Of a stretch of 64,000 nucleotides of DNA, positions 1-64,000 are shown piece by piece; the stretch's first letter is position 1; each line of letters starts with the position of its first letter. The translations under genes and the position numbers were made by a program. Below the pieces are notes generated by a model. The model was not told the DNA's origin, searched no databases, and was given only the letters and a program-made list of their open reading frames with translations. Origin of the DNA: Sphingomonas sp. (GTDB lineage: Bacteria; Pseudomonadota; Alphaproteobacteria; Sphingomonadales; Sphingomonadaceae); the NCBI RefSeq assembly GCF_017304635.1, contig NZ_JAFKMA010000003.1, positions 191,001 through 255,000 of the forward strand, given 5' to 3'.

Positions 1-223
1 TCCGCCGATCGCGCTGGCAGGTCGCAGCGGCGGCGCGCGCACCGCGCCACGTTCGGCGGCCCGATACCATCACTTTCGTCCAACTTTTGCCCGGTCGGGA
101 CCGGATTTCGCGGATTTTCGGGCCGCTGCGCCAACTTGCGCGCACGTCGCCGGCAATATCGGAACATGGGCCCACTCCCGGCCGTTGATTCCGCGAACCC
201 GCGCCCCTGCCAGGAGATCCGCC

Positions 224-580
224 ATGCCCAACCCCAACCAGCGCCGCGACAGCCACGGCCGCTTCGTCACCGACCACCATGCCCGCAACCGCGCGATCGG
301 CGCGGCGGCGGTGGTCGGGCTGGGCGCCGCCGCGGTCGGGGCGGCGCTGCGCTACGGCCTGCTCGACCGCTTCTTCCCGGCGGCCGAGGGGCATGAAGCG
401 CCCGACCTCGCGCTCGACCAGCCGCATCCCGAACCGGGCGATCGCGTGCCGCCCGCCTTCCGCCCCGACCCCACCGCGACGCCCACCGCCGCCGAGCGGG
501 AGGCGCTGCGCCCGCCGCCCGGCGTCGCCACCGGCTTCACCGAGGATACCCGGGTCGAGGAACTGACCCCCGCCGAATGA
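224..580 (+). CDS. Small hypothetical protein with one membrane segment
   Basis: I do not recognise this 118-residue protein. The N-terminus is hydrophilic and basic (MPNPNQRRDSHGRF), followed by one Ala/Gly-rich hydrophobic stretch at about residues 24-40, then an acidic and proline-rich tail with many Pro, Glu and Asp residues. This fits a single-pass inner-membrane protein with a soluble tail. I chose the ATG at 224 because a CAGGAG ribosome site lies 8 bases upstream; the in-frame ATG at 185 has no such site and would add a basic, atypical leader. It stands alone, 85 bases before a lipoprotein gene on the same strand. Function is unknown. Confidence 0.6.
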   Translation: MPNPNQRRDSHGRFVTDHHARNRAIGAAAVVGLGAAAVGAALRYGLLDRFFPAAEGHEAPDLALDQPHPEPGDRVPPAFRPDPTATPTAAEREALRPPPGVATGFTEDTRVEELTPAE

Positions 581-665
581 CCGGCCGAGCGACCAGAACG
601 CTCGCGCAACCATTTCCCCCGCTCGCGCATTGACGCCGGGCGGGGCTAGGACAGGAGAGGATTGT

Positions 666-1091
666 ATGCGTACGGTGACTATCGGCCTGTTGGCCGCCGC
701 GACCGCGCTGACCGGACTGACCGGGTGCAGCGATTACGACAGCCCGGGACCGGGCTATGCCAGCGACTGGCACCGCTATCGCAACTACGATTACGACCGG
801 CCCGATCCGCGCTACAACGGCTATTATGCCGACCATTATTATGTCGACGCTCCGCGTTATCGTGAACGCCGGCTGAGCGACAACGACCGCGTCTATGTCG
901 GGCAGGACGGCCGCTATTATTGCCGCCGGTCGGACGGGACCACGGGACTGATCGTCGGCGGGATCGCCGGCGGCGCGCTGGGTGCGGCGGTAACGTCGGG
1001 CCGGTCGGAGCCGCTCGGCATCCTGCTGGGTGCGGCGGCCGGCGCGGCGGTCGGCAACTCGATCGATCGCAACAACGTCCGGTGTCGCTGA
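666..1091 (+). CDS. Glycine-zipper lipoprotein (17 kDa surface-antigen type)
   Basis: A 141-residue envelope protein. Residues 1-18 form a lipoprotein signal ending in the lipobox LTGC, so it should be lipid-anchored at Cys18. The middle is rich in Tyr, Asp and Arg. The C-terminal third holds two Gly/Ala-rich hydrophobic helices (GLIVGGIAGGALGAAV and GILLGAAAGAAVGNSI), the pattern of the glycine-zipper 2TM family that includes Rickettsia 17 kDa antigen and SlyB-like proteins. The start at 666 follows AGGAGAGG; an in-frame upstream ATG at 630 lacks the signal architecture. It probably supports outer-membrane integrity, by family analogy only. Confidence 0.8.
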   Translation: MRTVTIGLLAAATALTGLTGCSDYDSPGPGYASDWHRYRNYDYDRPDPRYNGYYADHYYVDAPRYRERRLSDNDRVYVGQDGRYYCRRSDGTTGLIVGGIAGGALGAAVTSGRSEPLGILLGAAAGAAVGNSIDRNNVRCR

Positions 1092-1148
1092 TCGCCGACA
1101 ACGGTTTTGGCGCCAGCTAGAACCGAGCCCCAAGGCGGTCACGGCCGG

Positions 1149-1192
1149 CGCGGCTAGAGCCGCGTCCGACTACGCGGGTTTCACTCCCGCGT
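1149..1192. terminator. Two tandem hairpins between convergent genes
   Basis: CGCGGC/GCCGCG with a TAGA loop (1149-1164) is followed by ACGCGGG/CCCGCGT with a 7-base loop (1172-1192). They sit between the plus-strand lipoprotein and a minus-strand gene, where a shared terminator is expected. Neither has a U-run, so the termination role is inference. Confidence 0.3.
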
Positions 1193-1267
1193 CGTACCGC
1201 CAATGGTGCAAAGCATGCAGATTGACATTTAGGGTTCTGCCGCTTTTACCGCGCGGCGGGCTACTGC

Positions 1268-1462
1268 TCAATAATTGTGCAAAAACGAACTCTTGCGCCC
1301 GCCGTCGTCCTTCGGCGGAACCTTGTCGCGGTCGAGCGTATCGGACGGGCGTTTGGCGTCGCCCTCCTCCTGATGCTCGGTCGAGATGTTGGCGCCGGGC
1401 ATCGTTTCCGGCGCGTGGTCGGGGGCGTCCGGGTCGACATGATGGGTGGCGGGGCGGTTCAT
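1268..1462 (-). CDS. Small hydrophilic hypothetical protein
   Basis: A 64-residue protein rich in Asp, Pro, Lys and His, with no hydrophobic segment and no Cys, so probably a soluble and largely disordered cytoplasmic protein. The ATG is preceded by GAGGAG seven bases upstream, which supports real translation. It is 50 bases downstream of the old yellow enzyme gene on the same strand and could be co-transcribed. I do not recognise a family. Confidence 0.55.
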   Translation of the reverse strand: MNRPATHHVDPDAPDHAPETMPGANISTEHQEEGDAKRPSDTLDRDKVPPKDDGGRKSSFLHNY

Positions 1463-1512
1463 CTTTGGTCTCCTCGACTGCCATCAACCGCCCGCGCCCC
1501 GCCGCCGTTCCG

Positions 1513-2580
1513 TCAGCCGGCCAGCGCTGGATAGTCGGTATAGCCCTCCGGTCCCGGCGTGTACCACGTGCGCACGTTGTCGGCGTTGAGCGGCGCGCCG
1601 GTGCGGAAGCGCTCGACCAGATCGGGATTGGCGATGAACTTGCGCCCGAACGATATGCCGTCGGCCAGGCCGCTGGCGACGTCCGCCTCGGCCGCGTCCA
1701 GCGTATAGTCCTGGTTGAGGATCAGCGAACGGGTGAAGACCTCGCGGATTTCGGGGCTGAGCTTGGGCACCGTGGTCGCGCCGAACGTGCCCGTCGGCGA
1801 CAATTCGCGCAGTTCGAGGAAGGCGATGCCGAGATCGTCGAGCGCTTTCGCGGCGGGGACGAACACCGCGGCGGGGTTGCTGTCGTCCGCGCCCTGCGTT
1901 TCGCCGTTGGGCGACAGCCGGATCGCGGTGCGGCCGGCGCCGACCTCGGCGATTACCGCGGCGACCGCCTCGCGCATGAAGCGGATGCGGTTTTCCGGGC
2001 TGCCGCCATAGTCGTCGTCGCGCAGGTTGGTGTTGTCGCGCAGGAACTGGTCGATCAAATAGCCGTTCGCGCCGTGCAATTGGACGCCGTCAAACCCGGC
2101 CGCGATCGCGCCTCGCGCGGCGGCGGCATATTCGTCCTGGGCTCGGCGAATGTCGTCGAGCGTCGCGGCGCGTGCCTCGGCATAGGGGTTCTGGTCGGGC
2201 TTGTGGTACGGCGCGCGCGTCGCCGAGGATGATAGCGGGGTCAGCCCGGTAACATCGGGCCGCGCGAGGCGCCCCATGTGCCAGATCTGCGCGACGATCC
2301 GCCCGCCAGCCTCTTGCACAGCGGCAGTCACCGGCTTCCATGCCTCGACCTGTTCGGACGTCCACAGCCCCGGCGCGGCGGGCCAGCCGAGCCCGAGCCG
2401 GCTCACGCCCGTCCCCTCGGTGATGATGACTCCGGCGCCGGCGCGCTGACGGTAATAGTCGATCATGATGTCGGTCGGGACATGTTCCGCCGTCGAGCGC
2501 CCTCGCGTCAGCGGCGCCATCAGGATGCGGTTCTTGGCGGCGATGTCGCCGAGCTGGATCGGATCGAACAGAGTGGGCAT
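1513..2580 (-). CDS. Old yellow enzyme family NADH:flavin oxidoreductase
   Basis: A 355-residue FMN-dependent ene-reductase of the old yellow enzyme (NemA/xenobiotic reductase) family, which reduces activated C=C bonds, nitrate esters or N-ethylmaleimide with NAD(P)H. The sequence spans a full TIM barrel: MAPLTRGRS at about 21-29, the substrate anion-binding pair and catalytic Tyr in HGANGYL (His169, Asn172, Tyr174), the family signature DDDYGGSPENR just after, and the flavin-phosphate loop near FGRKFI. I chose ATG 2580 because AAGGA sits six bases upstream; an in-frame ATG two codons earlier would overlap that site. It is divergent from the EamA transporter with only 49 bases between them, so the promoters are shared or abutting. 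Substrate cannot be told from sequence. Confidence 0.92.
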   Translation of the reverse strand: MPTLFDPIQLGDIAAKNRILMAPLTRGRSTAEHVPTDIMIDYYRQRAGAGVIITEGTGVSRLGLGWPAAPGLWTSEQVEAWKPVTAAVQEAGGRIVAQIWHMGRLARPDVTGLTPLSSSATRAPYHKPDQNPYAEARAATLDDIRRAQDEYAAAARGAIAAGFDGVQLHGANGYLIDQFLRDNTNLRDDDYGGSPENRIRFMREAVAAVIAEVGAGRTAIRLSPNGETQGADDSNPAAVFVPAAKALDDLGIAFLELRELSPTGTFGATTVPKLSPEIREVFTRSLILNQDYTLDAAEADVASGLADGISFGRKFIANPDLVERFRTGAPLNADNVRTWYTPGPEGYTDYPALAG

Positions 2581-2629
2581 CGGCATCCTTCGCTGGTGCT
2601 TTGTCAGAGACGCAGAGGTAGGGGGCGTC

Positions 2630-3562
2630 ATGCCCAAGGCAAGGAGCTTTGCTGGATCATCGCGCCGCACGGCGTCGCCGTCGCTGACGCTGGTCGCGTT
2701 GGTGGTGGGCAATGTCGCGCTGGCCTTCGGTCCGCTGTTCGTCCGGATGGCCGATGTCGGCCCGGTCGCGGCGGCGTTCTGGCGACTGGCGCTGGCGGCG
2801 CCGGTGCTGGTGGTGGCAGCGGTGGCGAGCGGCTGGCGGCCGGGGCACAGCCGGCGCGGCGTGTTGTGGGCGGTCGCGATCGGCGGCCTGTGCTTCGCGG
2901 TCGATCTGGCGAGCTGGCACGTCGGCATCCGCAAGACCAGCATGACCAACGCCACCTTGTTCGGCAATTCGGCGAGCCTGATCTTTCCGCTCTACGGCTT
3001 CGTCGTGGCGCGTGCATGGCCATCACGGACGCAGGGCCTGGCGCTGGTGCTGGCCCTGGTCGGCGCGATGTTGTTGATGGGCCGGTCGCTGCACATCGCG
3101 CCCGAGCATTTCGCCGGCGACCTGCTGTGCGTGCTCGCCGGCATCTTCTACACCCTGTATTTCGCGGTGATGGCGCGGGCGCGCGATACGATGCCGCCGG
3201 TGCCCGCACTCGCCGCTTCGACGCTCGCCAGCCTGGGCCCGCTGCTGCTGATCGCGCTGGCGATGGGCGAACAGGTGGTGCCGCAGCAATGGGGTCCGCT
3301 GATCGCGCTGGCGCTCGTCAGTCAGGTGGTCGGCCAGAGCCTGATGATCTTCGCGCTTGGCCAGGCGTCGCCGCTGATCGTCGGCATCATGCTGCTGATC
3401 CAGCCGATCGTCGGCTCTATCATCGGCGCGATCGGGTATGGCGAGCGGCTCGATACGATCGATTGGCTGGGGGCCGGGCTGGTCGGACTGGCACTCGTGC
3501 TGGTGCGGCGAACGCGCAGCGATACGGCAGAGCTTGCTCCCGAGGGCGTCGAGAAGGCATAA
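2630..3562 (+). CDS. EamA/DMT-family transporter
   Basis: A 310-residue inner-membrane protein of the drug/metabolite transporter superfamily. About ten hydrophobic helices are arranged as two EamA repeats, the first starting at LVALVVGNVALAFGPLFVR and the second around DLLCVLAGIFYTLYFAV. The helix-1 proline and the conserved FWRLALAAP end of helix 2 are typical. Members export amino acids, drugs or other metabolites; the substrate is not predictable here. It starts at the ATG at 2630 and is followed after 8 bases by the COQ9-family gene, so the two probably share a transcript. A longer in-frame ORF upstream runs antisense into the old yellow enzyme gene and is not used. Confidence 0.88.
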   Translation: MPKARSFAGSSRRTASPSLTLVALVVGNVALAFGPLFVRMADVGPVAAAFWRLALAAPVLVVAAVASGWRPGHSRRGVLWAVAIGGLCFAVDLASWHVGIRKTSMTNATLFGNSASLIFPLYGFVVARAWPSRTQGLALVLALVGAMLLMGRSLHIAPEHFAGDLLCVLAGIFYTLYFAVMARARDTMPPVPALAASTLASLGPLLLIALAMGEQVVPQQWGPLIALALVSQVVGQSLMIFALGQASPLIVGIMLLIQPIVGSIIGAIGYGERLDTIDWLGAGLVGLALVLVRRTRSDTAELAPEGVEKA

Positions 3563-3570
3563 CGCCCGCC

Positions 3571-4227
3571 ATGACGTTGCCTGCCGATCCGACGATCCCC
3601 GAAATCCGCACGGCGCTGGCGCCGCTGGTCGCGGCCAATGCCGGGTTCGATGGCTGGACCGCCGCTGCGCGCGACCTGGCCGCCGACGGGATCGGGATCG
3701 ATCGTGATGTCGCGTTGCTGGCGCTGCCCGATGCGGTCACGATGATCGATGCATGGTTCGCGCATATCGACGCGGCGATGCTCGACCAGCTGCCGCCCGA
3801 CCGGCTGGCGGCGATGAAGGTGCGCGAGCGGATCACCGCTTTGGTCGAAGCGCGGCTCGACCTGCTGTCGCCGCAGCGCGAGGGACTGCGGCGCGCGCTC
3901 GCGATCCTGGCGATGCCGCAGAACGTCGCGCGCGGCGCGAAGCTCGGCTGGCGGGCGGCGGACGCGATGTGGCGCGCGGCGGGCGATACCGCGACCGACT
4001 ACAACCATTACACGAAGCGGGCGATGCTCGGTGCGGTCTATGCCGCAACGATCACCGTGTTCCTCGACGACGAGAGCGCGCAGCAAGCCGATACCCGCGC
4101 GTTCCTGGCGCGGCGGATCGACGGCATCATGCGCTTCGAAAAGGCGAAGGCGGGATTCCTCGCTCGCGGCATGCATCGCCCCAGCCTGTCGCGGTTCATC
4201 GGCCGATTGCGCTATCCGGCGGTATAA
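3571..4227 (+). CDS. COQ9 family protein (ubiquinone biosynthesis)
   Basis: A 218-residue protein matching bacterial COQ9. The C-terminal half carries the family core: the stretch ARGAKLGWRAADAMWRAAGD, then TDYNHYTKRAMLGAVYA, then the C-terminal pattern around FEKAKAGF. The N-terminal half has a TetR-like helical character. In mitochondria and alphaproteobacteria COQ9 binds lipid and assists COQ7-type hydroxylation of ubiquinone precursors; it has no catalytic residues of its own. The ATG at 3571 is the first start beyond the EamA stop. COQ7 itself is not in this window. Confidence 0.88.
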   Translation: MTLPADPTIPEIRTALAPLVAANAGFDGWTAAARDLAADGIGIDRDVALLALPDAVTMIDAWFAHIDAAMLDQLPPDRLAAMKVRERITALVEARLDLLSPQREGLRRALAILAMPQNVARGAKLGWRAADAMWRAAGDTATDYNHYTKRAMLGAVYAATITVFLDDESAQQADTRAFLARRIDGIMRFEKAKAGFLARGMHRPSLSRFIGRLRYPAV

Positions 4228-4246
4228 GGCGCGACAATTGCGTTAT

Positions 4247-4255
4247 TGATAATCA
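4247..4255. promoter_or_regulatory. Candidate Fur box upstream of feoAB
   Basis: TGATAATCA, an odd-centred palindrome identical to the core of the classic Fur consensus, lies 25 bases before feoA inside an AT-rich patch that stands out from its surroundings. It is flanked by TGCG and CGCA. Iron repression of feoAB is expected; the protein bound (Fur or another iron regulator) is inference. Confidence 0.5.
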
Positions 4256-4280
4256 GTCGCAGCTGCCTTAGCTGGGAGGA

Positions 4281-4553
4281 ATGGCGCCGACTCCGCTCAG
4301 CCTGGAACAGCTTCCCCGCCGCCAGCGTGCGACGGTGGCCGGTGTTGCGTGGGATCGGCTGGCCCCGCCCGAGGCACGCCGCCTGCGCGAGCTCGGTTTC
4401 GACGAAGGCGTGGATATCGAAGTGCTGCACCGCGCACGGCTGGGCGGCGGGCCGATCGCGTGCCGCATCGGGCGGATGACGGTGGCGTTGCGCCGCCGCG
4501 TCGCCGCCGCGATCCTGGTCGCCCCCGAGGCATTCGCCGAAGCCGCCGAATAG
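4281..4553 (+). CDS. feoA: Ferrous iron transport protein A (FeoA)
   Basis: A 90-residue cytosolic SH3-like protein that supports FeoB-mediated Fe(II) uptake. It shows the FeoA pattern: a short N-terminal strand, the ARRLRELGFDEG element (about residues 36-47) and the closing CRIGRMTVALRR strand pair, at the usual family length. Its ATG is directly abutted by GGGAGGA, an unusually short spacing for a ribosome site, yet no other start gives a FeoA fold. It is the first gene of a feoA-feoB operon preceded by a Fur-like palindrome. Confidence 0.9.
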   Translation: MAPTPLSLEQLPRRQRATVAGVAWDRLAPPEARRLRELGFDEGVDIEVLHRARLGGGPIACRIGRMTVALRRRVAAAILVAPEAFAEAAE

Positions 4554-4561
4554 GGATCGAC

Positions 4562-6424
4562 GTGCATCCCGCCCCGCTGGTCGCGTTGGTCGGCAACCCC
4601 AATGCCGGCAAATCGGCGCTGTTCAACGCGCTGACCGGCGCGCGGCAGAAGGTCGGCAATTACCCCGGCGTTACCGTCGAGCGGCACGCCGGACGGATGG
4701 TGCTGAGTGACGGGCGCCCGGTCGAACTGCTCGACCTGCCCGGCACCTACAGCCTCGAACCCTCGAGCCCCGACGAGCGCGTGACGCGCGATGTCGTGAT
4801 GGGGAAGCAGAGCGGCGAACGGTTACCCGATGCGATCGTCGTCGTGGTCGATGCGTCTAATCTGGACAACCACCTGCGCTTCGCCTTGCAGCTGATCGCG
4901 CTGGGACTGCCGCTGGTGGTCGCGCTCAACATGGTCGATCTCGCCGAGCGGGACGGGCTGACGCTCGATCCGGCGGTGCTGGAGCGCGAGCTCGGCGTGC
5001 CGGTGATTCCTACGGTCGCGGTCCGGCGGCGCGGGATCGAGGAACTGAAGGCGGGGCTCGACCGCATCGTCACGCCGGGTGCCACGGCCCTGCGCCGAGG
5101 CGACGCGATGCTCCATGCCGACATGGTCACGCTGCAACGCCGCGCGCGCCAGATCGCGGTGGGGGCGACCGTGTCGGAGACGCCGGTGCGGCGCTGGACG
5201 CACGCGCTCGACGCGATCGCGCTGCATCCGATCGCCGGCGTTGCCTTGCTTTTCGCGATCCTGTTCGTGATGTTCCAGGCGGTGTTCTTCGCCGGGGCCG
5301 CGCCCGCCGACTGGATCGCCGAGCGCTTCGCCGACATCAGCACCGCGCTCAACACGGTGATGCCCGATGGCATCCTGCGCTCGCTGATCGACGACGGCAT
5401 CATCGCCGGCGTCGGCGCGGTGGTGAAGTTCCTGCCGCAGATCCTGATCCTGTTCTTCTTCATCCTGCTGCTCGAAGCGTCGGGCTACATGGTCCGCGCG
5501 GCGTTCCTGATGGACCGGATCATGGCGAGCGTCGGGCTGTCGGGGCGGGCGTTCATTCCCCTGCTGTCGAGTTTCGCCTGCGCGGTTCCGGGCATCATGG
5601 CGACCCGGACGATCGAGGACGAGAAGGACCGGCTGACCACGATCCTGATCGCGCCGCTGATGACGTGTTCGGCGCGGCTGCCGGTCTACACGCTCATCAT
5701 CGGCGCGCTGATCCCAGACACGCGGATTGGCGGATGGATCGGGTTGCAGGGGCTGGTGATGTTCGGCCTGTACGTGATGGGCGTAATCGGCGCGTTCGTC
5801 GTGGCGCTGGTGCTCCGCCGGACGGTGACCAAGGGCGCGTCGTCGGGCTTCATGATGGAAATGCCGAAATATCAGATGCCGAACTGGCGCGACGTCGCGA
5901 TCGGGCTATGGACGCGGTGTGAGATCTTCCTGAAGCGCGCCGGCACGATCATCGCGATGACAACGATCGTGCTATGGGCGCTGCTGAGCTTTCCCAAGCC
6001 GCCGGCGGGATCGCCGGTGTCGCCGGTCAATTACTCAGTCGCCGGGCGCATCGCCAACGGGATCGAGCCGGTGTTCCGCCCGATCGGGTTCAACCGCGAC
6101 ATCGTGCTCGCGCTGATCCCGGCAATGGCCGCGCGCGAGGTCGCGGTGTCGGCGATCGCGACCACCTACGCGGTCGACGATCCCGAGCAGGCGGCGGGCG
6201 ACGCGGCGATGCGGACGAAGCTGAAGGCGAACTGGAGCCTGGCGACCGCGCTCGCGTTCCTGATGTGGTTCGTGTTCGCGCCGCAATGCATCTCGACGAT
6301 CGCGATCACCCGGCGCGAGACCAACGGGTGGAAATGGCCTGCGTTCATGGTGACCTACCTGTTCGCGCTGGCATACGTCGCGGCGGGCGCTACATACTGG
6401 ATCGCTAGAGGATTCGGTTTGTAG
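4562..6424 (+). CDS. feoB: Ferrous iron transporter FeoB
   Basis: A 620-residue inner-membrane Fe(II) transporter with an N-terminal G domain. Visible are G1 GNPNAGKS (residues 11-18), G3 DLPGTYSL, G4 NMVDLAE, then a helical GDI-like segment and a membrane domain of about eight helices. The conserved gate region [20 protein letters not shown] and the [12 protein letters not shown] motif mark the transport core. Translation appears to start at GTG 4562, eight bases after the feoA stop, giving [12 protein letters not shown] directly before the G domain. The downstream ssb starts nine bases after the stop. FeoC is not present. Length is short compared with E. coli FeoB (773), mainly at the C-terminus, which is usual in alphaproteobacteria. 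Confidence 0.95.
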
Positions 6425-6432
6425 AGGAAGTT

Positions 6433-6969
6433 ATGGCGGGCAGCGTCAACAAGGTCATCCTGGTCGGCAATCTGGGGCGCGATCCCGAAAGCCGGTCGTT
6501 CCAGAACGGCGGCAAGGTGGTAAACCTGCGCATCGCCACGTCGGACAGCTGGAAGGACCGCAACACCGGCGAGCGCAAGGAAAAGACCGAATGGCATTCG
6601 GTCGCGATCTTCAACGAAGGTCTCGCCAACGTCGCCGAACGCTATCTGCGCAAGGGTAGCAAGGTCTATATCGAGGGCGCGCTGCAGACTCGAAAATGGA
6701 CCGACCAGCAGGGCCAGGACAAATATTCGACCGAGATCGTATTGCAGGGCTTCAATAGTGTGCTGACGATGCTCGACGGCGCGCCGGGTCAGGGTGGCGG
6801 TGGCGGCGGCAACGTCTCCAGCGGGCGTGACGACTGGGGCGCCGGCGGTGACGATTTCGGCGGTGGCCGTGGTAGTTCGAGCGGCGGCGGGTTCGGGGGC
6901 GGCAGCGGTGGCGGTGGCGGTGGCCGCGGCGGGTTCGCCGACGATCTCGACGACGACGTGCCGTTCTGA
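6433..6969 (+). CDS. ssb: Single-stranded DNA-binding protein
   Basis: A 178-residue SSB that coats single-stranded DNA in replication, recombination and repair. The OB fold covers residues 1-115, opening with [17 protein letters not shown] and containing [10 protein letters not shown] and [14 protein letters not shown] Gly-rich linker follows, and the protein ends in DDDVPF, the acidic tip that binds partner proteins. GAGGAAG precedes the ATG. It sits 8 bases behind feoB, which may only reflect gene packing, although read-through from the iron-controlled promoter is possible. Confidence 0.96.
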
Positions 6970-6978
6970 GCGGCAGCG

Positions 6979-7497
6979 GTGACGCCGCTCCACGCGCCGG
7001 CCGTGTCCGGCTGGGTGATCGACGAAGCGAGCCGCGATGCGGCGCTCGCCGAATTCGACCTCGATGCCTTGCAGGCGAGCGGTCGCCTCGACCGGATCGC
7101 CGCGTTCGCCGCGCGGCTGTGCGGCGCGCCGATCGCGCTCGTCAGCCTGGTCGAGCGCGATCGCCAGTTCTTCCTGGCGCGCACCGGGCTGGCCGTCAGC
7201 GAGACGCCCCGCGCCACATCCTTCTGCCAATATGCGATGCAGATGAGCGACGTAATGGTCGTGCCTGACGCGACGCTCGACCCGCGCTTCGCGACCAACC
7301 CGCTGGTGACGGGCGATCCCTATATCCGCTTCTACGCCGGCGCGCCGCTGGTTGCCGATGACGGTGTGCCGCTGGGATCGCTGTGCGTGATCGATCGCAT
7401 CCCGCGCAAGGGCTTGAGCGATCTGCAATATCAGGGGCTACAAGTACTCGCCGAAGCGGTCGTCGCCGCATTCCGCGCCCACCGCACGCTGATCTAG
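6979..7497 (+). CDS. GAF-domain protein
   Basis: A 172-residue protein made almost entirely of one GAF domain (about residues 25-165). Features are the RLDRIAAFAARLCGAPIALVSLV opening, the conserved ETPRATSFCQYAM element with a Cys and the YAGAPLVADDGVPLGSLCVID core. Such stand-alone GAF proteins bind small ligands or act as sensory partners; some resemble free-methionine sulfoxide reductase, but the Cys set needed for that activity is not clearly present. It begins at GTG 6979, nine bases after ssb, without a clear SD. Its stop overlaps the metW stop from the other strand in the shared bases CTAG. Confidence 0.8.
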   Translation: MTPLHAPAVSGWVIDEASRDAALAEFDLDALQASGRLDRIAAFAARLCGAPIALVSLVERDRQFFLARTGLAVSETPRATSFCQYAMQMSDVMVVPDATLDPRFATNPLVTGDPYIRFYAGAPLVADDGVPLGSLCVIDRIPRKGLSDLQYQGLQVLAEAVVAAFRAHRTLI

Positions 7498-8081
7498 CGC
7501 CGCAGCAGGAACACCGCATGCTGGGCGAGCAAATTCGCCATCAGCGCCCCGCGCCGGCGATCGCCCGACAGGAACCACGCGCCCTCGACCGTAATGCCGC
7601 GCTCGGTGAGCAGGCTGCGGAAATCGTCGATCGTGACGTGGTGGATGTTGGGTGTCGCGTACCATGTCTGCGGCAATTGCCGCGTCACCGGCATCCGCCC
7701 GCCCCACAATAACGACGCGCGGACTCGCCACTGCGCGAAGTTGGGAAACGACACGAATGCGCGCCGCCCGATCCGCAGCAGATGGTCGAGCACCACGTCC
7801 GGCGCCCGCGTCGTCTGCAACGTCTGGCTGAGGATCGCATAGTCGAACGCATCGTCGGGATAGCTGGCCAAGTCGGTGTCGGCGTCGCCTTGCACCACGC
7901 TCATCCCCCGCGCTACCGCCGCCGCCACGCCGTCGGGGTCGAGTTCCAGCCCACGCGCATCGACGCCCCGCTCGTCACGCAAGGCGGCCATCAGCGCGCC
8001 ATCGCCGCAGCCGATGTCGAGCACGCGGCTGCCCGGCGCGACGTGATCGGCGATCACCGCGAGGTCGGGGCGAAGGCTCAT
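7494..8081 (-). CDS. metW: Methionine biosynthesis protein MetW
   Basis: A 195-residue SAM-dependent methyltransferase-fold protein. Motif I is VLDIGCGDGALM (about residues 20-31), motif II ARGLELDP, and the MetW-typical ILSQTLQTTRAPDVVL and VSFPNFAQWRVR follow. MetW accompanies MetX in many proteobacteria and is needed for or enhances methionine synthesis; its exact reaction is unsettled. Its ATG overlaps the upstream acetyltransferase stop by four bases (ATGA), giving a metX-GNAT-metW operon. Confidence 0.93.
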   Translation of the reverse strand: MSLRPDLAVIADHVAPGSRVLDIGCGDGALMAALRDERGVDARGLELDPDGVAAAVARGMSVVQGDADTDLASYPDDAFDYAILSQTLQTTRAPDVVLDHLLRIGRRAFVSFPNFAQWRVRASLLWGGRMPVTRQLPQTWYATPNIHHVTIDDFRSLLTERGITVEGAWFLSGDRRRGALMANLLAQHAVFLLRR

Positions 8082-8509
8082 GGCGCGACCTTGAGCATCT
8101 GCGCGAAATCCGATGCGAGCCGTTCCATGTACCGCTCGGGCCGCAGCAATGTGTGGAAACCCAGGCTTTCGTACACGCCATGCGCATCGGCCGTGACCAG
8201 CGCCATCCGCCGCAACCCCTGGAAATCCGGATGGTCGAGGAACCAGCCAACCAGCCGATGCCCGATCCCCTGCCCGCGCACACTTTCCTCGACCCAGACG
8301 TCGGCGAGCCAGGCGAAGGTCGCGTGGTCGGTAATCATCCGCGCAAACGCGACCTGCCCGCTCGCATCGTAGGCGCCGAGGCAATGCGACCCCGCAATCG
8401 CCTTCTCGACCGTCGCGCGATCGATGCCCGGCGACCAGTAGCTCGACGCGAGCCACGCATGGACGCGCACCACATCGAGCCGCGCCCGGTCGTCGTCCAG
8501 TTCGATCAT
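8078..8509 (-). CDS. GNAT-family N-acetyltransferase
   Basis: A 143-residue acetyltransferase. The acetyl-CoA loop [15 protein letters not shown] (about residues 76-90) matches the Q/RxxGxG/A motif A, and VYESLGFH near the end is motif B. The N-terminus ([13 protein letters not shown]) matches the YjdJ/RimI-like group seen in many alphaproteobacteria. It is wedged between metX and metW with four-base overlaps at both ends, so it is translated with them, but its acceptor substrate is not evident. Confidence 0.87.
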
Positions 8510-9642
8510 GCCGCCCTCAGGAAACCGTCGACCACGCGGTTCAGTTCGGGCGAGTCGAGCAGGAAGGCGTCATGGCCGTATGGACTCTTCAACTCGACGA
8601 AGCTGACCGCCGCGCCCGCCGCGTTGAGTGCCTGGACAATGATCCGCGATTCGGCGGTCGGGTACAGCCAGTCGGTGTCGAAGCTGACGAGCGCGAACCG
8701 CGTCCGCGTTTGGCGGAAGGCGTTGGCGAGTAACCCGCCATGCTCCTCAGCCAGATCGAAATAATCCATCGCGCGGGTGATGTAGAGATAGGCGTTGGCA
8801 TCGAACCGGTCGGTGAAACTCAGCCCCTGGTGCCGCAGGTAGCTTTCGACCTGGAAGTCCGCGTCGAAGCCGAACGTCTTCGCCTCTCGCGCCTGCAACT
8901 TACGGCCGAACTTCTCGGTCAGGCCGGCTTCGGACAGATAGGTGATGTGCGCCGCCATCCGCGCGACGGCCAGGCCGGCCGCTGGCCCCGTCCCGCTGCC
9001 GTAATAATCGCCGCTCGCCCATTTGGGATCGGCCATGATCGCCTGTCGACCGACCTCGTGGAACGCGATGTTCTGCGCGGTGTGGCGCGCGGTCGAGGCG
9101 ATCACGACCGCCTTGGTCACGCGCTCCGGATAGGTCGCCGCCCAGCTCAGCGCCTGCATCCCGCCCATCGACCCGCCAACCACCGTCACCTCGCCGACCC
9201 CGAGATGATCGAGCAGCATCGCCTGCGCGCGAACCATGTCGCGGATGGTGATAACGGGGAACGCCATGGCATAGGGCCGACCCGTCACGGGATCGATCGA
9301 GGCCGGACCCGACGACCCCATGCAACTGCCGAGCACGTTGGCGCAGACGATGAAATGTCGTGCCGGGTCGATCGGCTTGCCCGGCCCGACCATGCGCGTC
9401 CACCAGCCGGGCTTGCCGGTCACGGGATGCTCGCTCGCGACATGCTGATCGCCGGTTAGGGCGTGGCAGATCAGGATCGGCGGCGACGTGGGATCGCCAT
9501 AGGTCTCGTACGCGATCTCGACCGGCACCAGCACGCCGCCTCCGTCGAGCCGGAGCGGCCCGGGCAGGGTGACGCGGCACGACAGGCCGAAACGCTGGTC
9601 GGTGGACATGGCTGTGGCCGTTAGAGAAATTTCGGGCGGCAT
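8506..9642 (-). CDS. metX: Homoserine O-acyltransferase MetX
   Basis: A 378-residue alpha/beta-hydrolase-fold enzyme that acylates homoserine at the start of methionine synthesis. The nucleophile elbow is [10 protein letters not shown] (Ser158); the acid is in SFDTDWLYP (Asp324) and the base in YGHDAFL (His357). [12 protein letters not shown] is the family oxyanion/substrate loop. MetX proteins use acetyl- or succinyl-CoA depending on a few residues, so I do not assign the acyl donor; pairing with metW is common in succinyl users. The ATG at 9642 follows GAGGA; an in-frame ATG at 9609 has no such site. It lies 23 bases behind the amine oxidase gene and has no room for its own SAM riboswitch. 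Confidence 0.93.
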
Positions 9643-9665
9643 CAATCCTCGCCGTTCGTGAAGCG

Positions 9666-11237
9666 CTACCCCATCCGCCGCGCCGGCGCCCGTGCGGCGA
9701 TCACCGCCTGTGCCGCCATCCGACCGGTCTGCGCGCCACCGTTCATGTAGCCGGGATAGGCGTCCGACAGATGCTCGCCGGCGAAGTGCACCGGCCCGGC
9801 GGACGGTGGCGATGACGCAATGCCGCCGGTTTCGGTCCAGATCAGCGGGGCGAAGCGCGTCAACTGGCCGGGGCGGAAATTGACGTAGCCACCCATCGTG
9901 GACGGATCGCGGTGCCAGCTGGTCCGGCGCACCGTCGTGCTCGTCGCAGCGCCCATCCCCCGGACGCTCGCATCGGCGAACTTTGCCCAGCGCAACGCCA
10001 GCGTGTGCGGATCGGCGGCGTCGGCGGCTGTTACTTCGCTACCCCCGGTGAACCATGTCCAAATGCTGCCCGGCCCGCGCGTCGGTCGCACCCCGCCATC
10101 CCAGCCGAGCGAACTGCCCGCCGCATGATCGACCTGCCAGATCTCGCCGCCCCGCCCGATCGGCCGCTCCCATGGTCGCGCCGTCGTCACCGCATTGACC
10201 TTGCCGTTCCGCCCCAGCCCGACCTCGGCGTTGAAGCGGCGCCACAGCGGTGGGAGCGCCACACCGAACGCGATCCAGCCGACGATCGAGATCGGTACTG
10301 CGACAATTACGGCGGACGCATCGACCTTCTCGCCGTTGGAGAACGTCACGCGCGCACCGCTGCTCGCCGGGTCGATCCGCGTCGCGCGGCGATAGGGGGT
10401 GATGCGGCTCGCCAGTCGCGCCGCCATCGCCTCGACCAGCGACGAACTCCCGCCCGCCATCAGGTAACGTTCGTCGCTGCGGCTCAGCACGTCGATCCGG
10501 CGACCGTCGATCGCGGGCAGGTTGAACACCAGTTCGATCGCCGACGCCTGGCTTGGCTCGACGCCATATTCGGTGCGCGCGGTCGCTTCCATCAGGCGGC
10601 GCACCCATGGCTCCGGGATCAGCCGCGCATGCTTGTCGAGATAGGTGGCGAACGACAGCTGATCGAGCTCGGTCGCGACCTTGGCGTAATTCTGGTCCAG
10701 CCGTACCGAATCGGCGTCGATCTGTCCGGCGATGCCGCGCAGCCCCGCGACCAGCGTCGCCGACGGCACCTCCGTCGCGCCGTCGAGGATCATCGTCCGA
10801 AACGTGCCGCCCTTGCGGTCGATCAATTGCACGCCGAACTCGCGGCAAAGCGCGTGCATGTCGGCATGGTCGGTGTTGACGAGCTGCCCGCCCATCTCGA
10901 TCGGCGGCAGGCCCTTCGCCTTCGCCGTGTACATCCGCCCGCCCAGCCGTGTGCGCGCTTCGTACAGGTGCGCGTCAATCCCCGCCCGCGTCAGGTGCCA
11001 CAGCGCCGACAAGCCAGCGATACCGCCGCCGATGATGACGACGGGGGCAGGACCGCCAGCCGCAGCACGCGCCGGGCGCGGCAGAGTGGCCGTCGCCGCC
11101 GTCGCGGCCAGCGCCGCCAGCACTTGCCGCCGCGTCTGGCCGTCGCCGCCGGGCAGCGGCATCGGCTCACCCGCCGCGGCCAGGTTCGCGTGCCGCGCCG
11201 CCTCGAGCGCTTGCCAGAATGCCGTCGGTCCGCGCAT
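9666..11237 (-). CDS. Tat-exported flavin monoamine oxidase family protein
   Basis: A 523-residue FAD-dependent amine oxidase. A 35-residue leader precedes the twin-arginine motif [13 protein letters not shown], predicting Tat export of the folded flavoprotein. The mature part opens with the dinucleotide-binding motif [17 protein letters not shown] and continues [10 protein letters not shown], both hallmark monoamine-oxidase elements. The C-terminal FAD contact [17 protein letters not shown] is present. The family oxidises amines or amino acids to imines and peroxide; the substrate here is unknown. GGAGGGACG precedes the ATG at 11237. It heads the operon that continues into metX, an unusual pairing, and is divergent from hisC with 65 bases between starts. 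Confidence 0.88.
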
Positions 11238-11302
11238 CGTCCCTCCCCGATCCGCGCCATACCTTGCCAAGCCGAGGCCCGCCAGCGCATAGGCTCGCGC
11301 CC

Positions 11303-12403
11303 ATGACCGCACCACAGCCCAAACCCTGGATCATGGCGATCGCGCCCTACGTGCCGGGCCGCTCAACCACTGACGACGGCCGCAAGGTCGCCAAGCTGTC
11401 GTCGAACGAAAACCCGCTCGGCACCAGCCCGAAGGCGCGCGCCGCGTTCGAGAGTGCGGCCGGCACGCTCGAACGCTATCCCGACGCAAGCGCCAACGAA
11501 CTGCGCGAGGTGCTGGCGGCGAAGCACGGCCTCGACCCCGCGCGGATCATCTACGGCAACGGATCGGACGAGGTGCTCCACTTGGCGGCCGGCGCGTTCG
11601 CGGGGCCGGGCGACGAGGTGATCTTCGTCCATTACGGTTTCGCGGTGTACGAGATCGCGGCGCGGCGCGTGGGCGCGACTCCGGTGATCGCCCCCGACAA
11701 GGACTATGCGACCGACGTCGATGCGATCCTGGCCGCGGTCACCGAGCGGACGCGGATCGTGTTCGTCGCCAACCCCAACAACCCGACCGGCACCTATGCC
11801 AGCCGCGACGAGATCGCGCGGCTGCACGCCGGGTTGCGGCCCGACATCCTGCTCGTGCTCGACCATGCCTATGCCGAATATATCGAGGGCGATGCGGAGG
11901 ACGGCGGCATGGCACTGGCGGCGACCGCGCCCAACGTGCTGGTCACGCGTACTTTCTCGAAGATGTACGGCCTCGCCGCCGAGCGGATCGGCTGGGGCTA
12001 TGCCGCCGCGCCGATCATCGAGGCAATGCACCGCATCCGCCTGCCTTTCTCGATCACCATCGCGGGCACGGCCGCGGCGGTTGCGGCGCTGGGCGATACC
12101 GGCTTCGTCGAGCATACTCGTGCCCACAATGCCGAGTGGCGGGCGTGGTTCGCCGACGAGATCGCCAGGCTGGGCAATGCCGGCCTGCGCGCGGTGCCGA
12201 GCCAGGCGAACTTCGTGCTGGTGCTGTTCGAAGGCGCGCTGACGGCCGAGGTTGCGTACAAAGGGCTGATGGAGGCGGGCTATATCGTCCGCTGGCTGCC
12301 CGGACAGGGCCTGCCGCACGGCCTGCGCATCACGATCGGGACCGCCGACGAGTGCCGTGGCGTGATCGCGGCGATGCGCGCGATGGTGGAAAAGAGCGGC
12401 TGA
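11303..12403 (+). CDS. hisC: Histidinol-phosphate / aromatic aminotransferase HisC
   Basis: A 366-residue class I/II PLP aminotransferase. It shows [10 protein letters not shown] near the N-terminus, the PLP phosphate loop [17 protein letters not shown] (about 157-164), the pyridine-nitrogen Asp in [10 protein letters not shown] and the Schiff-base Lys220 in [15 protein letters not shown]. HisC converts imidazole-acetol phosphate to histidinol phosphate. In Zymomonas, a related sphingomonadales genus, the hisC-type gene beside tyrC also transaminates aromatic 2-oxo acids; the same arrangement here suggests a dual role. Its TGA shares one base with the tyrC ATG, so the two are translationally coupled. 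Confidence 0.92.
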
Positions 12404-13311
12404 TGCTGCCGTTCGCGCGAGTCACGATCGTCGGGCTCGGGCTGATCGGCTCGTCGGTCGCGCGCGCGATCAAGGCGCACATGCCGAGCGTGCGCATCAC
12501 CGGGCACGACGCCGACGCCGAGGTGCGCGAGGCGGCGCGGGCGATCGGTTTCTGCGACGACGTGGCCGATACCGCGGGCGCGGCGGTGACCGATGCCGAC
12601 TTCGTCATCCTGTGCGTGCCGGTCGGCGCGATGGGGATGGCGGCGGATGGGATCGCGGTCGACTTGCCGTCGGACGCGATCGTCAGCGACGTCGGTTCGT
12701 CGAAGGGCAGCGTGCTGGCGGCGCTGCAAGCGGCGCTCCCCGGCGTGACGATCGTCCCCGCACATCCCGTCGCCGGCACCGAGCGCAGCGGGCCGGACGC
12801 GGGCTTCGCGACCCTGTTCCACGACCGCTGGTGCATCCTGACCCCGGCCGACGGCACCGACCCGGCGGCCGTCGAACGGGTCGCGGAGTTCTGGCGGCGG
12901 ATCGGCGCGCAGGTCGAGACCATGGCGCCCGACCATCACGACCGCGTGCTGGCGATCACCAGCCACCTGCCCCACCTGATCGCCTACACGATCGTCGGCA
13001 CGGCCGGCGACATGGAGGAAGTGACGCGGTCGGAGGTCATCAAATATTCGGCCGGCGGCTTCCGCGACTTCACCCGCATCGCCGCGAGCGACCCGACGAT
13101 GTGGCGCGATGTGTTCCTGTCGAACAAGGACGCCGTGCTCGACATGCTGCAACGCTTCACCGAGGATCTGACCAGCCTGCAGCGCGCGATCCGCTGGGGG
13201 AAGGGCGACGAGTTGTTCGACCTGTTCACCCGCACCCGTGCGATCCGCCGCTCGATCATCGACCAGGGCCAGGACGACGCCGCACCGGACTTCGGGCGGA
13301 AGCACGACTGA
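12403..13311 (+). CDS. tyrC: Prephenate/arogenate (cyclohexadienyl) dehydrogenase
   Basis: A 302-residue NAD(P)-dependent dehydrogenase that makes tyrosine precursors. The Rossmann motif VTIVGLGLIGSSVARAI lies at residues 7-23. The conserved catalytic and substrate region VPAHPVAGTERSGPDAG contains the family His and Gly residues, followed by DHHDRVLAITSHLPHL and the dimer helices. There is no fused chorismate mutase or ACT domain, so allosteric tyrosine control of the usual kind is absent. It overlaps hisC by one base. The gene ends 11 bases before the convergent plsC stop. Confidence 0.92.
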   Translation: MLPFARVTIVGLGLIGSSVARAIKAHMPSVRITGHDADAEVREAARAIGFCDDVADTAGAAVTDADFVILCVPVGAMGMAADGIAVDLPSDAIVSDVGSSKGSVLAALQAALPGVTIVPAHPVAGTERSGPDAGFATLFHDRWCILTPADGTDPAAVERVAEFWRRIGAQVETMAPDHHDRVLAITSHLPHLIAYTIVGTAGDMEEVTRSEVIKYSAGGFRDFTRIAASDPTMWRDVFLSNKDAVLDMLQRFTEDLTSLQRAIRWGKGDELFDLFTRTRAIRRSIIDQGQDDAAPDFGRKHD

Positions 13312-13322
13312 TTGTCGAGGCA

Positions 13323-14003
13323 CTAATTCAGCACGTTGATCGCCGCATGCACGCGTGCCTCGATCTCGCCCCGCGGCAGGCCGGGCGGTATCGGGTCGCC
13401 GAAGCGGAACGTGGCGACGCCCGCGCGTTTCAGCCCGCCCTTCGGCCATAACCGCCCGACATCGGTCGCGATCGGCACCACCGGCAGGTCGAGCATCTTG
13501 TAGAGCCCGACGAACCCTGACTTGAGCGGCGGCGCCTCGCCCGGCTTCACGCGCGTGCCTTCGGGGAAGATCATCACCGACCGACCGCTTTCGCGCGCCG
13601 CCTTCGCTTCCCTCATCAACCCGCGCAACGCCTTGGCCGAGGCGGCGCGATCGACCAAGATGATGCCGTAGCGCTGCGTCGCCCAGCCCCAGATCGGGAT
13701 GCGCGCGAACTCGCGCCGCATGATGACCGCGGGCGATCCGATCTCGACGATCAGGTCAAGCGTTTCGAACATCGATTGATGCTTGGCGGCATAGAAGGTC
13801 TGGCCGGCCGGCCGCGCCCCCTCGTACCGCGTGCGGATGCCGAGCAGCCAGTGGACGCACCAGCGATGGAACCGCGCCCAGCCGACCGCGTGCGCGATCA
13901 GCGCGTGCCGGCCGAACAGCGCGGACAGCGGGGCCACCAACACGATCGGCACCGACGCGCCGTAGAACACCAGCGTGAACACGATATTGCGGACGAACGT
14001 CAC
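13323..14003 (-). CDS. plsC: 1-acyl-sn-glycerol-3-phosphate acyltransferase
   Basis: A 226-residue membrane-associated acyltransferase that converts lysophosphatidic acid to phosphatidic acid. One or two N-terminal hydrophobic segments (IVFTLVFYGASVPIVLV) precede the catalytic motif KHQSMFET, a H-X4-E variant of the usual H-X4-D, and motif III IFPEGTR with KPGE after it. The start is GTG 14003, whose last bases overlap the upstream ydcF-type stop (GTGA), so it is the last gene of ftsE-ftsX-ydcF-plsC. The upstream in-frame ORF is a shadow of the preceding gene. It could instead acylate another lysolipid. Confidence 0.9.
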   Translation of the reverse strand: MTFVRNIVFTLVFYGASVPIVLVAPLSALFGRHALIAHAVGWARFHRWCVHWLLGIRTRYEGARPAGQTFYAAKHQSMFETLDLIVEIGSPAVIMRREFARIPIWGWATQRYGIILVDRAASAKALRGLMREAKAARESGRSVMIFPEGTRVKPGEAPPLKSGFVGLYKMLDLPVVPIATDVGRLWPKGGLKRAGVATFRFGDPIPPGLPRGEIEARVHAAINVLN

Positions 14004-14539
14004 GCGCCGATCCCGGTCCACAGCGCGACGCGCCGCAGCAACAGCTTGTTGTATTCGATCACCAGCAGCCCGAGCGGCGCTTCGGCGGGAACGCCGTCGG
14101 CGACCAACGCCACATCGGTATCGAGCGCCGCGTGCAGCTCCATCCGCGCCCGCGCCATGTGCCAGTCCGACGTCACCAGCCGGACCGAGCGATAACCGTG
14201 CTGCTCGACCCAATGCGCCGTCTCACGCGCGTTCGATGTCGTGTCGACCGCTTCGCGCCCCAGGTCGATGCAGCAGGCGAACAGCGCCGGCGACACGCGA
14301 TATTGCTGCGCGAGCTGGCCCGAACTCACCCCCGGCGCCACGCCGGAGATCAGCAGACGCTTGGCCTGATGGTTCTGCAGGAGCTGGATCCCGCGATCGA
14401 TCCGTCCGCTGCCCCCGGTCGGCACGACGATCGCGTCGGTCGTCACCCCTTCGACCGGCCGTGCCAGCATCAGCATGTAAGCGACGAACCCGAACAGATA
14501 CGCCAGCAACAGCACCGCCAGGATGCGCCGCACGATCAT
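14000..14539 (-). CDS. YdcF-family (DUF218) membrane-anchored protein
   Basis: A 179-residue protein with one N-terminal membrane helix (RILAVLLLAYLFGFVAYML), then a periplasmic DUF218 domain: DAIVVPTGGSGRIDRGIQLL, KRLLISGVAPG, the SNARETAHWV element and LVTSDWHMARARMEL. The family includes SanA, ElyC and YdcF, linked to envelope and peptidoglycan precursor homeostasis, without a settled biochemical role. Both ends overlap neighbours by four bases (ftsX stop and plsC start), placing it firmly in the ftsEX operon. Confidence 0.88.
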   Translation of the reverse strand: MIVRRILAVLLLAYLFGFVAYMLMLARPVEGVTTDAIVVPTGGSGRIDRGIQLLQNHQAKRLLISGVAPGVSSGQLAQQYRVSPALFACCIDLGREAVDTTSNARETAHWVEQHGYRSVRLVTSDWHMARARMELHAALDTDVALVADGVPAEAPLGLLVIEYNKLLLRRVALWTGIGA

Positions 14540-15429
14540 CGCACGCGCCCCAGCCGGCGCAACACTGCGAACCGCGCGGCAATCGTCGCGATGCCTGCGA
14601 ACAGCAACGGCAGGATCGCGAGGATCAGCCAGTCGCCCTCACCCAGCACCGCGCCGCCGACCAGGTCCGACCCCATCCCCGCCATCTCGCGCACCATCAG
14701 CCACACCGCGACCATGGCCGCCAGTGTCCCCGCTACCCCACCAATCAGCGTATCGAGCGCGATCCGCCGCTGGAACAGCCGCGCGACCTGGATATCGGTC
14801 GATCCCAGCATGTGCAGGATCGCGATCGTATCACGATGCGTCTCCAGCCCGGCGCGCACCGCCAGCAGCACCGCGGCCAGGGTCGCCGTCATCATCAGCA
14901 GCACCAGTACGGCGGCGGCGGCGATCAGCGTCCGCATGAAATCGGCGACCGGGGTCAACCAGCGTGACTGCGCGTCGGCGCGCGCGTCGGGTGCGACCGC
15001 ACGGACAGCGGCGGCGACGCGAGCAGCCGATTCCTCGCTCGGCACGCTTATGTCGACATCGATCAGCGCTGGGACCGGCACGTCGGCATCGCTCGCGCTG
15101 TCGCCGAGCCACGGCCGCAGCAGCCGGTCGAGCCGATCGCGATCGACCAGGGTCGCGCGGCGCACCGCCGGCATCTCGGCCAGCGCCGTCAGCACGCGGC
15201 TTGTATCCGCCTCCCGCTGCGTTGGATCGGCCGTCACGACCTGGACCGTCAGTCGCCCGGCAAGCTGGCGGTCGAGCGCGCCCGCCGCATTGACCATTCC
15301 CAGCCCCACCGCGGCGGCGAGCACCGTCAGGAACAGCATGATCGCCATGATCCACGTCATCGCCGCACCGCCGCCGCGATCGTCGAGGACGCGCCGGTCA
15401 GCGGCGGAAGGGACCACGCGCACGCTCAT
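14536..15429 (-). CDS. ftsX: Cell division protein FtsX
   Basis: A 297-residue permease-like subunit of FtsEX, which couples ATP cycles of FtsE to activation of periplasmic amidases at the septum. Four membrane helices are visible: one near residues 25-48, then two after the extracytoplasmic loop (TLIAAAAVLVLLMMTATLA and DTLIGGVAGTLAAMVAVWLM) and a last one near residue 270. The region HMLGSTDIQVARLFQRR is the conserved coupling segment. The start overlaps the ftsE stop in ATGA. The large loop (about residues 50-165) is where the EnvC-like partner would bind; none is nearby. Confidence 0.9.
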   Translation of the reverse strand: MSVRVVPSAADRRVLDDRGGGAAMTWIMAIMLFLTVLAAAVGLGMVNAAGALDRQLAGRLTVQVVTADPTQREADTSRVLTALAEMPAVRRATLVDRDRLDRLLRPWLGDSASDADVPVPALIDVDISVPSEESAARVAAAVRAVAPDARADAQSRWLTPVADFMRTLIAAAAVLVLLMMTATLAAVLLAVRAGLETHRDTIAILHMLGSTDIQVARLFQRRIALDTLIGGVAGTLAAMVAVWLMVREMAGMGSDLVGGAVLGEGDWLILAILPLLFAGIATIAARFAVLRRLGRVR

Positions 15430-16133
15430 TGCGGCCGCGCCGGGGGATTGCGCAGCGCGCCGGTCGGATCGAACAGCTTGCCGCCTTCGATCCGCATCAT
15501 ATGCGCGTTCTGGACCCGGCCAAGCAGGTGGAAATCGTGCGTCGCCACCACCACGGTCGTCCCCAGCCGGTTGAGCGATTCGAACAGGTGCAGCAACCGC
15601 GCCGCCATATCGGGGTCGACGTTGCCGGTCGGCTCGTCGGCGACCAGAATCTCAGGCCGGCCGATCACCGCGCGCGCAATCGCGATCCGCTGTTGCTCGC
15701 CGCCCGACAGCGTCTGGGGCGTCGCGTCGATCCGCTGCGACAGGCCGACCCAGGCGAGCATCTCGCGCACTGGCTCGATCACGTCGCTTTCGGGCACGCC
15801 GGCGAGGCGCAACGGCAGCGCGATGTTGTCGAACGCGCTCAGGTGCGGGACCAGCCGGAAGTCCTGAAATACCACCCCGATCCGTCGCCGGAACCCGGGC
15901 AGGCGCGCGCGCGCCAACGCCCCGGCATCCTCCCCGAAGATCCGGATGACACCCGAGGTCGGCCGCTGTGCGAGATAGAGCAGCTTGAGCAGCGAGGTCT
16001 TGCCGGCCCCGCTCGGCCCGGTCAGGAAATAGAAGCCGCCCGACGCCAGCGTGAAGCGCACGTCCGACAACGTCTCGCGGTCGCTGCCCGGATAGCACAG
16101 CCCCACATCCTCGAACTGCACGATGTTCGCCAT
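15426..16133 (-). CDS. ftsE: Cell division ATP-binding protein FtsE
   Basis: A 235-residue ABC ATPase partner of FtsX. Walker A is GPSGAGKT (39-46), the Q-loop is in VVFQDFRLVPH, the signature is LSGGEQQRIAIARA, and Walker B reads ILVADEPTGNVD, with the H-loop in VVATHD. YLAQRPTSGVIRI after Walker A is FtsE-like. The ATG at 16133 has only a weak ribosome site (GCCGG) upstream. Its start is divergent from the zinc-ribbon gene at 16289 with about 155 bases between for two promoters. Confidence 0.93.
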   Translation of the reverse strand: MANIVQFEDVGLCYPGSDRETLSDVRFTLASGGFYFLTGPSGAGKTSLLKLLYLAQRPTSGVIRIFGEDAGALARARLPGFRRRIGVVFQDFRLVPHLSAFDNIALPLRLAGVPESDVIEPVREMLAWVGLSQRIDATPQTLSGGEQQRIAIARAVIGRPEILVADEPTGNVDPDMAARLLHLFESLNRLGTTVVVATHDFHLLGRVQNAHMMRIEGGKLFDPTGALRNPPARPQ

Positions 16134-16288
16134 CCGGCGTGTGGTACCCCGTTTGCCCCCTGCCCGGCCAGAGCCTTCGCACGGCGCCGCGATACCGATC
16201 AAGGCATCACACTTGCCGCGCCGTGACCGCTTGCCTAGGGTTAACGCACGGTTTGCCGCAAAAGTGCAACCGACGGAAACGCCCATCG

Positions 16289-17020
16289 ATGATCCTCGAA
16301 TGCAGCGAATGCCATACCCGTTACCTGGTGCCCGACTCGGCGGTCGGGCCACACGGGCGCATCGTGCGCTGCGCCAACTGCCGGCATAGCTGGTTTCAGC
16401 CGACCTCGGGATCGACCGTGGCGCCGGTCGCCGCGATCACGCCGCCGGTCGCGCCGGAGGGGGCAACTCCATCGGAAACGTCACCCGCACCGGCCGCGAC
16501 AGCGGAGCCATCCGCCGCGCCAGTCTATGCCGATCCCAAGCCCGCTTATGCCGCATATGCGCCCGATCCGTCGTTCCGCCCGCGCCGTAACCCGGCGCGG
16601 CGCTGGACGATCGCCGCACTGAGCGCCGGCGCGCTGATGCTGATCGCCGCCGCAGCGCTGCTGTTCGGCAATCTGCCGAGCTTCGCCGCGATGCTCGGCA
16701 TCCCGCTCGGTGGAAGCGAGACGCCGCTCAAGTTCGTCAATTTGAAGAAGCCCGACCGCCGCGACTTGCCGAGCGGCAGCGAACTGTTCGCGATCGGCGG
16801 CCAGATCCAGAACCCGACCGCGAGCCAGCAGGCCGTCCCCGACATCCGCGCCGAATTGTGGGACGCCCAGAAACGCATCGTGTTCAGCTGGACGATCAAA
16901 CCCGATCAACGTGCCATCGCGCCCGGCGCGACGATGAACTTCGACAGCGCCAAGCTCGACGTCCCCCCCGCCTCGCGCACCGTCCACCTGAGCTTCGCCA
17001 GCGCCGCGCCGAGCGAGTGA
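16289..17020 (+). CDS. MJ0042 zinc-ribbon / DUF3426 membrane protein
   Basis: A 243-residue protein. Residues 1-35 form a small zinc ribbon of the MJ0042 type with two CxxC pairs (CSEC and CANC). A Pro/Ala-rich linker follows, then one membrane helix (IAALSAGALMLIAAAALLFG, about 110-130) and an extracytoplasmic DUF3426-like beta domain with IGGQIQNPT and FSWTIKPDQRAIAPG. This layout is common in alphaproteobacteria beside ftsE and its function is undetermined. The start at 16289 gives the ribbon at the extreme N-terminus, as in relatives. It is the gene before tRNA-Leu. Confidence 0.82.
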   Translation: MILECSECHTRYLVPDSAVGPHGRIVRCANCRHSWFQPTSGSTVAPVAAITPPVAPEGATPSETSPAPAATAEPSAAPVYADPKPAYAAYAPDPSFRPRRNPARRWTIAALSAGALMLIAAAALLFGNLPSFAAMLGIPLGGSETPLKFVNLKKPDRRDLPSGSELFAIGGQIQNPTASQQAVPDIRAELWDAQKRIVFSWTIKPDQRAIAPGATMNFDSAKLDVPPASRTVHLSFASAAPSE

Positions 17021-17041
17021 GCGCGCACCGCATCACGCCCA

Positions 17042-17069
17042 TTGCGCTGGCGCGAACCCGCTGCTAGTG
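17042..17069 (+). promoter_or_regulatory. Possible tRNA-Leu promoter
   Basis: TTGCGC (17042-17047) and CTAGTG (17064-17069) are separated by 16 bases and lie about 50 bases before the tRNA, a spacing suited to a sigma-70 promoter. The match to consensus is only partial. Confidence 0.3.
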
Positions 17070-17119
17070 GCGCTCGCCTGCCAGCCGCCGGCATCGTTCG
17101 GCGGCATCTCTCACAGCGT

Positions 17120-17206
17120 GCGGCCGTGGCGGAACTGGTAGACGCGCAACGTTGAGGTCGTTGTGTCCGAAAGGACGTGGAAGTTCGAGTCTTCTCGGCC
17201 GCACCA
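17120..17206 (+). tRNA. tRNA-Leu (anticodon GAG)
   Basis: The 87-base sequence folds as a class II tRNA. The acceptor stem GCGGCCG pairs with CGGCCGC, and the D arm GCG...CGC contains GGTAGA. The anticodon stem CAACG/CGTTG holds the loop TTGAGGT with anticodon GAG, which reads CUC and CUU leucine codons. A long variable arm GTCC-GAAA-GGAC and T arm with TTCGAGT follow. The CCA end is encoded (17204-17206). No integrated element is seen at its 3' end. Confidence 0.95.
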
Positions 17207-17281
17207 CTCTTGGATGAGCAGCATCACCAGATGATGCCCTACGCTTCGCGGAAGTCGTAGTTGTGGGCTGCCGAGCCGGCA

Positions 17282-19240
17282 TCACGGCTTGGTACCGCCT
17301 CCTGCCGCGCTCGCCTGCCGCAAATAGAGGTGCATTTGCGACAGCCGCCGCAGGTCGCGTTGGGCGGTAGGGGCGTCGGTGGCGGGGAATTCGGGGGCGA
17401 CCGCTTGCCGACTGAGCTTGAGCGTCAGCACACCGCCGTCGATGGCACCCTGGCGCGTATAGGCATACCCGGCGATCGTACGGTCGAAGGCGAGCGGGTC
17501 CAGCGTGAACCCCTTGCCCTTGCCCGGCAGCGTGATCGTCTCGAGATATTCGCTCGAAAATGGATAGTTGACGGCGAACGGCGCGTCCTGGTCGGGGCCG
17601 TCCTCACGCGAGTAGTCGACTGTGCCGCCCAGTTGCACGCCCGTCAGCTCCATCGCACCGTCCTGCATGTCGAGGGCGGCGGTGCCGGCGAAAGTCAGCG
17701 TTTCGGTATTCGTCGTCGCATCGAAGGTCGCCGACACGGTGGTCGGCGTCAGATATGGGTAGTTCTGCCGCCACAGCGTCCGCAGGCTGCGTTCGCGCGC
17801 ATCGCTGGCGGTCGCGGCGATCTGGCGGCTGATGAGCGTGCCGGCATCGCCGCGGAACACGACCTCGCCGTGCGCAGGCACCGGCTTGTCGAACCCGGCC
17901 GACCCGTCGAACGACAGCCGAGTCGCGATCAACGGCGTCTTGCGCGGATCGGGCATCATCCGGACCAGGGTCGCATCGCTCGGCTGGAGCGGCAGGCCCC
18001 AGCGGAATGCCGGCGTCTCGATCTCGGCCAGCCGGCGGTCGCCCATCCGCGTCCCGTCCAACCAGTAAGCGCGCCCGCCGATCGTCGCGCGCACCAGCAC
18101 ATGGTTGAACAACCCCGCCGCGGGCAGATAGCGCGGCACCGCGTCGCCGATCGCCGTCGTGTTGACCAGCACCGGCTGCGCCTCGATCCCGAGCGCGTGG
18201 AGCAAACTGAGCAACAGCACCGTCTTGCCCTTGCAATCGCCATAGCGCCGCTGCCACGTCTGTTCGGCCGCCGCCGGCACGTAGCCGCCGTCGTTCAGTC
18301 CGACGAACAGGTAGCGGACCTGGTTCTGCACCAGCGCGAGGGCCGCCTCGGCGCGCGCGACCTGATCCTTGGAGCTCGCCGCGATCTTCGCCGCCGCCTG
18401 CCCGACTGCTCCGTCCGGCGCGACCGCCGCGGCCTTCGCGTACAGCGGCGCCATCGCTGCCGATAGCTGCGCCCAATCCTTCCAGTCGGAAAACTGGATC
18501 GCATCCGCCTGCTGGAACCGTGCCGGCGCGCCGCGCGGCAGGACCGGAGTCGCGAGGTAGGGCGCCGTGATCGACAGGACGGCCGTTTCGCCATCACGTT
18601 TGACCACGGGCTCGGGCAGGCCGCGCATCGCGCGCCACTGCATTGAGCCGCCCTCCCCCCAGCTCGCCGTCAGCCGCGAATCGGCCGTCATCGATGCGAA
18701 CCGGATGTCGGCCTCGCGATGGCCGCCCAGCGCCGGGTCGATGTGTCGATAGGTACGCGCGAATTCGACGATGTCGCCGACCTGAAGTCCTTCGATCTGC
18801 AGCGATCCGGTCAGGCGCCCGTCGATCGACGCGCGTTCGAGATTCACCTCACGGTGGAGGACGCTGAACTTCTGCGTCTTGAGCACGTCGATCACTTGGC
18901 CGCCGCGCAGGATGCGGAGCCGATGGACGGTCACGCTGTCATGTTCGGGATTCCACGACGTGGTGACGCTGGCAAGCTTTGCCAGGCCGTCGGCGCCTGT
19001 GATCTGGAAAGCCTCGTCCCAATACGTCTCGAGCGCGCCGTCCTCGTCGAACCGGAGTTGGGCATCGCGCAGCAACGCACGCGATGGCGCCGTGGTCGAT
19101 TGCGTGGGCACGGGCGGAACGGCGTGGACCTTCACCCAGGCCGGCGGTTCGGCGATGTCCAGCGTATCGGACGCATGGGCCGGCGCCGACGCGGCTAGCG
19201 CGAATCCCCAGGCAAGCCAACGCATCCGGCCGTAATGCAT
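17282..19240 (-). CDS. Exported DUF3857 / transglutaminase-fold protein
   Basis: A 652-residue protein with a signal peptide (MRWLAWGFALAASAPAHAS), so periplasmic or outer-membrane associated. The N-terminal half is a DUF3857 beta domain. A transglutaminase/protease-like core follows with the triad Cys336 in YGDCKGKT, His380 in FNHVLVRA and Asp395 in WLDGT. The C-terminus is a further beta domain (DUF2569/3858-like). Such proteins are frequent in Sphingomonadales and Bacteroidetes; substrates are unknown, with peptide or peptidoglycan remodelling as the usual guess. The ATG at 19240 is preceded by GGGGGAG. It is convergent with tRNA-Leu and monocistronic by position. Confidence 0.86.
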   Translation of the reverse strand: MHYGRMRWLAWGFALAASAPAHASDTLDIAEPPAWVKVHAVPPVPTQSTTAPSRALLRDAQLRFDEDGALETYWDEAFQITGADGLAKLASVTTSWNPEHDSVTVHRLRILRGGQVIDVLKTQKFSVLHREVNLERASIDGRLTGSLQIEGLQVGDIVEFARTYRHIDPALGGHREADIRFASMTADSRLTASWGEGGSMQWRAMRGLPEPVVKRDGETAVLSITAPYLATPVLPRGAPARFQQADAIQFSDWKDWAQLSAAMAPLYAKAAAVAPDGAVGQAAAKIAASSKDQVARAEAALALVQNQVRYLFVGLNDGGYVPAAAEQTWQRRYGDCKGKTVLLLSLLHALGIEAQPVLVNTTAIGDAVPRYLPAAGLFNHVLVRATIGGRAYWLDGTRMGDRRLAEIETPAFRWGLPLQPSDATLVRMMPDPRKTPLIATRLSFDGSAGFDKPVPAHGEVVFRGDAGTLISRQIAATASDARERSLRTLWRQNYPYLTPTTVSATFDATTNTETLTFAGTAALDMQDGAMELTGVQLGGTVDYSREDGPDQDAPFAVNYPFSSEYLETITLPGKGKGFTLDPLAFDRTIAGYAYTRQGAIDGGVLTLKLSRQAVAPEFPATDAPTAQRDLRRLSQMHLYLRQASAAGGGTKP

Positions 19241-19486
19241 GCAGAGTTCTCCCCCGTTTCGCGCAGTCATGAAGAATAATCGTGCCGACACAAGACGTGC
19301 GATCGGTCATGCGACACGTCGCGACATTTTCCCTGTCCCGGATTGGTGAATTTTCGCGTACCCGCTTAGCGGCGGCGGCTTTCAGGCGGATTACAGATGC
19401 GCTGCTTGTCGGCGAGCAGTACCGGAAATTGCTCGGCAAAGCGTTTCAGCGGAAAAATCCTAGTCACGCGCAGCATTTACACTGAT

Positions 19487-19885
19487 TCAACGTTCGCTGG
19501 CGCGACCCGTGACCTCACCAACGAACCGCGCCAGGTCGCCGAACGTCGCGTCGTCGAAGCCAAGGCCGTGATCGGTGTCGACCAGCGGCGCCAGCGCGGC
19601 GGCGGCCATCAGGTGGTGCTGGTCGAAGGCGCGGTCGGGATCGCGAATGTCTTCCCATTTGCGCAACGCGGTCAGTCGCGCGTCGATCGTCCGGGCGACG
19701 ATCTCGCGGCAGGGCATGTCGGCGCACAACGCGTTGTGGCGGGCGTGGTGATCCCAACGCAGATGCTCGGCGAGTTGTGCAAGCGCATGGCGGGCGGCCG
19801 ACAATTGCTCGACGTTGACGGTGATGGCGTTCAGTTCGTCGTGGTGTGGCGCGGTCTGGATCGGGATGGTTATCATCTCGATCAT
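19487..19885 (-). CDS. Hypothetical protein behind an FNR/FixK-like box
   Basis: A soluble protein of about 132 residues with no family I recognise. It is rich in Asp, His, Ala and Arg and predicted helical; His-rich stretches (DHHARHNAL, FDQHHLM, DTDHGLG) could bind metal, loosely recalling hemerythrin-type helices, but the required spacing is not evident. The start is uncertain: ATG 19885 or 19876, with no strong SD; a longer ORF to 19930 would enter the regulatory palindrome at 19934-19947. It is the most telomere-like end gene of the Crp/Fnr island, on the same strand as the regulator. Confidence 0.5.
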   Translation of the reverse strand: MIEMITIPIQTAPHHDELNAITVNVEQLSAARHALAQLAEHLRWDHHARHNALCADMPCREIVARTIDARLTALRKWEDIRDPDRAFDQHHLMAAAALAPLVDTDHGLGFDDATFGDLARFVGEVTGRASER

Positions 19886-19933
19886 CAAACCCGTAGTGGT
19901 CGTGCCGGGTTGCCCGGCGCGCGCGAACAATCG

Positions 19934-19947
19934 CGCTGATCCAGATC
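19934..19947. promoter_or_regulatory. FNR/FixK-like box 1
   Basis: CTGATCCAGATCAA fits the FixK/FNR consensus TTGAYC-NN-GATCAA with one mismatch (first base). It is centred about 55 bases before the presumed start of the gene ending at 19487, which fits activation at -41.5 with a short leader. Two further copies lie in the same island. Confidence 0.55.
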
Positions 19948-19980
19948 AAGTCGGTTCGAAAACGGGACGCATTGGAGCCG

Positions 19981-20136
19981 TTACACCGGCCGCGACAAAC
20001 CGAGCCGCCGCATCTGGTTGCGGATTTCGCTGACCGGACGGCCGAGCGACAGCGCGATCTCCGCGATCGACCAGCGTTTCCACAACAGCGCGCGCAGGCG
20101 ACGGTTGGCGGCTTCGGGCCAGGCGAGCTGCGTCAT
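19981..20136 (-). CDS. Mini GcrA-like helix-turn-helix protein
   Basis: A 51-residue protein consisting only of a helix-turn-helix: WPEAANRRLRALLWKRWSIA, then EIALSLGRPVSEIRNQMRRLGLS. The pattern (Trp, LW, SxxEIA, LG, xxRNxxxRLGLS) resembles the DNA-binding head of the alphaproteobacterial cell-cycle factor GcrA, without its C-terminal sigma-binding half. GGAG lies nine bases before the ATG, supporting translation as a small protein; the longer ORF upstream is intergenic. It sits between the Crp/Fnr regulator and the hypothetical gene on the same strand. A regulatory role is inference. Confidence 0.6.
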   Translation of the reverse strand: MTQLAWPEAANRRLRALLWKRWSIAEIALSLGRPVSEIRNQMRRLGLSRPV

Positions 20137-20231
20137 GTCCGAAATCTCCGGTAGAGGATCGGACGGCAACGCCGCGTCATCGGCATGGTTGCATCCTTCT
20201 AACCTCGCGCAATGCGATGAGCGGGAATCGC

Positions 20232-21014
20232 TCAGCGCCGCAACGGTCCGTCGCCATTGACCGGCGGGATCGCGACTGGCTGCATATCGCGACCGAGCCA
20301 CGACACATCGGTCGACACGGTCCGCGGCCGTACCGCAGCCAGCCGCCGCAACGCCGACGGGTCGATCAATCGCACCCGGCGGCCTCGCCGCGCAACCAGC
20401 CCAAGTTCCTGCAACTGCCGCAGCATGCGATTGACGTGCACCGGAGTCAGCGCCAGCAGGTCGCCGATCTGTTCCTGGGTGAGCGCCAAGTCGAAACCGT
20501 CGTCATCGCCATGGCCAATGCGGTGCAGGCGATCGCTCAGCTCGATCAGCAAAGCGGCGACGCGTGCCAGCGCACTCGCACGACCGACCGCGGCCAGCCG
20601 GTCCATCAGTACGGTCCGCTCCTCCTGTGCCGCCAACAGCATGGTCACCGCGATCGCGGGAGAGGTCATCATCAGCGCGCCGATCCGCTCGAGCGGGATG
20701 CGGCTGACCACCGCCGGCGTCAACGCCGTCACCGTATCGACCGCGCTGTCGAAGCACATGCTCGTGCTGCCCAGCATGTCGCCCGGCAAGTGCAGCTTCA
20801 CGATCTGCCGCTCGCCGTCCCACAACAGCATCGAGGCGGCGACCCACCCTTCGAGCAAGAAGTACACCGAGCGGTCGCTGCTGCCTTCGGAGCGGATCAC
20901 GCCATAACGCGCGATGCGTTGCGGCGGCTCGCCGAGCGCCTGGATGCGCGCGACGTCGGCCGGAGTCAGCAATGAAGTCGCGGTCAGACGATAGGTCGGA
21001 AAATTCGTTGTCAC
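20232..21014 (-). CDS. Crp/Fnr-family transcriptional regulator
   Basis: A 260-residue regulator with an N-terminal cyclic-nucleotide-binding-like beta barrel (RYGVIRSEGSSDRSVYFLLEGWV to about residue 115), a long dimer helix and a C-terminal winged HTH (LTQEQIGDLLALTPVHVNRMLR, about 175-200). It lacks the N-terminal Cys cluster of oxygen-sensing FNR, and the cAMP-pocket residues are not conserved, so the signal is unknown; it is closer to FixK-like members. The recognition helix reads TPVHVNR rather than ExxSR of FNR. It starts at GTG 21014 with GGGGAA upstream. It faces the SRPBCC gene across a 218-base gap holding an FNR-like palindrome. Confidence 0.88.
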   Translation of the reverse strand: MTTNFPTYRLTATSLLTPADVARIQALGEPPQRIARYGVIRSEGSSDRSVYFLLEGWVAASMLLWDGERQIVKLHLPGDMLGSTSMCFDSAVDTVTALTPAVVSRIPLERIGALMMTSPAIAVTMLLAAQEERTVLMDRLAAVGRASALARVAALLIELSDRLHRIGHGDDDGFDLALTQEQIGDLLALTPVHVNRMLRQLQELGLVARRGRRVRLIDPSALRRLAAVRPRTVSTDVSWLGRDMQPVAIPPVNGDGPLRR

Positions 21015-21133
21015 AGCCGGTTCCCCGGCGCTCGACTAGCCGAGCCATCGGGCCATCGCGTTGATGCGCGTTAAAGCATCGCGATGCCAATGCGATGGCG
21101 TTGAACAGCCCGCGCACTCGATCGCGACTCAGT

Positions 21134-21147
21134 TTAACCTGGATCAG
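21134..21147. promoter_or_regulatory. FNR/FixK-like box 2 in divergent promoter region
   Basis: TTAACCTGGATCAG fits TTGAYC-NN-GATCAA with two mismatches. It lies between the divergent Crp/Fnr gene (start 21014) and the SRPBCC gene (start 21233), so it could serve either or both. Confidence 0.5.
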
Positions 21148-21232
21148 ACAACTATCTGATTCGACGCCGGAATTGCCGGAACAATGGGACGCGGCGTTCG
21201 CTTGGGAAAGCTCCGCCGCCGTGGAGAACGCG

Positions 21233-21817
21233 ATGCCCCCGACTGATGTCCGAACCGACGATGCACCGCTGACGGCGTCCAAGCGGCACGACGCGGTCGC
21301 CGACGCGACCGACAACGTGATCGAAGCGAAGGGCGACACCCTCATCGGTCGCGCCGTCACGATCAACCGGCCCGCCGCCGAACTGTTCGCATACTGGCGC
21401 GACTTCGCCAACCTGGCAACGTTCATGGAGAATGTCGAACGCGTCGACGTGCTCGACGACGCGCGCTCGCACTGGGTGGTCAAGGCGCCCGGCGGTAAGA
21501 CCGTCGAATGGGACGCGGTCGTCACTGAGGAAGCCAAGGACAGTTTCATCGCCTGGGCCTCGTCCGAAGGCGCCGATGTGCCGAACAGCGGCCGGATCGA
21601 TTTCCGCGACGCCGGCGATCGCGGCACCGTGGTCACCGCGACGATCCTCTACGACCCGCCGGCCGGTGCGATCGGCAAGCTGATCGCCAAAGTGTTCCAG
21701 CGCGAGCCCGCCATCCAGGCGCGCCGCGACCTGCGCCGGTTCAAGCAACTGATGGAAACCGGCGAGATCGCGACCGCGGCGATGAACCGCGAACAATTCG
21801 AGGAGGAAGGCGCATGA
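21233..21817 (+). CDS. SRPBCC-fold (cyclase/dehydrase-like) protein
   Basis: A 194-residue protein with a hydrophilic N-terminal stretch of about 35 residues and one START/SRPBCC domain: [34 protein letters not shown], then [17 protein letters not shown] and [15 protein letters not shown]. This is the polyketide cyclase/dehydrase type also found in YndB-like membrane-stress proteins; it binds a hydrophobic ligand and has no clear catalytic residues. ATG 21233 is chosen because GGAGAA lies upstream; the ORF extension to 21095 crosses the FNR-like box. Its stop overlaps the alcohol dehydrogenase start by four bases, so the two proteins are made together. Confidence 0.83.
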
Positions 21818-22998
21818 AGGCGCTTGCGTGGCACGGCAAGCACGACGTGCGCATCGACAACGTGCCAGATCCCGGCATCGTCAACCCGCGCGATGCGATC
21901 ATCAAGGTGACCGCCACCGCGATCTGCGGATCGGACCTGCACCTCTACGACGGTTATATCCCGACGATGCAAGCGGGTGACGTGCTCGGGCACGAGTTCA
22001 TGGGCGAGGTGGTCGAGACCGGCCCCAAGTCGACGCTCAAGAAGGGTCAGAAGATCGTCGTCCCGTTCACCATCGCTTGCGGCAATTGCTACCATTGCGG
22101 CAAGCATCAATATTCGGCGTGCGATAACGGGCTGCCCGCAGACAACCAGGACATCGCGCAGGAACTGTACGGCCAGCCAATGTCGGGCCTGTTCGGCTAC
22201 AGCCACATGACCGGCGGCTATGCCGGCGGCCAGGCCGAATATGTCCGCGTGCCGTTCAGCGACGTCGGCCCGATCGTGATACCCGACGGGATCGACGACG
22301 AGAAGGTGCTGTTCCTGTCCGACATCCTGCCCACCGGGTGGATGGCAGCGGAAAATGCCGAGATCGAGCCCGGCGACATCGTCGCGGTGTGGGGGTGCGG
22401 CCCGGTCGGTCTCTTCGCGGTGCAATCGGCCAAACTGATGGGCGCCGATCGCGTCATTGCGATCGACCATTTCCCGCACCGGCTCGAACTCGCCAAGCAG
22501 TTCGGCGCAGAGACGATCAACTACGAGGAATCGGCGGTCTATGAGGCGCTGATGGAGATGACCGGCGGGATCGGCCCCGACGCGGTGATCGATTGCGTCG
22601 GGCTGGAGGCGCACGGCTTTTTCGTCGATAACGTGCTCGACCAAGTCAAGAAGTCGACCTTCCTCGGCACCGACCGTATCCACGCCAATCGCCAAGCGAT
22701 CATCGCCTGTCGCAAGGGCGGGCGCGTGTCGATGCCGGCGGTCTATGGCGGGTTCGTCGACAAATGGCCGCTGGGCGCGTTCATGGAGAAGGGGCTGACG
22801 CTCAAGACCGGTCAGACCCACGTCCAGCACTACATGCCCGGGCTGCTTCAGGCGATCTTGGACGGGAAGATCGATACGACCTTCCTCATCAGCCACCGGT
22901 TGCCGCTCAAGCAGGCGCCGGACGGCTACAGGATGTTCCACGATGACCAGAACGAAGTGACCAAAGTCGTGCTCAAACCGGGTTTGGCAGCAGCCTGA
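21814..22998 (+). CDS. Zinc-dependent MDR alcohol dehydrogenase
   Basis: A 394-residue medium-chain dehydrogenase, closest in pattern to the glutathione-independent formaldehyde dehydrogenase-like group. Catalytic zinc ligands are Cys38 (ICGSDLH), His60 and Glu61 (GHEFMGEV); the structural zinc site is Cys89, 92, 95 and 103. The Rossmann loop [21 protein letters not shown] lies near 190-210. An acidic residue after the second strand (AIDHF) suggests NAD. It is coupled to the SRPBCC gene by ATGA. In sphingomonads this pair recurs with SDR genes in stress regions (family knowledge); the natural alcohol or aldehyde is unknown. Confidence 0.9.
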
Positions 22999-22999
22999 T

Positions 23000-23093
23000 C
23001 CCCTCCCGCTTGTCGGATGGGTCAAGGAAGGGCGCATGCGTCCTCGCCGCTCTCGACAAGCCCTCCACCAGCCCCTCCCACCAGCGGGAGGAG
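23000..23093. repeat. Decayed REP/REPIN-like inverted repeat
   Basis: The arm CCCCTCCCGCTTG near 23000 and the arm AGCCCCTCCCACCAGCGGGA near 23070-23090 resemble the two ends of the better-preserved element at 45653-45762. CCTCCC/GGGAGG still forms a hairpin. It sits in the gap between two co-directional genes of one cluster. Confidence 0.5.
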
Positions 23094-23109
23094 AGAAAGA
23101 AGGAAGATC

Positions 23110-23886
23110 ATGCCCGAAAAATTCGCAGTCATCACCGGCGGCTCGACCGGAATCGGCGCCGAACTCGTGAAGCTGGCGGTCAAGGACGGTTACAGCGTAC
23201 TGACCGCCGCCGACACGCCGTTCACCGAAGATTTCGGCCCGGAGGTCGAGACGCTCGACGTCGACCTGTCGACCGTTGAAGGCGTCGATCGATTGCTGTC
23301 GCGGGCGGACGATCGCCGCATCGACCTGCTCTGTGCCAATGCGGGGCACGGGCTCGGCCACGCCTTCCTCGATCAGAAGGTCGAGGACTGGCGGCACGTG
23401 ATCGACACTAACATCACCGGTACGATCTACCTGCTCCACAAGGTGCTGCCGGCGATGGTCGCGCGCAACGAGGGCAAGGTGCTGGTGACCGGATCGATCG
23501 CCGGCTACATCCCCGGCAGCTTCCAGGCGGTCTATAATGCGTCGAAATCGTTCGTCGATTACTTCACGGACGCGATTCGCAACGAACTGAAGGAGTCGGA
23601 CGGCGTCCAGATCACGACGTTGAAGCCCGGCCCGGTCGATACCGATTTCTTCGCGCGCGGCGATATGCTCGACACCTTGGTCGGCGATCCCGACACGCCG
23701 GAGAAGCGCCGCGACCCGGCACTCGTCGCGAAGGACGGCTGGGACGCGCTGATGAGCGGCAAGGACTCGATCTTCTCCGGCTGGTCGACCAAGATCCAGG
23801 GTGAGATGGCCGGGATCACCCCGGCGTCCGTCCTCGCCGAACAGCATCGCAAGATGGCCGAACCCGGCTCGGCCGACAAGAACTGA
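23110..23886 (+). CDS. Short-chain dehydrogenase/reductase
   Basis: A 258-residue classical SDR. Cofactor motif TGGSTGIG (9-16), NAGHG (77-81) and the catalytic set Asn101, Ser129, Tyr142 and Lys146 (YNASK) are present; PGPVDTDFF follows the active site. The C-terminal tail after about residue 200 (DMLDTLVGDPDTPEKRRDP) is longer than in minimal SDRs and matches a group of alphaproteobacterial SDRs with a Lys/Asp-rich lid. AGGAAG precedes the ATG. It shares one base with the following HbpS-like gene (TGATG overlap), and follows the alcohol dehydrogenase after a REP-like gap, so together they may oxidise or reduce a common carbonyl compound (inference). Confidence 0.9.
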   Translation: MPEKFAVITGGSTGIGAELVKLAVKDGYSVLTAADTPFTEDFGPEVETLDVDLSTVEGVDRLLSRADDRRIDLLCANAGHGLGHAFLDQKVEDWRHVIDTNITGTIYLLHKVLPAMVARNEGKVLVTGSIAGYIPGSFQAVYNASKSFVDYFTDAIRNELKESDGVQITTLKPGPVDTDFFARGDMLDTLVGDPDTPEKRRDPALVAKDGWDALMSGKDSIFSGWSTKIQGEMAGITPASVLAEQHRKMAEPGSADKN

Positions 23887-24329
23887 TGGTCATGATGATC
23901 GAAACGCTGTCGCTCGGCGATGCCCGCCGGATGCTGATGACGGCGGAGGCGAAGGCCGCGCAGATCGGCGTGCCGTCGAACATCGCGGTGGTCGATGCCG
24001 GCGGCAACCTGCTGGCATTCGCGCGTATGGACGGGGCGTGGCTCGGCTCGATCGACATCGCGATCGACAAGGCGTTCACCGCGCGCGCGTTCGACATGAC
24101 GACCGAGGAACTGGGCGCGATGTCGCAGCCGAAGCGGATGACGTTCGGTATCCAGAACACCAATCACGATCGCGTCGTCATCTTCGGCGGCGGCGTGCCG
24201 GTGAAGGTCGGCGAGACCGTGATCGGCGCGATCGGATCGAGCGGCGGCACGGTCGATCAGGACGTCGAGATCGTCGAAGCCGCACTGGCCGCCTTCGAAG
24301 AAGAGCGGTCGCGGCACGCGGTCATCTGA
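23886..24329 (+). CDS. GlcG/HbpS-family protein
   Basis: A 147-residue protein of the GlcG/HbpS fold: IAVVDAGGNLLAFARMDGAWLGS (about 35-57), DIAIDKAFTARAF and FGGGVPVKVGETVIGAIGSSGG. Members bind haem (HbpS) or accompany glycolate, diol and corrinoid enzymes, apparently as accessory or ligand-binding proteins; none has a well-defined enzyme role. There is no signal peptide, so it stays cytoplasmic. The start overlaps the SDR stop by one base, making this the last gene of the SRPBCC-ADH-SDR-HbpS cluster. A perfect 12-bp hairpin follows. Confidence 0.85.
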   Translation: MVMMIETLSLGDARRMLMTAEAKAAQIGVPSNIAVVDAGGNLLAFARMDGAWLGSIDIAIDKAFTARAFDMTTEELGAMSQPKRMTFGIQNTNHDRVVIFGGGVPVKVGETVIGAIGSSGGTVDQDVEIVEAALAAFEEERSRHAVI

Positions 24330-24347
24330 CGGCTCACCCGCGTATTT

Positions 24348-24384
24348 GGCGGTCGTGTCACGTCTGGCGCGCGACACGACCGCC
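24348..24384. terminator. Bidirectional terminator-like 12-bp hairpin
   Basis: GGCGGTCGTGTC (24348-24359) and GACACGACCGCC (24373-24384) are perfectly complementary with a 13-base loop. It lies between convergent genes ending at 24329 and 24389. On the minus strand it is followed by a short AAATA; on the plus strand by TCGCTT, so U-runs are poor. Confidence 0.6.
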
Positions 24385-24388
24385 TCGC

Positions 24389-24874
24389 TTACATCGACTG
24401 CAGCATCGCGATGTGGTGCCGCACGACCGGCACGATCTGCGAGGCCGCCGTGCGCAGGCTCGGCACGCTGCCGCTGCGCGCATAATCCTGATGCAACGCC
24501 AGCGCCTGATCGTGCGCGGTTCGTTGCTGCGAGATGTAGAGCGTGTCCCGCTCCGCCCCATGCGCGGCGCGCAGCTGGGCCATCATGGTGCGCTGATCGG
24601 GGGTCAGCATCGGCGGCGTGACGCGCATCCGCGCGCGCATCGCCGCTTGTTTGACCAACGTCGTGCTCTTGGTGTGATCCCGGATCATGTCGCGCACGAA
24701 GGCACGGAGCTTGGCGTTGCGCGTGGTGTCGGCGACGAGCTGGCTCGATTGCCGCTCGTACAGGTCGCTGGCGCCGGCGGTCATGACATAGTCGCGCGGA
24801 GACGTCGCCGCATGAACCGCGGTGGTCGCGACCAAAGCTGCGGGTATGGCCAGCATCAGATAGCGTTGCATCAT
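24389..24874 (-). CDS. Exported DUF4142 protein
   Basis: A 161-residue periplasmic protein with a signal peptide (MLAIPAALVATTAVHAA) and a helical DUF4142 (ferritin-like) domain: VMTAGASDLYERQSSQL, FVRDMIRDHTKSTTLVKQAA and QRTAHDQALALHQDYA. DUF4142 proteins are common in stress-related alphaproteobacterial loci; metal binding is possible (several His and Glu in helices) but unproven. GAGGAGAAG precedes tandem ATG codons at 24874 and 24871. An FNR/FixK-like palindrome lies 107 bases upstream. Confidence 0.85.
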   Translation of the reverse strand: MMQRYLMLAIPAALVATTAVHAATSPRDYVMTAGASDLYERQSSQLVADTTRNAKLRAFVRDMIRDHTKSTTLVKQAAMRARMRVTPPMLTPDQRTMMAQLRAAHGAERDTLYISQQRTAHDQALALHQDYARSGSVPSLRTAASQIVPVVRHHIAMLQSM

Positions 24875-25182
24875 CTTCTCCTCATGAAGGGCATAGCGGA
24901 TCGACGCCTATCGCGGGGCGTCGTCGCCCTGTAGATCGAACCGGGAAGCGGTCTCGACCGTTCCCGATCACGCTGCTGAACTGATCGAGATCAGCACGAT
25001 TCCGCTCGACCCAAATCGACGCTATTTCAGATATTTGGCGTCGCGATCCCCATTTACGGCGCTCAATCGCGGTTGGCGCCAAGACGTTTGGCCGTTGGAA
25101 AGCGGCAGTACGTCCGGGCTGTCGCTTCTTGCCGCTGCTTCGTGCTAGTCCACGGCTCTTGAAGCGTTAGAAAGAGGTGAGG
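24875..25182. other. 308-base divergent promoter region
   Basis: No gene is supported here; the minus-strand ORF at 24882-25082 has no ribosome site or recognisable product. The gap separates the DUF4142 gene from the GH13 gene and holds the FNR/FixK-like palindrome at 24981-24994. I could not define -35/-10 boxes. Confidence 0.6.
24981..24994. promoter_or_regulatory. FNR/FixK-like box 3
   Basis: CTGATCGAGATCAG is a near-perfect palindrome (CTGATC-GA-GATCAG) and fits TTGAYC-NN-GATCAA with one mismatch at each end. It lies 107 bases before the DUF4142 start and 188 bases before the GH13 start. Confidence 0.5.
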
Positions 25183-26904
25183 ATGGCGAGCGGGCTGATA
25201 CGCAAGGCGATGATCGTGTCTGCCGCATTGGGAGCGGCAACGATGCCGCCGGCGGCGAGCGCTTCTCCATCCGACGACCGCGCCACACCCGTCACGGCCG
25301 CGCCGGCGGCGCGCCCGTGGTGGCAACACGCCGTCATCTACGAAATCTACGTCCGCAGCTTCCAGGACTCCAACGGCGACGGGATCGGCGACCTGCCCGG
25401 CGTGACCAGCCGGCTCGATTACCTGAAGGCGCTCGGCGTGAACGCGATCTGGCTCACGCCCTTCTACCCTTCACCCAATTTCGACTTCGGCTACGACGTG
25501 TCCGACTATACCGGGATCGCGCGCGAATACGGCACGATGGCCGACTGGAACACGCTGGTCCGCGAAGCCAGGAAGCGCGGCATCCGCGTGCTGGTCGACT
25601 TGGTCGTCAACCACAGTTCCGACCAGCATCCATGGTTCAAGGAATCGCGCGCGTCGCGCACCAACCCCAAGCGCGACTGGTATATCTGGCGCGACGGCGG
25701 CCCGGGCGGCACGCCGCCCAACAACTGGCAATCGATCTTCGGCGGCCCGGCCTGGACCAAGGATCCGACGACCGGGCAATGGTATTACCACATCTTCGCC
25801 CCGCAACAGCCCGACCTCAACTGGGGAAATCCGGGCCTGCGCCAGGCGATGTTCGACGTCGTCCGCTTCTGGCTCGACCATGGCGCGGGCGGTTTCCGGC
25901 TCGATGCGACGCCGTATCTGTTCGAGAACTTCGCCTACGGCAACGACCCCGACCCCGCCAAGGGCGCGCCGGTCTGGCTGAAGCCGTACAATTCGCAGCT
26001 GCCGCAGGGTAATATCGTATTGCGCGACATGCGCAGGATCCTCGACGGATATCCCGGCGAGCGCGTGTTGCTGGGGGAATCCTCGACCACGAACATCAAG
26101 GAACTCCGCGCGGTCTATGGCCGCGACAAGGACGAGATCAACCTGCCGATGAACTTCCTGATCGGCAACATGAACAAGCTCGACGCCGCCGCTTTCAAGC
26201 GCAATTACGACGATGCCGCGCTGAAACTCGACGGCCTGCCGTCGACGGCGTTCTTCAGCAGCCATGACCATGGCCGCCAATGGTCGGCGTTCGGCGACGG
26301 CCGCAACAACGACGCGATCGCCAAGCTGACCGCGGCGCTGACGCTGCTCCAGCCCGGCACGGCGCTGCTCTATTATGGCGAGGAGATCGGGATGCGCGAC
26401 CTGTCGCCCGATCAACTGGCGGGCGTCCCGCTCGGCCCGCAGCGGCCGCGCGCGGACGAGCGCGACAAGGAACGCTCGCCGATGCAATGGTCGGACGCGC
26501 GCAATGCCGGCTTTTCGACCGGAACGCCGTGGCTGCCGGCGGATCGGACGGCGGCGCAATACAATGTCGCGGCCGAAGCGAAGCAGCCGGGATCGTTGCT
26601 GAACTGGTATCGCAAGCTGACCGCGCTGCGCCGCGACGACCCGGCATTCGACCATGGCAGTTATGTCGCGATCGATACGGGCAGAGCGGGGACTTATGCG
26701 TTCGCGCGGCGGACGAGCGCGGGCCGCTATGTGCTGGTGGCGACGAATGCCGGGGCGACGGCGGCTCCGCTCGACATCGCACGCTGGACCGGCGTGACGA
26801 GCGGCACGCCGAAGGTGCTGGCGGATTCTCAGGGCGAGCGGACGACGGCGGGGCCGGCGACCCTGTCGCCCTATCAGGTGCTGGTGATCGAACTGCGGCG
26901 CTGA
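25183..26904 (+). CDS. Exported GH13 alpha-glucosidase-type enzyme
   Basis: A 573-residue glycoside hydrolase family 13 enzyme with a Sec signal (about residues 1-29, ending ASAS), so periplasmic. The barrel motifs are VVNHSS (142-147), GGFRLDATP with nucleophile Asp241, LLGESST with acid/base Glu299 and FFSSHDHGR with Asp362. GDGIGDLPGVTSRLDYL and RSPMQWSDARNAGFS are typical of oligo-1,6-glucosidase, alpha-glucosidase and trehalose synthase subgroups; the choice among them needs phylogeny. A C-terminal beta domain ends at the stop. The ATG at 25183 follows GAGGTGAGG. No sugar transporter gene is adjacent. Confidence 0.9.
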   Translation: MASGLIRKAMIVSAALGAATMPPAASASPSDDRATPVTAAPAARPWWQHAVIYEIYVRSFQDSNGDGIGDLPGVTSRLDYLKALGVNAIWLTPFYPSPNFDFGYDVSDYTGIAREYGTMADWNTLVREARKRGIRVLVDLVVNHSSDQHPWFKESRASRTNPKRDWYIWRDGGPGGTPPNNWQSIFGGPAWTKDPTTGQWYYHIFAPQQPDLNWGNPGLRQAMFDVVRFWLDHGAGGFRLDATPYLFENFAYGNDPDPAKGAPVWLKPYNSQLPQGNIVLRDMRRILDGYPGERVLLGESSTTNIKELRAVYGRDKDEINLPMNFLIGNMNKLDAAAFKRNYDDAALKLDGLPSTAFFSSHDHGRQWSAFGDGRNNDAIAKLTAALTLLQPGTALLYYGEEIGMRDLSPDQLAGVPLGPQRPRADERDKERSPMQWSDARNAGFSTGTPWLPADRTAAQYNVAAEAKQPGSLLNWYRKLTALRRDDPAFDHGSYVAIDTGRAGTYAFARRTSAGRYVLVATNAGATAAPLDIARWTGVTSGTPKVLADSQGERTTAGPATLSPYQVLVIELRR

Positions 26905-26925
26905 GCGGAACCGGCGGCGCGGCGA

Positions 26926-27360
26926 TCAGTCCTCGGTCGCGCCGGCGTCCGCATCAGGCGCCTCCGCGCCGGTCCGCGCGGCGCGCGAAATCCCCGCGCC
27001 GCGCAGCAGCGCCTGGACGCGCGCAGGCAGGCCACCCGGGTCGAACGGTTTGGTCACGTAATCGTCCGCGCCGCTCCGATCGGCGAGTTCGATGTGCAGC
27101 GGCGTGCCGCGACTGGTCAGCATCATCACGGGCAGATCGACCGCGTCGGGATGCTGGCGCAATTCGGCAAGGATGTGCATCCCGGACCGGCCCGGCAGCA
27201 TCTGGTCGAGAATGACGAGATCGGCGCGATTGTCGATGATCGCCGCCATCGCCTCGTCGCCGTGATGGACGGTGACGACTTCATGTCCGGCCCGCTCCAG
27301 CGCGGGGGTCGCCTTCTCGATCACGAGCTCGTCGTCATCGACGATCACAATCTTCGCCAT
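26926..27360 (-). CDS. Single-domain response regulator
   Basis: A 144-residue protein with one receiver domain (1-120) and a short disordered Ala/Asp tail. The acidic pocket is Asp8-Asp9, the phosphoacceptor Asp52 (VILDQMLPG), the switch Thr82 and Lys104 (VTKPFD). There is no output domain, so it signals by protein contact or as a phosphate shuttle or sink. It begins five bases after the hybrid kinase stop and is surely in its operon; it most likely receives phosphate from that kinase's Hpt domain. Confidence 0.9.
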   Translation of the reverse strand: MAKIVIVDDDELVIEKATPALERAGHEVVTVHHGDEAMAAIIDNRADLVILDQMLPGRSGMHILAELRQHPDAVDLPVMMLTSRGTPLHIELADRSGADDYVTKPFDPGGLPARVQALLRGAGISRAARTGAEAPDADAGATED

Positions 27361-27365
27361 ACGCC

Positions 27366-30300
27366 TTACCGTTCTCCTTCCGCGACGCGTTGCAACGCAT
27401 CATAGCCCGCCTTGATCCGCGCCGACCGTTCCGCTGGCGGCCACGACCGCAGCCCGTTCTCCAGCGCATATGCTTCGTCGCCAAGCGCCACTTCGCCGAA
27501 CATGCCGGCGGTTCCGGCCAGCTTGTGGAGCAGTTCGACGACATCGGCGATGTCGGCGTCCGCGAACCGTCCCGTCCGGATCAACCGGCTGACCGCCGCC
27601 AGCGTTTCCTCCCGACGAGCAAAGTAGCGCTGCTCGATCGAACGGTTAGCCTTGGGCGCATCGGGCGCGACCGCCGCCGCCGGCGTCGCTGCCCAGTGCA
27701 GCAATGCCGCCTGCAGATCCTCCAGCGACACCGGTTTGGCGAGGTGGCTTTGCATCCCGGCGTCGAGGCACGCGGCGATGTCGTCGGCATAGGCATTGGC
27801 GGTCAGCGCGACGATCGGCAGCGACGGCGCATCCACCCCGCTTGCACGGATCCGCCGCGTCGCCTCGACACCGTCGATGCCCGGCATGCGCATGTCCATC
27901 AGCACCACGGAATAACGCTGTGTGCCGGCCGCCACCATCGCGACTGCCTCCGCGCCGTCATGGGCCAGCTCGCAATCGTAACCGATCCGGTCGAGCATCT
28001 CCGTCATCAGCAGGCGGTTGACGTCGTGATCCTCGGCGACGAGCACGCAAGGACGCGTGCTCGTCCGCTGTACCGGCACGATCGTCGGCGTCGGTTGCGC
28101 GAGCATCGCCGCCTGCTCCGGCGCGGGCCGCAGCGGGACCGACAGGAAGAAGGTCGTCCCCCGTCCCTCCTCGCTCTCCAGCCGCAGGTCGCCGTCCATC
28201 AACCGAGCCAGCCGCGCACTGATCGCGAGCCCCAGCCCCGATCCGCCGAACCGGGCGGCGATGCTGCCGTCGGCCTGAACGAACTGATCGAACACCGCCT
28301 GCTGGCGATCGGGCGCGATGCCGATCCCGGTATCCTCGACCGCAATTACGATCGTATCGCCTTGCGCTCGCGACGCGCGCAGCGTGACCGTGCCGTATTT
28401 GGTGAACTTGACGGCATTGCCCAGCAGGTTGAGCACGATCTGCCGCAGTCGCAGCGCATCGCCGCACACGCGGTCGGGCAAGTCCGGCGCCAGGTCGCAA
28501 CGCCCCCGCAGCCCCTTCTTCTCGAGCGCCGGGCCGACCAGTTTCACGCAGGCATCAAGCGTATGGGCGAGGTCGAAAGGCTCCTCCGATATCACCATCT
28601 GCCCGGCCTCGACCTTGGACAGGTCGAGGATATCGTTAAGCAACCGCATCATCGCACGACCCGACTCGGCGATCATCTCCGTCCGGCGGCGCTGTTCGTC
28701 CGACAGTTCGCCGGCCAGCATCAGTTCGGTGAAGCCGACCACGCCGTTCATCGGCGTCCGGATTTCGTGGCTCATATTGGCGAGGAAGCTCGTCTTGGCT
28801 TTGACGGCGTCTTCGGCGCGGTCGCGCGCGGCGGCGAGATCGGCCTCGGCTCGGACCTGGTCGCTGACGTCCCGGCTGACGACGACGATCCGCGGGCGAT
28901 GGCTATATTCGGCGATCCGCGCCGCCGCCTCGATCCACACCAGCGCACCGTCCTGTCGCTTGAGCCGGAACCGCGCAGTCGCGACGTCGCCCCGTGCGCG
29001 CTGAGTCAAGTCGCCGATCAGCCGCGCGATGACGGCACGGTCGTCCGCCACCACCAGCGACTGCAACCGCCGCCCCCTCATCCAGACCGGCGAATAGCCC
29101 AGGATCGTCTCGACCGAGGGCGACATGAACAAGCAATTGCCAGCGACGTCGTGGAGCGAGATCACATCGCTCGCCTGTTCGGTCAGCAGGCGGAAGCGCG
29201 CTTCGTTGTCCGCCAGCTCGGCCTGCGCGGCGACGCGTTCGCTGACGTCCTGAACGATGCCGAACAAGGCGGTGGGCGTGCCCGCGGTGTCGACTTCCAC
29301 CTCGGCGCGCGTGACGATATGAACGGTTGCGCCGTCGCCCCGCACCAGCCGCGCCTGCGACGTGTAGCCGACCTGATGCTCGCGCGCATGCGCCACCGCC
29401 TCGCGGACCGCAGCGACGTCGTCGGGGTGATAAGCGGCCAACGCGGTGTCGGCGGTCGGTATGGTATCGGCCGGTAGGCCGTAGATGCGATAGACTTCGT
29501 CCGACCACAGGATCGCGCCGGTCGCATAATCGATCCGCCAGTGGCCGAGCTTGCCCACCGCCTCGGCCATCGTCAGCATGCGGTTGCTGTCGCGCAACTG
29601 CCGCCCCGTTTCCTGCAACGCAGCGTCGGCATCGTGCGCCTCGGTAACATCCTGGATCACGCCGAACAGGCCGATCACCGACCCGTCCGGCCCCGTCTCG
29701 GCACGTCCGCTCGAAACGATGTGGCGAACGCTGCCGTCGTCGCGGAGCAGGCGCGCGGTGAAGGCAAAATGCTTGCCCGTAGTCACGGCATCGTCGACCG
29801 CGGCCTGGACTCGCGCGCGATCGTCGGGGTGATAGAACTCGATCGCCGCGTCGAGCCGGGGGGCATAGCCGCTCGGCTTGGCGTGGATCGCGCAGACGAC
29901 GTCGGACCAGAACACCGATCCGCTGGCGATATCCACGCGCCAGTGTCCGACGCGGCTCATCTCCTCCGCCATCAGCAGCAGGCGGTTCGCCTCGCTCAGT
30001 TGGTTGGTGGCGGTGAGGCGTTCGAGCTCGGCCGTCTCGCGGCGGCTGACGTCGCGAACGGTCGCGATCAGCTCGTCGGGGGCGCCGTCGGCATCGCGGA
30101 TCAGCCGATAGCTCGCTTCCAGCCAGACATAGCTGCCGTCCTTGCGCCGCTGGCGATAGATGCACATCGGATTCTCGACCCCGTCGAGCAGCGAGTTGCA
30201 GGTCGCGACCGCAATGGCGCGATCGTCGGGATGGAGCGCGCCCGCCGCCGGCTCGCCGACCATCTCGTCAGGTGTGTAGCCGAGCAGGTTGTACGACGCG

Positions 30301-31682
30301 GGCGAGACGTAGCGGCGCACCCCCTGCAACGACAGCCGCACGATCATGTCGTTCGAATTGTCGGCGAGCAGGCGATAGCGGCGCTCGCTGTCGATCCGCG
30401 CATCGTCGGCGGCCCTGCGGTCGGTCACGTCGTGGATGTTGCCGTAGGTGCCGGTGATCGCGCCGTGCTCGTCGACCATCACGCGGCTGCGGACGGAGGC
30501 CCAGCGCACGTCGCCGTCGAGATTGCGGAAGCGCAGCTCCTGCACGCATTCCTCGACATCGCCGCGATACAGTTCGGCCAGTCGCGCCAGCACGGCGTCC
30601 CGATCGTCGGGCTCGACCGTTTCGAGGAACGAGCTGCCCAGGGCGACCGCCGGATCCTGACCGGTCAGCTCCGCCCAGGCCGGGTTGAGATAGGTCCAGC
30701 GACCCTCGACGTCGGTTTCGAAGATCACTTCGCGCGATTGTTCGAGGATGCGGCGATAGCGGCGATCCGCCGCGGCGCGCTCGTGCGCCAGCCTGACGCG
30801 CTCGCCGAGCATCGCCGCGAGCGGCAGGCAGGTGCCGTACAGCACGGCCAGGTAGAATTGGAAGAACTCGATCCGTCTCGCGACATCGCCGCCGATCAGG
30901 GCAACCGGACCATAACCCAGCGCCGAAAACCCGCTGCCGACCGCAGCGACGATCGCAACGCCAGCGACCGCGCCGATCAGGCCCAAACGGTACGTCGCGA
31001 TGACCAGCATCGCCAGCGGCAGGAACAATAGCGGCAGGCGCGACTGAGCGAACACGCCCAACGACACGCTCGCGACCAGCAGCAGCGGCCATGCGATCGT
31101 GGCGACCGACGAGCCGCGTTTCCGCCCGGCATGGCGGCGTTCCGACTGCACCGTCAACACGAGCGAGCAGACCAGGATCATGCCCAAGATATCGCTGCTC
31201 ACCCAGCTCACCCAGGCGCTGGCAAAACCGCCGCCGAAGCGCGTTATTGCGCCCGTGCCCACGGCCGCACCGATCGACGCCGCGATCGTCACCCCAAACA
31301 GGAAGATCGCCGTACCGCGCGGCGACCGGAAGGCATCGGCGCCGCTCCGCAATCCGCCGATGATCGTCGCCGCGGTCACCGCCGTCATGACGTTGGCAAG
31401 TGACAGGAGAACCGCCAGCGACCACGACGACCCGCCATTGGCGTTCGACACCATGCTGGCGAGAAAACACCCGATCGCGAACGCCGGCCGCCGCCGGACG
31501 GGGCTCAAGAGTAATGCCGCGAGCAGCACCCCGTTGGCGGGCCACAACGCCGCGATCCCGTCGCTCCCGCGGCTGAGCGCAAGACCGAGCACGGCGGACA
31601 GGAAATAGGCGACCGCCACCAGCGTCGGCGCCAACCACTTGGCGAGACTTCCGGGCGAATCCTCGAAATCGATTGCAGGCAT
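27366..31682 (-). CDS. MASE1 hybrid histidine kinase with five PAS, REC and Hpt
   Basis: A 1438-residue membrane phosphorelay kinase. Residues about 10-300 form a MASE1 integral-membrane sensor with eight or more helices. Five PAS/PAC modules follow at roughly 307-425, 432-555, 565-695, 702-825 and 829-955. HisKA has the H-box NMSHEIRTPMNGVVGF with His972, then a HATPase domain (N-box about 1075; FGGSGLGLAIS). The REC domain carries Asp1263 (LMDMRMPG) and the C-terminal Hpt has His1386 (LLHKLAGTAGM). Thus His-Asp-His are in one chain, with the adjacent REC-only protein as likely last Asp. PAS3 and PAS4 are near duplicates (both with VGHWR/LGHWR and WSD...YHPDD). The signal is unknown. Confidence 0.92.
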   Translation of the reverse strand: MPAIDFEDSPGSLAKWLAPTLVAVAYFLSAVLGLALSRGSDGIAALWPANGVLLAALLLSPVRRRPAFAIGCFLASMVSNANGGSSWSLAVLLSLANVMTAVTAATIIGGLRSGADAFRSPRGTAIFLFGVTIAASIGAAVGTGAITRFGGGFASAWVSWVSSDILGMILVCSLVLTVQSERRHAGRKRGSSVATIAWPLLLVASVSLGVFAQSRLPLLFLPLAMLVIATYRLGLIGAVAGVAIVAAVGSGFSALGYGPVALIGGDVARRIEFFQFYLAVLYGTCLPLAAMLGERVRLAHERAAADRRYRRILEQSREVIFETDVEGRWTYLNPAWAELTGQDPAVALGSSFLETVEPDDRDAVLARLAELYRGDVEECVQELRFRNLDGDVRWASVRSRVMVDEHGAITGTYGNIHDVTDRRAADDARIDSERRYRLLADNSNDMIVRLSLQGVRRYVSPASYNLLGYTPDEMVGEPAAGALHPDDRAIAVATCNSLLDGVENPMCIYRQRRKDGSYVWLEASYRLIRDADGAPDELIATVRDVSRRETAELERLTATNQLSEANRLLLMAEEMSRVGHWRVDIASGSVFWSDVVCAIHAKPSGYAPRLDAAIEFYHPDDRARVQAAVDDAVTTGKHFAFTARLLRDDGSVRHIVSSGRAETGPDGSVIGLFGVIQDVTEAHDADAALQETGRQLRDSNRMLTMAEAVGKLGHWRIDYATGAILWSDEVYRIYGLPADTIPTADTALAAYHPDDVAAVREAVAHAREHQVGYTSQARLVRGDGATVHIVTRAEVEVDTAGTPTALFGIVQDVSERVAAQAELADNEARFRLLTEQASDVISLHDVAGNCLFMSPSVETILGYSPVWMRGRRLQSLVVADDRAVIARLIGDLTQRARGDVATARFRLKRQDGALVWIEAAARIAEYSHRPRIVVVSRDVSDQVRAEADLAAARDRAEDAVKAKTSFLANMSHEIRTPMNGVVGFTELMLAGELSDEQRRRTEMIAESGRAMMRLLNDILDLSKVEAGQMVISEEPFDLAHTLDACVKLVGPALEKKGLRGRCDLAPDLPDRVCGDALRLRQIVLNLLGNAVKFTKYGTVTLRASRAQGDTIVIAVEDTGIGIAPDRQQAVFDQFVQADGSIAARFGGSGLGLAISARLARLMDGDLRLESEEGRGTTFFLSVPLRPAPEQAAMLAQPTPTIVPVQRTSTRPCVLVAEDHDVNRLLMTEMLDRIGYDCELAHDGAEAVAMVAAGTQRYSVVLMDMRMPGIDGVEATRRIRASGVDAPSLPIVALTANAYADDIAACLDAGMQSHLAKPVSLEDLQAALLHWAATPAAAVAPDAPKANRSIEQRYFARREETLAAVSRLIRTGRFADADIADVVELLHKLAGTAGMFGEVALGDEAYALENGLRSWPPAERSARIKAGYDALQRVAEGER

Positions 31683-31729
31683 ACCGCCGTGCTAGCCGGC
31701 GTTGGTTAATACCGTGCAAAGGCTGGAGC

Positions 31730-32149
31730 TTAGCCCTCCCCGCGCACCGCCGGCGTTTTCATCGCCGCATCGAGCCAGGCGATCAGCGAGCATTCGACCA
31801 GATCGGATCCGCTGCTGGTCCCGGCATATCCTTCGCCGTCGAGCTCGATCCGCACGTCGATCGTGATCTGCAACGCGCCGTCCTCGTCGCGATCGGCGGA
31901 GCGCACTTCGTAACTGGTCAGCGTCGGCGCGATCTCCAGGATATGCGCCGCAGCGGCGAACGCCGCATCGAACGCGCCGGGGGCCGAACCGATATCAGTC
32001 ACGCGCCCGCGCGTGCGGTGGTCGAGCTCGACCCGCGCAACGGGCCACGCATGCTCCGCCACCGCCGACCGGAGATCGACCCGTCCCACGCGCCAGATCG
32101 CGCGCGTGTCATCCGACGATAGTGACGGCGTTGAAACTTTCGTGCTCAT
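31730..32149 (-). CDS. Stand-alone LeuA-type regulatory (allosteric) domain protein
   Basis: A 139-residue cytoplasmic protein resembling the C-terminal regulatory domain of 2-isopropylmalate synthase. The strand-helix pattern ending in ITIDVRIELDGEGYAG then TSSGSDLVECSLIAWLDAAM matches the LeuA domain in which leucine binds; the (beta)ase catalytic barrel is absent. A related pattern near residues 50-75 (AWPVARVELDHRTRGRVTDI) would be the first strand set. Start ATG 32149 is chosen over an ORF extension to 32263. It stands 47 bases before the hybrid-kinase start on the same strand and divergent from cpaF. No leucine genes are near. Role unknown; leucine or branched-chain acid sensing is inference. 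Confidence 0.7.
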   Translation of the reverse strand: MSTKVSTPSLSSDDTRAIWRVGRVDLRSAVAEHAWPVARVELDHRTRGRVTDIGSAPGAFDAAFAAAAHILEIAPTLTSYEVRSADRDEDGALQITIDVRIELDGEGYAGTSSGSDLVECSLIAWLDAAMKTPAVRGEG

Positions 32150-32360
32150 AATAAACTCATGAAGAAACTTCGTGTCGAACGCCGTTAGCGGCGAATTACG
32201 TCCTACACCATAGCCCGCAGCAAAAATTACCGCCCGCGCCGCCAAAGGATGCCGATCGATCAATGCCCTGCTCGCGCCAGCCAGCCGCGCCGAACTTGGT
32301 TAGGAAATTGTCAAACCTTAGCCCCTACGATCGTCGGATGACCTTGAAGGGGCAAATGGC

Positions 32361-33884
32361 ATGAGTGCGTTCGGACGGCGGAATGGCGGCAGCGGACCGG
32401 CTGCGCGCCCAGCCTTCGGCGTGGCCAAGCCGATGCAGGGTGGGGGCGGCATGCGCGCCGAGCCGAATCTAGCCGAGCAATTCCCGCCCCTTCCCACCGC
32501 CCCCGAAGCGCCGCCGTCATCGCCCGCCGCCAACATGCCCGGCGTCGCGATGGACGCGATGCAGCGGCTCGCCGATCGCCAGAACGCCAGCGCCGAATCG
32601 GGCAGCTCGCGCGGCGAGGGGTTCGAGGCCTCGGTCCACAAGATCAAGGAACAGGTGCTGCCGCGCCTGCTCGAACGCGTCGATCCGGAAGCCGCCGCCA
32701 CGCTCAACAAGGACGAGCTGGCCGAGGAATTTCGCCCGATCATCGGCGAAGTGCTCGCCGAGCTGAAGCTGACGCTCAACCGGCGCGAGCAGTTCGCGCT
32801 GGAGAAGGTGCTGGTCGACGAACTGCTGGGCTTGGGGCCGCTCGAGGAACTGCTCGCCGACCCGAACATCAGCGACATCATGGTCAACGGCCCCGACCAG
32901 ACCTTCGTCGAGCGCAAGGGCCAGTTGGAGCTCGCGCAGATCCAGTTCCGCGACGAGGAGCATCTGTTCCAGATCGCGCAGCGCATCTGCAACTCGGTCG
33001 GCCGCCGCGTCGACCAGACGACCCCACTCGCCGACGCCCGCCTGAAGGACGGCTCTCGCGTCAACGTGATCGTCCCGCCGTTGAGCTTGCGCGGCACCGC
33101 GATCTCGATACGTAAATTCTCCGACAAGCCGATCACGCTCGACATGATGGCTGGGTTCGGCAGCATGTCGACCAAGATGGCGACCGCGCTGAAGATCGCC
33201 GGCGCGTGCCGGTTCAACATCGTCATCTCGGGCGGTACCGGCTCGGGTAAGACGACGATGCTCAACGCCCTGTCGAAGATGATCGACCCGGGCGAGCGCG
33301 TGCTGACGATCGAGGACGCTGCCGAACTCCGGCTGCAGCAGCCGCACTGGCTGCCGCTCGAAACGCGCCCCGCCAACCTGGAAGGCCAGGGCGAGATCAC
33401 CATCCGCGACCTCGTCAAGAACGCGCTGCGTATGCGTCCGGATCGCATCATCCTCGGCGAAATCCGCGGCAGCGAGTGTTTCGACTTGCTCGCGGCGATG
33501 AATACCGGTCACGACGGGTCGATGTGTACGCTTCACTCCAACAGCCCGCGCGAATGCCTGGGCCGTATGGAGAACATGGTGCTGATGGGCGACATCAAGA
33601 TCCCGAAGGAAGCGATTTCGCGCCAGATCGCCGATTCGGTCGACATGATCGTCCAGGTCAAGCGCCTGCGCGACGGCTCGCGCCGCGTGACCAACATCAC
33701 CGAGGTCATCGGGATGGAAGGCCCCGTCATCGTGACGCAGGAGCTGTTCAAGTTCGAGTATCTCGACGAGAGCGCCGACGGCAAGATCGTCGGCGAGTAC
33801 CGCGCGATGGGTCTGCGCCCCTACACGATCGAGAAGGCGCGGCAGTTCGGCTTCGACCAGGCGTTCCTGGAAGCCTGTTTGTAA
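32361..33884 (+). CDS. cpaF: CpaF/TadA-type pilus assembly ATPase
   Basis: A 507-residue type II/IV secretion ATPase of the CpaF group that powers Flp/Tad pilus assembly. An N-terminal disordered, Pro-rich segment (about 1-85) precedes the N-terminal ATPase lobe (LGPLEELLADPNISDIMVNG), Walker A SGGTGSGKTT (about 288-297), the Asp box TIEDAAELRL, Walker B IILGEIRG and the His box LHSNSPRECLGRMENM. AAGGGG precedes the ATG. The usual cpaB-cpaE and tadB-tadC partners are not in this window, so the gene is separated from its locus or works with distant genes. A strongly folded intergenic element follows. Confidence 0.92.
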   Translation: MSAFGRRNGGSGPAARPAFGVAKPMQGGGGMRAEPNLAEQFPPLPTAPEAPPSSPAANMPGVAMDAMQRLADRQNASAESGSSRGEGFEASVHKIKEQVLPRLLERVDPEAAATLNKDELAEEFRPIIGEVLAELKLTLNRREQFALEKVLVDELLGLGPLEELLADPNISDIMVNGPDQTFVERKGQLELAQIQFRDEEHLFQIAQRICNSVGRRVDQTTPLADARLKDGSRVNVIVPPLSLRGTAISIRKFSDKPITLDMMAGFGSMSTKMATALKIAGACRFNIVISGGTGSGKTTMLNALSKMIDPGERVLTIEDAAELRLQQPHWLPLETRPANLEGQGEITIRDLVKNALRMRPDRIILGEIRGSECFDLLAAMNTGHDGSMCTLHSNSPRECLGRMENMVLMGDIKIPKEAISRQIADSVDMIVQVKRLRDGSRRVTNITEVIGMEGPVIVTQELFKFEYLDESADGKIVGEYRAMGLRPYTIEKARQFGFDQAFLEACL

Positions 33885-33895
33885 GCTTTTGTGCA

Positions 33896-34025
33896 GCGAT
33901 TTAGCGACGCTAAATCGCGTCCGCAAAAAGCGCGGCCGGCCTCGCGTAGCGAGGACCGACGAGTTTCAGGTGCAACGCGTCCCACGCGTTGCAGGTCATG
34001 CTGGGGGCATGACCGACCTGAAACT
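33896..34025. other. Highly folded intergenic element (hairpins plus three-way junction)
   Basis: Between cpaF and the next gene lies a chain of perfect inverted repeats. GCGATTTAGC/GCTAAATCGC with a 3-base loop (33896-33918) is followed by CTCGC-GTA-GCGAG (33941-33953). A three-way junction follows: outer stem AGTTTCAGGT (33962-33971) with ACCTGAAACT (34016-34025), enclosing stem GCAACGCGT/ACGCGTTGC (33972-33992) and stem GGTCATGC/GCATGACC (33994-34014) with single unpaired bases between. No U-run follows, so it is not a plain terminator. It could be a structured RNA, a 3' UTR stabiliser or a small palindromic mobile repeat. Confidence 0.65.
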
Positions 34026-34107
34026 GGCTTTGCCGAACTGCCCTGCGTTGCCGACAATCGCGGTTAACGCCCTGTTAGGATTCTGAGCGCCGCCTTACAT
34101 CGTGGCC

Positions 34108-35286
34108 ATGCGCCGCATGGCACCCTGGATCGCGCTTTTCGCGCTGCCGCTGACGGCGGCTATGCCGGCCCCGACGATCGCGCCCGACCTCCTCGCGGCC
34201 GCCGCCGACGTGCAATGGGTTTCGTTCGAGCGCACCGCTGGTAACCAGATCCGTTTTCCGATCACGATCGATGGACGCCCAGCGACCGCGCTGCTCGACA
34301 CCGGTTTCAGCCAGTCCGCCATATCCCGCACCTGGGCGAAGAACGCGCACCTTCGCATCGACGACGGTGAGCGTGGGCTCGGCGTCGGCGGCAGCGTGGC
34401 GATCGGCCAGGTCGCGGGGCAAACACTGACGATTGGGGGACTCACCAAGAGCGGCGGACGGCTGGCTGTGATCGATCTGCCCGCCGCCGCGACCGGTGGC
34501 GACGGCGCGGTCGACGCGGTGATCGGTGCCGACATCGTGCGCCACTACGCCCTCGACATCGATTTCGCCAACCGCCGCTTCCGCCTGTTGCCGAGCGGGC
34601 AATTGCCGTTCGCCGGCGCTACCGCCCCACTAGAGATGCGCGGACCGCTCTACGCCAGCGAGCTTCGACTGGGTGCCATGCGCGTGCGTCCGGTCATTAT
34701 CGATACCGGCGACGGCTCGGCGCTCGCTCTGTCGGCGGAAGCGTGGCGTGCACTGGGGCCGGCGCGACCGGCCACCACCACGACCATCGCGTACAGCGTC
34801 GCCGGGCCAGTCCAGTCCGAACTCGCGGTGATGCCCGGCGTCACGATCGGCGACGCCGATGTCGGCGAGGCAGCGGCGTCGCTTGAGGGTGAGCGCGGTT
34901 TCCTCGCCCAGATTGGCGCGTCAGGGCGGATCGGGATCGGCGTGCTGCAACGGTTCCGCGTGCTGCTCGATCCCGGCGCCGGGCGAATGGTGCTGGCGCC
35001 GGCCGCGACCGGCGATGCCGCGCCCGCCCTGCGCTCGACCAGCGGGTTGCTCGTCGGCGTGGCGAGCGATCGGCTCCGCGTGCTCCACGTGATGCGCGGC
35101 GGGCCGGCCGCGGCGGGCGGTTGGCGCACGGGCGAGGAAATCTGCCGGATCGACGGCACCGCGATCACCTCGCGTTATCTCACCGACCCGATCGCGCGCT
35201 GGGCGATCGGCACGCCGGGCCGCGTCGTCCAGCTCGGCCTGTGCAACGGCCCGACCCGCGCGCTGACGTTGGCGCGTTTCTACTGA
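34108..35286 (+). CDS. Exported retropepsin-like aspartyl protease with PDZ domain
   Basis: A 392-residue protein with a signal peptide (MAPWIALFALPLTAAMPAP). Two retropepsin-like repeats follow: the first has the active-site motif ALLDTGFSQS (about residues 66-75), the second VIIDTGDGSALAL (about 200-212), so both catalytic Asp residues can come from one chain. A C-terminal PDZ module (LRVLHVMRGGPAAAGGWRTG then ICRIDGTAI) ends the protein. The layout matches periplasmic aspartyl proteases of sphingomonads; targets unknown. I use ATG 34108 since the GTG at 34102 only adds two residues and neither has a clear SD. It ends one base before a convergent small gene. Confidence 0.83.
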   Translation: MRRMAPWIALFALPLTAAMPAPTIAPDLLAAAADVQWVSFERTAGNQIRFPITIDGRPATALLDTGFSQSAISRTWAKNAHLRIDDGERGLGVGGSVAIGQVAGQTLTIGGLTKSGGRLAVIDLPAAATGGDGAVDAVIGADIVRHYALDIDFANRRFRLLPSGQLPFAGATAPLEMRGPLYASELRLGAMRVRPVIIDTGDGSALALSAEAWRALGPARPATTTTIAYSVAGPVQSELAVMPGVTIGDADVGEAAASLEGERGFLAQIGASGRIGIGVLQRFRVLLDPGAGRMVLAPAATGDAAPALRSTSGLLVGVASDRLRVLHVMRGGPAAAGGWRTGEEICRIDGTAITSRYLTDPIARWAIGTPGRVVQLGLCNGPTRALTLARFY

Positions 35287-35287
35287 C

Positions 35288-35479
35288 TCAGTGCAGCGCG
35301 AACGCCGCCGCGACGATCGTCGCGACCAGCGCCACCAATTGGACGGTGCGCCAGTCGAGCAGGCTCACCCGGTCCAGGTTCCGCCGCTTCTTCTGCCGCC
35401 AGTCGATCATGCCGGCGGCGATCGCCAGCACCGCCGCCGCCACGGCGACGCCGGCTGCGACCTGCTGATCGCTCGTCAC
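35288..35479 (-). CDS. Small two-helix membrane protein
   Basis: A 63-residue protein with hydrophobic segments at about 7-23 (VAAGVAVAAAVLAIAAG) and 46-62 (VQLVALVATIVAAAFAL) joined by a basic, Trp-containing cytoplasmic loop (RQKKRRNLDR). It starts at GTG 35479, one base beyond the phaR stop, with a weak AAGG next to it, so expression probably relies on phaR translation. The family is unknown to me. Confidence 0.55.
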   Translation of the reverse strand: MTSDQQVAAGVAVAAAVLAIAAGMIDWRQKKRRNLDRVSLLDWRTVQLVALVATIVAAAFALH

Positions 35480-35480
35480 C

Positions 35481-36029
35481 TTACTGGTCGAGCTTGTCGA
35501 TCTTCTCGCGCAGGCGGCTGAGTTCGGCCTTCAGCGCCGCGACCTCATCGTCCTTGCCCTCCGTGGCCGACGTTCCAGCGGGGGTACCCGGCTTGAACGC
35601 CTGAGTCGCCGCCTCGAACATCTGCATGTTGCGCTTGGCGATCTCCGCGAACGGCGAGTTGGCAAACGCGCCCTCGACCGCCGACTTGAACTGCTCGTGA
35701 TTGCGACGGAAGCTCGCCATCGACGCCTCCAGATACCCCGGCACCATCGCCTGCATCGAATCGCCGTACATCGCGATCAGCTGGCGCAGGAAATTCACCG
35801 GCAGCATCGTCTGCCCGCGGCTCTCCTCTTCCATGATGATCTGGGTCAGGACGTTGTGGGTAATGTCCTCGTCGGTCTTGGCGTCGACCACCTTGAAGTC
35901 GCGGCCGCTGCGAGTCATCGCCGCCAAGTGATCGAGCGTGATGTAGGACGAGCTCTCGGTATTGTAGAGCCGGCGGTTGGCGTATTTCTTGATGATGACC
36001 GTGCTATCGCCGGCGGCATGCTTCTTCAT
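35481..36029 (-). CDS. phaR: Polyhydroxyalkanoate synthesis repressor PhaR
   Basis: A 182-residue DNA-binding repressor that also binds PHA granules. The PHB/PHA accumulation regulator domain is plain at the N-terminus: [20 protein letters not shown] and [20 protein letters not shown] (about 10-55), followed by the second PhaR repeat ([18 protein letters not shown]) and a C-terminal coiled coil ([19 protein letters not shown]). PhaR represses phasin genes and itself, and leaves DNA when PHA is made. It is divergent from the acetyl-CoA acetyltransferase, and a TGC-rich palindrome lies in the gap. Confidence 0.93.
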
Positions 36030-36082
36030 CGATCGGACCTCGCGGAAGTTGGTACTAGCCTATCACCGATTCTTGATGCGCT

Positions 36083-36094
36083 GCAACATGTTGC
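36083..36094. promoter_or_regulatory. Candidate PhaR operator
   Basis: GCAACATGTTGC, a perfect 12-base palindrome inside a wider TGC/GCA-rich stretch (CGCTGCAACATGTTGCGC, with TGCAGCA shortly after), lies 54 bases before phaR and 126 before phaA. PhaR of Paracoccus binds TGC-rich palindromes, so autoregulation is likely (inference). Confidence 0.4.
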
Positions 36095-36219
36095 GCGGAA
36101 TGGGTGCAGCATCGCCAGCTATCCGTAACGGCAACGCCCTTGTGTGCAGTCGCGGCACTGGCGGTAGCGGCCTCGGGACGCTACAGCGCACGCGAATATT
36201 CTTATCGGAGCGACCTGCC

Positions 36220-37392
36220 ATGACCGACATCGTCATCACCGCCGCCAAGCGCACTCCCGTCGGCAGCTTCCTGGGATCGTTCGCGACCACCCCGGCGCAC
36301 GAACTCGGCCGGATCGCGATCGAGGCGGCGCTGGCGCAGGCGGGCGTGGCGGGCGCCGACGTGTCGGAAGTGATCCTCGGACAGGTACTGACTGCCGGCC
36401 AGGGCCAGAACCCCGCGCGCCAGGCGTCGATGGCGGCCGGCATCCCGAAGGAAGTCCCGGCCTGGGGCGTCAACCAGGTCTGCGGCAGCGGGCTGCGCGC
36501 GGTCGCGCTGGCGGCGCAGGCTGTCGCGACGGGCGATGCCAGCATCGTCGTCGCGGGCGGGCAGGAAAGCATGTCGCTGTCGATGCACGCGCAGAACCTG
36601 CGTGGCGGCACCAAGATGGGCGATCTCAGCCTGGTCGACACGATGATTAAGGACGGCCTGACCGACGTCTTCAACGGTTATCACATGGGCATCACCGCCG
36701 AGAATCTGGCCGAGCAGTATCAGGTCACGCGGGGCGAGCAGGACGAATTCTCGGTCCGCTCGCAGAACCTGGCGGAGGCAGCGCGCGCCGCCGGGCGGTT
36801 CAAGGACGAGATCGCCGCGGTGACGGTCAAGGGCCGCAAGGGCGACACGATCGTCGCCGACGACGAATATATCCGCGCGGGCGCGACGATCGACGGCGTG
36901 TCGGGCGTGCGCCCGGCGTTCAAGAAGGACGGGACGGTGACCGCCGCCAATGCGTCTGGCCTCAACGACGGCGCCGCCGCGCTGGTCGTGATGTCCGCCG
37001 ACGAGGCCAAGCGGCGCGGTGCGCCGGTGCTGGCGCGCATCGCCAGCTGGGCCTCGGCCGGGGTCGATCCGTCGATCATGGGCATCGGCCCCGTCCCCGC
37101 CAGCCGCCGCGCGCTGGAAAAGGCCGGCTGGACTATCGCCGACCTCGATCTGATCGAAGCCAACGAGGCGTTCGCCGCCCAGGCGCTGTCGGTCGGCAAG
37201 GAACTCGGCTGGGACGCCGACCGCGTCAATGTCAACGGCGGCGCGATCGCCATCGGCCACCCGATCGGCGCGAGCGGCGCACGCGTCTTGACTACTTTGC
37301 TCTACGAAATGCAGCGCCGCGACGCGAAGAAGGGCCTGGCGACGCTATGCATCGGCGGCGGCATGGGTATCGCGATGTGCGTGGAACGGTAG
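36220..37392 (+). CDS. phaA: Acetyl-CoA C-acetyltransferase (beta-ketothiolase)
   Basis: A 390-residue thiolase that condenses two acetyl-CoA to acetoacetyl-CoA, or runs in reverse. The nucleophile Cys is in [17 protein letters not shown] (about residue 89), the second active-site region is [19 protein letters not shown] with His about 348, and the C-terminal Cys is in [15 protein letters not shown] precedes the ATG at 36220. Placed back to back with phaR it is the first step of PHB synthesis by context; phaB (acetoacetyl-CoA reductase) is not in the window and phaC is at 47627-49372. Confidence 0.93.
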
Positions 37393-37398
37393 AATTCG

Positions 37399-37848
37399 CT
37401 ACCGCAGTGGTCGGACACGTATCGCTCTTTCTTTAGCGATATTCGCGAGATAGGCTCCTAATGCGCCTTTCGCGACATGCACTTTGTCGCCTTTTTTCGG
37501 CTCAAATCGGATGGCTTCGGTCGTCCGCCAGATCGACCCATCGGATAGCACCAACAACCACTGGCCCTCTCCGACTTCCGCGATATTCGCTGCGGTCGCA
37601 TCGATCGGCGTGAACTGCTGCCGCTCGTCGTGGGAGGCCAGAAAGGACTTGTCACGAACGCGGGCTACCTTCAACTCGTTAACCCGCGTATCGAAACAGA
37701 CGAGTCGTTGCGTAACATCGCTGATCGACTGGCACTCCACAAGCGCGTCCAGCATCTTGTCGGCTGATGACTGAGATTTCTTGGCTATTGCTGGCGTGGA
37801 AGCGCCGATCGCCAAAGCGGTAAGCATGAGCGTGCATCCAACGCGCAT
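37399..37848 (-). CDS. Exported hypothetical protein with paired cysteines
   Basis: A 149-residue protein with a signal peptide (VGCTLMLTALAIGASTPAIA), thus periplasmic. After it comes DALVECQSISDVTQRLVCFD, a C-x-(I)-x-(D)-x-RLxCFD pattern that recurs in exported proteins of sphingomonads and in some secretion-associated proteins, probably a disulfide-closed helical hairpin. A beta-rich C-terminal half with GEGQWLLVLSDGSIWRT follows. AGGGGGAACC precedes the ATG. Function unknown. It ends six bases from the convergent phaA. Confidence 0.6.
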   Translation of the reverse strand: MRVGCTLMLTALAIGASTPAIAKKSQSSADKMLDALVECQSISDVTQRLVCFDTRVNELKVARVRDKSFLASHDERQQFTPIDATAANIAEVGEGQWLLVLSDGSIWRTTEAIRFEPKKGDKVHVAKGALGAYLANIAKERAIRVRPLR

Positions 37849-38062
37849 TTCGGTTCCCCCTGCTGATTTTGCGAGCTTGCGCGCCAACGCCTACGCTCGC
37901 AAGTGTGACTGTTTTACAACAAGCTTATGAAACTTTTACGCAGGCGGGCCGCGGGGTTAACGGTTGCCTTGCCCATCGACCTTCGTGCCGCTTAAGCTCT
38001 GAGACAGGACTGATCGAGCCTGACTCGCGATAATTTGTCCGTAAACAGACAAGGGGGTTTCC

Positions 38063-41000
38063 ATGACAACCGCTTTTCGTCGTCGTCTCTTAGCGTCGAC
38101 TCTTTTCATCGGTATAAGCTCGTTCGCCGCTCCGGCGCTTGCTCAGACGACGGCGACCACGCCGCCGCCGGAAACGAATGACGCCGATATTTGTAAGGTA
38201 AATCCGACCGCCGCCAACTGCGACAGCTCGGGCGACGTCGTCGTCACCGGTTCGCGTATTGCGTCGCCGACGCTCACCTCGCCTTCACCGCTGCAGGTGA
38301 TCGACGCGCGCGATATCCAAGACAAGGGTGCGCTCAACGTTCAGGCTGTTCTGCAGGAAAACCCGGCGGTCTCTGCCGCTCCGACCTTCAGCCGTACCAA
38401 CTCGAACTTCCTGACGTCGAGCGGCGGCGTCGCCTCGATCGACCTTCGCAATCTCGGCACCTCGCGTACGCTGGTTCTTATCAACGGCCATCGTACGGTC
38501 GCAGGCGTTCCCGGCACGAATATCGTCGACCTCAACACCATTCCGAGTGAATTCGTCGAGCGCATCGAAGTCCTGACGGGTGGCGCGTCGTCGGTCTACG
38601 GTTCGGACGCGATCGCCGGCGTCGTCAACTTCATCTACAAGAAGAACTTCAGCGGCCTGCAGCTCACTTCGCAGAGCGGGATCACGCAGGAAGGCGATGG
38701 TGCCAACTATCAGGTCGGCGCGATGATGGGCGCCAACTTCGACGACAATCGCGGCAATGTCATGATTTACGCCGGTGCCACGCGTGAAAAAGGCGTGTAC
38801 TCCGCCGGCCGTGACCGCACCGCGGTCGACCAGAACGCCTGCTATCAGATCGCCGATGCTTCGGGTGGCTGCGGCAACTCGATCGGCACGAACGGCGATT
38901 ACTCTCGCCTGTTCCAGGCATATCGTCCGTTTCTGTCGAGCTTCGTGCCCGGCGGCACGATCACGTTCGGCTCGCTGTCGCGCATCGTCGGCCCGAACGG
39001 CACGCTGATCGTTCCCAACACGAACGGCCTGGTTCACAACAGCGATGGCGTGCCGTCGACGGTCCGAGCTTGCACGACGACCGATCCCTGCCATCCTTCG
39101 CTCGGTGCCGCGACCGGCTTCAATCGCAGTGCGTTCCGCACCATCGCCGTTCCAGTCGAGCGCTACCTCCTGGCGTTGCGCGGCAATTACGCCGTCAGTG
39201 ACAACATCAACGCCACGATCGAAGGCAACTTCGCGCGTACCCAGGTTACCACGCTGATTGAGCCGTTCCCGTTCCAGACCTCGGGCGTCAACGGCATTGC
39301 ACCGAACGCGTGTATTTCGGGTGTGGCGGCAAAGACTTGTAGCGGGTTCATTCCGATCGAGACTCGTCTTGCCGACGGCACGATCGTTCGTAATCCGTAC
39401 GTGCCTGACTTCATCTACAATAATGCGACCGATCGGACGGGCGACGGCCTGAAGGATATTTCGTTCACACGTCGTCTGGCGGACTTCGGACCTCGTACGT
39501 ACACGGCGCGCCGCCAGACCTTCCGCGCGCTTGCGGGCCTCGATGGCAAGGTGTTCGGCAACTTCAAGTGGGATGCCTATTACACCTACGGGCAAACCAC
39601 GGAGTCGCAGGTCGGTTCCGGTCAGGTCAACCTGCCAAGCTTCCTCAACGCCTTGGAAGTCATTCCGAGCGGCAATGGCCCAATCTGCGCCAGCGCCACG
39701 GCTCGCGCACAAGGCTGCGCTCCTGCCAACATCTTCGGTGGCCCGGGTTCGATCAGCGCCGCCGCGGTGAACTACATCCAAGCCGGTCAGACGCGTAACA
39801 CCAATATCGAGCAGATCGATACTGGTGCCAACCTGTCGGGTGACCTGTTCCACTTGCCGGCGGGCCCGGTCGGTGTCGCGCTCGGTGTCGAGTATCGCAA
39901 GGAGACGAGCAGCGCCGTCAACGACGCGCTGACCGTTGCGGGGCTTAACGGCGGCAATGCGATCGCGAACACGTTCGGCACGTTCAACGTGAAGGAAGCC
40001 TATGGCGAAATCCGTGTTCCGCTGATCTCGGACAAGCCGTTCTTTCATGCGCTGGAAGTCAGCGCCGCCGGTCGCGTTTCGGATTATTCGCTGAGTGCCG
40101 TCGGCACGGTGTATAGCTGGAACGCTGGTGTCGTCTTCGCCCCGGTCAAGGACATCCGGTTCCGGGCGGTTCTCGCCCATGCGACCCGCGCGCCGAATAT
40201 CGGCGAGTTGTTCGCTGGCCGTAGCCAGACCTTCCCCACCGGTCTGAGCGACCCTTGTAACGGCGTTACCGCAACGTCGACGACTGCTACTTCGGCACGG
40301 TGCCGTCAGGATGCTGGCGTTCTTGCGAACATTGCAGCCAACGGCGGGACGTTCACGCTGAACCAGTCCGACATCCAGGGCATTTCTGGCTTCAACTCGG
40401 GCAATCCGAACCTCGAAGCAGAAACTGGCCGGACGTTCACGGTTGGTACGGTCATCAATCCGACGTCGATCCACGCCTTGCGCAACTTCGTGCTGACGGT
40501 GGATTATTTCAATATCCGGATCAGCCACCTGATCTCGTCGTACGATCGTCAGGGCATTCTCAACTCCTGCTACGGTGCCGCCGGTAGCACGCAAGACGAA
40601 TCGTTCTGTGCGCTGGTCGTTCGCCGTGCCGGACAAGAAGGCCCGAACAGCCCGGGTTCGTTGCAGTTCATCAACACGATCAACGGCAACTTCGGTGATT
40701 ACCAAACCAAGGGTATCGACGCGACACTCAGCTATCGCACGGCAGTGCTGGGCGGTACGGCGAGCGGCAAGATCGCGTACACCCACGTGTTCAGCCTGAA
40801 AGATCCGAGCACACCGGGTGCTACGGATTCGGCGGGTGACGAAGGCGCACCGCGTGACCGTGCCAGCGGCACGATCAGCTTCAGCACTCGGGATTTCACG
40901 ATCACGGGTCGGGGTAACTATATTGGCCGGTCCAATCTGCCGGCATCGTTCACCACCGGGGTGTTTGGCGAGGATCATGGCGCTGCTGCGTTCAAGATCC

Positions 41001-41206
41001 CCGCTTACTTCACTGCCGACCTTCAGGTGCGGTTCACGCCTTCGGATCATTACGAGATGTTTGTGGGCGTCAACAACCTGACAAATGCGGCAACCCCGCT
41101 CCTCATCAGCGGCATCCCAGGCGACAGCACGGGCACTGAGACCGACGCGGGTACGTATGACCCGATCGGTCGCCGCTTCTATGCGGGCGTGAAGCTGAAG
41201 TTCTGA
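38063..41206 (+). CDS. TonB-dependent receptor, cysteine-pair-rich
   Basis: A 1047-residue outer-membrane receptor. A signal peptide (ending AAPALAQ) is followed by the plug (VVVTGSRI, then the stretch SLRTLVLINGHRTVAG-like around residue 140 and FVERIEVLTGGASSVYGSDA) and a long beta-barrel ending GRRFYAGVKLKF with the terminal Phe needed for BAM recognition. It is long for the family and matches the large sphingomonad/xanthomonad clade. At least seven closely spaced Cys pairs lie in extracellular-loop positions. Codons with T at third position (CGT, GGT) are more common than in neighbours, suggesting strong expression. AAGGGGG precedes the ATG. No transporter partner or substrate clue is adjacent. 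Confidence 0.92.
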   Translation: MTTAFRRRLLASTLFIGISSFAAPALAQTTATTPPPETNDADICKVNPTAANCDSSGDVVVTGSRIASPTLTSPSPLQVIDARDIQDKGALNVQAVLQENPAVSAAPTFSRTNSNFLTSSGGVASIDLRNLGTSRTLVLINGHRTVAGVPGTNIVDLNTIPSEFVERIEVLTGGASSVYGSDAIAGVVNFIYKKNFSGLQLTSQSGITQEGDGANYQVGAMMGANFDDNRGNVMIYAGATREKGVYSAGRDRTAVDQNACYQIADASGGCGNSIGTNGDYSRLFQAYRPFLSSFVPGGTITFGSLSRIVGPNGTLIVPNTNGLVHNSDGVPSTVRACTTTDPCHPSLGAATGFNRSAFRTIAVPVERYLLALRGNYAVSDNINATIEGNFARTQVTTLIEPFPFQTSGVNGIAPNACISGVAAKTCSGFIPIETRLADGTIVRNPYVPDFIYNNATDRTGDGLKDISFTRRLADFGPRTYTARRQTFRALAGLDGKVFGNFKWDAYYTYGQTTESQVGSGQVNLPSFLNALEVIPSGNGPICASATARAQGCAPANIFGGPGSISAAAVNYIQAGQTRNTNIEQIDTGANLSGDLFHLPAGPVGVALGVEYRKETSSAVNDALTVAGLNGGNAIANTFGTFNVKEAYGEIRVPLISDKPFFHALEVSAAGRVSDYSLSAVGTVYSWNAGVVFAPVKDIRFRAVLAHATRAPNIGELFAGRSQTFPTGLSDPCNGVTATSTTATSARCRQDAGVLANIAANGGTFTLNQSDIQGISGFNSGNPNLEAETGRTFTVGTVINPTSIHALRNFVLTVDYFNIRISHLISSYDRQGILNSCYGAAGSTQDESFCALVVRRAGQEGPNSPGSLQFINTINGNFGDYQTKGIDATLSYRTAVLGGTASGKIAYTHVFSLKDPSTPGATDSAGDEGAPRDRASGTISFSTRDFTITGRGNYIGRSNLPASFTTGVFGEDHGAAAFKIPAYFTADLQVRFTPSDHYEMFVGVNNLTNAATPLLISGIPGDSTGTETDAGTYDPIGRRFYAGVKLKF

Positions 41207-41225
41207 TAATCTGAAGACACTGGAC

Positions 41226-41258
41226 AAGGGTGGTTGCCATTGGCAGCCACCCTTTTTT
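41226..41258 (+). terminator. Strong rho-independent terminator
   Basis: GGGTGGTTGCC and GGCAGCCACCC form an 11-bp stem with one G-U pair and an ATT loop, followed by six T residues (41253-41258). It lies 20 bases after the TonB receptor and its T-run overlaps the stop codon of the convergent alr gene. Confidence 0.92.
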
Positions 41259-42279
41259 ATGCCTGCTCGAACCGTCCGCTCAAACCCGTCAGAAGCTCGT
41301 ATTGCGACATGCCTGATTGCGCGGCGGCTAGCGGCAGCGCAAAGTCCAGGTCGAGCCAGTCACCTTCCGCCACGTCGTGGCCGGTGACGTCGATCGCAAT
41401 CAGGTCCATTGACACGCGGCCGATGACGGGGAGTTCGGCGCCGTCGAACAAGGCGTGGCCGCGGTTGGAGAAGCCGCGGAAATAGCCGTCGGCATAGCCG
41501 TAGTTGACGATCGCGACGTCGGTGTCGGCGGGCGCGGTCCAGGTCGCGTTATAACCGACCGTTTGCCCCGCGGGCACGCTCCGGCGCTGGAGGACTTGCG
41601 CCTGGGGGAAGGCGACCTGGCGGATCATGCCGGCAAGCTCACCACGCGGTACGCCGCCGTACAGCGCGAGCCCGGGACGCGTCAGGTCGAAGGCATAATC
41701 GGGGCCGAGCGCGATCGCCGCGGAATTGGCGAGGCTGCGGCGCTGCGCTGGTACGCGCGGCGCCAGCTCGCCGAACCGGCGCAACTGCACGCCGTTCATC
41801 GCGCTGTCCTCATCGGCGCAGGCGAGGTGGCTCATCACCACGTCGACCGCGAGGCCGTCGAGCGCACCCGCCGCCAGATCGCCCTCGCCCAGGCCCAGCC
41901 GGTTCATGCCAGTGTCGAGCATGACGTGGCATGCACCGCCGCCGCTGTCCCGCCAGCGCGCCGCCTGTGCCGTGGTGTTGAGCACCGGGGTCGCGATGCC
42001 GGACCGCGCCAGCGCCATGTCCTCCGCCCGCACGCCGTGGAGCACCGACAGCGCCGGCAAGCCAAGGTCGGCCAGCGCCGCCGCTTCCGCCCAGGTCGCG
42101 ACGAAGAACTCGCGGCACCCAGCCGCCATCAGCGTCGTCGCGACCCAGCGCGCGCCGAGGCCGTAGCCATCGGCCTTGATCGCCGCGCCGCACGTCGCGA
42201 GCCCGCTCAGCCGCGCCAGCGCGCGCCAGTTGGCGACCAGGGCATCGGCGTCGCGGCGGAGGCGCAAGGGAGCGGACAT
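41257..42279 (-). CDS. alr: Alanine racemase
   Basis: A 340-residue PLP enzyme making D-alanine for peptidoglycan. The PLP lysine is Lys35 in AAIKADGYGLGA, the other catalytic base Tyr is in VGYNATW, and MLDTGMNRLG and the barrel motif LTRPGLALYGG are present. The C-terminal domain IGRVSMDLIAIDVT completes it. Length is normal to slightly short. Its stop TAA falls within the T-run of the TonB-receptor terminator. It lies 95 bases after the symporter on the same strand. Confidence 0.93.
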   Translation of the reverse strand: MSAPLRLRRDADALVANWRALARLSGLATCGAAIKADGYGLGARWVATTLMAAGCREFFVATWAEAAALADLGLPALSVLHGVRAEDMALARSGIATPVLNTTAQAARWRDSGGGACHVMLDTGMNRLGLGEGDLAAGALDGLAVDVVMSHLACADEDSAMNGVQLRRFGELAPRVPAQRRSLANSAAIALGPDYAFDLTRPGLALYGGVPRGELAGMIRQVAFPQAQVLQRRSVPAGQTVGYNATWTAPADTDVAIVNYGYADGYFRGFSNRGHALFDGAELPVIGRVSMDLIAIDVTGHDVAEGDWLDLDFALPLAAAQSGMSQYELLTGLSGRFEQA

Positions 42280-42373
42280 CGGGTCAGCCCCTAGGTCGGG
42301 ATGCCGATCGTGTCGTGGCTTTTCTCGCGCCCGCCGGGCTGCGGGCGGGCCTCCCTTCGCGAGCAGACGCCCG

Positions 42374-43996
42374 TCAGGTCTCGTCCGCGGGCACGACCCG
42401 CGGCGGCGCGGCGGCGCCCTCCAGCCCCCACAATGTCACCACCAGCGCGACCGCCACCACGATCCACGTATACCACAGCCCGGCATAGGGATGCCCGGTC
42501 TTGGCGACGATCAACTGGCTGATGAGCGGTAGGAAACCGCCGAAATAGCCGGTGCCGATGTGATAGGGGATCGACATCGAACTGTAGCGGATGCGTGGCG
42601 GAAACATCTCCGCCAGCAACGCCGCCACCGGCCCGTACGTGGCACCTGCCAGCGCGCTCATCACCAGCATCGCGGCCAGGATGATAATGACCCCGAACGG
42701 CGTCGGGCGCACTTTGTCGAGGCGATAGCCGTTCGCCGCCAATGCCGCGTCGAGCCCCTTGGGACTGGTGTCGGTCACCGCGTCGCCGCCGATCGAGACC
42801 GCGACCACGGGCGTCGTCTCCTTCGTATAGGCGATGCCCTTCTTCGAGAAATAATCGAGCAGTTGCGCGCATTTGTCCTTCTGCTGCTGCGACAGGACCA
42901 TCGTCGTCAGGTCGTACTGGCAGGTCGGGCCGCTGACGACGACGGGCGCGCGCATGTTGGCGTGGGTCAGCGCCGGGTTGGCGGCGCTGCCCATCACCCA
43001 GAAGATCGGGAACAGCAGCGCCAGCGTCGCGGCATAGCCGATCACGATCGGCGCCTTCCGCCCGACCGCGTCGGACAGCCGTCCGAACAGGATGAACCAG
43101 AACAGCCCCATCAGCCCGCCGGCGCCGACGATCAGCTGCGCCGTCGTCTCCTCGACGCGCATCGTCGTGGTCAGGAAGGTCAGCGTCGAGAACAGGGCCG
43201 TGTACCAGATGACCGTCAGCCCCGCCGCGATCCCGAACAGCGCCACGAACAAGCGCTTGAGATTGCCCGGATAGGTGAAGCTCGCCTTGATCGGGTTCTT
43301 CACCGTCTCGCCGGCTTCCTTCATCGCCTTGAACACCGGGCTTTCGCTGAGTTTCAGCCGCATCCACAGTGACACGCCGAGCAGCACCAGCGAGAACACG
43401 AACGGGAAACGCCATGCCCAGGCGGCCCACGCCGCCTCGCTCACGACCAGCTTGGTCAGCAGGACGATGACCAGGCTGAGGATGAACCCGCCCGCCACGC
43501 ATGCCTGGATGAAGCTGGTGTAGAACCCCGCCTTGCCCGGCGGCGAATGTTCCGCGACGTAGATCGCCGCGCCGCCATATTCGCCGCCCAGCGCCAGCCC
43601 CTGCAGGATACGCAGGAAAATGACGATGCCCGGCGCCCACAAGCCGATCTGCGCGGCGGGCGGGATCAGCCCGACCCCGGCGGTGGCGATGCCCATCAGC
43701 GTGATCGTGACGAGGAAGGTGTATTTGCGCCCGAGCCGGTCGCCGAGGAACCCGAACAACGCCGCGCCGAACGGGCGGAAGCCGAACCCGACCGCGAATC
43801 CGGCCCAAACCAGCACCATCCGCACGGTCTCGTTGTCGGACGGGACGAAGGTCTTGCCGATGATCGACGCCAGCGTGCCGTAGATGAAGAAATCGTACCA
43901 TTCGAACAGGGTACCGAGCGACGAGGCGGTGATGACCAGCCGGATGTCGGCCGGACTCGGGTCCGGTCGCAAGTCCTCCGCTACGATCGTCGCCAT
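42374..43996 (-). CDS. MHS-family MFS metabolite:proton symporter
   Basis: A 540-residue major-facilitator protein of the metabolite:H+ symporter group (ShiA/ProP/KgtP-like). It has about twelve helices; TM1 is followed by LFEWYDFFIYG, and the loop GDRLGRKYTF between TM2 and TM3 and ILQGLALGGEYGGAAIYVAEH in TM4-5 are diagnostic. An inserted extracytoplasmic loop of about 80 residues with paired Cys (GPTCQYDL and KDKCAQLL) splits the C-terminal half between TM7-8 region and TM9, unusual for ProP. The ATG at 43996 follows GGGGAGCAGG. Probably imports an organic acid or osmolyte; substrate unknown. Confidence 0.88.
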   Translation of the reverse strand: MATIVAEDLRPDPSPADIRLVITASSLGTLFEWYDFFIYGTLASIIGKTFVPSDNETVRMVLVWAGFAVGFGFRPFGAALFGFLGDRLGRKYTFLVTITLMGIATAGVGLIPPAAQIGLWAPGIVIFLRILQGLALGGEYGGAAIYVAEHSPPGKAGFYTSFIQACVAGGFILSLVIVLLTKLVVSEAAWAAWAWRFPFVFSLVLLGVSLWMRLKLSESPVFKAMKEAGETVKNPIKASFTYPGNLKRLFVALFGIAAGLTVIWYTALFSTLTFLTTTMRVEETTAQLIVGAGGLMGLFWFILFGRLSDAVGRKAPIVIGYAATLALLFPIFWVMGSAANPALTHANMRAPVVVSGPTCQYDLTTMVLSQQQKDKCAQLLDYFSKKGIAYTKETTPVVAVSIGGDAVTDTSPKGLDAALAANGYRLDKVRPTPFGVIIILAAMLVMSALAGATYGPVAALLAEMFPPRIRYSSMSIPYHIGTGYFGGFLPLISQLIVAKTGHPYAGLWYTWIVVAVALVVTLWGLEGAAAPPRVVPADET

Positions 43997-44075
43997 GTTG
44001 CCTGCTCCCCCTGGCGGGCGGTGTAGCGCGATTGCGGCGGCGGGCAAACAGGCGTGACGCGATCGCGGCCGCGCC

Positions 44076-44093
44076 AAACTTGACAAACTTGAC
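44076..44093. repeat. Tandem 9-bp direct repeat AAACTTGAC
   Basis: Two perfect adjacent copies (44076-44084 and 44085-44093) lie 80-97 bases upstream of the symporter start in an otherwise GC-rich gap of 290 bases that has no supported gene. A regulator site is possible. Confidence 0.35.
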
Positions 44094-44286
44094 GGGGGTA
44101 GCGCCGCCGCGCCGGCCGGGACGGCCGCCGATACGATGCATGCCGCACGCGCCGGTCGCGAGACCGGGAAAGGGTATGCCGATGCTGAGAAAGAGCGCGG
44201 CCCGGCTATATGCGCAATCGCGGCTGTAGGAAAACGCGCGGAAGCACGTCAGCGAGGGTCGAGCGGCAGGCCGATGCCGGAAAGCG

Positions 44287-44763
44287 TCAGGCGTGGGGCG
44301 GCAGGCCGGTGGGCGACAGTTCCACCACCTCGACCACGTCGCCCCTGCCCGGCAGCGTCGCGTCCTCGCCCTCCCCCAGCCCGATCAGCGCGCGGGCGAG
44401 CGGGGCGGAGAAGGCGATCAGGCCGGCGGCGGGGTCGGCCTCGTCGTCGCCGACGATGCGGATGTCGCGCGCCGCCCCGTCGATCCGGATTCGCACGCGG
44501 CTGCCGAAGGCGACCTCGTCGGCCGGTGGCGGCGGCGCGACGATCGCGGTGACGCGACGGGTGTTCCAGTAGCGCAAGTCGCGCGCGATCTCCCCGCGCC
44601 GCGCCTCGTCGGCATCCGTCGCTTCCGCCTCCAGCGCGGCGATCCGCGCGTCGATCAGCGCCGGGCCACCTTCGGTCACCAGGTTCGGCCCCGGCGGAAT
44701 CGGCAGTTCGAAGCGCGGCTCCTTATGCTCCTCGTCGGACTCGCGGCGGAACGCGACGCTCAT
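44287..44763 (-). CDS. GreA/GreB-family transcription factor-like protein
   Basis: A 158-residue protein with Gre architecture: an N-terminal helical part (PNLVTEGGPALIDARIAALEAE then ADEARRGEIARDLRYWNTRR, about 28-70) with acidic residues at the hairpin tip, and a C-terminal FKBP-like domain (FGSRVRIRI, then RIVGDDEADPAAGLIAFSAPLARALIGL and the closing VVEVVELS). Gre factors enter the RNA-polymerase channel and stimulate transcript cleavage. The shortened coiled coil makes a regulator of the Rnk/GreB-like type equally possible. The start overlaps mmsB by four bases, so it is the last gene of the valine cluster. Confidence 0.8.
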   Translation of the reverse strand: MSVAFRRESDEEHKEPRFELPIPPGPNLVTEGGPALIDARIAALEAEATDADEARRGEIARDLRYWNTRRVTAIVAPPPPADEVAFGSRVRIRIDGAARDIRIVGDDEADPAAGLIAFSAPLARALIGLGEGEDATLPGRGDVVEVVELSPTGLPPHA

Positions 44764-45644
44764 GACTGGTGGCCGAGCATCCGGATGATCGCCGAGAAAT
44801 CGAGCCCGCCATTCCCCGCCTCGTCGAACTTGGCGTACAGCTCGGCCGCGCGCGCGCCCATCGGCGTGTCGGCATCGACCGAGGCAGCCGCCTCCATCGC
44901 CAGCCGCAGATCCTTCAGCATCAGCGCGGTCGCGAAGCCGCCCTGATAGTCGCGGTCGGCGGGCGTTTCCGGCCCGACCCCGGGCCATGGCGCGTAGCTG
45001 GTCAACGACCACGACTGCCCCGACGACACGCTGGCGATGTCGAAGAACTTCTGCGGATCCAGCCCGAGCTTGTCGGCGAGCAGGAACGCCTCGCACGTCG
45101 CGATCATCTCCGCGCCCAGCACCATGTTGTTGCAGATCTTGGCGGCCTGGCCCGCGCCGCTCGCGCCAGCATGGATCACCGCCTTGCCCATGTCCGCCAG
45201 GAACGGCTCGGCCCGCTCGAACCCTTCGGCCGCGCCGCCGACCATGAAGGTCAGCGTGCCGGCAGTGGCGGCGGCGATCCCGCCGGAGACGGGCGCGTCG
45301 ACCATCGTCAGCCCCTTGGCGAGCGCGGCGGCGCCGACTCGCTTGGCGGTGGCGACGTCGATCGTCGAACAGTCGATCAGGATGGCGGAGGCGGGGGCGG
45401 CGCCGAACACGCTGTCGCTGTAGACGCCTTCGACGTGCTTGCCGGCGGGCAGCATCGTCACCACCGCCTCCGCCCCGTCGCACGCCTCTACCGCGCTCGC
45501 GACGGGCAAACACCCGGCCGCCTTCGCCTTGTCGAGCGCGTCGGCCGACAGGTCGAACGCGCGGACGTCATGCCCCTTCTTCGCCAGATTCGCGGCCATC
45601 CCGCCGCCCATGTTGCCGAGACCGATGAATGCGACGCGTGCCAT
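44760..45644 (-). CDS. mmsB: 3-hydroxyisobutyrate dehydrogenase
   Basis: A 294-residue NAD-dependent beta-hydroxyacid dehydrogenase of valine breakdown, oxidising 3-hydroxyisobutyrate to methylmalonate semialdehyde. The Rossmann motif is VAFIGLGNMGGGMAANL (4-20), DAPVSGGIAAATAGTL is the substrate loop and Lys169 in AKICNNMVLGA is catalytic. GGGAGGGGAG stands upstream of the ATG, partly formed by the adjacent REP palindrome. It follows the enoyl-CoA hydratase across that REP element and precedes the Gre-like gene. Confidence 0.93.
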   Translation of the reverse strand: MARVAFIGLGNMGGGMAANLAKKGHDVRAFDLSADALDKAKAAGCLPVASAVEACDGAEAVVTMLPAGKHVEGVYSDSVFGAAPASAILIDCSTIDVATAKRVGAAALAKGLTMVDAPVSGGIAAATAGTLTFMVGGAAEGFERAEPFLADMGKAVIHAGASGAGQAAKICNNMVLGAEMIATCEAFLLADKLGLDPQKFFDIASVSSGQSWSLTSYAPWPGVGPETPADRDYQGGFATALMLKDLRLAMEAAASVDADTPMGARAAELYAKFDEAGNGGLDFSAIIRMLGHQS

Positions 45645-45652
45645 TCTATACT

Positions 45653-45762
45653 CCCCTCCCGCTTGCGGGAGGGGCTGGGGGTGGGCCCCCGGCCAGCCAC
45701 AAGCGGGATTGTTGATTGGTGAGCGCCTGCCCACCCCTAGCCCCTCCCGCAAGCGGGAGGGG
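45653..45762. repeat. REPIN: inverted pair of REP palindromes
   Basis: Two 34-base arms (45653-45686 and 45729-45762) are inverted copies with one mismatch. Each contains a palindrome of 10-base stem CCCCTCCCGC/GCGGGAGGGG around TT or AA, followed by GCTGGGGGTGGGC or its complement. The paired, inverted layout with about 42 bases between is the REPIN pattern. It lies between echA (stop 45768) and mmsB (start 45644). A decayed relative is at 23000-23093. Confidence 0.8.
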
Positions 45763-45767
45763 AAAAC

Positions 45768-46544
45768 CTACTTCCCTACCCAGCTCCCCGGCCGTTTCTC
45801 GACGAAGGCGGTCATGCCTTCCTTCTGGTCCTGCGACCCGAACAGGCCGTGGAACAGGCGGCGTTCGAACTGGACGCCCTGGCCCAGCATCGTCTCGAAC
45901 GCGGCGTCGACCATTTCCTTGTTGGCCAGCACCGCGAGCGGCGCCATGCCGGCGATCTGCGCGGCGACCTTCACCGCCTCGTCGATCAGCTCGGCGGCGG
46001 GGACGATCCGCGACACCAGCCCGGCGCGCTCCGCTTCTGCCGCATCCATGAAGCGGCCGGTCAGGCACATCTCCATCGCCTTCGCCTTGCCGACCGCGCG
46101 GGTCAGCCGCTGCGACCCGCCCATGCCGGGCGCGACGCCGAGCTTGATCTCCGGCTGGCCGAACTTCGCGGTATCAGCGGCGAGGATGAAGTCGCACATC
46201 ATCGCCAGTTCGCACCCACCGCCCAGCGCGAAGCCGGCGACCGCGGCGATCACGGGTTTTCGCGTGCGGGTGAACATCTCCCACCCGGCGAAGTAGTTGC
46301 CGCCGTACATCTCGCCGAACGATTGCGGCTGCATCTCCTTGATGTCCGCGCCCGCGGCGAACGCCTTCTCGCTGCCGGTCAGCACGGCACAGCCCTGCGA
46401 CGGGTCGGCGTCGAACGCCTGCGCCGCGGCGACCAGTTCGCCCAGCACCTGATTGTTGAGCGCGTTCAGCGCCTGCGGCCGGTTGAGCGTGATGAGCGTG
46501 ACGCCGCCGTCGCGCTGCTCGACCAGGATCGTTTCGTAGCTCAT
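45768..46544 (-). CDS. Enoyl-CoA hydratase
   Basis: A 258-residue crotonase-fold hydratase. The oxyanion hole and the two catalytic glutamates are in [14 protein letters not shown] and [17 protein letters not shown], both intact, and [11 protein letters not shown] opens the fold. It hydrates enoyl-CoA; in the valine path methacrylyl-CoA is the expected substrate here by context. It starts four bases beyond the stop of the upstream HIBYL-CoA hydrolase, so it is co-transcribed. The stop is six bases from a REPIN. Confidence 0.93.
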
Positions 46545-46548
46545 CGTC

Positions 46549-47616
46549 TCACTCCTTCGCCGGCAACGGGGTCCAAGCCCGGTCGGCCGGCAGCGGCTGG
46601 AAATAGGCGTCGACCATCGCGTCGGTAACTTGCGACGGGGTCGGCGGGGTCCAGCGCGGATCGCCGGTCTTGTCGATCAGCAGCGCGCGCACGCCCTCGG
46701 CAAAGTCGGGCGCCTGGTACATCCGCACCATGATCGCGAACTCCATCCGCATCTCGTCGACGAAGTGGAGGTGGCGCGGGCTTTCGACCAGCATCTTGAG
46801 CGAGACCTTGCACGACGTCGGCGAGCGCTGCGCCAGCGTCGCCAGTTGCGCGGTCGCCCACTCGCCGCCATCGGCTTCGAGGTCGCGCAGGATGGTCTCG
46901 TAATCGTCCGACGCGAACAGGCGGTCGATGTCGGGGAGCTGGCCGACGATCTTCGCTGGCGGCGGCGGGATCGCGGCGCCAGCCAAGATCGATTCGGTCT
47001 TTTCCGGGGTCGCGCAGATCTGCGCCTTCACGTCGTCCAGCGCGTCGGACGGCACATAGAAATTGGCCAGCCCCATCGCTACGCAATCCGCCCCGTCGAG
47101 CCGCGCGCCGGTCAACGCGAGATACTGCGCGCTCCGCCCCCGTAGCCGCGACAGGTACCGCCCGCCGCCGACATCGGGGAACAGGCCGATCGTCGTCTCG
47201 GGCATCGCGAACAAAGTCCGCTCGGTCGCGACGCGATAGCGGCACGGGCACGCGATCCCCACGCCGCCGCCCATCGTCACCCCGTCCATGAACGCGACCC
47301 CCGGCTTCGGGTACGTGTACATCAGATGGTTGAGGCGATATTCGTGGAAGAAGAATTCGTGCCCCGCCGTCGCGCCCTGCGGTACGTCCTTCGCGATCGT
47401 CACGACGTCGCCGCCGGCGCAGAAGCCCCTGCCCTCGGCATGATCGATCAGCACGATCCGCACGTCGGGATCGTGCCGCCAGTCGAGCAGCGCCCGCATC
47501 ATCGCCCGCACCATCGCCAGGTTGAGCGAATGCAGCGCCTTCGGCCGGTCGAGTCGCAAGCGACCGGCGCATTTGTCCACGTACGTACGCACGTCGTCGG
47601 TGGTCATCAAATTCAC
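46549..47616 (-). CDS. 3-hydroxyisobutyryl-CoA hydrolase
   Basis: A 355-residue crotonase-superfamily thioesterase that releases 3-hydroxyisobutyrate in valine degradation. Diagnostic for HIBCH rather than a hydratase are [50 protein letters not shown] (Glu and Asp active residues) and a long C-terminal extension. GTG 47616 is preceded by GAGGGG at good spacing; ATG 47607 is possible. It follows phaC by ten bases. Confidence 0.9.
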
Positions 47617-47626
47617 GCAAATCCCC

Positions 47627-49372
47627 TCAGTGCGTGATGGAAACATAGCTGCCCGGGGCGGGCTCGATCGCGTCGGCGGGCGTGCGCGCGTGGACGCGTT
47701 TCGCGGTGCCGTGCTCGCTCAGCCAGGCATCCCAGGCAGGCCACCACGAGCCGTCGTGCTTCTCCGCACCCGCCAGCCATTCCCGCGCCGCGTCGGGCCG
47801 GACGTCGCTGGTCCAGTAACCGTGCTTGTTGGCGGCGGGCGGATTGATGACGCCGGCATTGTGCCCCGATCCGCCGAGCACGAACGTCACCGGCCCGCCG
47901 AACAGCCGGCCGCCGTCATAGACCGCCTCCCACGCCGAGACATGGTCGTCCTTCAGCGCGACGAGAAAGATCGGCGTCGCGATCGCGGCCAGGTCGATCT
48001 CGACCCCGCCGACGCTGAACCCGGTCTTCTCCTTCAGCGCGTTCGACGCCAGCAGCCCGCGATTGTAGCTCTTCAGGAACGCCTGCGGGATGCGCGCGCC
48101 ATCCTCGAACCAGTAGAGCAGGTCGCTGGGCGGCGCGGCCTTGTCGAGCAGGTAATGGTTGACCACCGACGACCAGATCAGGTCGTTCGACCGCACCGTC
48201 GCGAAGAGTTGCTGCAACTCGGTCGAATCGATGAAGCCCTGTCGCTCCAGATGCCCTTCGAGCGCGTCGAGATGCGCTTCGTGGACGAACGCCGACCAGT
48301 CGCGCATGTCGGCGAAGTCGACCATGCTGCCGATCAGCGTCGCGGTGTTGACCTCGCTCTGCCGCCCCTGCGCCGCCAGCCAGGCCAGCGCGACCGCGAC
48401 CAGCGTCCCGCCCAGGCAGAAGCTGAACAGGTCGACCGCGTCCGCCCCGCTCCGCTTGCGCGCCTCGCCGATCGCCGTGACGATGCCGTCGAGCACATAT
48501 TGCTCGACCCCCATGTCGCGATGGCGCTCGTCGGGGTTGATCCACGAGATGACGAACACCGTCCGCCCCTGATCGACCAGCCATTTGACCAGGCTCGACC
48601 TGGGCTGGAGGTCGATCATGTAGAATTTGTTCACCAGCGGCGGCACGTAGAGCAGCGGCTCGGCCGCGACGTCCGGGGTCGCGGGATCGTACTGGATCAG
48701 CTGGAACAGGTCGTTCTGGAACACCACGCTGCCCGGGGTCGCGGCGATCGTCCTGCCCTTGACGAACGCGTCCGGGTCGGTCCGCCGGCGGACGATCCCC
48801 TTCCCCGCCGCCACGTCCTCGATCAGGTGCGCAAAGCCCTGCGCCAGGTTGGCGCCGCCGGTCGCGACCGTGCGCCTGACCACCTCGGGGTTGGTCATCG
48901 CGAAATTGGTCGGGGCGATCGCGTTCAGATACTGGTCGACCAGGAAATCGATCATCGCGGCATTGGGCGTGTCGCGCCGGTCCGCCACCGCCGCCACCGC
49001 GCGGATCTGTTTCGAGGCGAGCAGATAGGCGTCGCGCAAGGACCGGAAATACGGATTCTCGTCCCAGGCGGGCGAGGCGAAGCGGCGGTCGCGCACCTTC
49101 TCGCCCGGTGCCTGCGGCAGGAACGCGCGCGACCAGAAGTCGCCCCATTCGCGCGCCGCCTGCAATTGCACCTCGAGCAACTGCTGCGGATGCTGGCCCA
49201 GCCCGATCGCGAAATCGGACACGGTGCGCATCAGCGCCAGCGGATCGAACGGCCGCGTCGCCGCCGCCGGGATCGGCGCGCGCGCGGCCTCGGTCATCGC
49301 CCGGCCGATATTGGCGATCGCATCCTGCCACAACGCGGCGGCGCCCGGCACGGTCTCGGCGGTGTCGCTCAC
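47627..49372 (-). CDS. phaC: Class I polyhydroxyalkanoate synthase
   Basis: A 581-residue PHA synthase that polymerises (R)-3-hydroxyacyl-CoA at the granule surface. The nucleophile Cys319 lies in VDLFSFCLGGTLV, a lipase-like box with Ser replacing the usual first Gly; Asp476 (KDDHVSAW) and His504 (GSGHNAGVINPP) complete the triad. The N-terminal half has the PHA_synth N domain (NPYFRSLRDAYLLAS). Translation starts at GTG 49372, sharing four bases (GTGA) with the acyl-CoA dehydrogenase stop; an ORF extension upstream is a shadow. No phaE or phaR-subunit is here, consistent with class I. It is embedded in valine-catabolic genes and far from phaA/phaR. Confidence 0.93.
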   Translation of the reverse strand: MSDTAETVPGAAALWQDAIANIGRAMTEAARAPIPAAATRPFDPLALMRTVSDFAIGLGQHPQQLLEVQLQAAREWGDFWSRAFLPQAPGEKVRDRRFASPAWDENPYFRSLRDAYLLASKQIRAVAAVADRRDTPNAAMIDFLVDQYLNAIAPTNFAMTNPEVVRRTVATGGANLAQGFAHLIEDVAAGKGIVRRRTDPDAFVKGRTIAATPGSVVFQNDLFQLIQYDPATPDVAAEPLLYVPPLVNKFYMIDLQPRSSLVKWLVDQGRTVFVISWINPDERHRDMGVEQYVLDGIVTAIGEARKRSGADAVDLFSFCLGGTLVAVALAWLAAQGRQSEVNTATLIGSMVDFADMRDWSAFVHEAHLDALEGHLERQGFIDSTELQQLFATVRSNDLIWSSVVNHYLLDKAAPPSDLLYWFEDGARIPQAFLKSYNRGLLASNALKEKTGFSVGGVEIDLAAIATPIFLVALKDDHVSAWEAVYDGGRLFGGPVTFVLGGSGHNAGVINPPAANKHGYWTSDVRPDAAREWLAGAEKHDGSWWPAWDAWLSEHGTAKRVHARTPADAIEPAPGSYVSITH

Positions 49373-50514
49373 TGCCGCGTCAAGTCCCGGCCGACGATCA
49401 TCCGCATCACCTGGTTGGTCCCTTCCAGGATCGAATGGACGCGCAGGTCCCGCCAGAACCGCTCGATCGGATAGTCCATCAGATAGCCGTAGCCGCCATG
49501 CAGTTGCAGCGCGCGATCGACGATCGACGAGCCGTTGTCGGTCGCCAGCCGCTTCGCCATCGCCGAGAAGCGCGACTTGTCGGGGGCGTTCGCCGTCACC
49601 TTGGCGGCGGCGAGATAGAGCAGCGCCCGCGCCGCCTCCAGGTCGGTCGCCATGTCGGCGAGCATGAACTGCGTGTTCTGGAAATCGGCGACGGGCTGGC
49701 CGAATTGCTGGCGTTCCTTGGTATATTTGACCGATTCGTCGAGGCAGCGCTGCGCCCCGCCGAGCGAGCACGCGCCGATGTTGAGCCGTCCGCCGTCGAG
49801 CCCCGCCATCGCGAAGCGGAATCCGTCGCCCTCCGCGCCGACGCGATTCTCGACCGGCACGCGGCAATCCTCGAAGATCACCTGCGCGGTCGGGCTGGCG
49901 TTCCAGCCGAGCTTCTTTTCCGGCGCGCCGAACGACAGGCCGGGCGTGCCCTTCTCGATCACCAGGCAGGAAATGCCCTTCGACTTCTCCTCGCTGGTGC
50001 GGACCATGCAGACATAGACGTCGTTATAGCCGGCGCCCGAGATGAATTGCTTGGTGCCGTTCAGCACGTAATGGTCGCCGTCCAGCCGCGCGGTCGTCTT
50101 CAGCGCGGCGGCGTCGGAACCGGAGCCGGGCTCGGTCAGGCAGTAGCTCGCGATCTTGTCCATGCCGACCAGGCTGGGGAGGAAGCGGTCCTTGATCTCC
50201 TGCCCGCCGAAGCGGTCGATCATCCACGTCGCCATGTTATGGATCGAGATATAGGCGCTGGTCGCGGGGCAGCCATAGGCCATCGCCTCCATGATGAGCG
50301 CCGCCTCAAGCCGGCCGAGCCCGATCCCGCCCGATTCCTCGGCGACGTAAATCGCGCCGAAGCCGAGCTCGCCCGCCGCCTTCCACACGTCGACGGGATA
50401 ATTGTGTTCCTCGTCCCACTTGGCCGCGAACGGCGTGATGCGATCGGCGGTGAACTTGCGCGCGAGGTCCTGGATCTCGCGCTGGTCGGGGGTCAGGTCG
50501 AACTGGTCGATCAT
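49369..50514 (-). CDS. Acyl-CoA dehydrogenase (probable isobutyryl-CoA dehydrogenase)
   Basis: A 381-residue FAD acyl-CoA dehydrogenase. CLTEPGSGSDAAALKTTA and FISGAGYNDVY are the FAD and substrate motifs, and the catalytic base is Glu364 in VHSILEGTNQVMR, as in short-chain members. HGGYGYLMDYPIERFWRD precedes it. Placement between mmsA and HIBYL-CoA hydrolase suggests isobutyryl-CoA or methyl-branched substrate (inference). It overlaps an upstream small lipoprotein by ATGA and phaC by GTGA. Confidence 0.92.
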   Translation of the reverse strand: MIDQFDLTPDQREIQDLARKFTADRITPFAAKWDEEHNYPVDVWKAAGELGFGAIYVAEESGGIGLGRLEAALIMEAMAYGCPATSAYISIHNMATWMIDRFGGQEIKDRFLPSLVGMDKIASYCLTEPGSGSDAAALKTTARLDGDHYVLNGTKQFISGAGYNDVYVCMVRTSEEKSKGISCLVIEKGTPGLSFGAPEKKLGWNASPTAQVIFEDCRVPVENRVGAEGDGFRFAMAGLDGGRLNIGACSLGGAQRCLDESVKYTKERQQFGQPVADFQNTQFMLADMATDLEAARALLYLAAAKVTANAPDKSRFSAMAKRLATDNGSSIVDRALQLHGGYGYLMDYPIERFWRDLRVHSILEGTNQVMRMIVGRDLTRQ

Positions 50515-50762
50515 TTGGTTTCCGTCTTGGCGGTGGTCGTGGTCTTGACCGTTTTGCTCGAACGATGTGCCGGCGCGGCATTCTCGTCGGTTGGGGCGTC
50601 GCCGTCATCGGCCGGCACGTCGGTGACGTTGGCGTCCTCCGGCATGGCGTTGGCGTCCACCGTCGAGACGTTGGGCACCGCCTCGTTGATCGTCGGCGAC
50701 TCCGCCTTGTGGCAGCCGGCGATCGCCAGCGCGGCGGCGGCGAGGATGAGAAGGCGCATCAT
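50511..50762 (-). CDS. Small hypothetical lipoprotein
   Basis: An 83-residue protein with a lipoprotein signal ending IAGC (Cys17), then an acidic segment (DANVTDVPADDGD) and a basic Lys/Thr-rich end (KTVKTTTTAKTETK). It is short, polar and probably unstructured on the envelope. GGGAGA precedes two consecutive ATG codons (50762, 50759). Its stop overlaps the acyl-CoA dehydrogenase start (ATGA), an odd partner for a metabolic enzyme. Unknown family. Confidence 0.6.
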   Translation of the reverse strand: MMRLLILAAAALAIAGCHKAESPTINEAVPNVSTVDANAMPEDANVTDVPADDGDAPTDENAAPAHRSSKTVKTTTTAKTETK

Positions 50763-50880
50763 CTATCTCCCGATGAAGGCGTCCGGTCATAAGCGACGCG
50801 GACGATCGATACCATAACGCAGCGAAGGCGCGCCGGAGCCACCTGCCGGCGAGGCAGTCGTCCGATCGGTCGAGCACGCC

Positions 50881-51330
50881 TCATCGCGCGCCATACTCTC
50901 GAACACTCTCTAGCCCCAGCCGGGCTGGCCGGATCGCCGCGACCAACGCCGTCAGCGCCCCGAGGCCCATCGTCGCGACCCACAGGTAATAGCCGACATA
51001 ATGATGCTCGATCGGATAGGAATTTCCCGACTCGTCGACCATCACGGTTCGCCGCAGCGCCGACAGCACCGTCACGAACGCCAGCAGGCCGGCCATCCCG
51101 CCAAAACCGTTCGGCATCGCTCGGCGTTGCAGCAACATCGCGATCAGCATGAGAATGAGCGGATTGCCGAGCCAATCGACCTGCCCGAGCATCGCGCCGA
51201 GCCAGCCGACGATCAGCATCGACCAGCCGAAATCCCGATAGCCTTTCACCGCGATCGTCGGCAGAGCCAGGGAGGCCGACCACAAGGCGGCGATGGCAAA
51301 CGCCATGACATGTCGTGGCCGAACCCGCAC
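50881..51330 (-). CDS. Four-helix membrane protein
   Basis: A 149-residue protein with about four membrane helices (AFAIAALWSASLALPTIAV, MLIVGWLGAMLGQ, NPLILMLIAMLLQ and LWVATMGLGALTALVAA). GTG 51330 lies three bases beyond the mmsA stop with GGGGTGAGG before it; ATG 51306 is an alternative. It is likely co-transcribed with mmsA. No family is recognised and no transport motif is seen. Confidence 0.6.
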   Translation of the reverse strand: MRVRPRHVMAFAIAALWSASLALPTIAVKGYRDFGWSMLIVGWLGAMLGQVDWLGNPLILMLIAMLLQRRAMPNGFGGMAGLLAFVTVLSALRRTVMVDESGNSYPIEHHYVGYYLWVATMGLGALTALVAAIRPARLGLESVREYGAR

Positions 51331-51333
51331 GCC

Positions 51334-52833
51334 TCACCCCATCGTCGGAATGACGAACGCCGAATCCCCGCTCGCGCCGCCATCCGGCCAGCGTTGCGTC
51401 ACGGTCTTGACCTTGGTCCAGAACTTGACGCCTTCCATGCCGTGCTGGTTGGTGTCGCCGAACGCCGAGCGCTTCCAGCCGCCGAACGTGTGATAGGCGA
51501 CGGGCACCGGGATCGGCACGTTGATCCCGACCATGCCGACGTTCACGCGTGCGGCGAACTCGCGCGCGGCGTGGCCGTTGCGGGTGAAGATCGCAACGCC
51601 GTTGCCGTATTGGTGATCGCTCGGCAGGCGGAGCGCATCCTCGAAATCCTTTGCGCGGACCATCTGGAGGACGGGGCCGAAGATTTCCTCCTTGTACGAC
51701 TGCATGTCGGTCGTGACATGGTCGAACAGCGACGGGCCGATGAAGAAGCCCTCCTCATGCCCCTGCAGCGTGAAGCCGCGGCCGTCGACGACCAGTTCGG
51801 CGCCGTCCTCGACGCCGGTCTGGATCCAGCTCTCGACACGGCTCTTGTGCGCGGCGTTGACCACCGGGCCGTAATGCGCCTCCGCATCGGTCGAGACACC
51901 GACGCGCAAGGCATGGATCGCGGGGATCAGCTTCTCGCGCAGCGCGTCCGCGGTTTTGTCGCCGACCGGCACCACCACGGGCAGCGCCATGCAGCGCTCG
52001 CCGGCCGAACCGAACGCCGCGCCCGACAGGTCCGCGACAACCTGGTCGAGGTCGGCGTCGGGCATGACGATGCCGTGGTTCTTCGCCCCGCCCATCGCCT
52101 GGACGCGCTTGCCCGCCGCGACGCCGCGATTGTAGACATAGTGCGCGATGTCGCTCGACCCGACGAAGCTGACCGCCGCGATCGCCGGATGGTCGAGGAT
52201 CGCGTCGACCATTTCCTTGTCGCCGTGCACGACCTGGAAGATACCCTCCGGCATCCCCGCCTCGCGCATCAGTTCGGCGAGGCGCACCGGGACCGAGGGG
52301 TCGCGCTCGCTGGGCTTGAGGATGAAGGCGTTGCCGCACGCGGTCGCGACCGCGCCCATCCACAGCGGGATCATTGCCGGGAAGTTGAACGGCGTGATGC
52401 CCGCGCCGATGCCGAGCGGCTGGCGCATCGAATAGACGTCGATGCCGGGGCCCGCGCCCTGCGTATATTCGCCCTTGAGCACGTGCGGGATGCCGCACGC
52501 GAACTCGACCACTTCGAGGCCGCGCTGGATGTCGCCCCTGGCGTCGGCGATCACCTTGCCGTGTTCGGACGACAGCAGGTGCGCGAGTTCGTCCATATGC
52601 GCCTCGACCAGCGCCTTGAACGCGAACATCACGCGGGCGCGGCGCTGCGGGTTGGTCGCGGCCCAGGCCGGTTGCGCGGCCTGCGCCGCCGTGACCGCGC
52701 GGTCGAGATCGGCTTGCGTGCCCAGCGTGACCGACGCCTGCACCTTGCCGGTGTTGGGGTCGAACACCTCGCTCGTGCGACCGCCGCCGGCGCCGCCCGC
52801 CTGACCCGCAATGTGATGATCGATGATGCGCAT
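51334..52833 (-). CDS. mmsA: Methylmalonate-semialdehyde dehydrogenase (CoA-acylating)
   Basis: A 499-residue aldehyde dehydrogenase that turns methylmalonate semialdehyde into propionyl-CoA, ending valine breakdown. It carries GITPFNFPAMIPLWMGAVA, the GSSDIAHYVY turn and nucleophile Cys281 in GSAGERCMALP, where the CMALP context is typical of MmsA and contrasts with Glu268-dependent ALDHs. The C-terminus NVPIPVPVAYHTFGGWK also fits. AGGAGAG precedes the ATG at 52833; the ORF extension is intergenic. It is the first of the minus-strand valine genes. Confidence 0.94.
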   Translation of the reverse strand: MRIIDHHIAGQAGGAGGGRTSEVFDPNTGKVQASVTLGTQADLDRAVTAAQAAQPAWAATNPQRRARVMFAFKALVEAHMDELAHLLSSEHGKVIADARGDIQRGLEVVEFACGIPHVLKGEYTQGAGPGIDVYSMRQPLGIGAGITPFNFPAMIPLWMGAVATACGNAFILKPSERDPSVPVRLAELMREAGMPEGIFQVVHGDKEMVDAILDHPAIAAVSFVGSSDIAHYVYNRGVAAGKRVQAMGGAKNHGIVMPDADLDQVVADLSGAAFGSAGERCMALPVVVPVGDKTADALREKLIPAIHALRVGVSTDAEAHYGPVVNAAHKSRVESWIQTGVEDGAELVVDGRGFTLQGHEEGFFIGPSLFDHVTTDMQSYKEEIFGPVLQMVRAKDFEDALRLPSDHQYGNGVAIFTRNGHAAREFAARVNVGMVGINVPIPVPVAYHTFGGWKRSAFGDTNQHGMEGVKFWTKVKTVTQRWPDGGASGDSAFVIPTMG

Positions 52834-52909
52834 GCGACTCTCCTGTGAGGACGTGCCCTTGGAAGCCGCTGTGTAATTAAATTGCGCCGGGCGCAAGCGG
52901 CCGCGGCGG

Positions 52910-53662
52910 CTAGCGGCGCTCGATCGGTATGCCGATCGGATGATCCGGGAGCATCGCGAGCCGCACCCCGAACAGCTCGCCGAGCGCGTCGGGGGTCAGC
53001 ACGTCGCGCGCCGCCCCGCTCGCGACGATGCGACCATCCGCCATCAGCACGGCGTCGTCGGCGACCCGGGCCGCCTGTGCGAGATCGTGGAGCACGACGA
53101 TCACCCCCTTCCCCGCCGCCGCCTGCCCGCGCAGGCGGTCGAGCAGGTCGAGCTGATGCGCGGGGTCGAGGCTGGCGAGCGGCTCGTCGGCGAGCAGCCA
53201 GTCGGGATCGCCGGCCAGGACGCGCGCCAGCAGCACACGCGCGCGCTCACCACCCGACAGCTCGCCGACAGGGCGCGCGGCGAAGCCGGCGGTGTCGGTC
53301 GCGGCGAGTGCGCTGTCGATCGCGGCGGCGTCGGCGAGCGGGCCGCTCGCGTGCGGCAGGCGGCCGAGCGCGACGACATCGCGCGCCGACATGTTCCAGG
53401 CGACCGCGCCCTGTTGCGGCAAGTAGCCGATCGCGCGGGCGCGGTGGCGGCGATCCATGCCGGCGAGCGACGTGCCGTCGATCGCCGCCGCGCCGGCGTC
53501 GGCGGTCAGCAAGCCGGCCGCAACGCGGAGCAGGCTGGTCTTGCCGGCGCCGTTGGGGCCGAGGATCACGGTCACGCGACCGCGTGCGAACGCGACGCTG
53601 ACGTCATTGAGCACGCGACGCTTGCTCATGTGGAGCGTGATCCGGTCGAGCGTCAGCGCCAC
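52910..53662 (-). CDS. btuD: Vitamin B12 ABC transporter ATPase
   Basis: A 250-residue ABC ATPase of the FecE/BtuD/FhuC type. Walker A is ILGPNGAGKTSL (about 31-42), the Q-loop is in YLPQQGAVAWN, the signature LSGGERARVLLAR and Walker B WLLADEPLASLD, with the H-loop in VVLHDLAQAA. The likely GTG start at 53662 overlaps the btuC stop by about ten bases. B12 as substrate is inferred from the operon and riboswitch, not from the ATPase itself. Confidence 0.9.
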   Translation of the reverse strand: MALTLDRITLHMSKRRVLNDVSVAFARGRVTVILGPNGAGKTSLLRVAAGLLTADAGAAAIDGTSLAGMDRRHRARAIGYLPQQGAVAWNMSARDVVALGRLPHASGPLADAAAIDSALAATDTAGFAARPVGELSGGERARVLLARVLAGDPDWLLADEPLASLDPAHQLDLLDRLRGQAAAGKGVIVVLHDLAQAARVADDAVLMADGRIVASGAARDVLTPDALGELFGVRLAMLPDHPIGIPIERR

Positions 53663-54636
53663 GACCGCGTCCCCTCGCGCAGCAGCAGGACGAGGAAGAA
53701 CGGCGCGCCGATCATCGCCATCACCACGCCCAGCCGCACCTCGCCGGCCCCGGGCGCCAGCCGGCACAGGCTGTCCGCCACCAGCACCAGCGCCGCCCCG
53801 CCGATCGCGCTCGGCACCAGCAGCGCCGACGGCCGCGCGCCGAACAGCGGGCGCAGCAGATGCGGCACGACCAGCCCGACGAACCCGACCACCCCGGTCA
53901 CCGCGACCCCCGCCCCGACCGCGAGCCCGGTCCCGATCACCACCGTCCAGCGCAACCGCGCGAGATCGATCCCCAACGACCGCGCCGCATCCTCGCCCAG
54001 CGCCAGCGCGTCGAGCGCGCGACCGGTCGTCAGCAGCACCGCCGCGCCGACGACGATGAACGGTGCCGCCAGCAGCACGTCGCCGGTCCCGCGATCGGTC
54101 AGCGCCCCCATCAGCCAGTCGATCGCCTCCGCCACCGCATAGGGATTGGGCGCGATCGAGATCAGGAAAGCGGTCAGCGCCGCCGCCAGGCTGGCGAGCA
54201 CCGTCCCCGCCAGCACGAACACGACGGTCGCGTCGCCGCGCGCGGTGAGCGCGCTGAGCAACGCCATCGCACCGATCGCGCCCGCCATCGCCCAGCCGAA
54301 CTGGCCCAGCCCGACCCAGGCGCCGGCGCCGCCCAGCCCCAGCACGATCGACGCCACCGCCCCCATCGCCGCGCACGACGACACGCCGATCACGGTCGGA
54401 TCGGCCAGCGGGTTGCGCAGATACCCCTGCAACACCGCCCCCGACAGCCCGAGCGCCGCGCCGAGCAGCGCGCCGAGCATTGCGCGCGGCAGGCGCAGTT
54501 CGGTGACGATCGCCCAGCGCGGATCGTGCCCGGTCCAGGCGTCCCATGGCAGCCACTGCTTGCCCGCCACCAGCGACAGCGCGAACGCCGCCGCCGCGAC
54601 GGCGAACAGGACGGTGAGGCGCGCCGGCCTGTTCAC
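53653..54636 (-). CDS. btuC: Vitamin B12 ABC transporter permease
   Basis: A 327-residue permease of the FecCD/BtuC family with about nine or ten helices. GALLGAALGLSGAVLQGYLRNPLADP and GVSSCAAMGA (N-terminal half), and GAGVAVTGVVGFVGLVVPHLLRP (C-terminal half) are family signatures. The GTG at 54636 overlaps the btuF TGA (GTGA), so it starts the mature permease directly with RPARLTVLFAV; the upstream in-frame ORF is repeat-derived and not counted. A REP-type palindrome ends six bases upstream. Confidence 0.9.
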   Translation of the reverse strand: MNRPARLTVLFAVAAAAFALSLVAGKQWLPWDAWTGHDPRWAIVTELRLPRAMLGALLGAALGLSGAVLQGYLRNPLADPTVIGVSSCAAMGAVASIVLGLGGAGAWVGLGQFGWAMAGAIGAMALLSALTARGDATVVFVLAGTVLASLAAALTAFLISIAPNPYAVAEAIDWLMGALTDRGTGDVLLAAPFIVVGAAVLLTTGRALDALALGEDAARSLGIDLARLRWTVVIGTGLAVGAGVAVTGVVGFVGLVVPHLLRPLFGARPSALLVPSAIGGAALVLVADSLCRLAPGAGEVRLGVVMAMIGAPFFLVLLLREGTRSWR

Positions 54637-55553
54637 TGTGCCGTGCTCCTGCGAAAGCAGGAGCCTAGGGTAACAGGCGATGCCGTCCGTGGCCCTGGAT
54701 TCCTGCTTTCGCAGGAGCACTGCCTTGGTTTTGGCATCAGGTTCCATCGCACCACCGCCTGCCGGATCGCCGCCAGCCGCGCCAGCGCCGGGACGATCGT
54801 CGGCCCGCCGCAATTGACCAGCGCGCGGGGGAAGCGCGCCTCGGCGACGCGATACCCCGCCTTCGCCAGCACCTGCCGCCGCAGCACCGCGACCCGCGCG
54901 GACGGATCGGGTTCGAGCAGCACCGCCGGGGGCCGCAGGACGATCCGCTCGATCGGCACCGCCGCCGTCATCGTCAGCCCCTGCGCCGCCGCGCCGTCAC
55001 CCAGCCCGGCACGCGCCATCATCTCGCTCAGCAAGGTCGGACCGCCATTGGCGAGGGTGCCGGCGATGAACAGCAACGCAGTCGGGCGGGCCGCATCCTG
55101 CGGCGCGGCCGCCGCCACCGCCGCGTCGATCCGCGCGATCAGCGCGTCGCCGGCCGCCGGCCGCCGGAGGGCCGCCGCCACCTGCCGCACCTGGTCGCGA
55201 CTCGCCGCGATCGTCGTCGGCGAATCGAGCGTCAGCACCCTGAGCCCGACGCGCCGATACGCCGCCAGCGTCGCCGCCGGCTCGAAGCTCGACGCCAGCA
55301 CCAGGTCGGGCTTGAGCGCGATCACTTCTTCCGCCGTCCCCGCCGTCCCGCGATAGCGCCGCGCGACCGCGAGCGGGACCGAGCCCTCGCCGGCCTCCAG
55401 CGAATAATGGCTGATCGCCGCGACGCGATCGGGCGCCAATGCCAGCAGCAGCTGGTCGGCGCACGGATTGGTCGAAACCACGCCCCCCGTCCGCGCTGGC
55501 GGCGTCGTGCAGCCCGCCAGCGCAAGCGCGATCGCGGCGATCATCCGGCTCAA
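54633..55553 (-). CDS. btuF: Cobalamin-binding lipoprotein (BtuF-type)
   Basis: A 306-residue substrate-binding protein of the helical-backbone metal/B12 type. The signal ends with the lipobox LAGC, so it is membrane-anchored; VVSTNPCADQLLLALAP opens the mature protein and EEVIALKPDLVLAS and LRVLTLD continue the fold. The last 29 or so residues (from about residue 278, QCSCESRNPGPRTA...) are encoded by an inserted REP-like palindrome and do not belong to the family. Two extra cysteines occur there. ATGA-type overlap joins it to btuB. Confidence 0.88.
   Translation of the reverse strand: MSRMIAAIALALAGCTTPPARTGGVVSTNPCADQLLLALAPDRVAAISHYSLEAGEGSVPLAVARRYRGTAGTAEEVIALKPDLVLASSFEPAATLAAYRRVGLRVLTLDSPTTIAASRDQVRQVAAALRRPAAGDALIARIDAAVAAAAPQDAARPTALLFIAGTLANGGPTLLSEMMARAGLGDGAAAQGLTMTAAVPIERIVLRPPAVLLEPDPSARVAVLRRQVLAKAGYRVAEARFPRALVNCGGPTIVPALARLAAIRQAVVRWNLMPKPRQCSCESRNPGPRTASPVTLGSCFRRSTAQ
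54643..54720. repeat. REP-type inverted repeat inside the btuF 3' end
   Basis: GTGCTCCTGCGAAAGCAGGA (54643-54662) and its exact complement TCCTGCTTTCGCAGGAGCAC (54701-54720) flank 38 bases. Each arm is itself a hairpin GCTCCTGC-GAAA-GCAGGAGC or its near copy. It is a different family from the CCCCTCCCGC elements and occupies the last codons of btuF. Confidence 0.8.
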
Positions 55554-57460
55554 TCGAACCGCACCCGCACGCCGCCATAGGCCGCGCGGCCCGGCGTGCC
55601 GTAGCCGCGCACGACCTGGTACCTGGCGTCGAACAGGTTATCGACGCGGCCGTAGAGCGCCAGCCGCTCGCCGATCGGCAGTTCGGCGCGCACGCCCGCC
55701 ACGACATAGCCGTCGAGCCGGCTGGCATTGCCGGCATCGTCGAAACTGTCGCCGACCGCCAGCACCGTCGCGCCGAGCGAGAGCCCCAGCGGGGTGCGCC
55801 AGTCGATCGACGTGCTGACCGATTGCCGCGGCCGTCGTGCCAGCTGCTTGCCGAAATTGGCGCCCGGCGCGCGGTTGATCGCATCGATGAAGCTGTAGCT
55901 GGCGTTGAGCGTCAGCCGGTCGCTCGGCCGCAAGTCGAGCCCAAACTCCAGCCCCTGCGTCCGCGTCCGCGCGATGTTGGCATAGGTGAAGGTCGCGAGG
56001 TCGAAGTCGATCTGGTTGGTGGTATCGCGATGGAACCACGTCGCGCTCGCAGTCACCGCGCGCCCGAGCAGGTGCTGCTCGATCCCCGCATCCCAGCTCC
56101 GCGCGGTTTCGGGGCGCAAATTGGGGTTGCCGTAGAATGCCGCGCCGAGCTGGTAGAGCGTCGGCGCCTTGAACCCCTCGGCATAGCTGCCACGCAGCGT
56201 CGTCCGCGTCGGCAGCGTGTAGGCGGCATTGGCGCCGAACGTGGTGTGGCCGCCATAGGCCGAATCCTGGTCGTGGCGCACCCCGCCGCTCAGCGTCAGG
56301 TCGGCGACCGGGGTCACGATCGCCTCGCCATAGAAGCTGGTGACGCCGCGCGACGTGCGCAGCGTGCCGTCGAAATAGTGCGTGTCCTCATGCTCGGCGC
56401 CGGCGACCAGCCGCACCGCGTCGACCACGCGGACATCGCCCTGATAGGTGTAGCGCTCGCTCCGCCCACGGCCGAAGAAGCTGGGCGCGGCGGCGGCCGG
56501 CGAGGCGAAATTGTCGCGGTGGATGTCGGCGACGGTGACCGCGACACGGTTGTGGAACCGCCCGTCGGCGAAGGTCGCGTTCAGCCCGGCATAGCCGTAC
56601 AGCTCGCGCGTCTTCGCATAATCGGACGTGTCGGCGAGCGCGTAGCTGGGCGGCGGGAAGCCGTCGAGGTCGACGCGGCTGTCGGCATAATAACCGCGCA
56701 GGTCGAGGCTGACATTGTCGGCCAGCGCGACGCCGATCCGCCCGGTCGCGCCGTACTGGCGATAGCCGTCGGGCTCAGTCCCGCTCGCCGCCGCCGAAAT
56801 GCCGTCGGTCTTCAGGTAGCCGGCGTTGAGCGCGCCCGACACGATGCCGCTGGTGCCGGACACGCCGGCATTGGCGAACGCGCTGTTGAAGCTACCATAT
56901 TCGACGTTGCCGCGCGCGCTGAGGCGATCCGTCGGCTGGGCGGTCACGACGTTGACGACGCCGCCGATCGCCTGGCTGCCCCACGGCACCGAATTGGGGC
57001 CGCGCAGCACCTCGACCCGATCGATCGACCCGGCGAGCAGGTTGGCGAAGTCGAACCCGCCGCCCGGCGACGACGGATCGTTGACCCGCACGCCGTCGAT
57101 CAGCGTCAGCGTCTGCTCGCCCTCGGCGCCGCGGATGCGCACCGCGGTGAACGCGCCGAGTCCGCCGTTGCGCGTCACGGTGACGCCGGGCGTGGTCGCG
57201 AGCAGGTCGCTGAGCGCGACCGTCTGGCGCCGTTCGATGGTGGCGCGGTCGATCACCGTCACCGCCTGGCCGACCGTTTCCGGCGCCTGTTCCACGCCCG
57301 AGGCGACGACGACGATGTCGCCGACACGCGGGTCGTCGATGATGATCGGCAGCGTGGGCTGCGTGTCGCGGTCGTCGGACGCCGGCGCGGTCTGGGCCGA
57401 CGCGGTGGCCGAGATCAGCGCAGCGAACGCCGACGCAGTCAGGAGAGTAAGCTTCAACAT
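55550..57460 (-). CDS. btuB: TonB-dependent vitamin B12 receptor
   Basis: A 636-residue outer-membrane receptor. After a signal peptide (TLLTASAFAALISATASA) comes the TonB-box-like IVVVASGVEQAPETVGQ, the plug (VRIRGAEGEQTLTLIDGVRV, then IDRVEVLRGPNSVPWGSQAIGG) and a beta-barrel ending YGGVRVRFD. The plug resembles BtuB and the length (about 600) fits. The ATG at 57460 follows AAAGGGG. Its mRNA leader is a cobalamin riboswitch, and btuF-btuC-btuD follow with overlaps of one to four bases; this makes B12 the assigned substrate. Confidence 0.93.
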   Translation of the reverse strand: MLKLTLLTASAFAALISATASAQTAPASDDRDTQPTLPIIIDDPRVGDIVVVASGVEQAPETVGQAVTVIDRATIERRQTVALSDLLATTPGVTVTRNGGLGAFTAVRIRGAEGEQTLTLIDGVRVNDPSSPGGGFDFANLLAGSIDRVEVLRGPNSVPWGSQAIGGVVNVVTAQPTDRLSARGNVEYGSFNSAFANAGVSGTSGIVSGALNAGYLKTDGISAAASGTEPDGYRQYGATGRIGVALADNVSLDLRGYYADSRVDLDGFPPPSYALADTSDYAKTRELYGYAGLNATFADGRFHNRVAVTVADIHRDNFASPAAAAPSFFGRGRSERYTYQGDVRVVDAVRLVAGAEHEDTHYFDGTLRTSRGVTSFYGEAIVTPVADLTLSGGVRHDQDSAYGGHTTFGANAAYTLPTRTTLRGSYAEGFKAPTLYQLGAAFYGNPNLRPETARSWDAGIEQHLLGRAVTASATWFHRDTTNQIDFDLATFTYANIARTRTQGLEFGLDLRPSDRLTLNASYSFIDAINRAPGANFGKQLARRPRQSVSTSIDWRTPLGLSLGATVLAVGDSFDDAGNASRLDGYVVAGVRAELPIGERLALYGRVDNLFDARYQVVRGYGTPGRAAYGGVRVRFD

Positions 57461-57467
57461 TGGACAT

Positions 57468-57481
57468 GCCCCTTTCGGGGC
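57468..57481 (-). promoter_or_regulatory. SD-sequestering hairpin before btuB
   Basis: On the minus strand GCCCC-GAAA-GGGGC forms a GNRA-capped stem whose right arm is the Shine-Dalgarno GGGG, eight bases before the btuB ATG. It would let the upstream riboswitch act on translation. Confidence 0.6.
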
Positions 57482-57607
57482 CGCGGACCGATGCCAACAC
57501 GACACCGGCCGATGCGGCCCGGTTCATGTCGTTCGCGCGAGGATCACGCGACCGTCGCGCGTCCTCGTCCGCCCGGCACACCCCGTCCGCGCGAAGGATC
57601 GACCGTG

Positions 57608-57783
57608 TCGGGCAGGTCTCCTGGCTCCCGGGTCGCGGCGATCGCCTCACCTTCCCGGCCGCGGCCAGTGGCATATCGAGGCGACCGCTATCCGGTCACA
57701 GTTGCGGGGGCAGCGCCGGTCTCGTCACCGGACTTCCCTTTTGCTTCGCCGTCACCGGCGAACCCGTCACACCGGCGCGTGTA
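57608..57783 (-). promoter_or_regulatory. Cobalamin riboswitch
   Basis: Read on the minus strand this region carries the diagnostic B12 elements: AGGGAAGTCCGGTG near its 5' half, the B12 box GCCCCCGCAACTGT (about 57698-57712), GCCACTGG, and then the conserved 3' element GAGCCAGGAGACCTGCC ending near 57611. It is followed by a 147-base leader to the btuB ATG. Adenosylcobalamin or another corrinoid should lower expression of btuBFCD. Confidence 0.93.
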
Positions 57784-57838
57784 GGCGGTTCGGCGCTGCG
57801 CTGCAACATTGCTTGGTTAGCGACGCCGGCCCGCACCC

Positions 57839-57860
57839 AAACTCGCTCTTCCGCGAGTTT
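57839..57860 (-). terminator. Hairpin after ogt
   Basis: AAACTCGC/GCGAGTTT with a 6-base loop lies just after the minus-strand ogt stop (57871). The stem is perfect (8 bp) but no U-run follows on either strand. Confidence 0.4.
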
Positions 57861-57870
57861 CCGAAAAACC

Positions 57871-58431
57871 TCAAAAGCCGAAGCTGGCCTGCGCGGCCAC
57901 CGGTGGCTCGGTGACGATCCCCTCCAGCGCCAGCATGCGCGCCTTCGCGACCGAACCGCCGGGGGCAGAGAAGCCGCCGACCTTGCCGCCGGCCGCCAGC
58001 ACGCGGTGGCACGGCACGATCAGCGGGACGGGATTGGCGGCCATCGCCTGGCCGACGTCGCGGGCGAATTCGGGGCCGGCGCCGAGTTCTTTCGCGACCG
58101 CGCCATAGGTGGTGCGCTCGCCCCAGGGCAGCGCGCGAACGACGGCATAGACTTGCGCGAAGAAGGGAGACTGCGCGCCGAGGTCGATCGCCACGGCGGC
58201 GAAGTCGACGCGCTCACCGGCGAAATAGCGGCGGACCATCGCGATCGCTTCCCCGACCGGGGCGGGCGGATCGCCGGGCTCGGCACCGGGCAGGCGGCGG
58301 AGCAACGCCCGTTCTGGCGCCGCCGCGCTGTCGTCGGGCAGGCGGAACGCCGTCACCGCGCCGCCGCGCCAGCCGATCGCGGCGACGCCATGCGCGGTAT
58401 CGAACACATGGTAGCGGTGCATGACCGCCAT
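57871..58431 (-). CDS. ogt: Methylated-DNA--protein-cysteine methyltransferase
   Basis: A 186-residue suicide repair protein that takes alkyl groups from O6-alkylguanine. The acceptor Cys141 lies in IVPCHRVLAAGGKVGGFS, and the wing-helix region YGAVAKELG and the arginine-finger QAMAANPVP precede it. There is no Ada regulatory half. The start ATG 58431 or 58422 cannot be decided by SD. It lies on the minus strand, 85 bases past the proline-rich protein gene, and ends upstream of the B12 leader. Confidence 0.92.
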   Translation of the reverse strand: MAVMHRYHVFDTAHGVAAIGWRGGAVTAFRLPDDSAAAPERALLRRLPGAEPGDPPAPVGEAIAMVRRYFAGERVDFAAVAIDLGAQSPFFAQVYAVVRALPWGERTTYGAVAKELGAGPEFARDVGQAMAANPVPLIVPCHRVLAAGGKVGGFSAPGGSVAKARMLALEGIVTEPPVAAQASFGF

Positions 58432-58515
58432 GTCGGTCCGCGCGCGCCGCGATGCAAGCGGCGCGCGGGACCGACCGGGGGTGGGAGGCGAGCCGGAACT
58501 CGCCTCCCCTTCCTT

Positions 58516-59178
58516 TCAGCGACGCGGGGCGACCGGCGTCGGGCTCGCCTGGACGACGGGCGGCGGCGGCACCGTGCCGGCCGCGGCGGCCGGGGGCGCG
58601 ACCGGCGCCGCACCGGGCGCGACGGCACCGGGGGGCGGCGGCGGGGGCGCGTCGGTACCGACCCCGGCACCCGGAGGCGGCGGCGGCGGAGCGCCCGCAC
58701 CCGGCGGGGGTGGCGGCGGTGCTCCGGCGCCCGGGGGCGGCGGCGGACCGTCGGGACCAGGGTGCGGACCACGGCCGTGCGGGGGCGGCGGACCGACCTC
58801 CTCGACATTGCCCGACCCGTCGACCAGGAAGCGCGCCTTCAGCTGGCCGTTGTCGTAGCGGCCCTGCACCATCACCGAACTGCCCGCGGTCATCGCTGCG
58901 CTGTCGCCGCGCCCGGCATCGACCAGCACGCGGCCGGTCTGGTCCTGCACGATGAAGCGGTCGCCATAGACTTCGGCGACGCGCCCGCGCACCGTCACGA
59001 TGCCCGATGCGGCGGGCAGCTTGGCGACGGCGGTGGTCACGGTCGGCGCCATTTCGATGGCGGGCCGCGTCAGCGACATCGCCCCGGCCCCGCCGGCGAC
59101 CCCGATCGCGAGCAACGCCGCGCCGCCCAGGCCCAACCGTTGCTTCGCCGACAGATGCGGCACTCGCATGTTCGTCAC
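58516..59178 (-). CDS. Membrane-anchored DUF5666-like protein with proline-rich tail
   Basis: A 220-residue protein. Near the N-terminus is one hydrophobic segment (LGLGGAALLAIGVAGGAGAM, about 15-34), then an OB-like module (GIVTVRGRVAEVYGDRFIVQ and VMVQGRYDNGQLKARFLV) of DUF5666 type, then about 95 residues of Pro/Gly/Ala repeats in which PPPPPGAGA-like units recur. GTG 59178 follows AAAGGAG at eight bases; ATG 59169 is an option. It is divergent from the PhoP-like regulator (114-base gap). The tail resembles periplasm-spanning Pro-rich segments. Exact function unknown. Confidence 0.75.
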   Translation of the reverse strand: MTNMRVPHLSAKQRLGLGGAALLAIGVAGGAGAMSLTRPAIEMAPTVTTAVAKLPAASGIVTVRGRVAEVYGDRFIVQDQTGRVLVDAGRGDSAAMTAGSSVMVQGRYDNGQLKARFLVDGSGNVEEVGPPPPHGRGPHPGPDGPPPPPGAGAPPPPPPGAGAPPPPPPGAGVGTDAPPPPPPGAVAPGAAPVAPPAAAAGTVPPPPVVQASPTPVAPRR

Positions 59179-59292
59179 GATCGAATCTCCTTTCGTGGTT
59201 GATCGATGAGGCCGAAATAGGCGAGTCGCCCTCCACCCGCGCTGAACCGCGCGGTTCAGTTTGAGTTTAAGCGCACACCATAGGAGCCGGGC

Positions 59293-59955
59293 ATGCGCAT
59301 CTTGCTGGTCGAGGACGACAGGGATCTGGGGCCGAGCGTCGCGCGGGCGTTGCGCGACGAGAAGTTCGCGGTCGACCTGGTCGCCGACGGGATCGACGCC
59401 GCGCATCTGGGCGATACCGAACTCTATGACGCGGCGGTGCTCGACCTCGGTCTGCCGGGCCAGGACGGCGTGTCGGTGCTGAACGCATGGCGCGAGGCGG
59501 GCAAGACGCTGCCCGTGCTGGTGCTGACCGCGCGCGACGGCTGGTCGGACAAGGTGGCGGGGTTCAAGGCCGGCGCCGACGATTATCTGGTCAAGCCGTT
59601 CCGCGTCGAGGAACTGGTCATGCGGCTGCGCGCGCTGGTCCGGCGCGCGGCGGGGCATGCGCAGTCCCGGATCACGTGCGGCCCGCTGTCGTTCGACAGC
59701 CAGACCGGGCAGTTCGAGCTCGACGGCCTGCCGCTCAAGCTGACCGCGTTCGAATGGCGCGTGCTGTCGCAACTGATGCTGCGCCGCGGCGCGGTGGTCG
59801 AGCGGCTCGAACTGCTCGAGCGTGTGTACGAGGGCGATGCCGACACCGATTCGAACAGCCTGGAAGTGATCGTCGGCCGGCTGCGCAAGAAGATCGGCGC
59901 CGACCGGATCGAGACGGTACGCGGGCGGGGTTACAGCCTCGCCTGCCCAGGCTGA
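59293..59955 (+). CDS. OmpR/PhoP-family response regulator
   Basis: A 220-residue two-component regulator. REC domain: Asp8-Asp9, phosphoacceptor Asp51 (VLDLGLPGQDG), Thr79 and Lys101 (LVKPF). The OmpR winged helix follows (LKLTAFEWRVLSQLMLR, LEVIVGRLRKKIG and VRGRGYSL). PhoP/QseB-like. AGGAG precedes the ATG. The histidine kinase gene starts five bases after its stop. Confidence 0.95.
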   Translation: MRILLVEDDRDLGPSVARALRDEKFAVDLVADGIDAAHLGDTELYDAAVLDLGLPGQDGVSVLNAWREAGKTLPVLVLTARDGWSDKVAGFKAGADDYLVKPFRVEELVMRLRALVRRAAGHAQSRITCGPLSFDSQTGQFELDGLPLKLTAFEWRVLSQLMLRRGAVVERLELLERVYEGDADTDSNSLEVIVGRLRKKIGADRIETVRGRGYSLACPG

Positions 59956-59960
59956 CGCGG

Positions 59961-61328
59961 ATGCGGCTGGCGCCGCGTTCGTTGCAGGGGCGGATGCTGC
60001 TGCTGTCGGCGGTCGCGACCCTGGTCGCGCTGGCGCTGGCCGGCTGGGCGATCGCGAGCGTGCTCGAACGCTTCGTGGTCGAGGGGCTCGACCGCCGGCT
60101 CGATGCCGAACTGTCGCTGCTCGCCAGCACCGTGGGACCGGACGGCAGCGTCGATCGCGACCGGCTGCGCCAGCGTGTCGGCGCGTTCGAACAGGGGCGC
60201 GGCTGGCAATGGCGGATCGCCGGGCCGGCGGGGACGCTCGGTTCGGCCGATTTCCCCGCGCTTGATGCCGGACCACCGGGGCCGCCGCATCCCGATCACG
60301 GCCCCGACGCGCGCGCGCCCGACCCACGGTTGCCCGATCCGGCGAGCGACCGCATCCGCGCGCTCGACGGCGAGGAGGCGGACGGGTTGCGAGTCCATGC
60401 GCGGCGGCTGACGCTGCACACCGCGCGCGGCGACGTGACGCTGATCGCCGCCGCGCCGCGCGACGTGGTCAGCCGCCCGATTCGCGCTGCGCTGGCGCCG
60501 TTGCTCGCGGCGCTGGCGGCGCTGGCGGCCGTGCTCGCGGTGGCGACGGTGGTGCAGTTGCGGCTCGGCCTGCGCCCGGTGCGGCGGATGCGCGACCAGG
60601 TCGCGGCGCTACGCACCGGCCAGCAAAGCGCGATCGACGAGGATCAGCCGTCCGAACTGCGCCCGCTCGCCGTTGAACTGAATGCGCTGGCCCATGACAA
60701 TGCCGCCGCGCTGGAGGGGGCGCGGCAATCCGCCGCCAACCTGGCGCACGCGCTGAAGACGCCGGTCGCGACGCTGGCGCTCGACCTGCGCGACCAGCCC
60801 GAACGCGCGGCGCAGGTCGCGCGGATCGACGCGACGATCCGCCACCATCTCGGTCGCGCCCGCGCGGCGGCGGCCAACCGGCGCGCGACCACCCCGGTCG
60901 CGCCGGCGGTCGAGGGCGTGGTGACCGCGGTTCGCCGGCTCCATGCCGAGCGCGCGATCGGTGTCCACGCCGAGGTGGCGCCCGATCTCGCGGTCGCGGT
61001 CGATGCACACGACTTGGACGAGATGATCGGTAACCTGGTCGACAATGCCGCGCGCTACGCGACGTCGGCGGTGCGGATCGCCGCCGCCGCCGATCCGGGC
61101 GATCGTCGAACGGTCGCGATCACGGTGACCGACGACGGCCCCGGCATCCCGGCCGAATTGCAGAGCCGCGCGCTCGACGCCGGGGTGCGGCTCGACGAGC
61201 AAGGCGACGGACATGGTTTCGGGCTGGCGATCGTCGCCGAACTGGCGAGCCTCTACGGCGGCGCGCTGACGCTCGACCGCGCAGCGACCGGCGGCCTGGC
61301 GGCGACGATCGTGCTGCCCGCTGCCTGA
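59961..61328 (+). CDS. PhoQ-type sensor histidine kinase
   Basis: A 455-residue kinase. TM1 is at about 12-34, a periplasmic domain rich in Pro/Asp/His (about 80-150, with PHPDHGPDARAPD) follows, TM2 at about 178-200, then HAMP and DHp. The H-box is NLAHALKTPVATL with His263 (the HALKTP variant used by PhoQ), N-box EMIGNLVDNAARYA, G1/G2 DDGPGIP and GHGFGLAIV. It pairs with the upstream regulator. The Asp/His-rich sensor loop suggests binding of cations or metal ions (inference). It ends three bases from the convergent RND gene. Confidence 0.92.
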   Translation: MRLAPRSLQGRMLLLSAVATLVALALAGWAIASVLERFVVEGLDRRLDAELSLLASTVGPDGSVDRDRLRQRVGAFEQGRGWQWRIAGPAGTLGSADFPALDAGPPGPPHPDHGPDARAPDPRLPDPASDRIRALDGEEADGLRVHARRLTLHTARGDVTLIAAAPRDVVSRPIRAALAPLLAALAALAAVLAVATVVQLRLGLRPVRRMRDQVAALRTGQQSAIDEDQPSELRPLAVELNALAHDNAAALEGARQSAANLAHALKTPVATLALDLRDQPERAAQVARIDATIRHHLGRARAAAANRRATTPVAPAVEGVVTAVRRLHAERAIGVHAEVAPDLAVAVDAHDLDEMIGNLVDNAARYATSAVRIAAAADPGDRRTVAITVTDDGPGIPAELQSRALDAGVRLDEQGDGHGFGLAIVAELASLYGGALTLDRAATGGLAATIVLPAA

Positions 61329-61331
61329 AGC

Positions 61332-64000
61332 TCAGGCCGGGCTCGCCGCCGCTTCCCCGTCGCCTTTGCCGGTCCTCTCCGCCCGCCGCGCCTGGCGCCG
61401 TTCCATCCACTTGGCGAGCGCGATGTGGAACGCCGGCGTCAGGTACAAGGTCAGCGCCTGCGAGAACAGCAGCCCGCCGACGACGGCGATCCCGAGCGGC
61501 CGCCGCGCCTCCGCGCCAGCGCCGAACCCCAAGGCGATCGGCAGCGAGCCGAGCAACGCCGCCAGCGTCGTCATCATGATCGGGCGGAACCGCACGGTCG
61601 CCGCCTCGATCATCGCGGCGCGCGGATCCTTCCACTTCTCCTCGCCCGAGCGTTCGAGTTCGAGCGCATAGTCGATCATCATGATCCCGTTCTTCTTCAC
61701 GAGCCCGACCAGCAGGATCAGCCCGACGAAGCTGAACAAGTTCAATTCCTGCCCGAAGATCACCAGCATCAGGATCGCGCCGAACCCGGCAAGCGGCAGC
61801 GAGGTCAGGATGGTCAGCGGGTGCAGCGCATTCTCGTACAGGATCGCCAGCACGCCGTAGATCAACAGCACGGTGATGAGCATCAGCACCGGCAGCGTCT
61901 TCATCGAATTCTCGAACGCCTGGGCCGATCCGGCGAAGGTGCCGGTGATCGCGGTGTCGTCGCCCTTGCCGAGGATGGTCGTCATCAGATTGCCGACCTT
62001 CGTCGTCGCGTCGCCGATCGACACGCCGGGGGCGAGGTTCATCGACAGCGTCACGGCGGGCAGGCTGCCGTAATGGTTGATCGCGACCGGGCCGACATCG
62101 GTATGGACGTCGGCGACCGCGCGCAGCGGCACCATCGGCCCGCCCGCCTGCGTCAGCACCGAGGCCGTCCCCGAGCTGCTGTTCGAGGTCTGCGTGCCGA
62201 CCGCGGTGATGCCCGGCGTCTGGCTGCCGTTGAACGACAGCGCGTCGAGCCCGTTCAGGTCGCTCTGCGCGAACGGTTCGACCTGGAGCAGCACTTCGTA
62301 CTGGTCGGTATCGCCGTAGATCGTGCTGACCTTGCGCCCGCCATAGGCGCTTTGCAGCGTGTCCTGCAGCCCCGCCGCGGTCACGCCGAGCGAAGCGGCC
62401 TGTTCGCGGTGGAAGTCAACGCGGATCTCGGGATTCTTCACTTGCAGGTCGCTTTGCGCGTCCTGGATGCCGTCGAGCTTCTTGACCTGTTGCAGGATCG
62501 CGTCGGACTGGGCGTACAGCGCCTTCTGGTCGGTCGATTGCAGGACGTATTGCAGCGATCCGCTCGACGCGGTCGGGCCCATGTCGATCGCGGGCGGGTT
62601 GGTCATCGTCAGCTTGATGCCCTCGACCTTGTCGGCCTGGGTGCGCACTTCCTGGATGACGTCGTCGGCGCTGCCCTTGCGCTGGCCGAGCGGCTTGAGC
62701 CCGATCAGCAGCCGTCCGCTATTGCCCAGCGTCCCGTCCGATCCGATCACCGACAGGACGGAGGCGACATTGGGATCGGCCTGGATGATCTTCACCACCT
62801 GGTTCTGCTTGGCGACGAAATCGGCGTAGGCGGTGCCCTCCGGCACGCGCGTGTCGCCGTCGATCTTCCCCGAATCGACGCGCGGGATGAACCCCTTCTC
62901 GACGATCGTGTAGACGCCGACCGTGCCGAGCAAGGTCGCCGCGCCGATCAGGATCATCAGCCCGATATGATCGGTGGTCCAGGTCAGCGAGCGGGCATAG
63001 CCGCGCTCCGACGCCGCGATAACGCGGTCGAAGCGGTCGAACACCCAGCCCTTGCTCTTCTTCGTCGACAGCCAGCGGCTCGCCAGCATCGGCGTGAGGC
63101 TCAGCGAGACGATCCCCGACAGCACCACGGTGATCGCGATCACGATGCCGAATTCGGAGAACAGCCGCCCGACCAGCCCGCCCATGAACACGATCGGCAG
63201 GAACACCGCCGCCAGCGAGATCGTCATCGACAGGACGGTGAAGCCGATCTCCTTCGACGCGGCGATCGCGGCGTCCATCCGGCTCGCGCCTTCCTCGGCA
63301 TGGCGGACGATGTTCTCGATCACGACGATCGCGTCGTCGACCACGAACCCGACCGACAGCGTGAGCGCGAGCAGCGAAATGTTGTCGAGGCTGAAATGCA
63401 GCAGGTGCATGATGCCGAACGTGCCGATCAGCGACGTCGGCAGGACGAGCGCCACCACCAGCGTCGCCATCCAGCTCCGCAGGAACAGCAGGATCACGCC
63501 GATCACCAGCACGAGCGAGCCGACCAGGGTCCATTCCACGTCCTCGACCGACGAGCCGATATAGTCGCCGCGATCGTACAGCACGTCGAGCTGGGCATCG
63601 CCCGGCAGTTGCGCGCGGATCTCCGGCAACGCCTTCTGGATACCCTGCGTCACCGCCAGCGTGTTGGCGCCGGGCTGGCGGTGGATGTTGACCTCGATCG
63701 CGCGCTGGCCGTTGACGAAGGCGGAGGTCTGGAGGTTCTCGATACTGTCCTCGGCATGGCCGATGTCGCGGAACCGGACCGGCGCGCCGTCCTTGTAGAC
63801 CAGCACGAGCTTGTCGAAATCGGCCGCCTTCTTGAACTGGCCGTCGGCCTTCACGGTGTAGGAGCGCGCCTTGCCCATCAGCGTGCCGGCGGGCGCGTTG
63901 CTGTTGGCCGCCTGCACCGCCGACACGATCTGGTCGAACCCCAAATGCCGCGCCGCCAGCAGATGCGGGTTCACGAACAGCCGCACCGCATATTTCTGCG
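61332..64000 (-). CDS. RND efflux permease, MdtB/MdtC-like (5' end outside window)
   Basis: At least 889 residues of an inner-membrane RND multidrug pump; the coding frame continues past base 64000, so the N-terminal part is missing here. Visible parts include the porter domain (QKYAVRLFVNP at the window edge), the first TM bundle (SLVLVIGVILLFLRSWMATLVV), proton-relay helix 4 region GFVVDDAIVVIENIVRHAEEG with adjacent Asp residues, and the second bundle (LILLVGLVKKNGIMMIDYALELER). The K/D/D relay identifies an active HAE1-type transporter. MdtB/MdtC-like by the VGFVVDDAIVV and NGIMMIDYA forms. Convergent with the PhoQ-like kinase gene. Confidence 0.92.
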   Translation of the reverse strand, partial: QKYAVRLFVNPHLLAARHLGFDQIVSAVQAANSNAPAGTLMGKARSYTVKADGQFKKAADFDKLVLVYKDGAPVRFRDIGHAEDSIENLQTSAFVNGQRAIEVNIHRQPGANTLAVTQGIQKALPEIRAQLPGDAQLDVLYDRGDYIGSSVEDVEWTLVGSLVLVIGVILLFLRSWMATLVVALVLPTSLIGTFGIMHLLHFSLDNISLLALTLSVGFVVDDAIVVIENIVRHAEEGASRMDAAIAASKEIGFTVLSMTISLAAVFLPIVFMGGLVGRLFSEFGIVIAITVVLSGIVSLSLTPMLASRWLSTKKSKGWVFDRFDRVIAASERGYARSLTWTTDHIGLMILIGAATLLGTVGVYTIVEKGFIPRVDSGKIDGDTRVPEGTAYADFVAKQNQVVKIIQADPNVASVLSVIGSDGTLGNSGRLLIGLKPLGQRKGSADDVIQEVRTQADKVEGIKLTMTNPPAIDMGPTASSGSLQYVLQSTDQKALYAQSDAILQQVKKLDGIQDAQSDLQVKNPEIRVDFHREQAASLGVTAAGLQDTLQSAYGGRKVSTIYGDTDQYEVLLQVEPFAQSDLNGLDALSFNGSQTPGITAVGTQTSNSSSGTASVLTQAGGPMVPLRAVADVHTDVGPVAINHYGSLPAVTLSMNLAPGVSIGDATTKVGNLMTTILGKGDDTAITGTFAGSAQAFENSMKTLPVLMLITVLLIYGVLAILYENALHPLTILTSLPLAGFGAILMLVIFGQELNLFSFVGLILLVGLVKKNGIMMIDYALELERSGEEKWKDPRAAMIEAATVRFRPIMMTTLAALLGSLPIALGFGAGAEARRPLGIAVVGGLLFSQALTLYLTPAFHIALAKWMERRQARRAERTGKGDGEAAASPA

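Follow-up and report, generated by a model that had tools for sequence, protein, structure and literature searches.

The window analysed here, a 64,000-nucleotide stretch of a Sphingomonas sp. genome, contains a gene block in which a Crp/Fnr-family regulator stands divergent from a cluster of SRPBCC, alcohol dehydrogenase (ADH), short-chain dehydrogenase (SDR) and HbpS-like genes, an arrangement already read from the sequence in a preliminary description and borne out by Pfam matches (Table 1). The hypothetical protein of the block has no match in Pfam or NCBIfam and is matched in 14 of 151 genomes of the genus, its own included; the SRPBCC protein is matched in 106 of the 151. The regulator belongs to the Crp/Fnr superfamily, with a cNMP-binding domain (PF00027) and a helix-turn-helix domain (PF13545) both above cut-off. 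As had been described, it lacks the hallmarks of FNR. Specifically, it has one Cys in all, so that the N-terminal Cys cluster of FNR/FnrN is absent, it carries TPVHVNR in place of ExxSR, and its scores fall well short of the Fnr and FixK cut-offs in NCBIfam.

Table 1. Genes, boxes and GGAAC elements of the regulator block (window positions)
Feature	Position	Strand	Remarks
Hypothetical protein	19487..19885	-	132 aa (147 aa if the start is TTG 19930)
Box 1, CTGATCCAGATCAA	19936-19949	-	1 mismatch to TTGAYCNNGATCAA; matrix rank 1, the top score of the window; flanked by a 66-aa ORF (19981-20181) and the hypothetical gene, whose ATG (19885) is 50 nt away
Crp/Fnr-family regulator	20232..21014	-	PF13545 E 5e-18, PF00027 E 3e-13; recognition helix TPVHVNRMLRQL
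GGAAC	21024-21020	-	36 nt after box 4 (counted by eye); 10 nt before the regulator GTG
Box 4 (new), TTGATGCGCGTTAA	21061-21074		regulator/SRPBCC gap, 46 nt from the regulator GTG; matrix rank 4
Box 2, TTAACCTGGATCAG	21134-21147	+	upstream of SRPBCC; 2 mismatches to TTGAYCNNGATCAA; matrix rank 3
GGAAC, putative EcfG -35 element of SRPBCC operon	21178..21182	+	30 nt after box 2
SRPBCC (polyketide cyclase/START-like) protein	21233..21817	+	PF03364
Zinc-dependent alcohol dehydrogenase	21814..22998	+	PF08240, PF00107
Short-chain dehydrogenase	23110..23886	+	PF00106
HbpS-like protein	23886..24329	+	PF03928
DUF4142 protein	24389..24874	-	PF13628 E 6e-27
GGAAC, putative EcfG -35 element of DUF4142 gene	24960..24964	-	16 nt after box 3
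Box 3, CTGATCGAGATCAG	24981-24994	-	upstream of DUF4142; 2 mismatches to TTGAYCNNGATCAA; matrix rank 2

Three palindromes (boxes 1-3) had been reported to fit TTGAYC-NN-GATCAA with one or two mismatches, each in an intergenic gap. Recounting gives one, two and two mismatches, and all three are intergenic when checked against the genes; the positions of boxes 2 and 3 hold, whereas box 1 lies two bases from the 19934-19947 originally given. Within two mismatches of the same pattern, the window contains 21 strand matches at 14 places, compared with 5.07 expected from dinucleotide shuffles, and none of 100 shuffles reaches 21. Since 11 of the 14 places are other than the three described sites, the two-mismatch criterion fails to single out the boxes. 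A weight matrix ranks boxes 1, 2 and 3 first, third and second among 63,987 window positions. Its training set consists of 36 unique boxes that precede SRPBCC genes in other genomes, chosen by their closeness to TTGATN4ATCAA and hence much like the pattern first described; in 100 Markov shuffles, a mean of 0.25 positions (maximum 2) reached the third-best score. The four top scores of the window all lie inside 5.1 kb around the regulator. The three palindromes look like real Crp/Fnr-type binding boxes.

Conservation of the boxes and their spacing to GGAAC elements

Upstream of SRPBCC genes across the genus, a box within two mismatches occurs in 48 of 104 regions (mean 6.3, maximum 12, in 100 shuffles) and within one mismatch in 25 (mean 0.43, maximum 3), counts that come from related genomes and are not independent; the other 56 regions have no box within two mismatches. 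With no motif chosen beforehand, the commonest exact palindrome with five-base arms is TTGAT-N4-ATCAA, found in 10 of the 104 regions (best of 30 shuffle sets, 5). Box 2, which has three mismatches to TTGATN4ATCAA, occupies the position of this genus-wide footprint. Before DUF4142 genes, 13 of 29 relatives have a box within two mismatches (mean 2.4, maximum 7, in 200 shuffles). For the hypothetical gene next to box 1, 15 further loci were compared: none has a box within one mismatch, and two have one with two mismatches. The comparison of upstream regions in relatives, proposed in the preliminary description, thus finds the sites of boxes 2 and 3 conserved and that of box 1 not. By these counts, the TTGAT-N4-ATCAA palindrome is under selection before SRPBCC and DUF4142; box 1 fits it in sequence but is not conserved.

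The element GGAAC is found in 70 of the 104 SRPBCC upstream regions (shuffle mean 12.8, maximum 22), and in these 70 regions boxes with up to three mismatches precede it by at most 60 nt in 63 matches (null mean 7.5, maximum 18). The commonest gaps between box and GGAAC are 16-17, 26-27, 31 and 37 nt, and others of 7, 9, 11, 14-15 and 42-47 nt occur. The spacing may be phased near a period of 10-10.5 bp (Rayleigh ~2e-4, 57 unique cases from related genomes), with a minor, off-phase class near 31 nt that holds box 2, whose 30-nt gap lies off the 16-27-37 series. Of the 13 relatives that have a box before DUF4142, five show a GGAAC after the box (at 17, 17, 16, 31 and 37 nt; 16 nt in the window) and eight do not. 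No GGAAC follows box 1, and the one after box 4 starts so close to the regulator GTG (10 nt) that a stress promoter of the regulator is doubtful. Candidate -10 elements in the window, read by eye, are CGCTT and CGGTT at N16, which are imperfect against CGTT/GTT at N16 to N20.

EcfG promoters of Sphingomonas and Sphingopyxis are given, in the accessible parts of the respective papers, as GGAAC-N17-20-GTT (PMC6599016) and GGAAC-N16-CGTT (PMC7083833). The GGAAC elements before SRPBCC and DUF4142 match the -35 part of this pattern; unlike those promoters, the ones studied here have imperfect -10 elements and a Crp/Fnr-type box upstream at preferred distances. Judged by these GGAAC elements, the promoters that boxes 2 and 3 immediately precede look like general-stress promoters. 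The earlier reading of the palindromes as FNR/FixK-like operators survives, but it had missed the EcfG-type GGAAC at preferred distances. According to excerpts of PMC6599016, the EcfG-dependent genes of the laboratory strain S. melonis Fr1 include a 'cAMP-binding protein - catabolite gene activator', a 'Predicted outer membrane protein' and a Zn-alcohol dehydrogenase (classed there as a putative indirect EcfG target), genes that resemble those of the window by name.

Candidate proteins reading the boxes

Boxes of the FNR type are commonly taken for low-oxygen sites, and those studied here could be FnrN/FixK operators of this kind, either ordinary or relict: low-oxygen sites of Sphingomonadales that were kept after loss of the regulator or are read by an undetected FNR protein. 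The consensus equals the FnrN/FixK operator published for Alphaproteobacteria, TTGANCNNGATCAANG (PMC4999443), and is close to the Fnr box of Sphingopyxis (PMC7713065), as far as the accessible text of both papers goes. FnrN/FixK relatives are also common in the genus: an FnrN-type query finds matches at E<=1e-30 in 78 of 151 genomes. That all 78 are ExxSR proteins is an assumption, the helices having been read in the loci examined (33 ExxSR genes), and the NCBIfam Fnr model is uninformative, with 0 of 151 genomes passing its cut-off, FnrN-bearing ones included. Against this explanation, the same query has no match at E<=1e-30 in the studied genome itself, which is 99.9% complete, and the promoters bear a stress-sigma element. 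Across the genus, moreover, SRPBCC boxes are equally frequent in regions with (22 of 47) and without (26 of 57) a detected FnrN/FixK (Fisher p 1.0). Perfect boxes are commoner in the presence of a close FnrN relative (7 of 29 regions, versus 3 of 75 otherwise; p 0.0045 in one of six tables), but six of these seven share the same 26-nt gap, which suggests one lineage. A divergent ExxSR protein may lie below the cut-off in other genomes, and the studied genome has one short ExxSR-type Crp-like protein (C2:27604-28224); matched in 3 of 151 genomes, the latter was set aside as a candidate binder. Overall, FnrN/FixK operators are an unlikely explanation, though the best placed of the alternatives. 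The low-oxygen reading of the preliminary description is accordingly unlikely here, where no FnrN/FixK match was found, and its proposal that another FNR-type protein binds is not a general answer. Its other proposal, that the target of the regulator differs, agrees better with a helix lacking ExxSR, but in the form of a protein that still reads the same box.

All five full-length Crp/Fnr (PF13545) proteins of the genome carry the VHVNR recognition helix. In eight of nine VHVNR regulators of the type that neighbours murA, that of the studied genome included, a box scoring at least 12 lies 66-76 nt before the start (null 3.9%; one of nine at a stricter score of 14.5) and forms an island of conservation inside a diverged promoter. 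Boxes scoring at least 12 are about equally frequent at other VHVNR genes (11 of 76) and at ExxSR genes (5 of 33). Two near-invariant boxes are present near a VHVNR regulator in 14 Hyphomicrobiales loci, which were chosen after one box had already been observed there. For the regulator of the block itself, the upstream regions of 46 Crp/Fnr genes with 40% identity or more to it, its own included, have no palindrome in common above shuffles (exact TTGAT-N4-ATCAA in two), and the tie between box presence and its clade is weak and inconsistent (p 0.04-0.7, four tables). The SRPBCC cluster adjoins the regulator in none of 70 loci of its relatives (identity up to 54%), and synteny therefore gave no regulon. 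In 40 longer stretches from relatives, another Crp/Fnr relative (31-34% identity) occurs in six, and directly beside SRPBCC in two of these. Judged by these sequences, the likely binder is a VHVNR-type protein rather than an oxygen-sensing FNR.

A putative Crp/Fnr input to stress promoters

The best explanation, to which we give a probability of about 60%, is that the palindromes are Crp/Fnr-type operators of activator type, working with EcfG-type promoters and bound by a VHVNR protein. The operators would have the consensus TTGAT-N4-ATCAA, with a TTAAY half-site and C as first base as tolerated variants. A dimeric Crp/Fnr protein would sit on a box that precedes the EcfG-type promoter of the SRPBCC-ADH-SDR operon or the DUF4142 gene by roughly one to three turns of the helix and, once bound, could aid RNA polymerase in the manner of a class I activator. 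The binder would most probably be one of two VHVNR proteins of this genome, the block regulator or a paralogue of it that neighbours murA; the recognition helices of the two are almost identical, and the promoter of the paralogue contains a conserved box. The gene next to box 1 may be a member of the same wider regulon, one without a stress promoter.

In class I activation by CRP/FNR proteins, the operator precedes the -35 element at a distance of whole helical turns; unlike in that sigma-70 case, the promoter here would be of the ECF sigma type. Some Crp/Fnr proteins act as repressors, and the regulator might instead hold the stress genes down in good conditions and release them under stress. 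Box 4, 46 nt before the regulator start, is placed where binding could repress the regulator's own gene. However, the boxes lie upstream of GGAAC and not over it, at preferred, roughly helical distances, as suits an activator touching polymerase, and repression appears improbable, somewhat more so than FnrN/FixK operators.

Several described systems share parts of the arrangement proposed for the activator, as judged from the accessible portions of the cited papers. The alphaproteobacterial FnrN/FixK operator (PMC4999443) has equal half-sites and a 14-bp core as well, but here no FnrN/FixK was found, GGAAC is present at the SRPBCC and DUF4142 targets, and TTAAY half-sites are tolerated. The FnrN/FixK regulon of Sphingopyxis granuli TFA (PMC7713065) also belongs to a sphingomonad and uses a similar box, TTGAc/t-N4-g/aTCAA, which at fixK is reported at a class I position (-60.5); in contrast to the present case, its regulators are FnrN and FixK, in anaerobic growth, and its anaerobically induced stress genes are reported not to be Fnr-regulated. 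In Caulobacter (PMC3073932), Crp/Fnr-type and stress-sigma regulons answer one stress, with FixK and the EcfG-type SigT both involved under carbon starvation, but the available excerpts describe two distinct regulons and mention no promoter that combines the two elements; a link of FixK to hypoxia is reported there too. In the open-access literature searched, as far as its accessible text goes, no report of EcfG promoters with a Crp/Fnr box was found.

A broader proposal can be made tentatively, at somewhat less than even odds: a large VHVNR-helix Crp/Fnr subfamily, whose studied member lacks the FNR Cys cluster, may read the classic FNR box and co-activate sigma EcfG stress promoters across Sphingomonas, giving the general stress response a second input. 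If so, the EcfG stress response would gain a gene-specific co-activator, and, if proteins without the FNR motif use the FNR box at stress promoters, the annotation of alphaproteobacterial FNR regulons would need revision.

Sites elsewhere in the genome

The preliminary description had considered the palindromes to be confined to one island and to form a local regulon. The first claim fails and the second is not supported: the 3.18-Mb genome contains 19 exact YTGAT-N4-ATCAR sites, two in this block and 17 elsewhere, and relatives have an SRPBCC box without this regulator adjoining SRPBCC. About 0.5 pairs within 5 kb are expected among 19 random sites by our own estimate, and the block's pair of exact sites is therefore unremarkable on its own. 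Nine of the 19 touch a called gene, and the midpoint lies inside a gene in four and outside in 15, an intergenic enrichment that is weakly controlled, since the presence of a site was the ground on which the stretches were selected and the control with permuted halves yielded a single match overall. GGAAC lies within 60 nt of four of the 19 sites (16, 17, 16 and 22 nt), which is not clearly above the roughly two expected by estimate. Similar boxes are thus found at many other genes and are not the private switch of one gene block.

A strictly local switch, in which the block regulator is the sole reader of the three or four nearby boxes and has no further targets, would agree with the clustering of the four best matrix scores, but it is very unlikely given the 17 further exact sites, the SRPBCC boxes in relatives without this regulator as a neighbour, and the weak tie of boxes to its clade. 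Least credible are chance matches in GATC-rich, high-GC DNA, an idea to which the 11 additional two-mismatch places and the unconserved box 1 lend something (box 1 alone could be chance) but which, for boxes 2 and 3, is largely refuted by the matrix ranks and by the footprints at both sites.

A search of the genus with the box core combined with GGAAC matched 101 of 101 genomes, with eight places in the studied genome among the matches listed; by eye most of the matches look coding, and the search was not used as evidence.

Palindromes in the window and across the genome

The three FNR/FixK-like palindromes of the preliminary description (boxes 1 to 3) are present and, as it held, all lie between genes, but the first had been placed two bases too low. 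Fourteen places in the window fall within two mismatches of its pattern, 11 of them apart from these three, so that singling out the three needed an outside criterion. A weight matrix built from 36 unique boxes that other genomes carry 5' of their SRPBCC gene, with the window's own genome excluded, gives the three palindromes the top three ranks in the window, a result partly dependent on the earlier pattern because the training boxes were picked for closeness to TTGATN4ATCAA. In 100 shuffled windows, a mean of 0.25 positions (maximum two) reach the third-ranked score. The fourth rank falls to box 4 (TTGATGCGCGTTAA), a degenerate site 46 nt 5' of the start of the Crp/Fnr regulator, where it could possibly serve autoregulation.

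The sites are not confined to one block, as had been proposed: the 3.18-Mb genome (99.9% complete) contains 19 exact YTGATN4ATCAR sites, just two of them in the block. According to a simple script's gene calls, those outside precede, among others, haem-oxygenase-like, radical-SAM, catalase-family, HD-domain, MucR-type regulator, SDR and TonB receptor genes; 9 of the 19 overlap a called gene, and 4 have their midpoint within one. The genome is Sphingomonas-like, judged from the regulator's named relatives.

Positions of sites and genes (window coordinates, or contigs C2 and C3 of the same genome)
Feature	Position	Setting
Hairpin GCCGGG-N3-CCCGGC, short, perfect (by eye)	19904-19918	Between box 1 and start of hypothetical gene
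Box 1	19936-19949	Hypothetical gene
Box 4	21061-21074	Regulator/SRPBCC gap
Box 2	21134-21147	Regulator/SRPBCC gap
Box 3	24981-24994	DUF4142 gene
Box, then GGAAC after 17 nt	C3:153646	5' of haem-oxygenase-like gene
murA-neighbour regulator (L207)	C3, about 155.6 kb	
Short Crp-like protein	C2:27604-28224	

Conservation and the putative GGAAC stress-promoter element

Comparison across genomes indicates that the box 2 and box 3 sites are conserved putative operators at EcfG-type promoters. Specifically, the SRPBCC protein has matches in 106 of 151 genus genomes, and in 40 longer stretches read it is followed by ADH in all 40 and then by SDR in 38, the latter missing in L191 and in L154, a stretch cut by a contig end. 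Among 104 distinct upstream regions (105 in total, from 103 genomes), 48 carry a box with at most two mismatches (shuffles: mean 6.3, maximum 12), the window's own genome being included by virtue of box 4 since box 2 has three, and 25 carry one with at most one mismatch (mean 0.43, maximum 3). Motif-free enumeration of exact palindromes in these regions, allowing arms of five bases and spacers of 0-11, places TTGAT-N4-ATCAA on top (10/104; runner-up 5; best among 30 shuffle sets 5). Upstream of DUF4142, a box with at most two mismatches occurs in 13 of 29 relatives (mean 2.4, maximum 7). At the hypothetical gene of box 1 the pattern is not repeated: across 15 further loci no box comes within one mismatch, and just two loci show a two-mismatch box.

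GGAAC, the EcfG -35 element in excerpts of published work on S. melonis (PMC6599016) and Sphingopyxis granuli (PMC7083833), is present in the 120 nt that precede the SRPBCC start in 70/104 regions (mean in shuffles 12.8, maximum 22). It preferentially follows the box after 16-17, 26-27, 31 or 37 nt, with scattered matches at other distances; for a 10-10.5-bp period in this spacing, Rayleigh values are near 2e-4 (57 unique cases, six periods being tried in one test and nine in another). The 31-nt class, including box 2 (30 nt), is off this series. At the window's DUF4142 gene the gap is 16 nt; GGAAC follows the box in 5 of the 13 relatives, at 17, 17, 16, 31 and 37 nt, and in none of the other 8. 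The window's -10 elements at these putative promoters are imperfect. The inferred box position is roughly -55 to -80 relative to the start site.

Candidate reader proteins

The mechanism at boxes 2 and 3 would most likely be class I-like co-activation by a Crp/Fnr protein with a VHVNR recognition helix. All five PF13545 proteins of the genome carry this helix; a sixth, short Crp-like protein, matched in 3/151 genus genomes, has the ExxSR-type helix TPESLSR near its C-terminus. The boxes are of the same sequence type as the FnrN/FixK consensus (PMC4999443, in part) and the Sphingopyxis Fnr box (PMC7713065, in part), so the reader cannot be told from sequence alone. An FnrN-type query (E<=1e-30) matches 78/151 genus genomes and finds no match in the window's own, and SRPBCC boxes are about as frequent in regions with FnrN/FixK (22/47) as without (26/57). 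Counting against a VHVNR reader, regions with a close FnrN relative hold a perfect box more often than the rest (7/29 vs 3/75, p 0.0045); since six of those seven boxes have a 26-nt gap to GGAAC in common, they suggest a single lineage. Furthermore, box co-occurrence with the window regulator's clade is weak, and an exact box 5' of its own relatives is rare (2/46).

Positive evidence for VHVNR proteins as putative readers comes from the murA-neighbour regulator, whose helix (VHVNRMLRQLE) is nearly that of the window regulator (VHVNRMLRQLQ). Its promoter has a conserved box, mostly TTGATCGA(C/T)TTTAA, in 8 of nine genes in hand, including the own one; the others are 61-69% identical to it in protein, with diverged flanks, and the nine include a pair of near copies. 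Such a box occurs in 11/76 other VHVNR genes and 5/33 ExxSR genes (null 3.9%). In Caulobacter, carbon starvation is answered by both FixK and the stress sigma factor SigT, a parallel to boxes at EcfG-type promoters, yet with a different promoter design as described in the excerpted PMC3073932.

Also in favour of VHVNR readers, fourteen Hyphomicrobiales loci carry, close to a VHVNR regulator, two near-invariant boxes 5' of an ORF whose start looks signal-like by eye; they were drawn from L041-L068 for already showing one box, the second being unselected. In L041-L068, mostly Hyphomicrobiales, the twin boxes are of TTTAATCTCGATCAA and TTGATCTGGATCAA types with a small ORF downstream, and in L042 a metal-efflux-like gene (by eye) lies close to this ORF.
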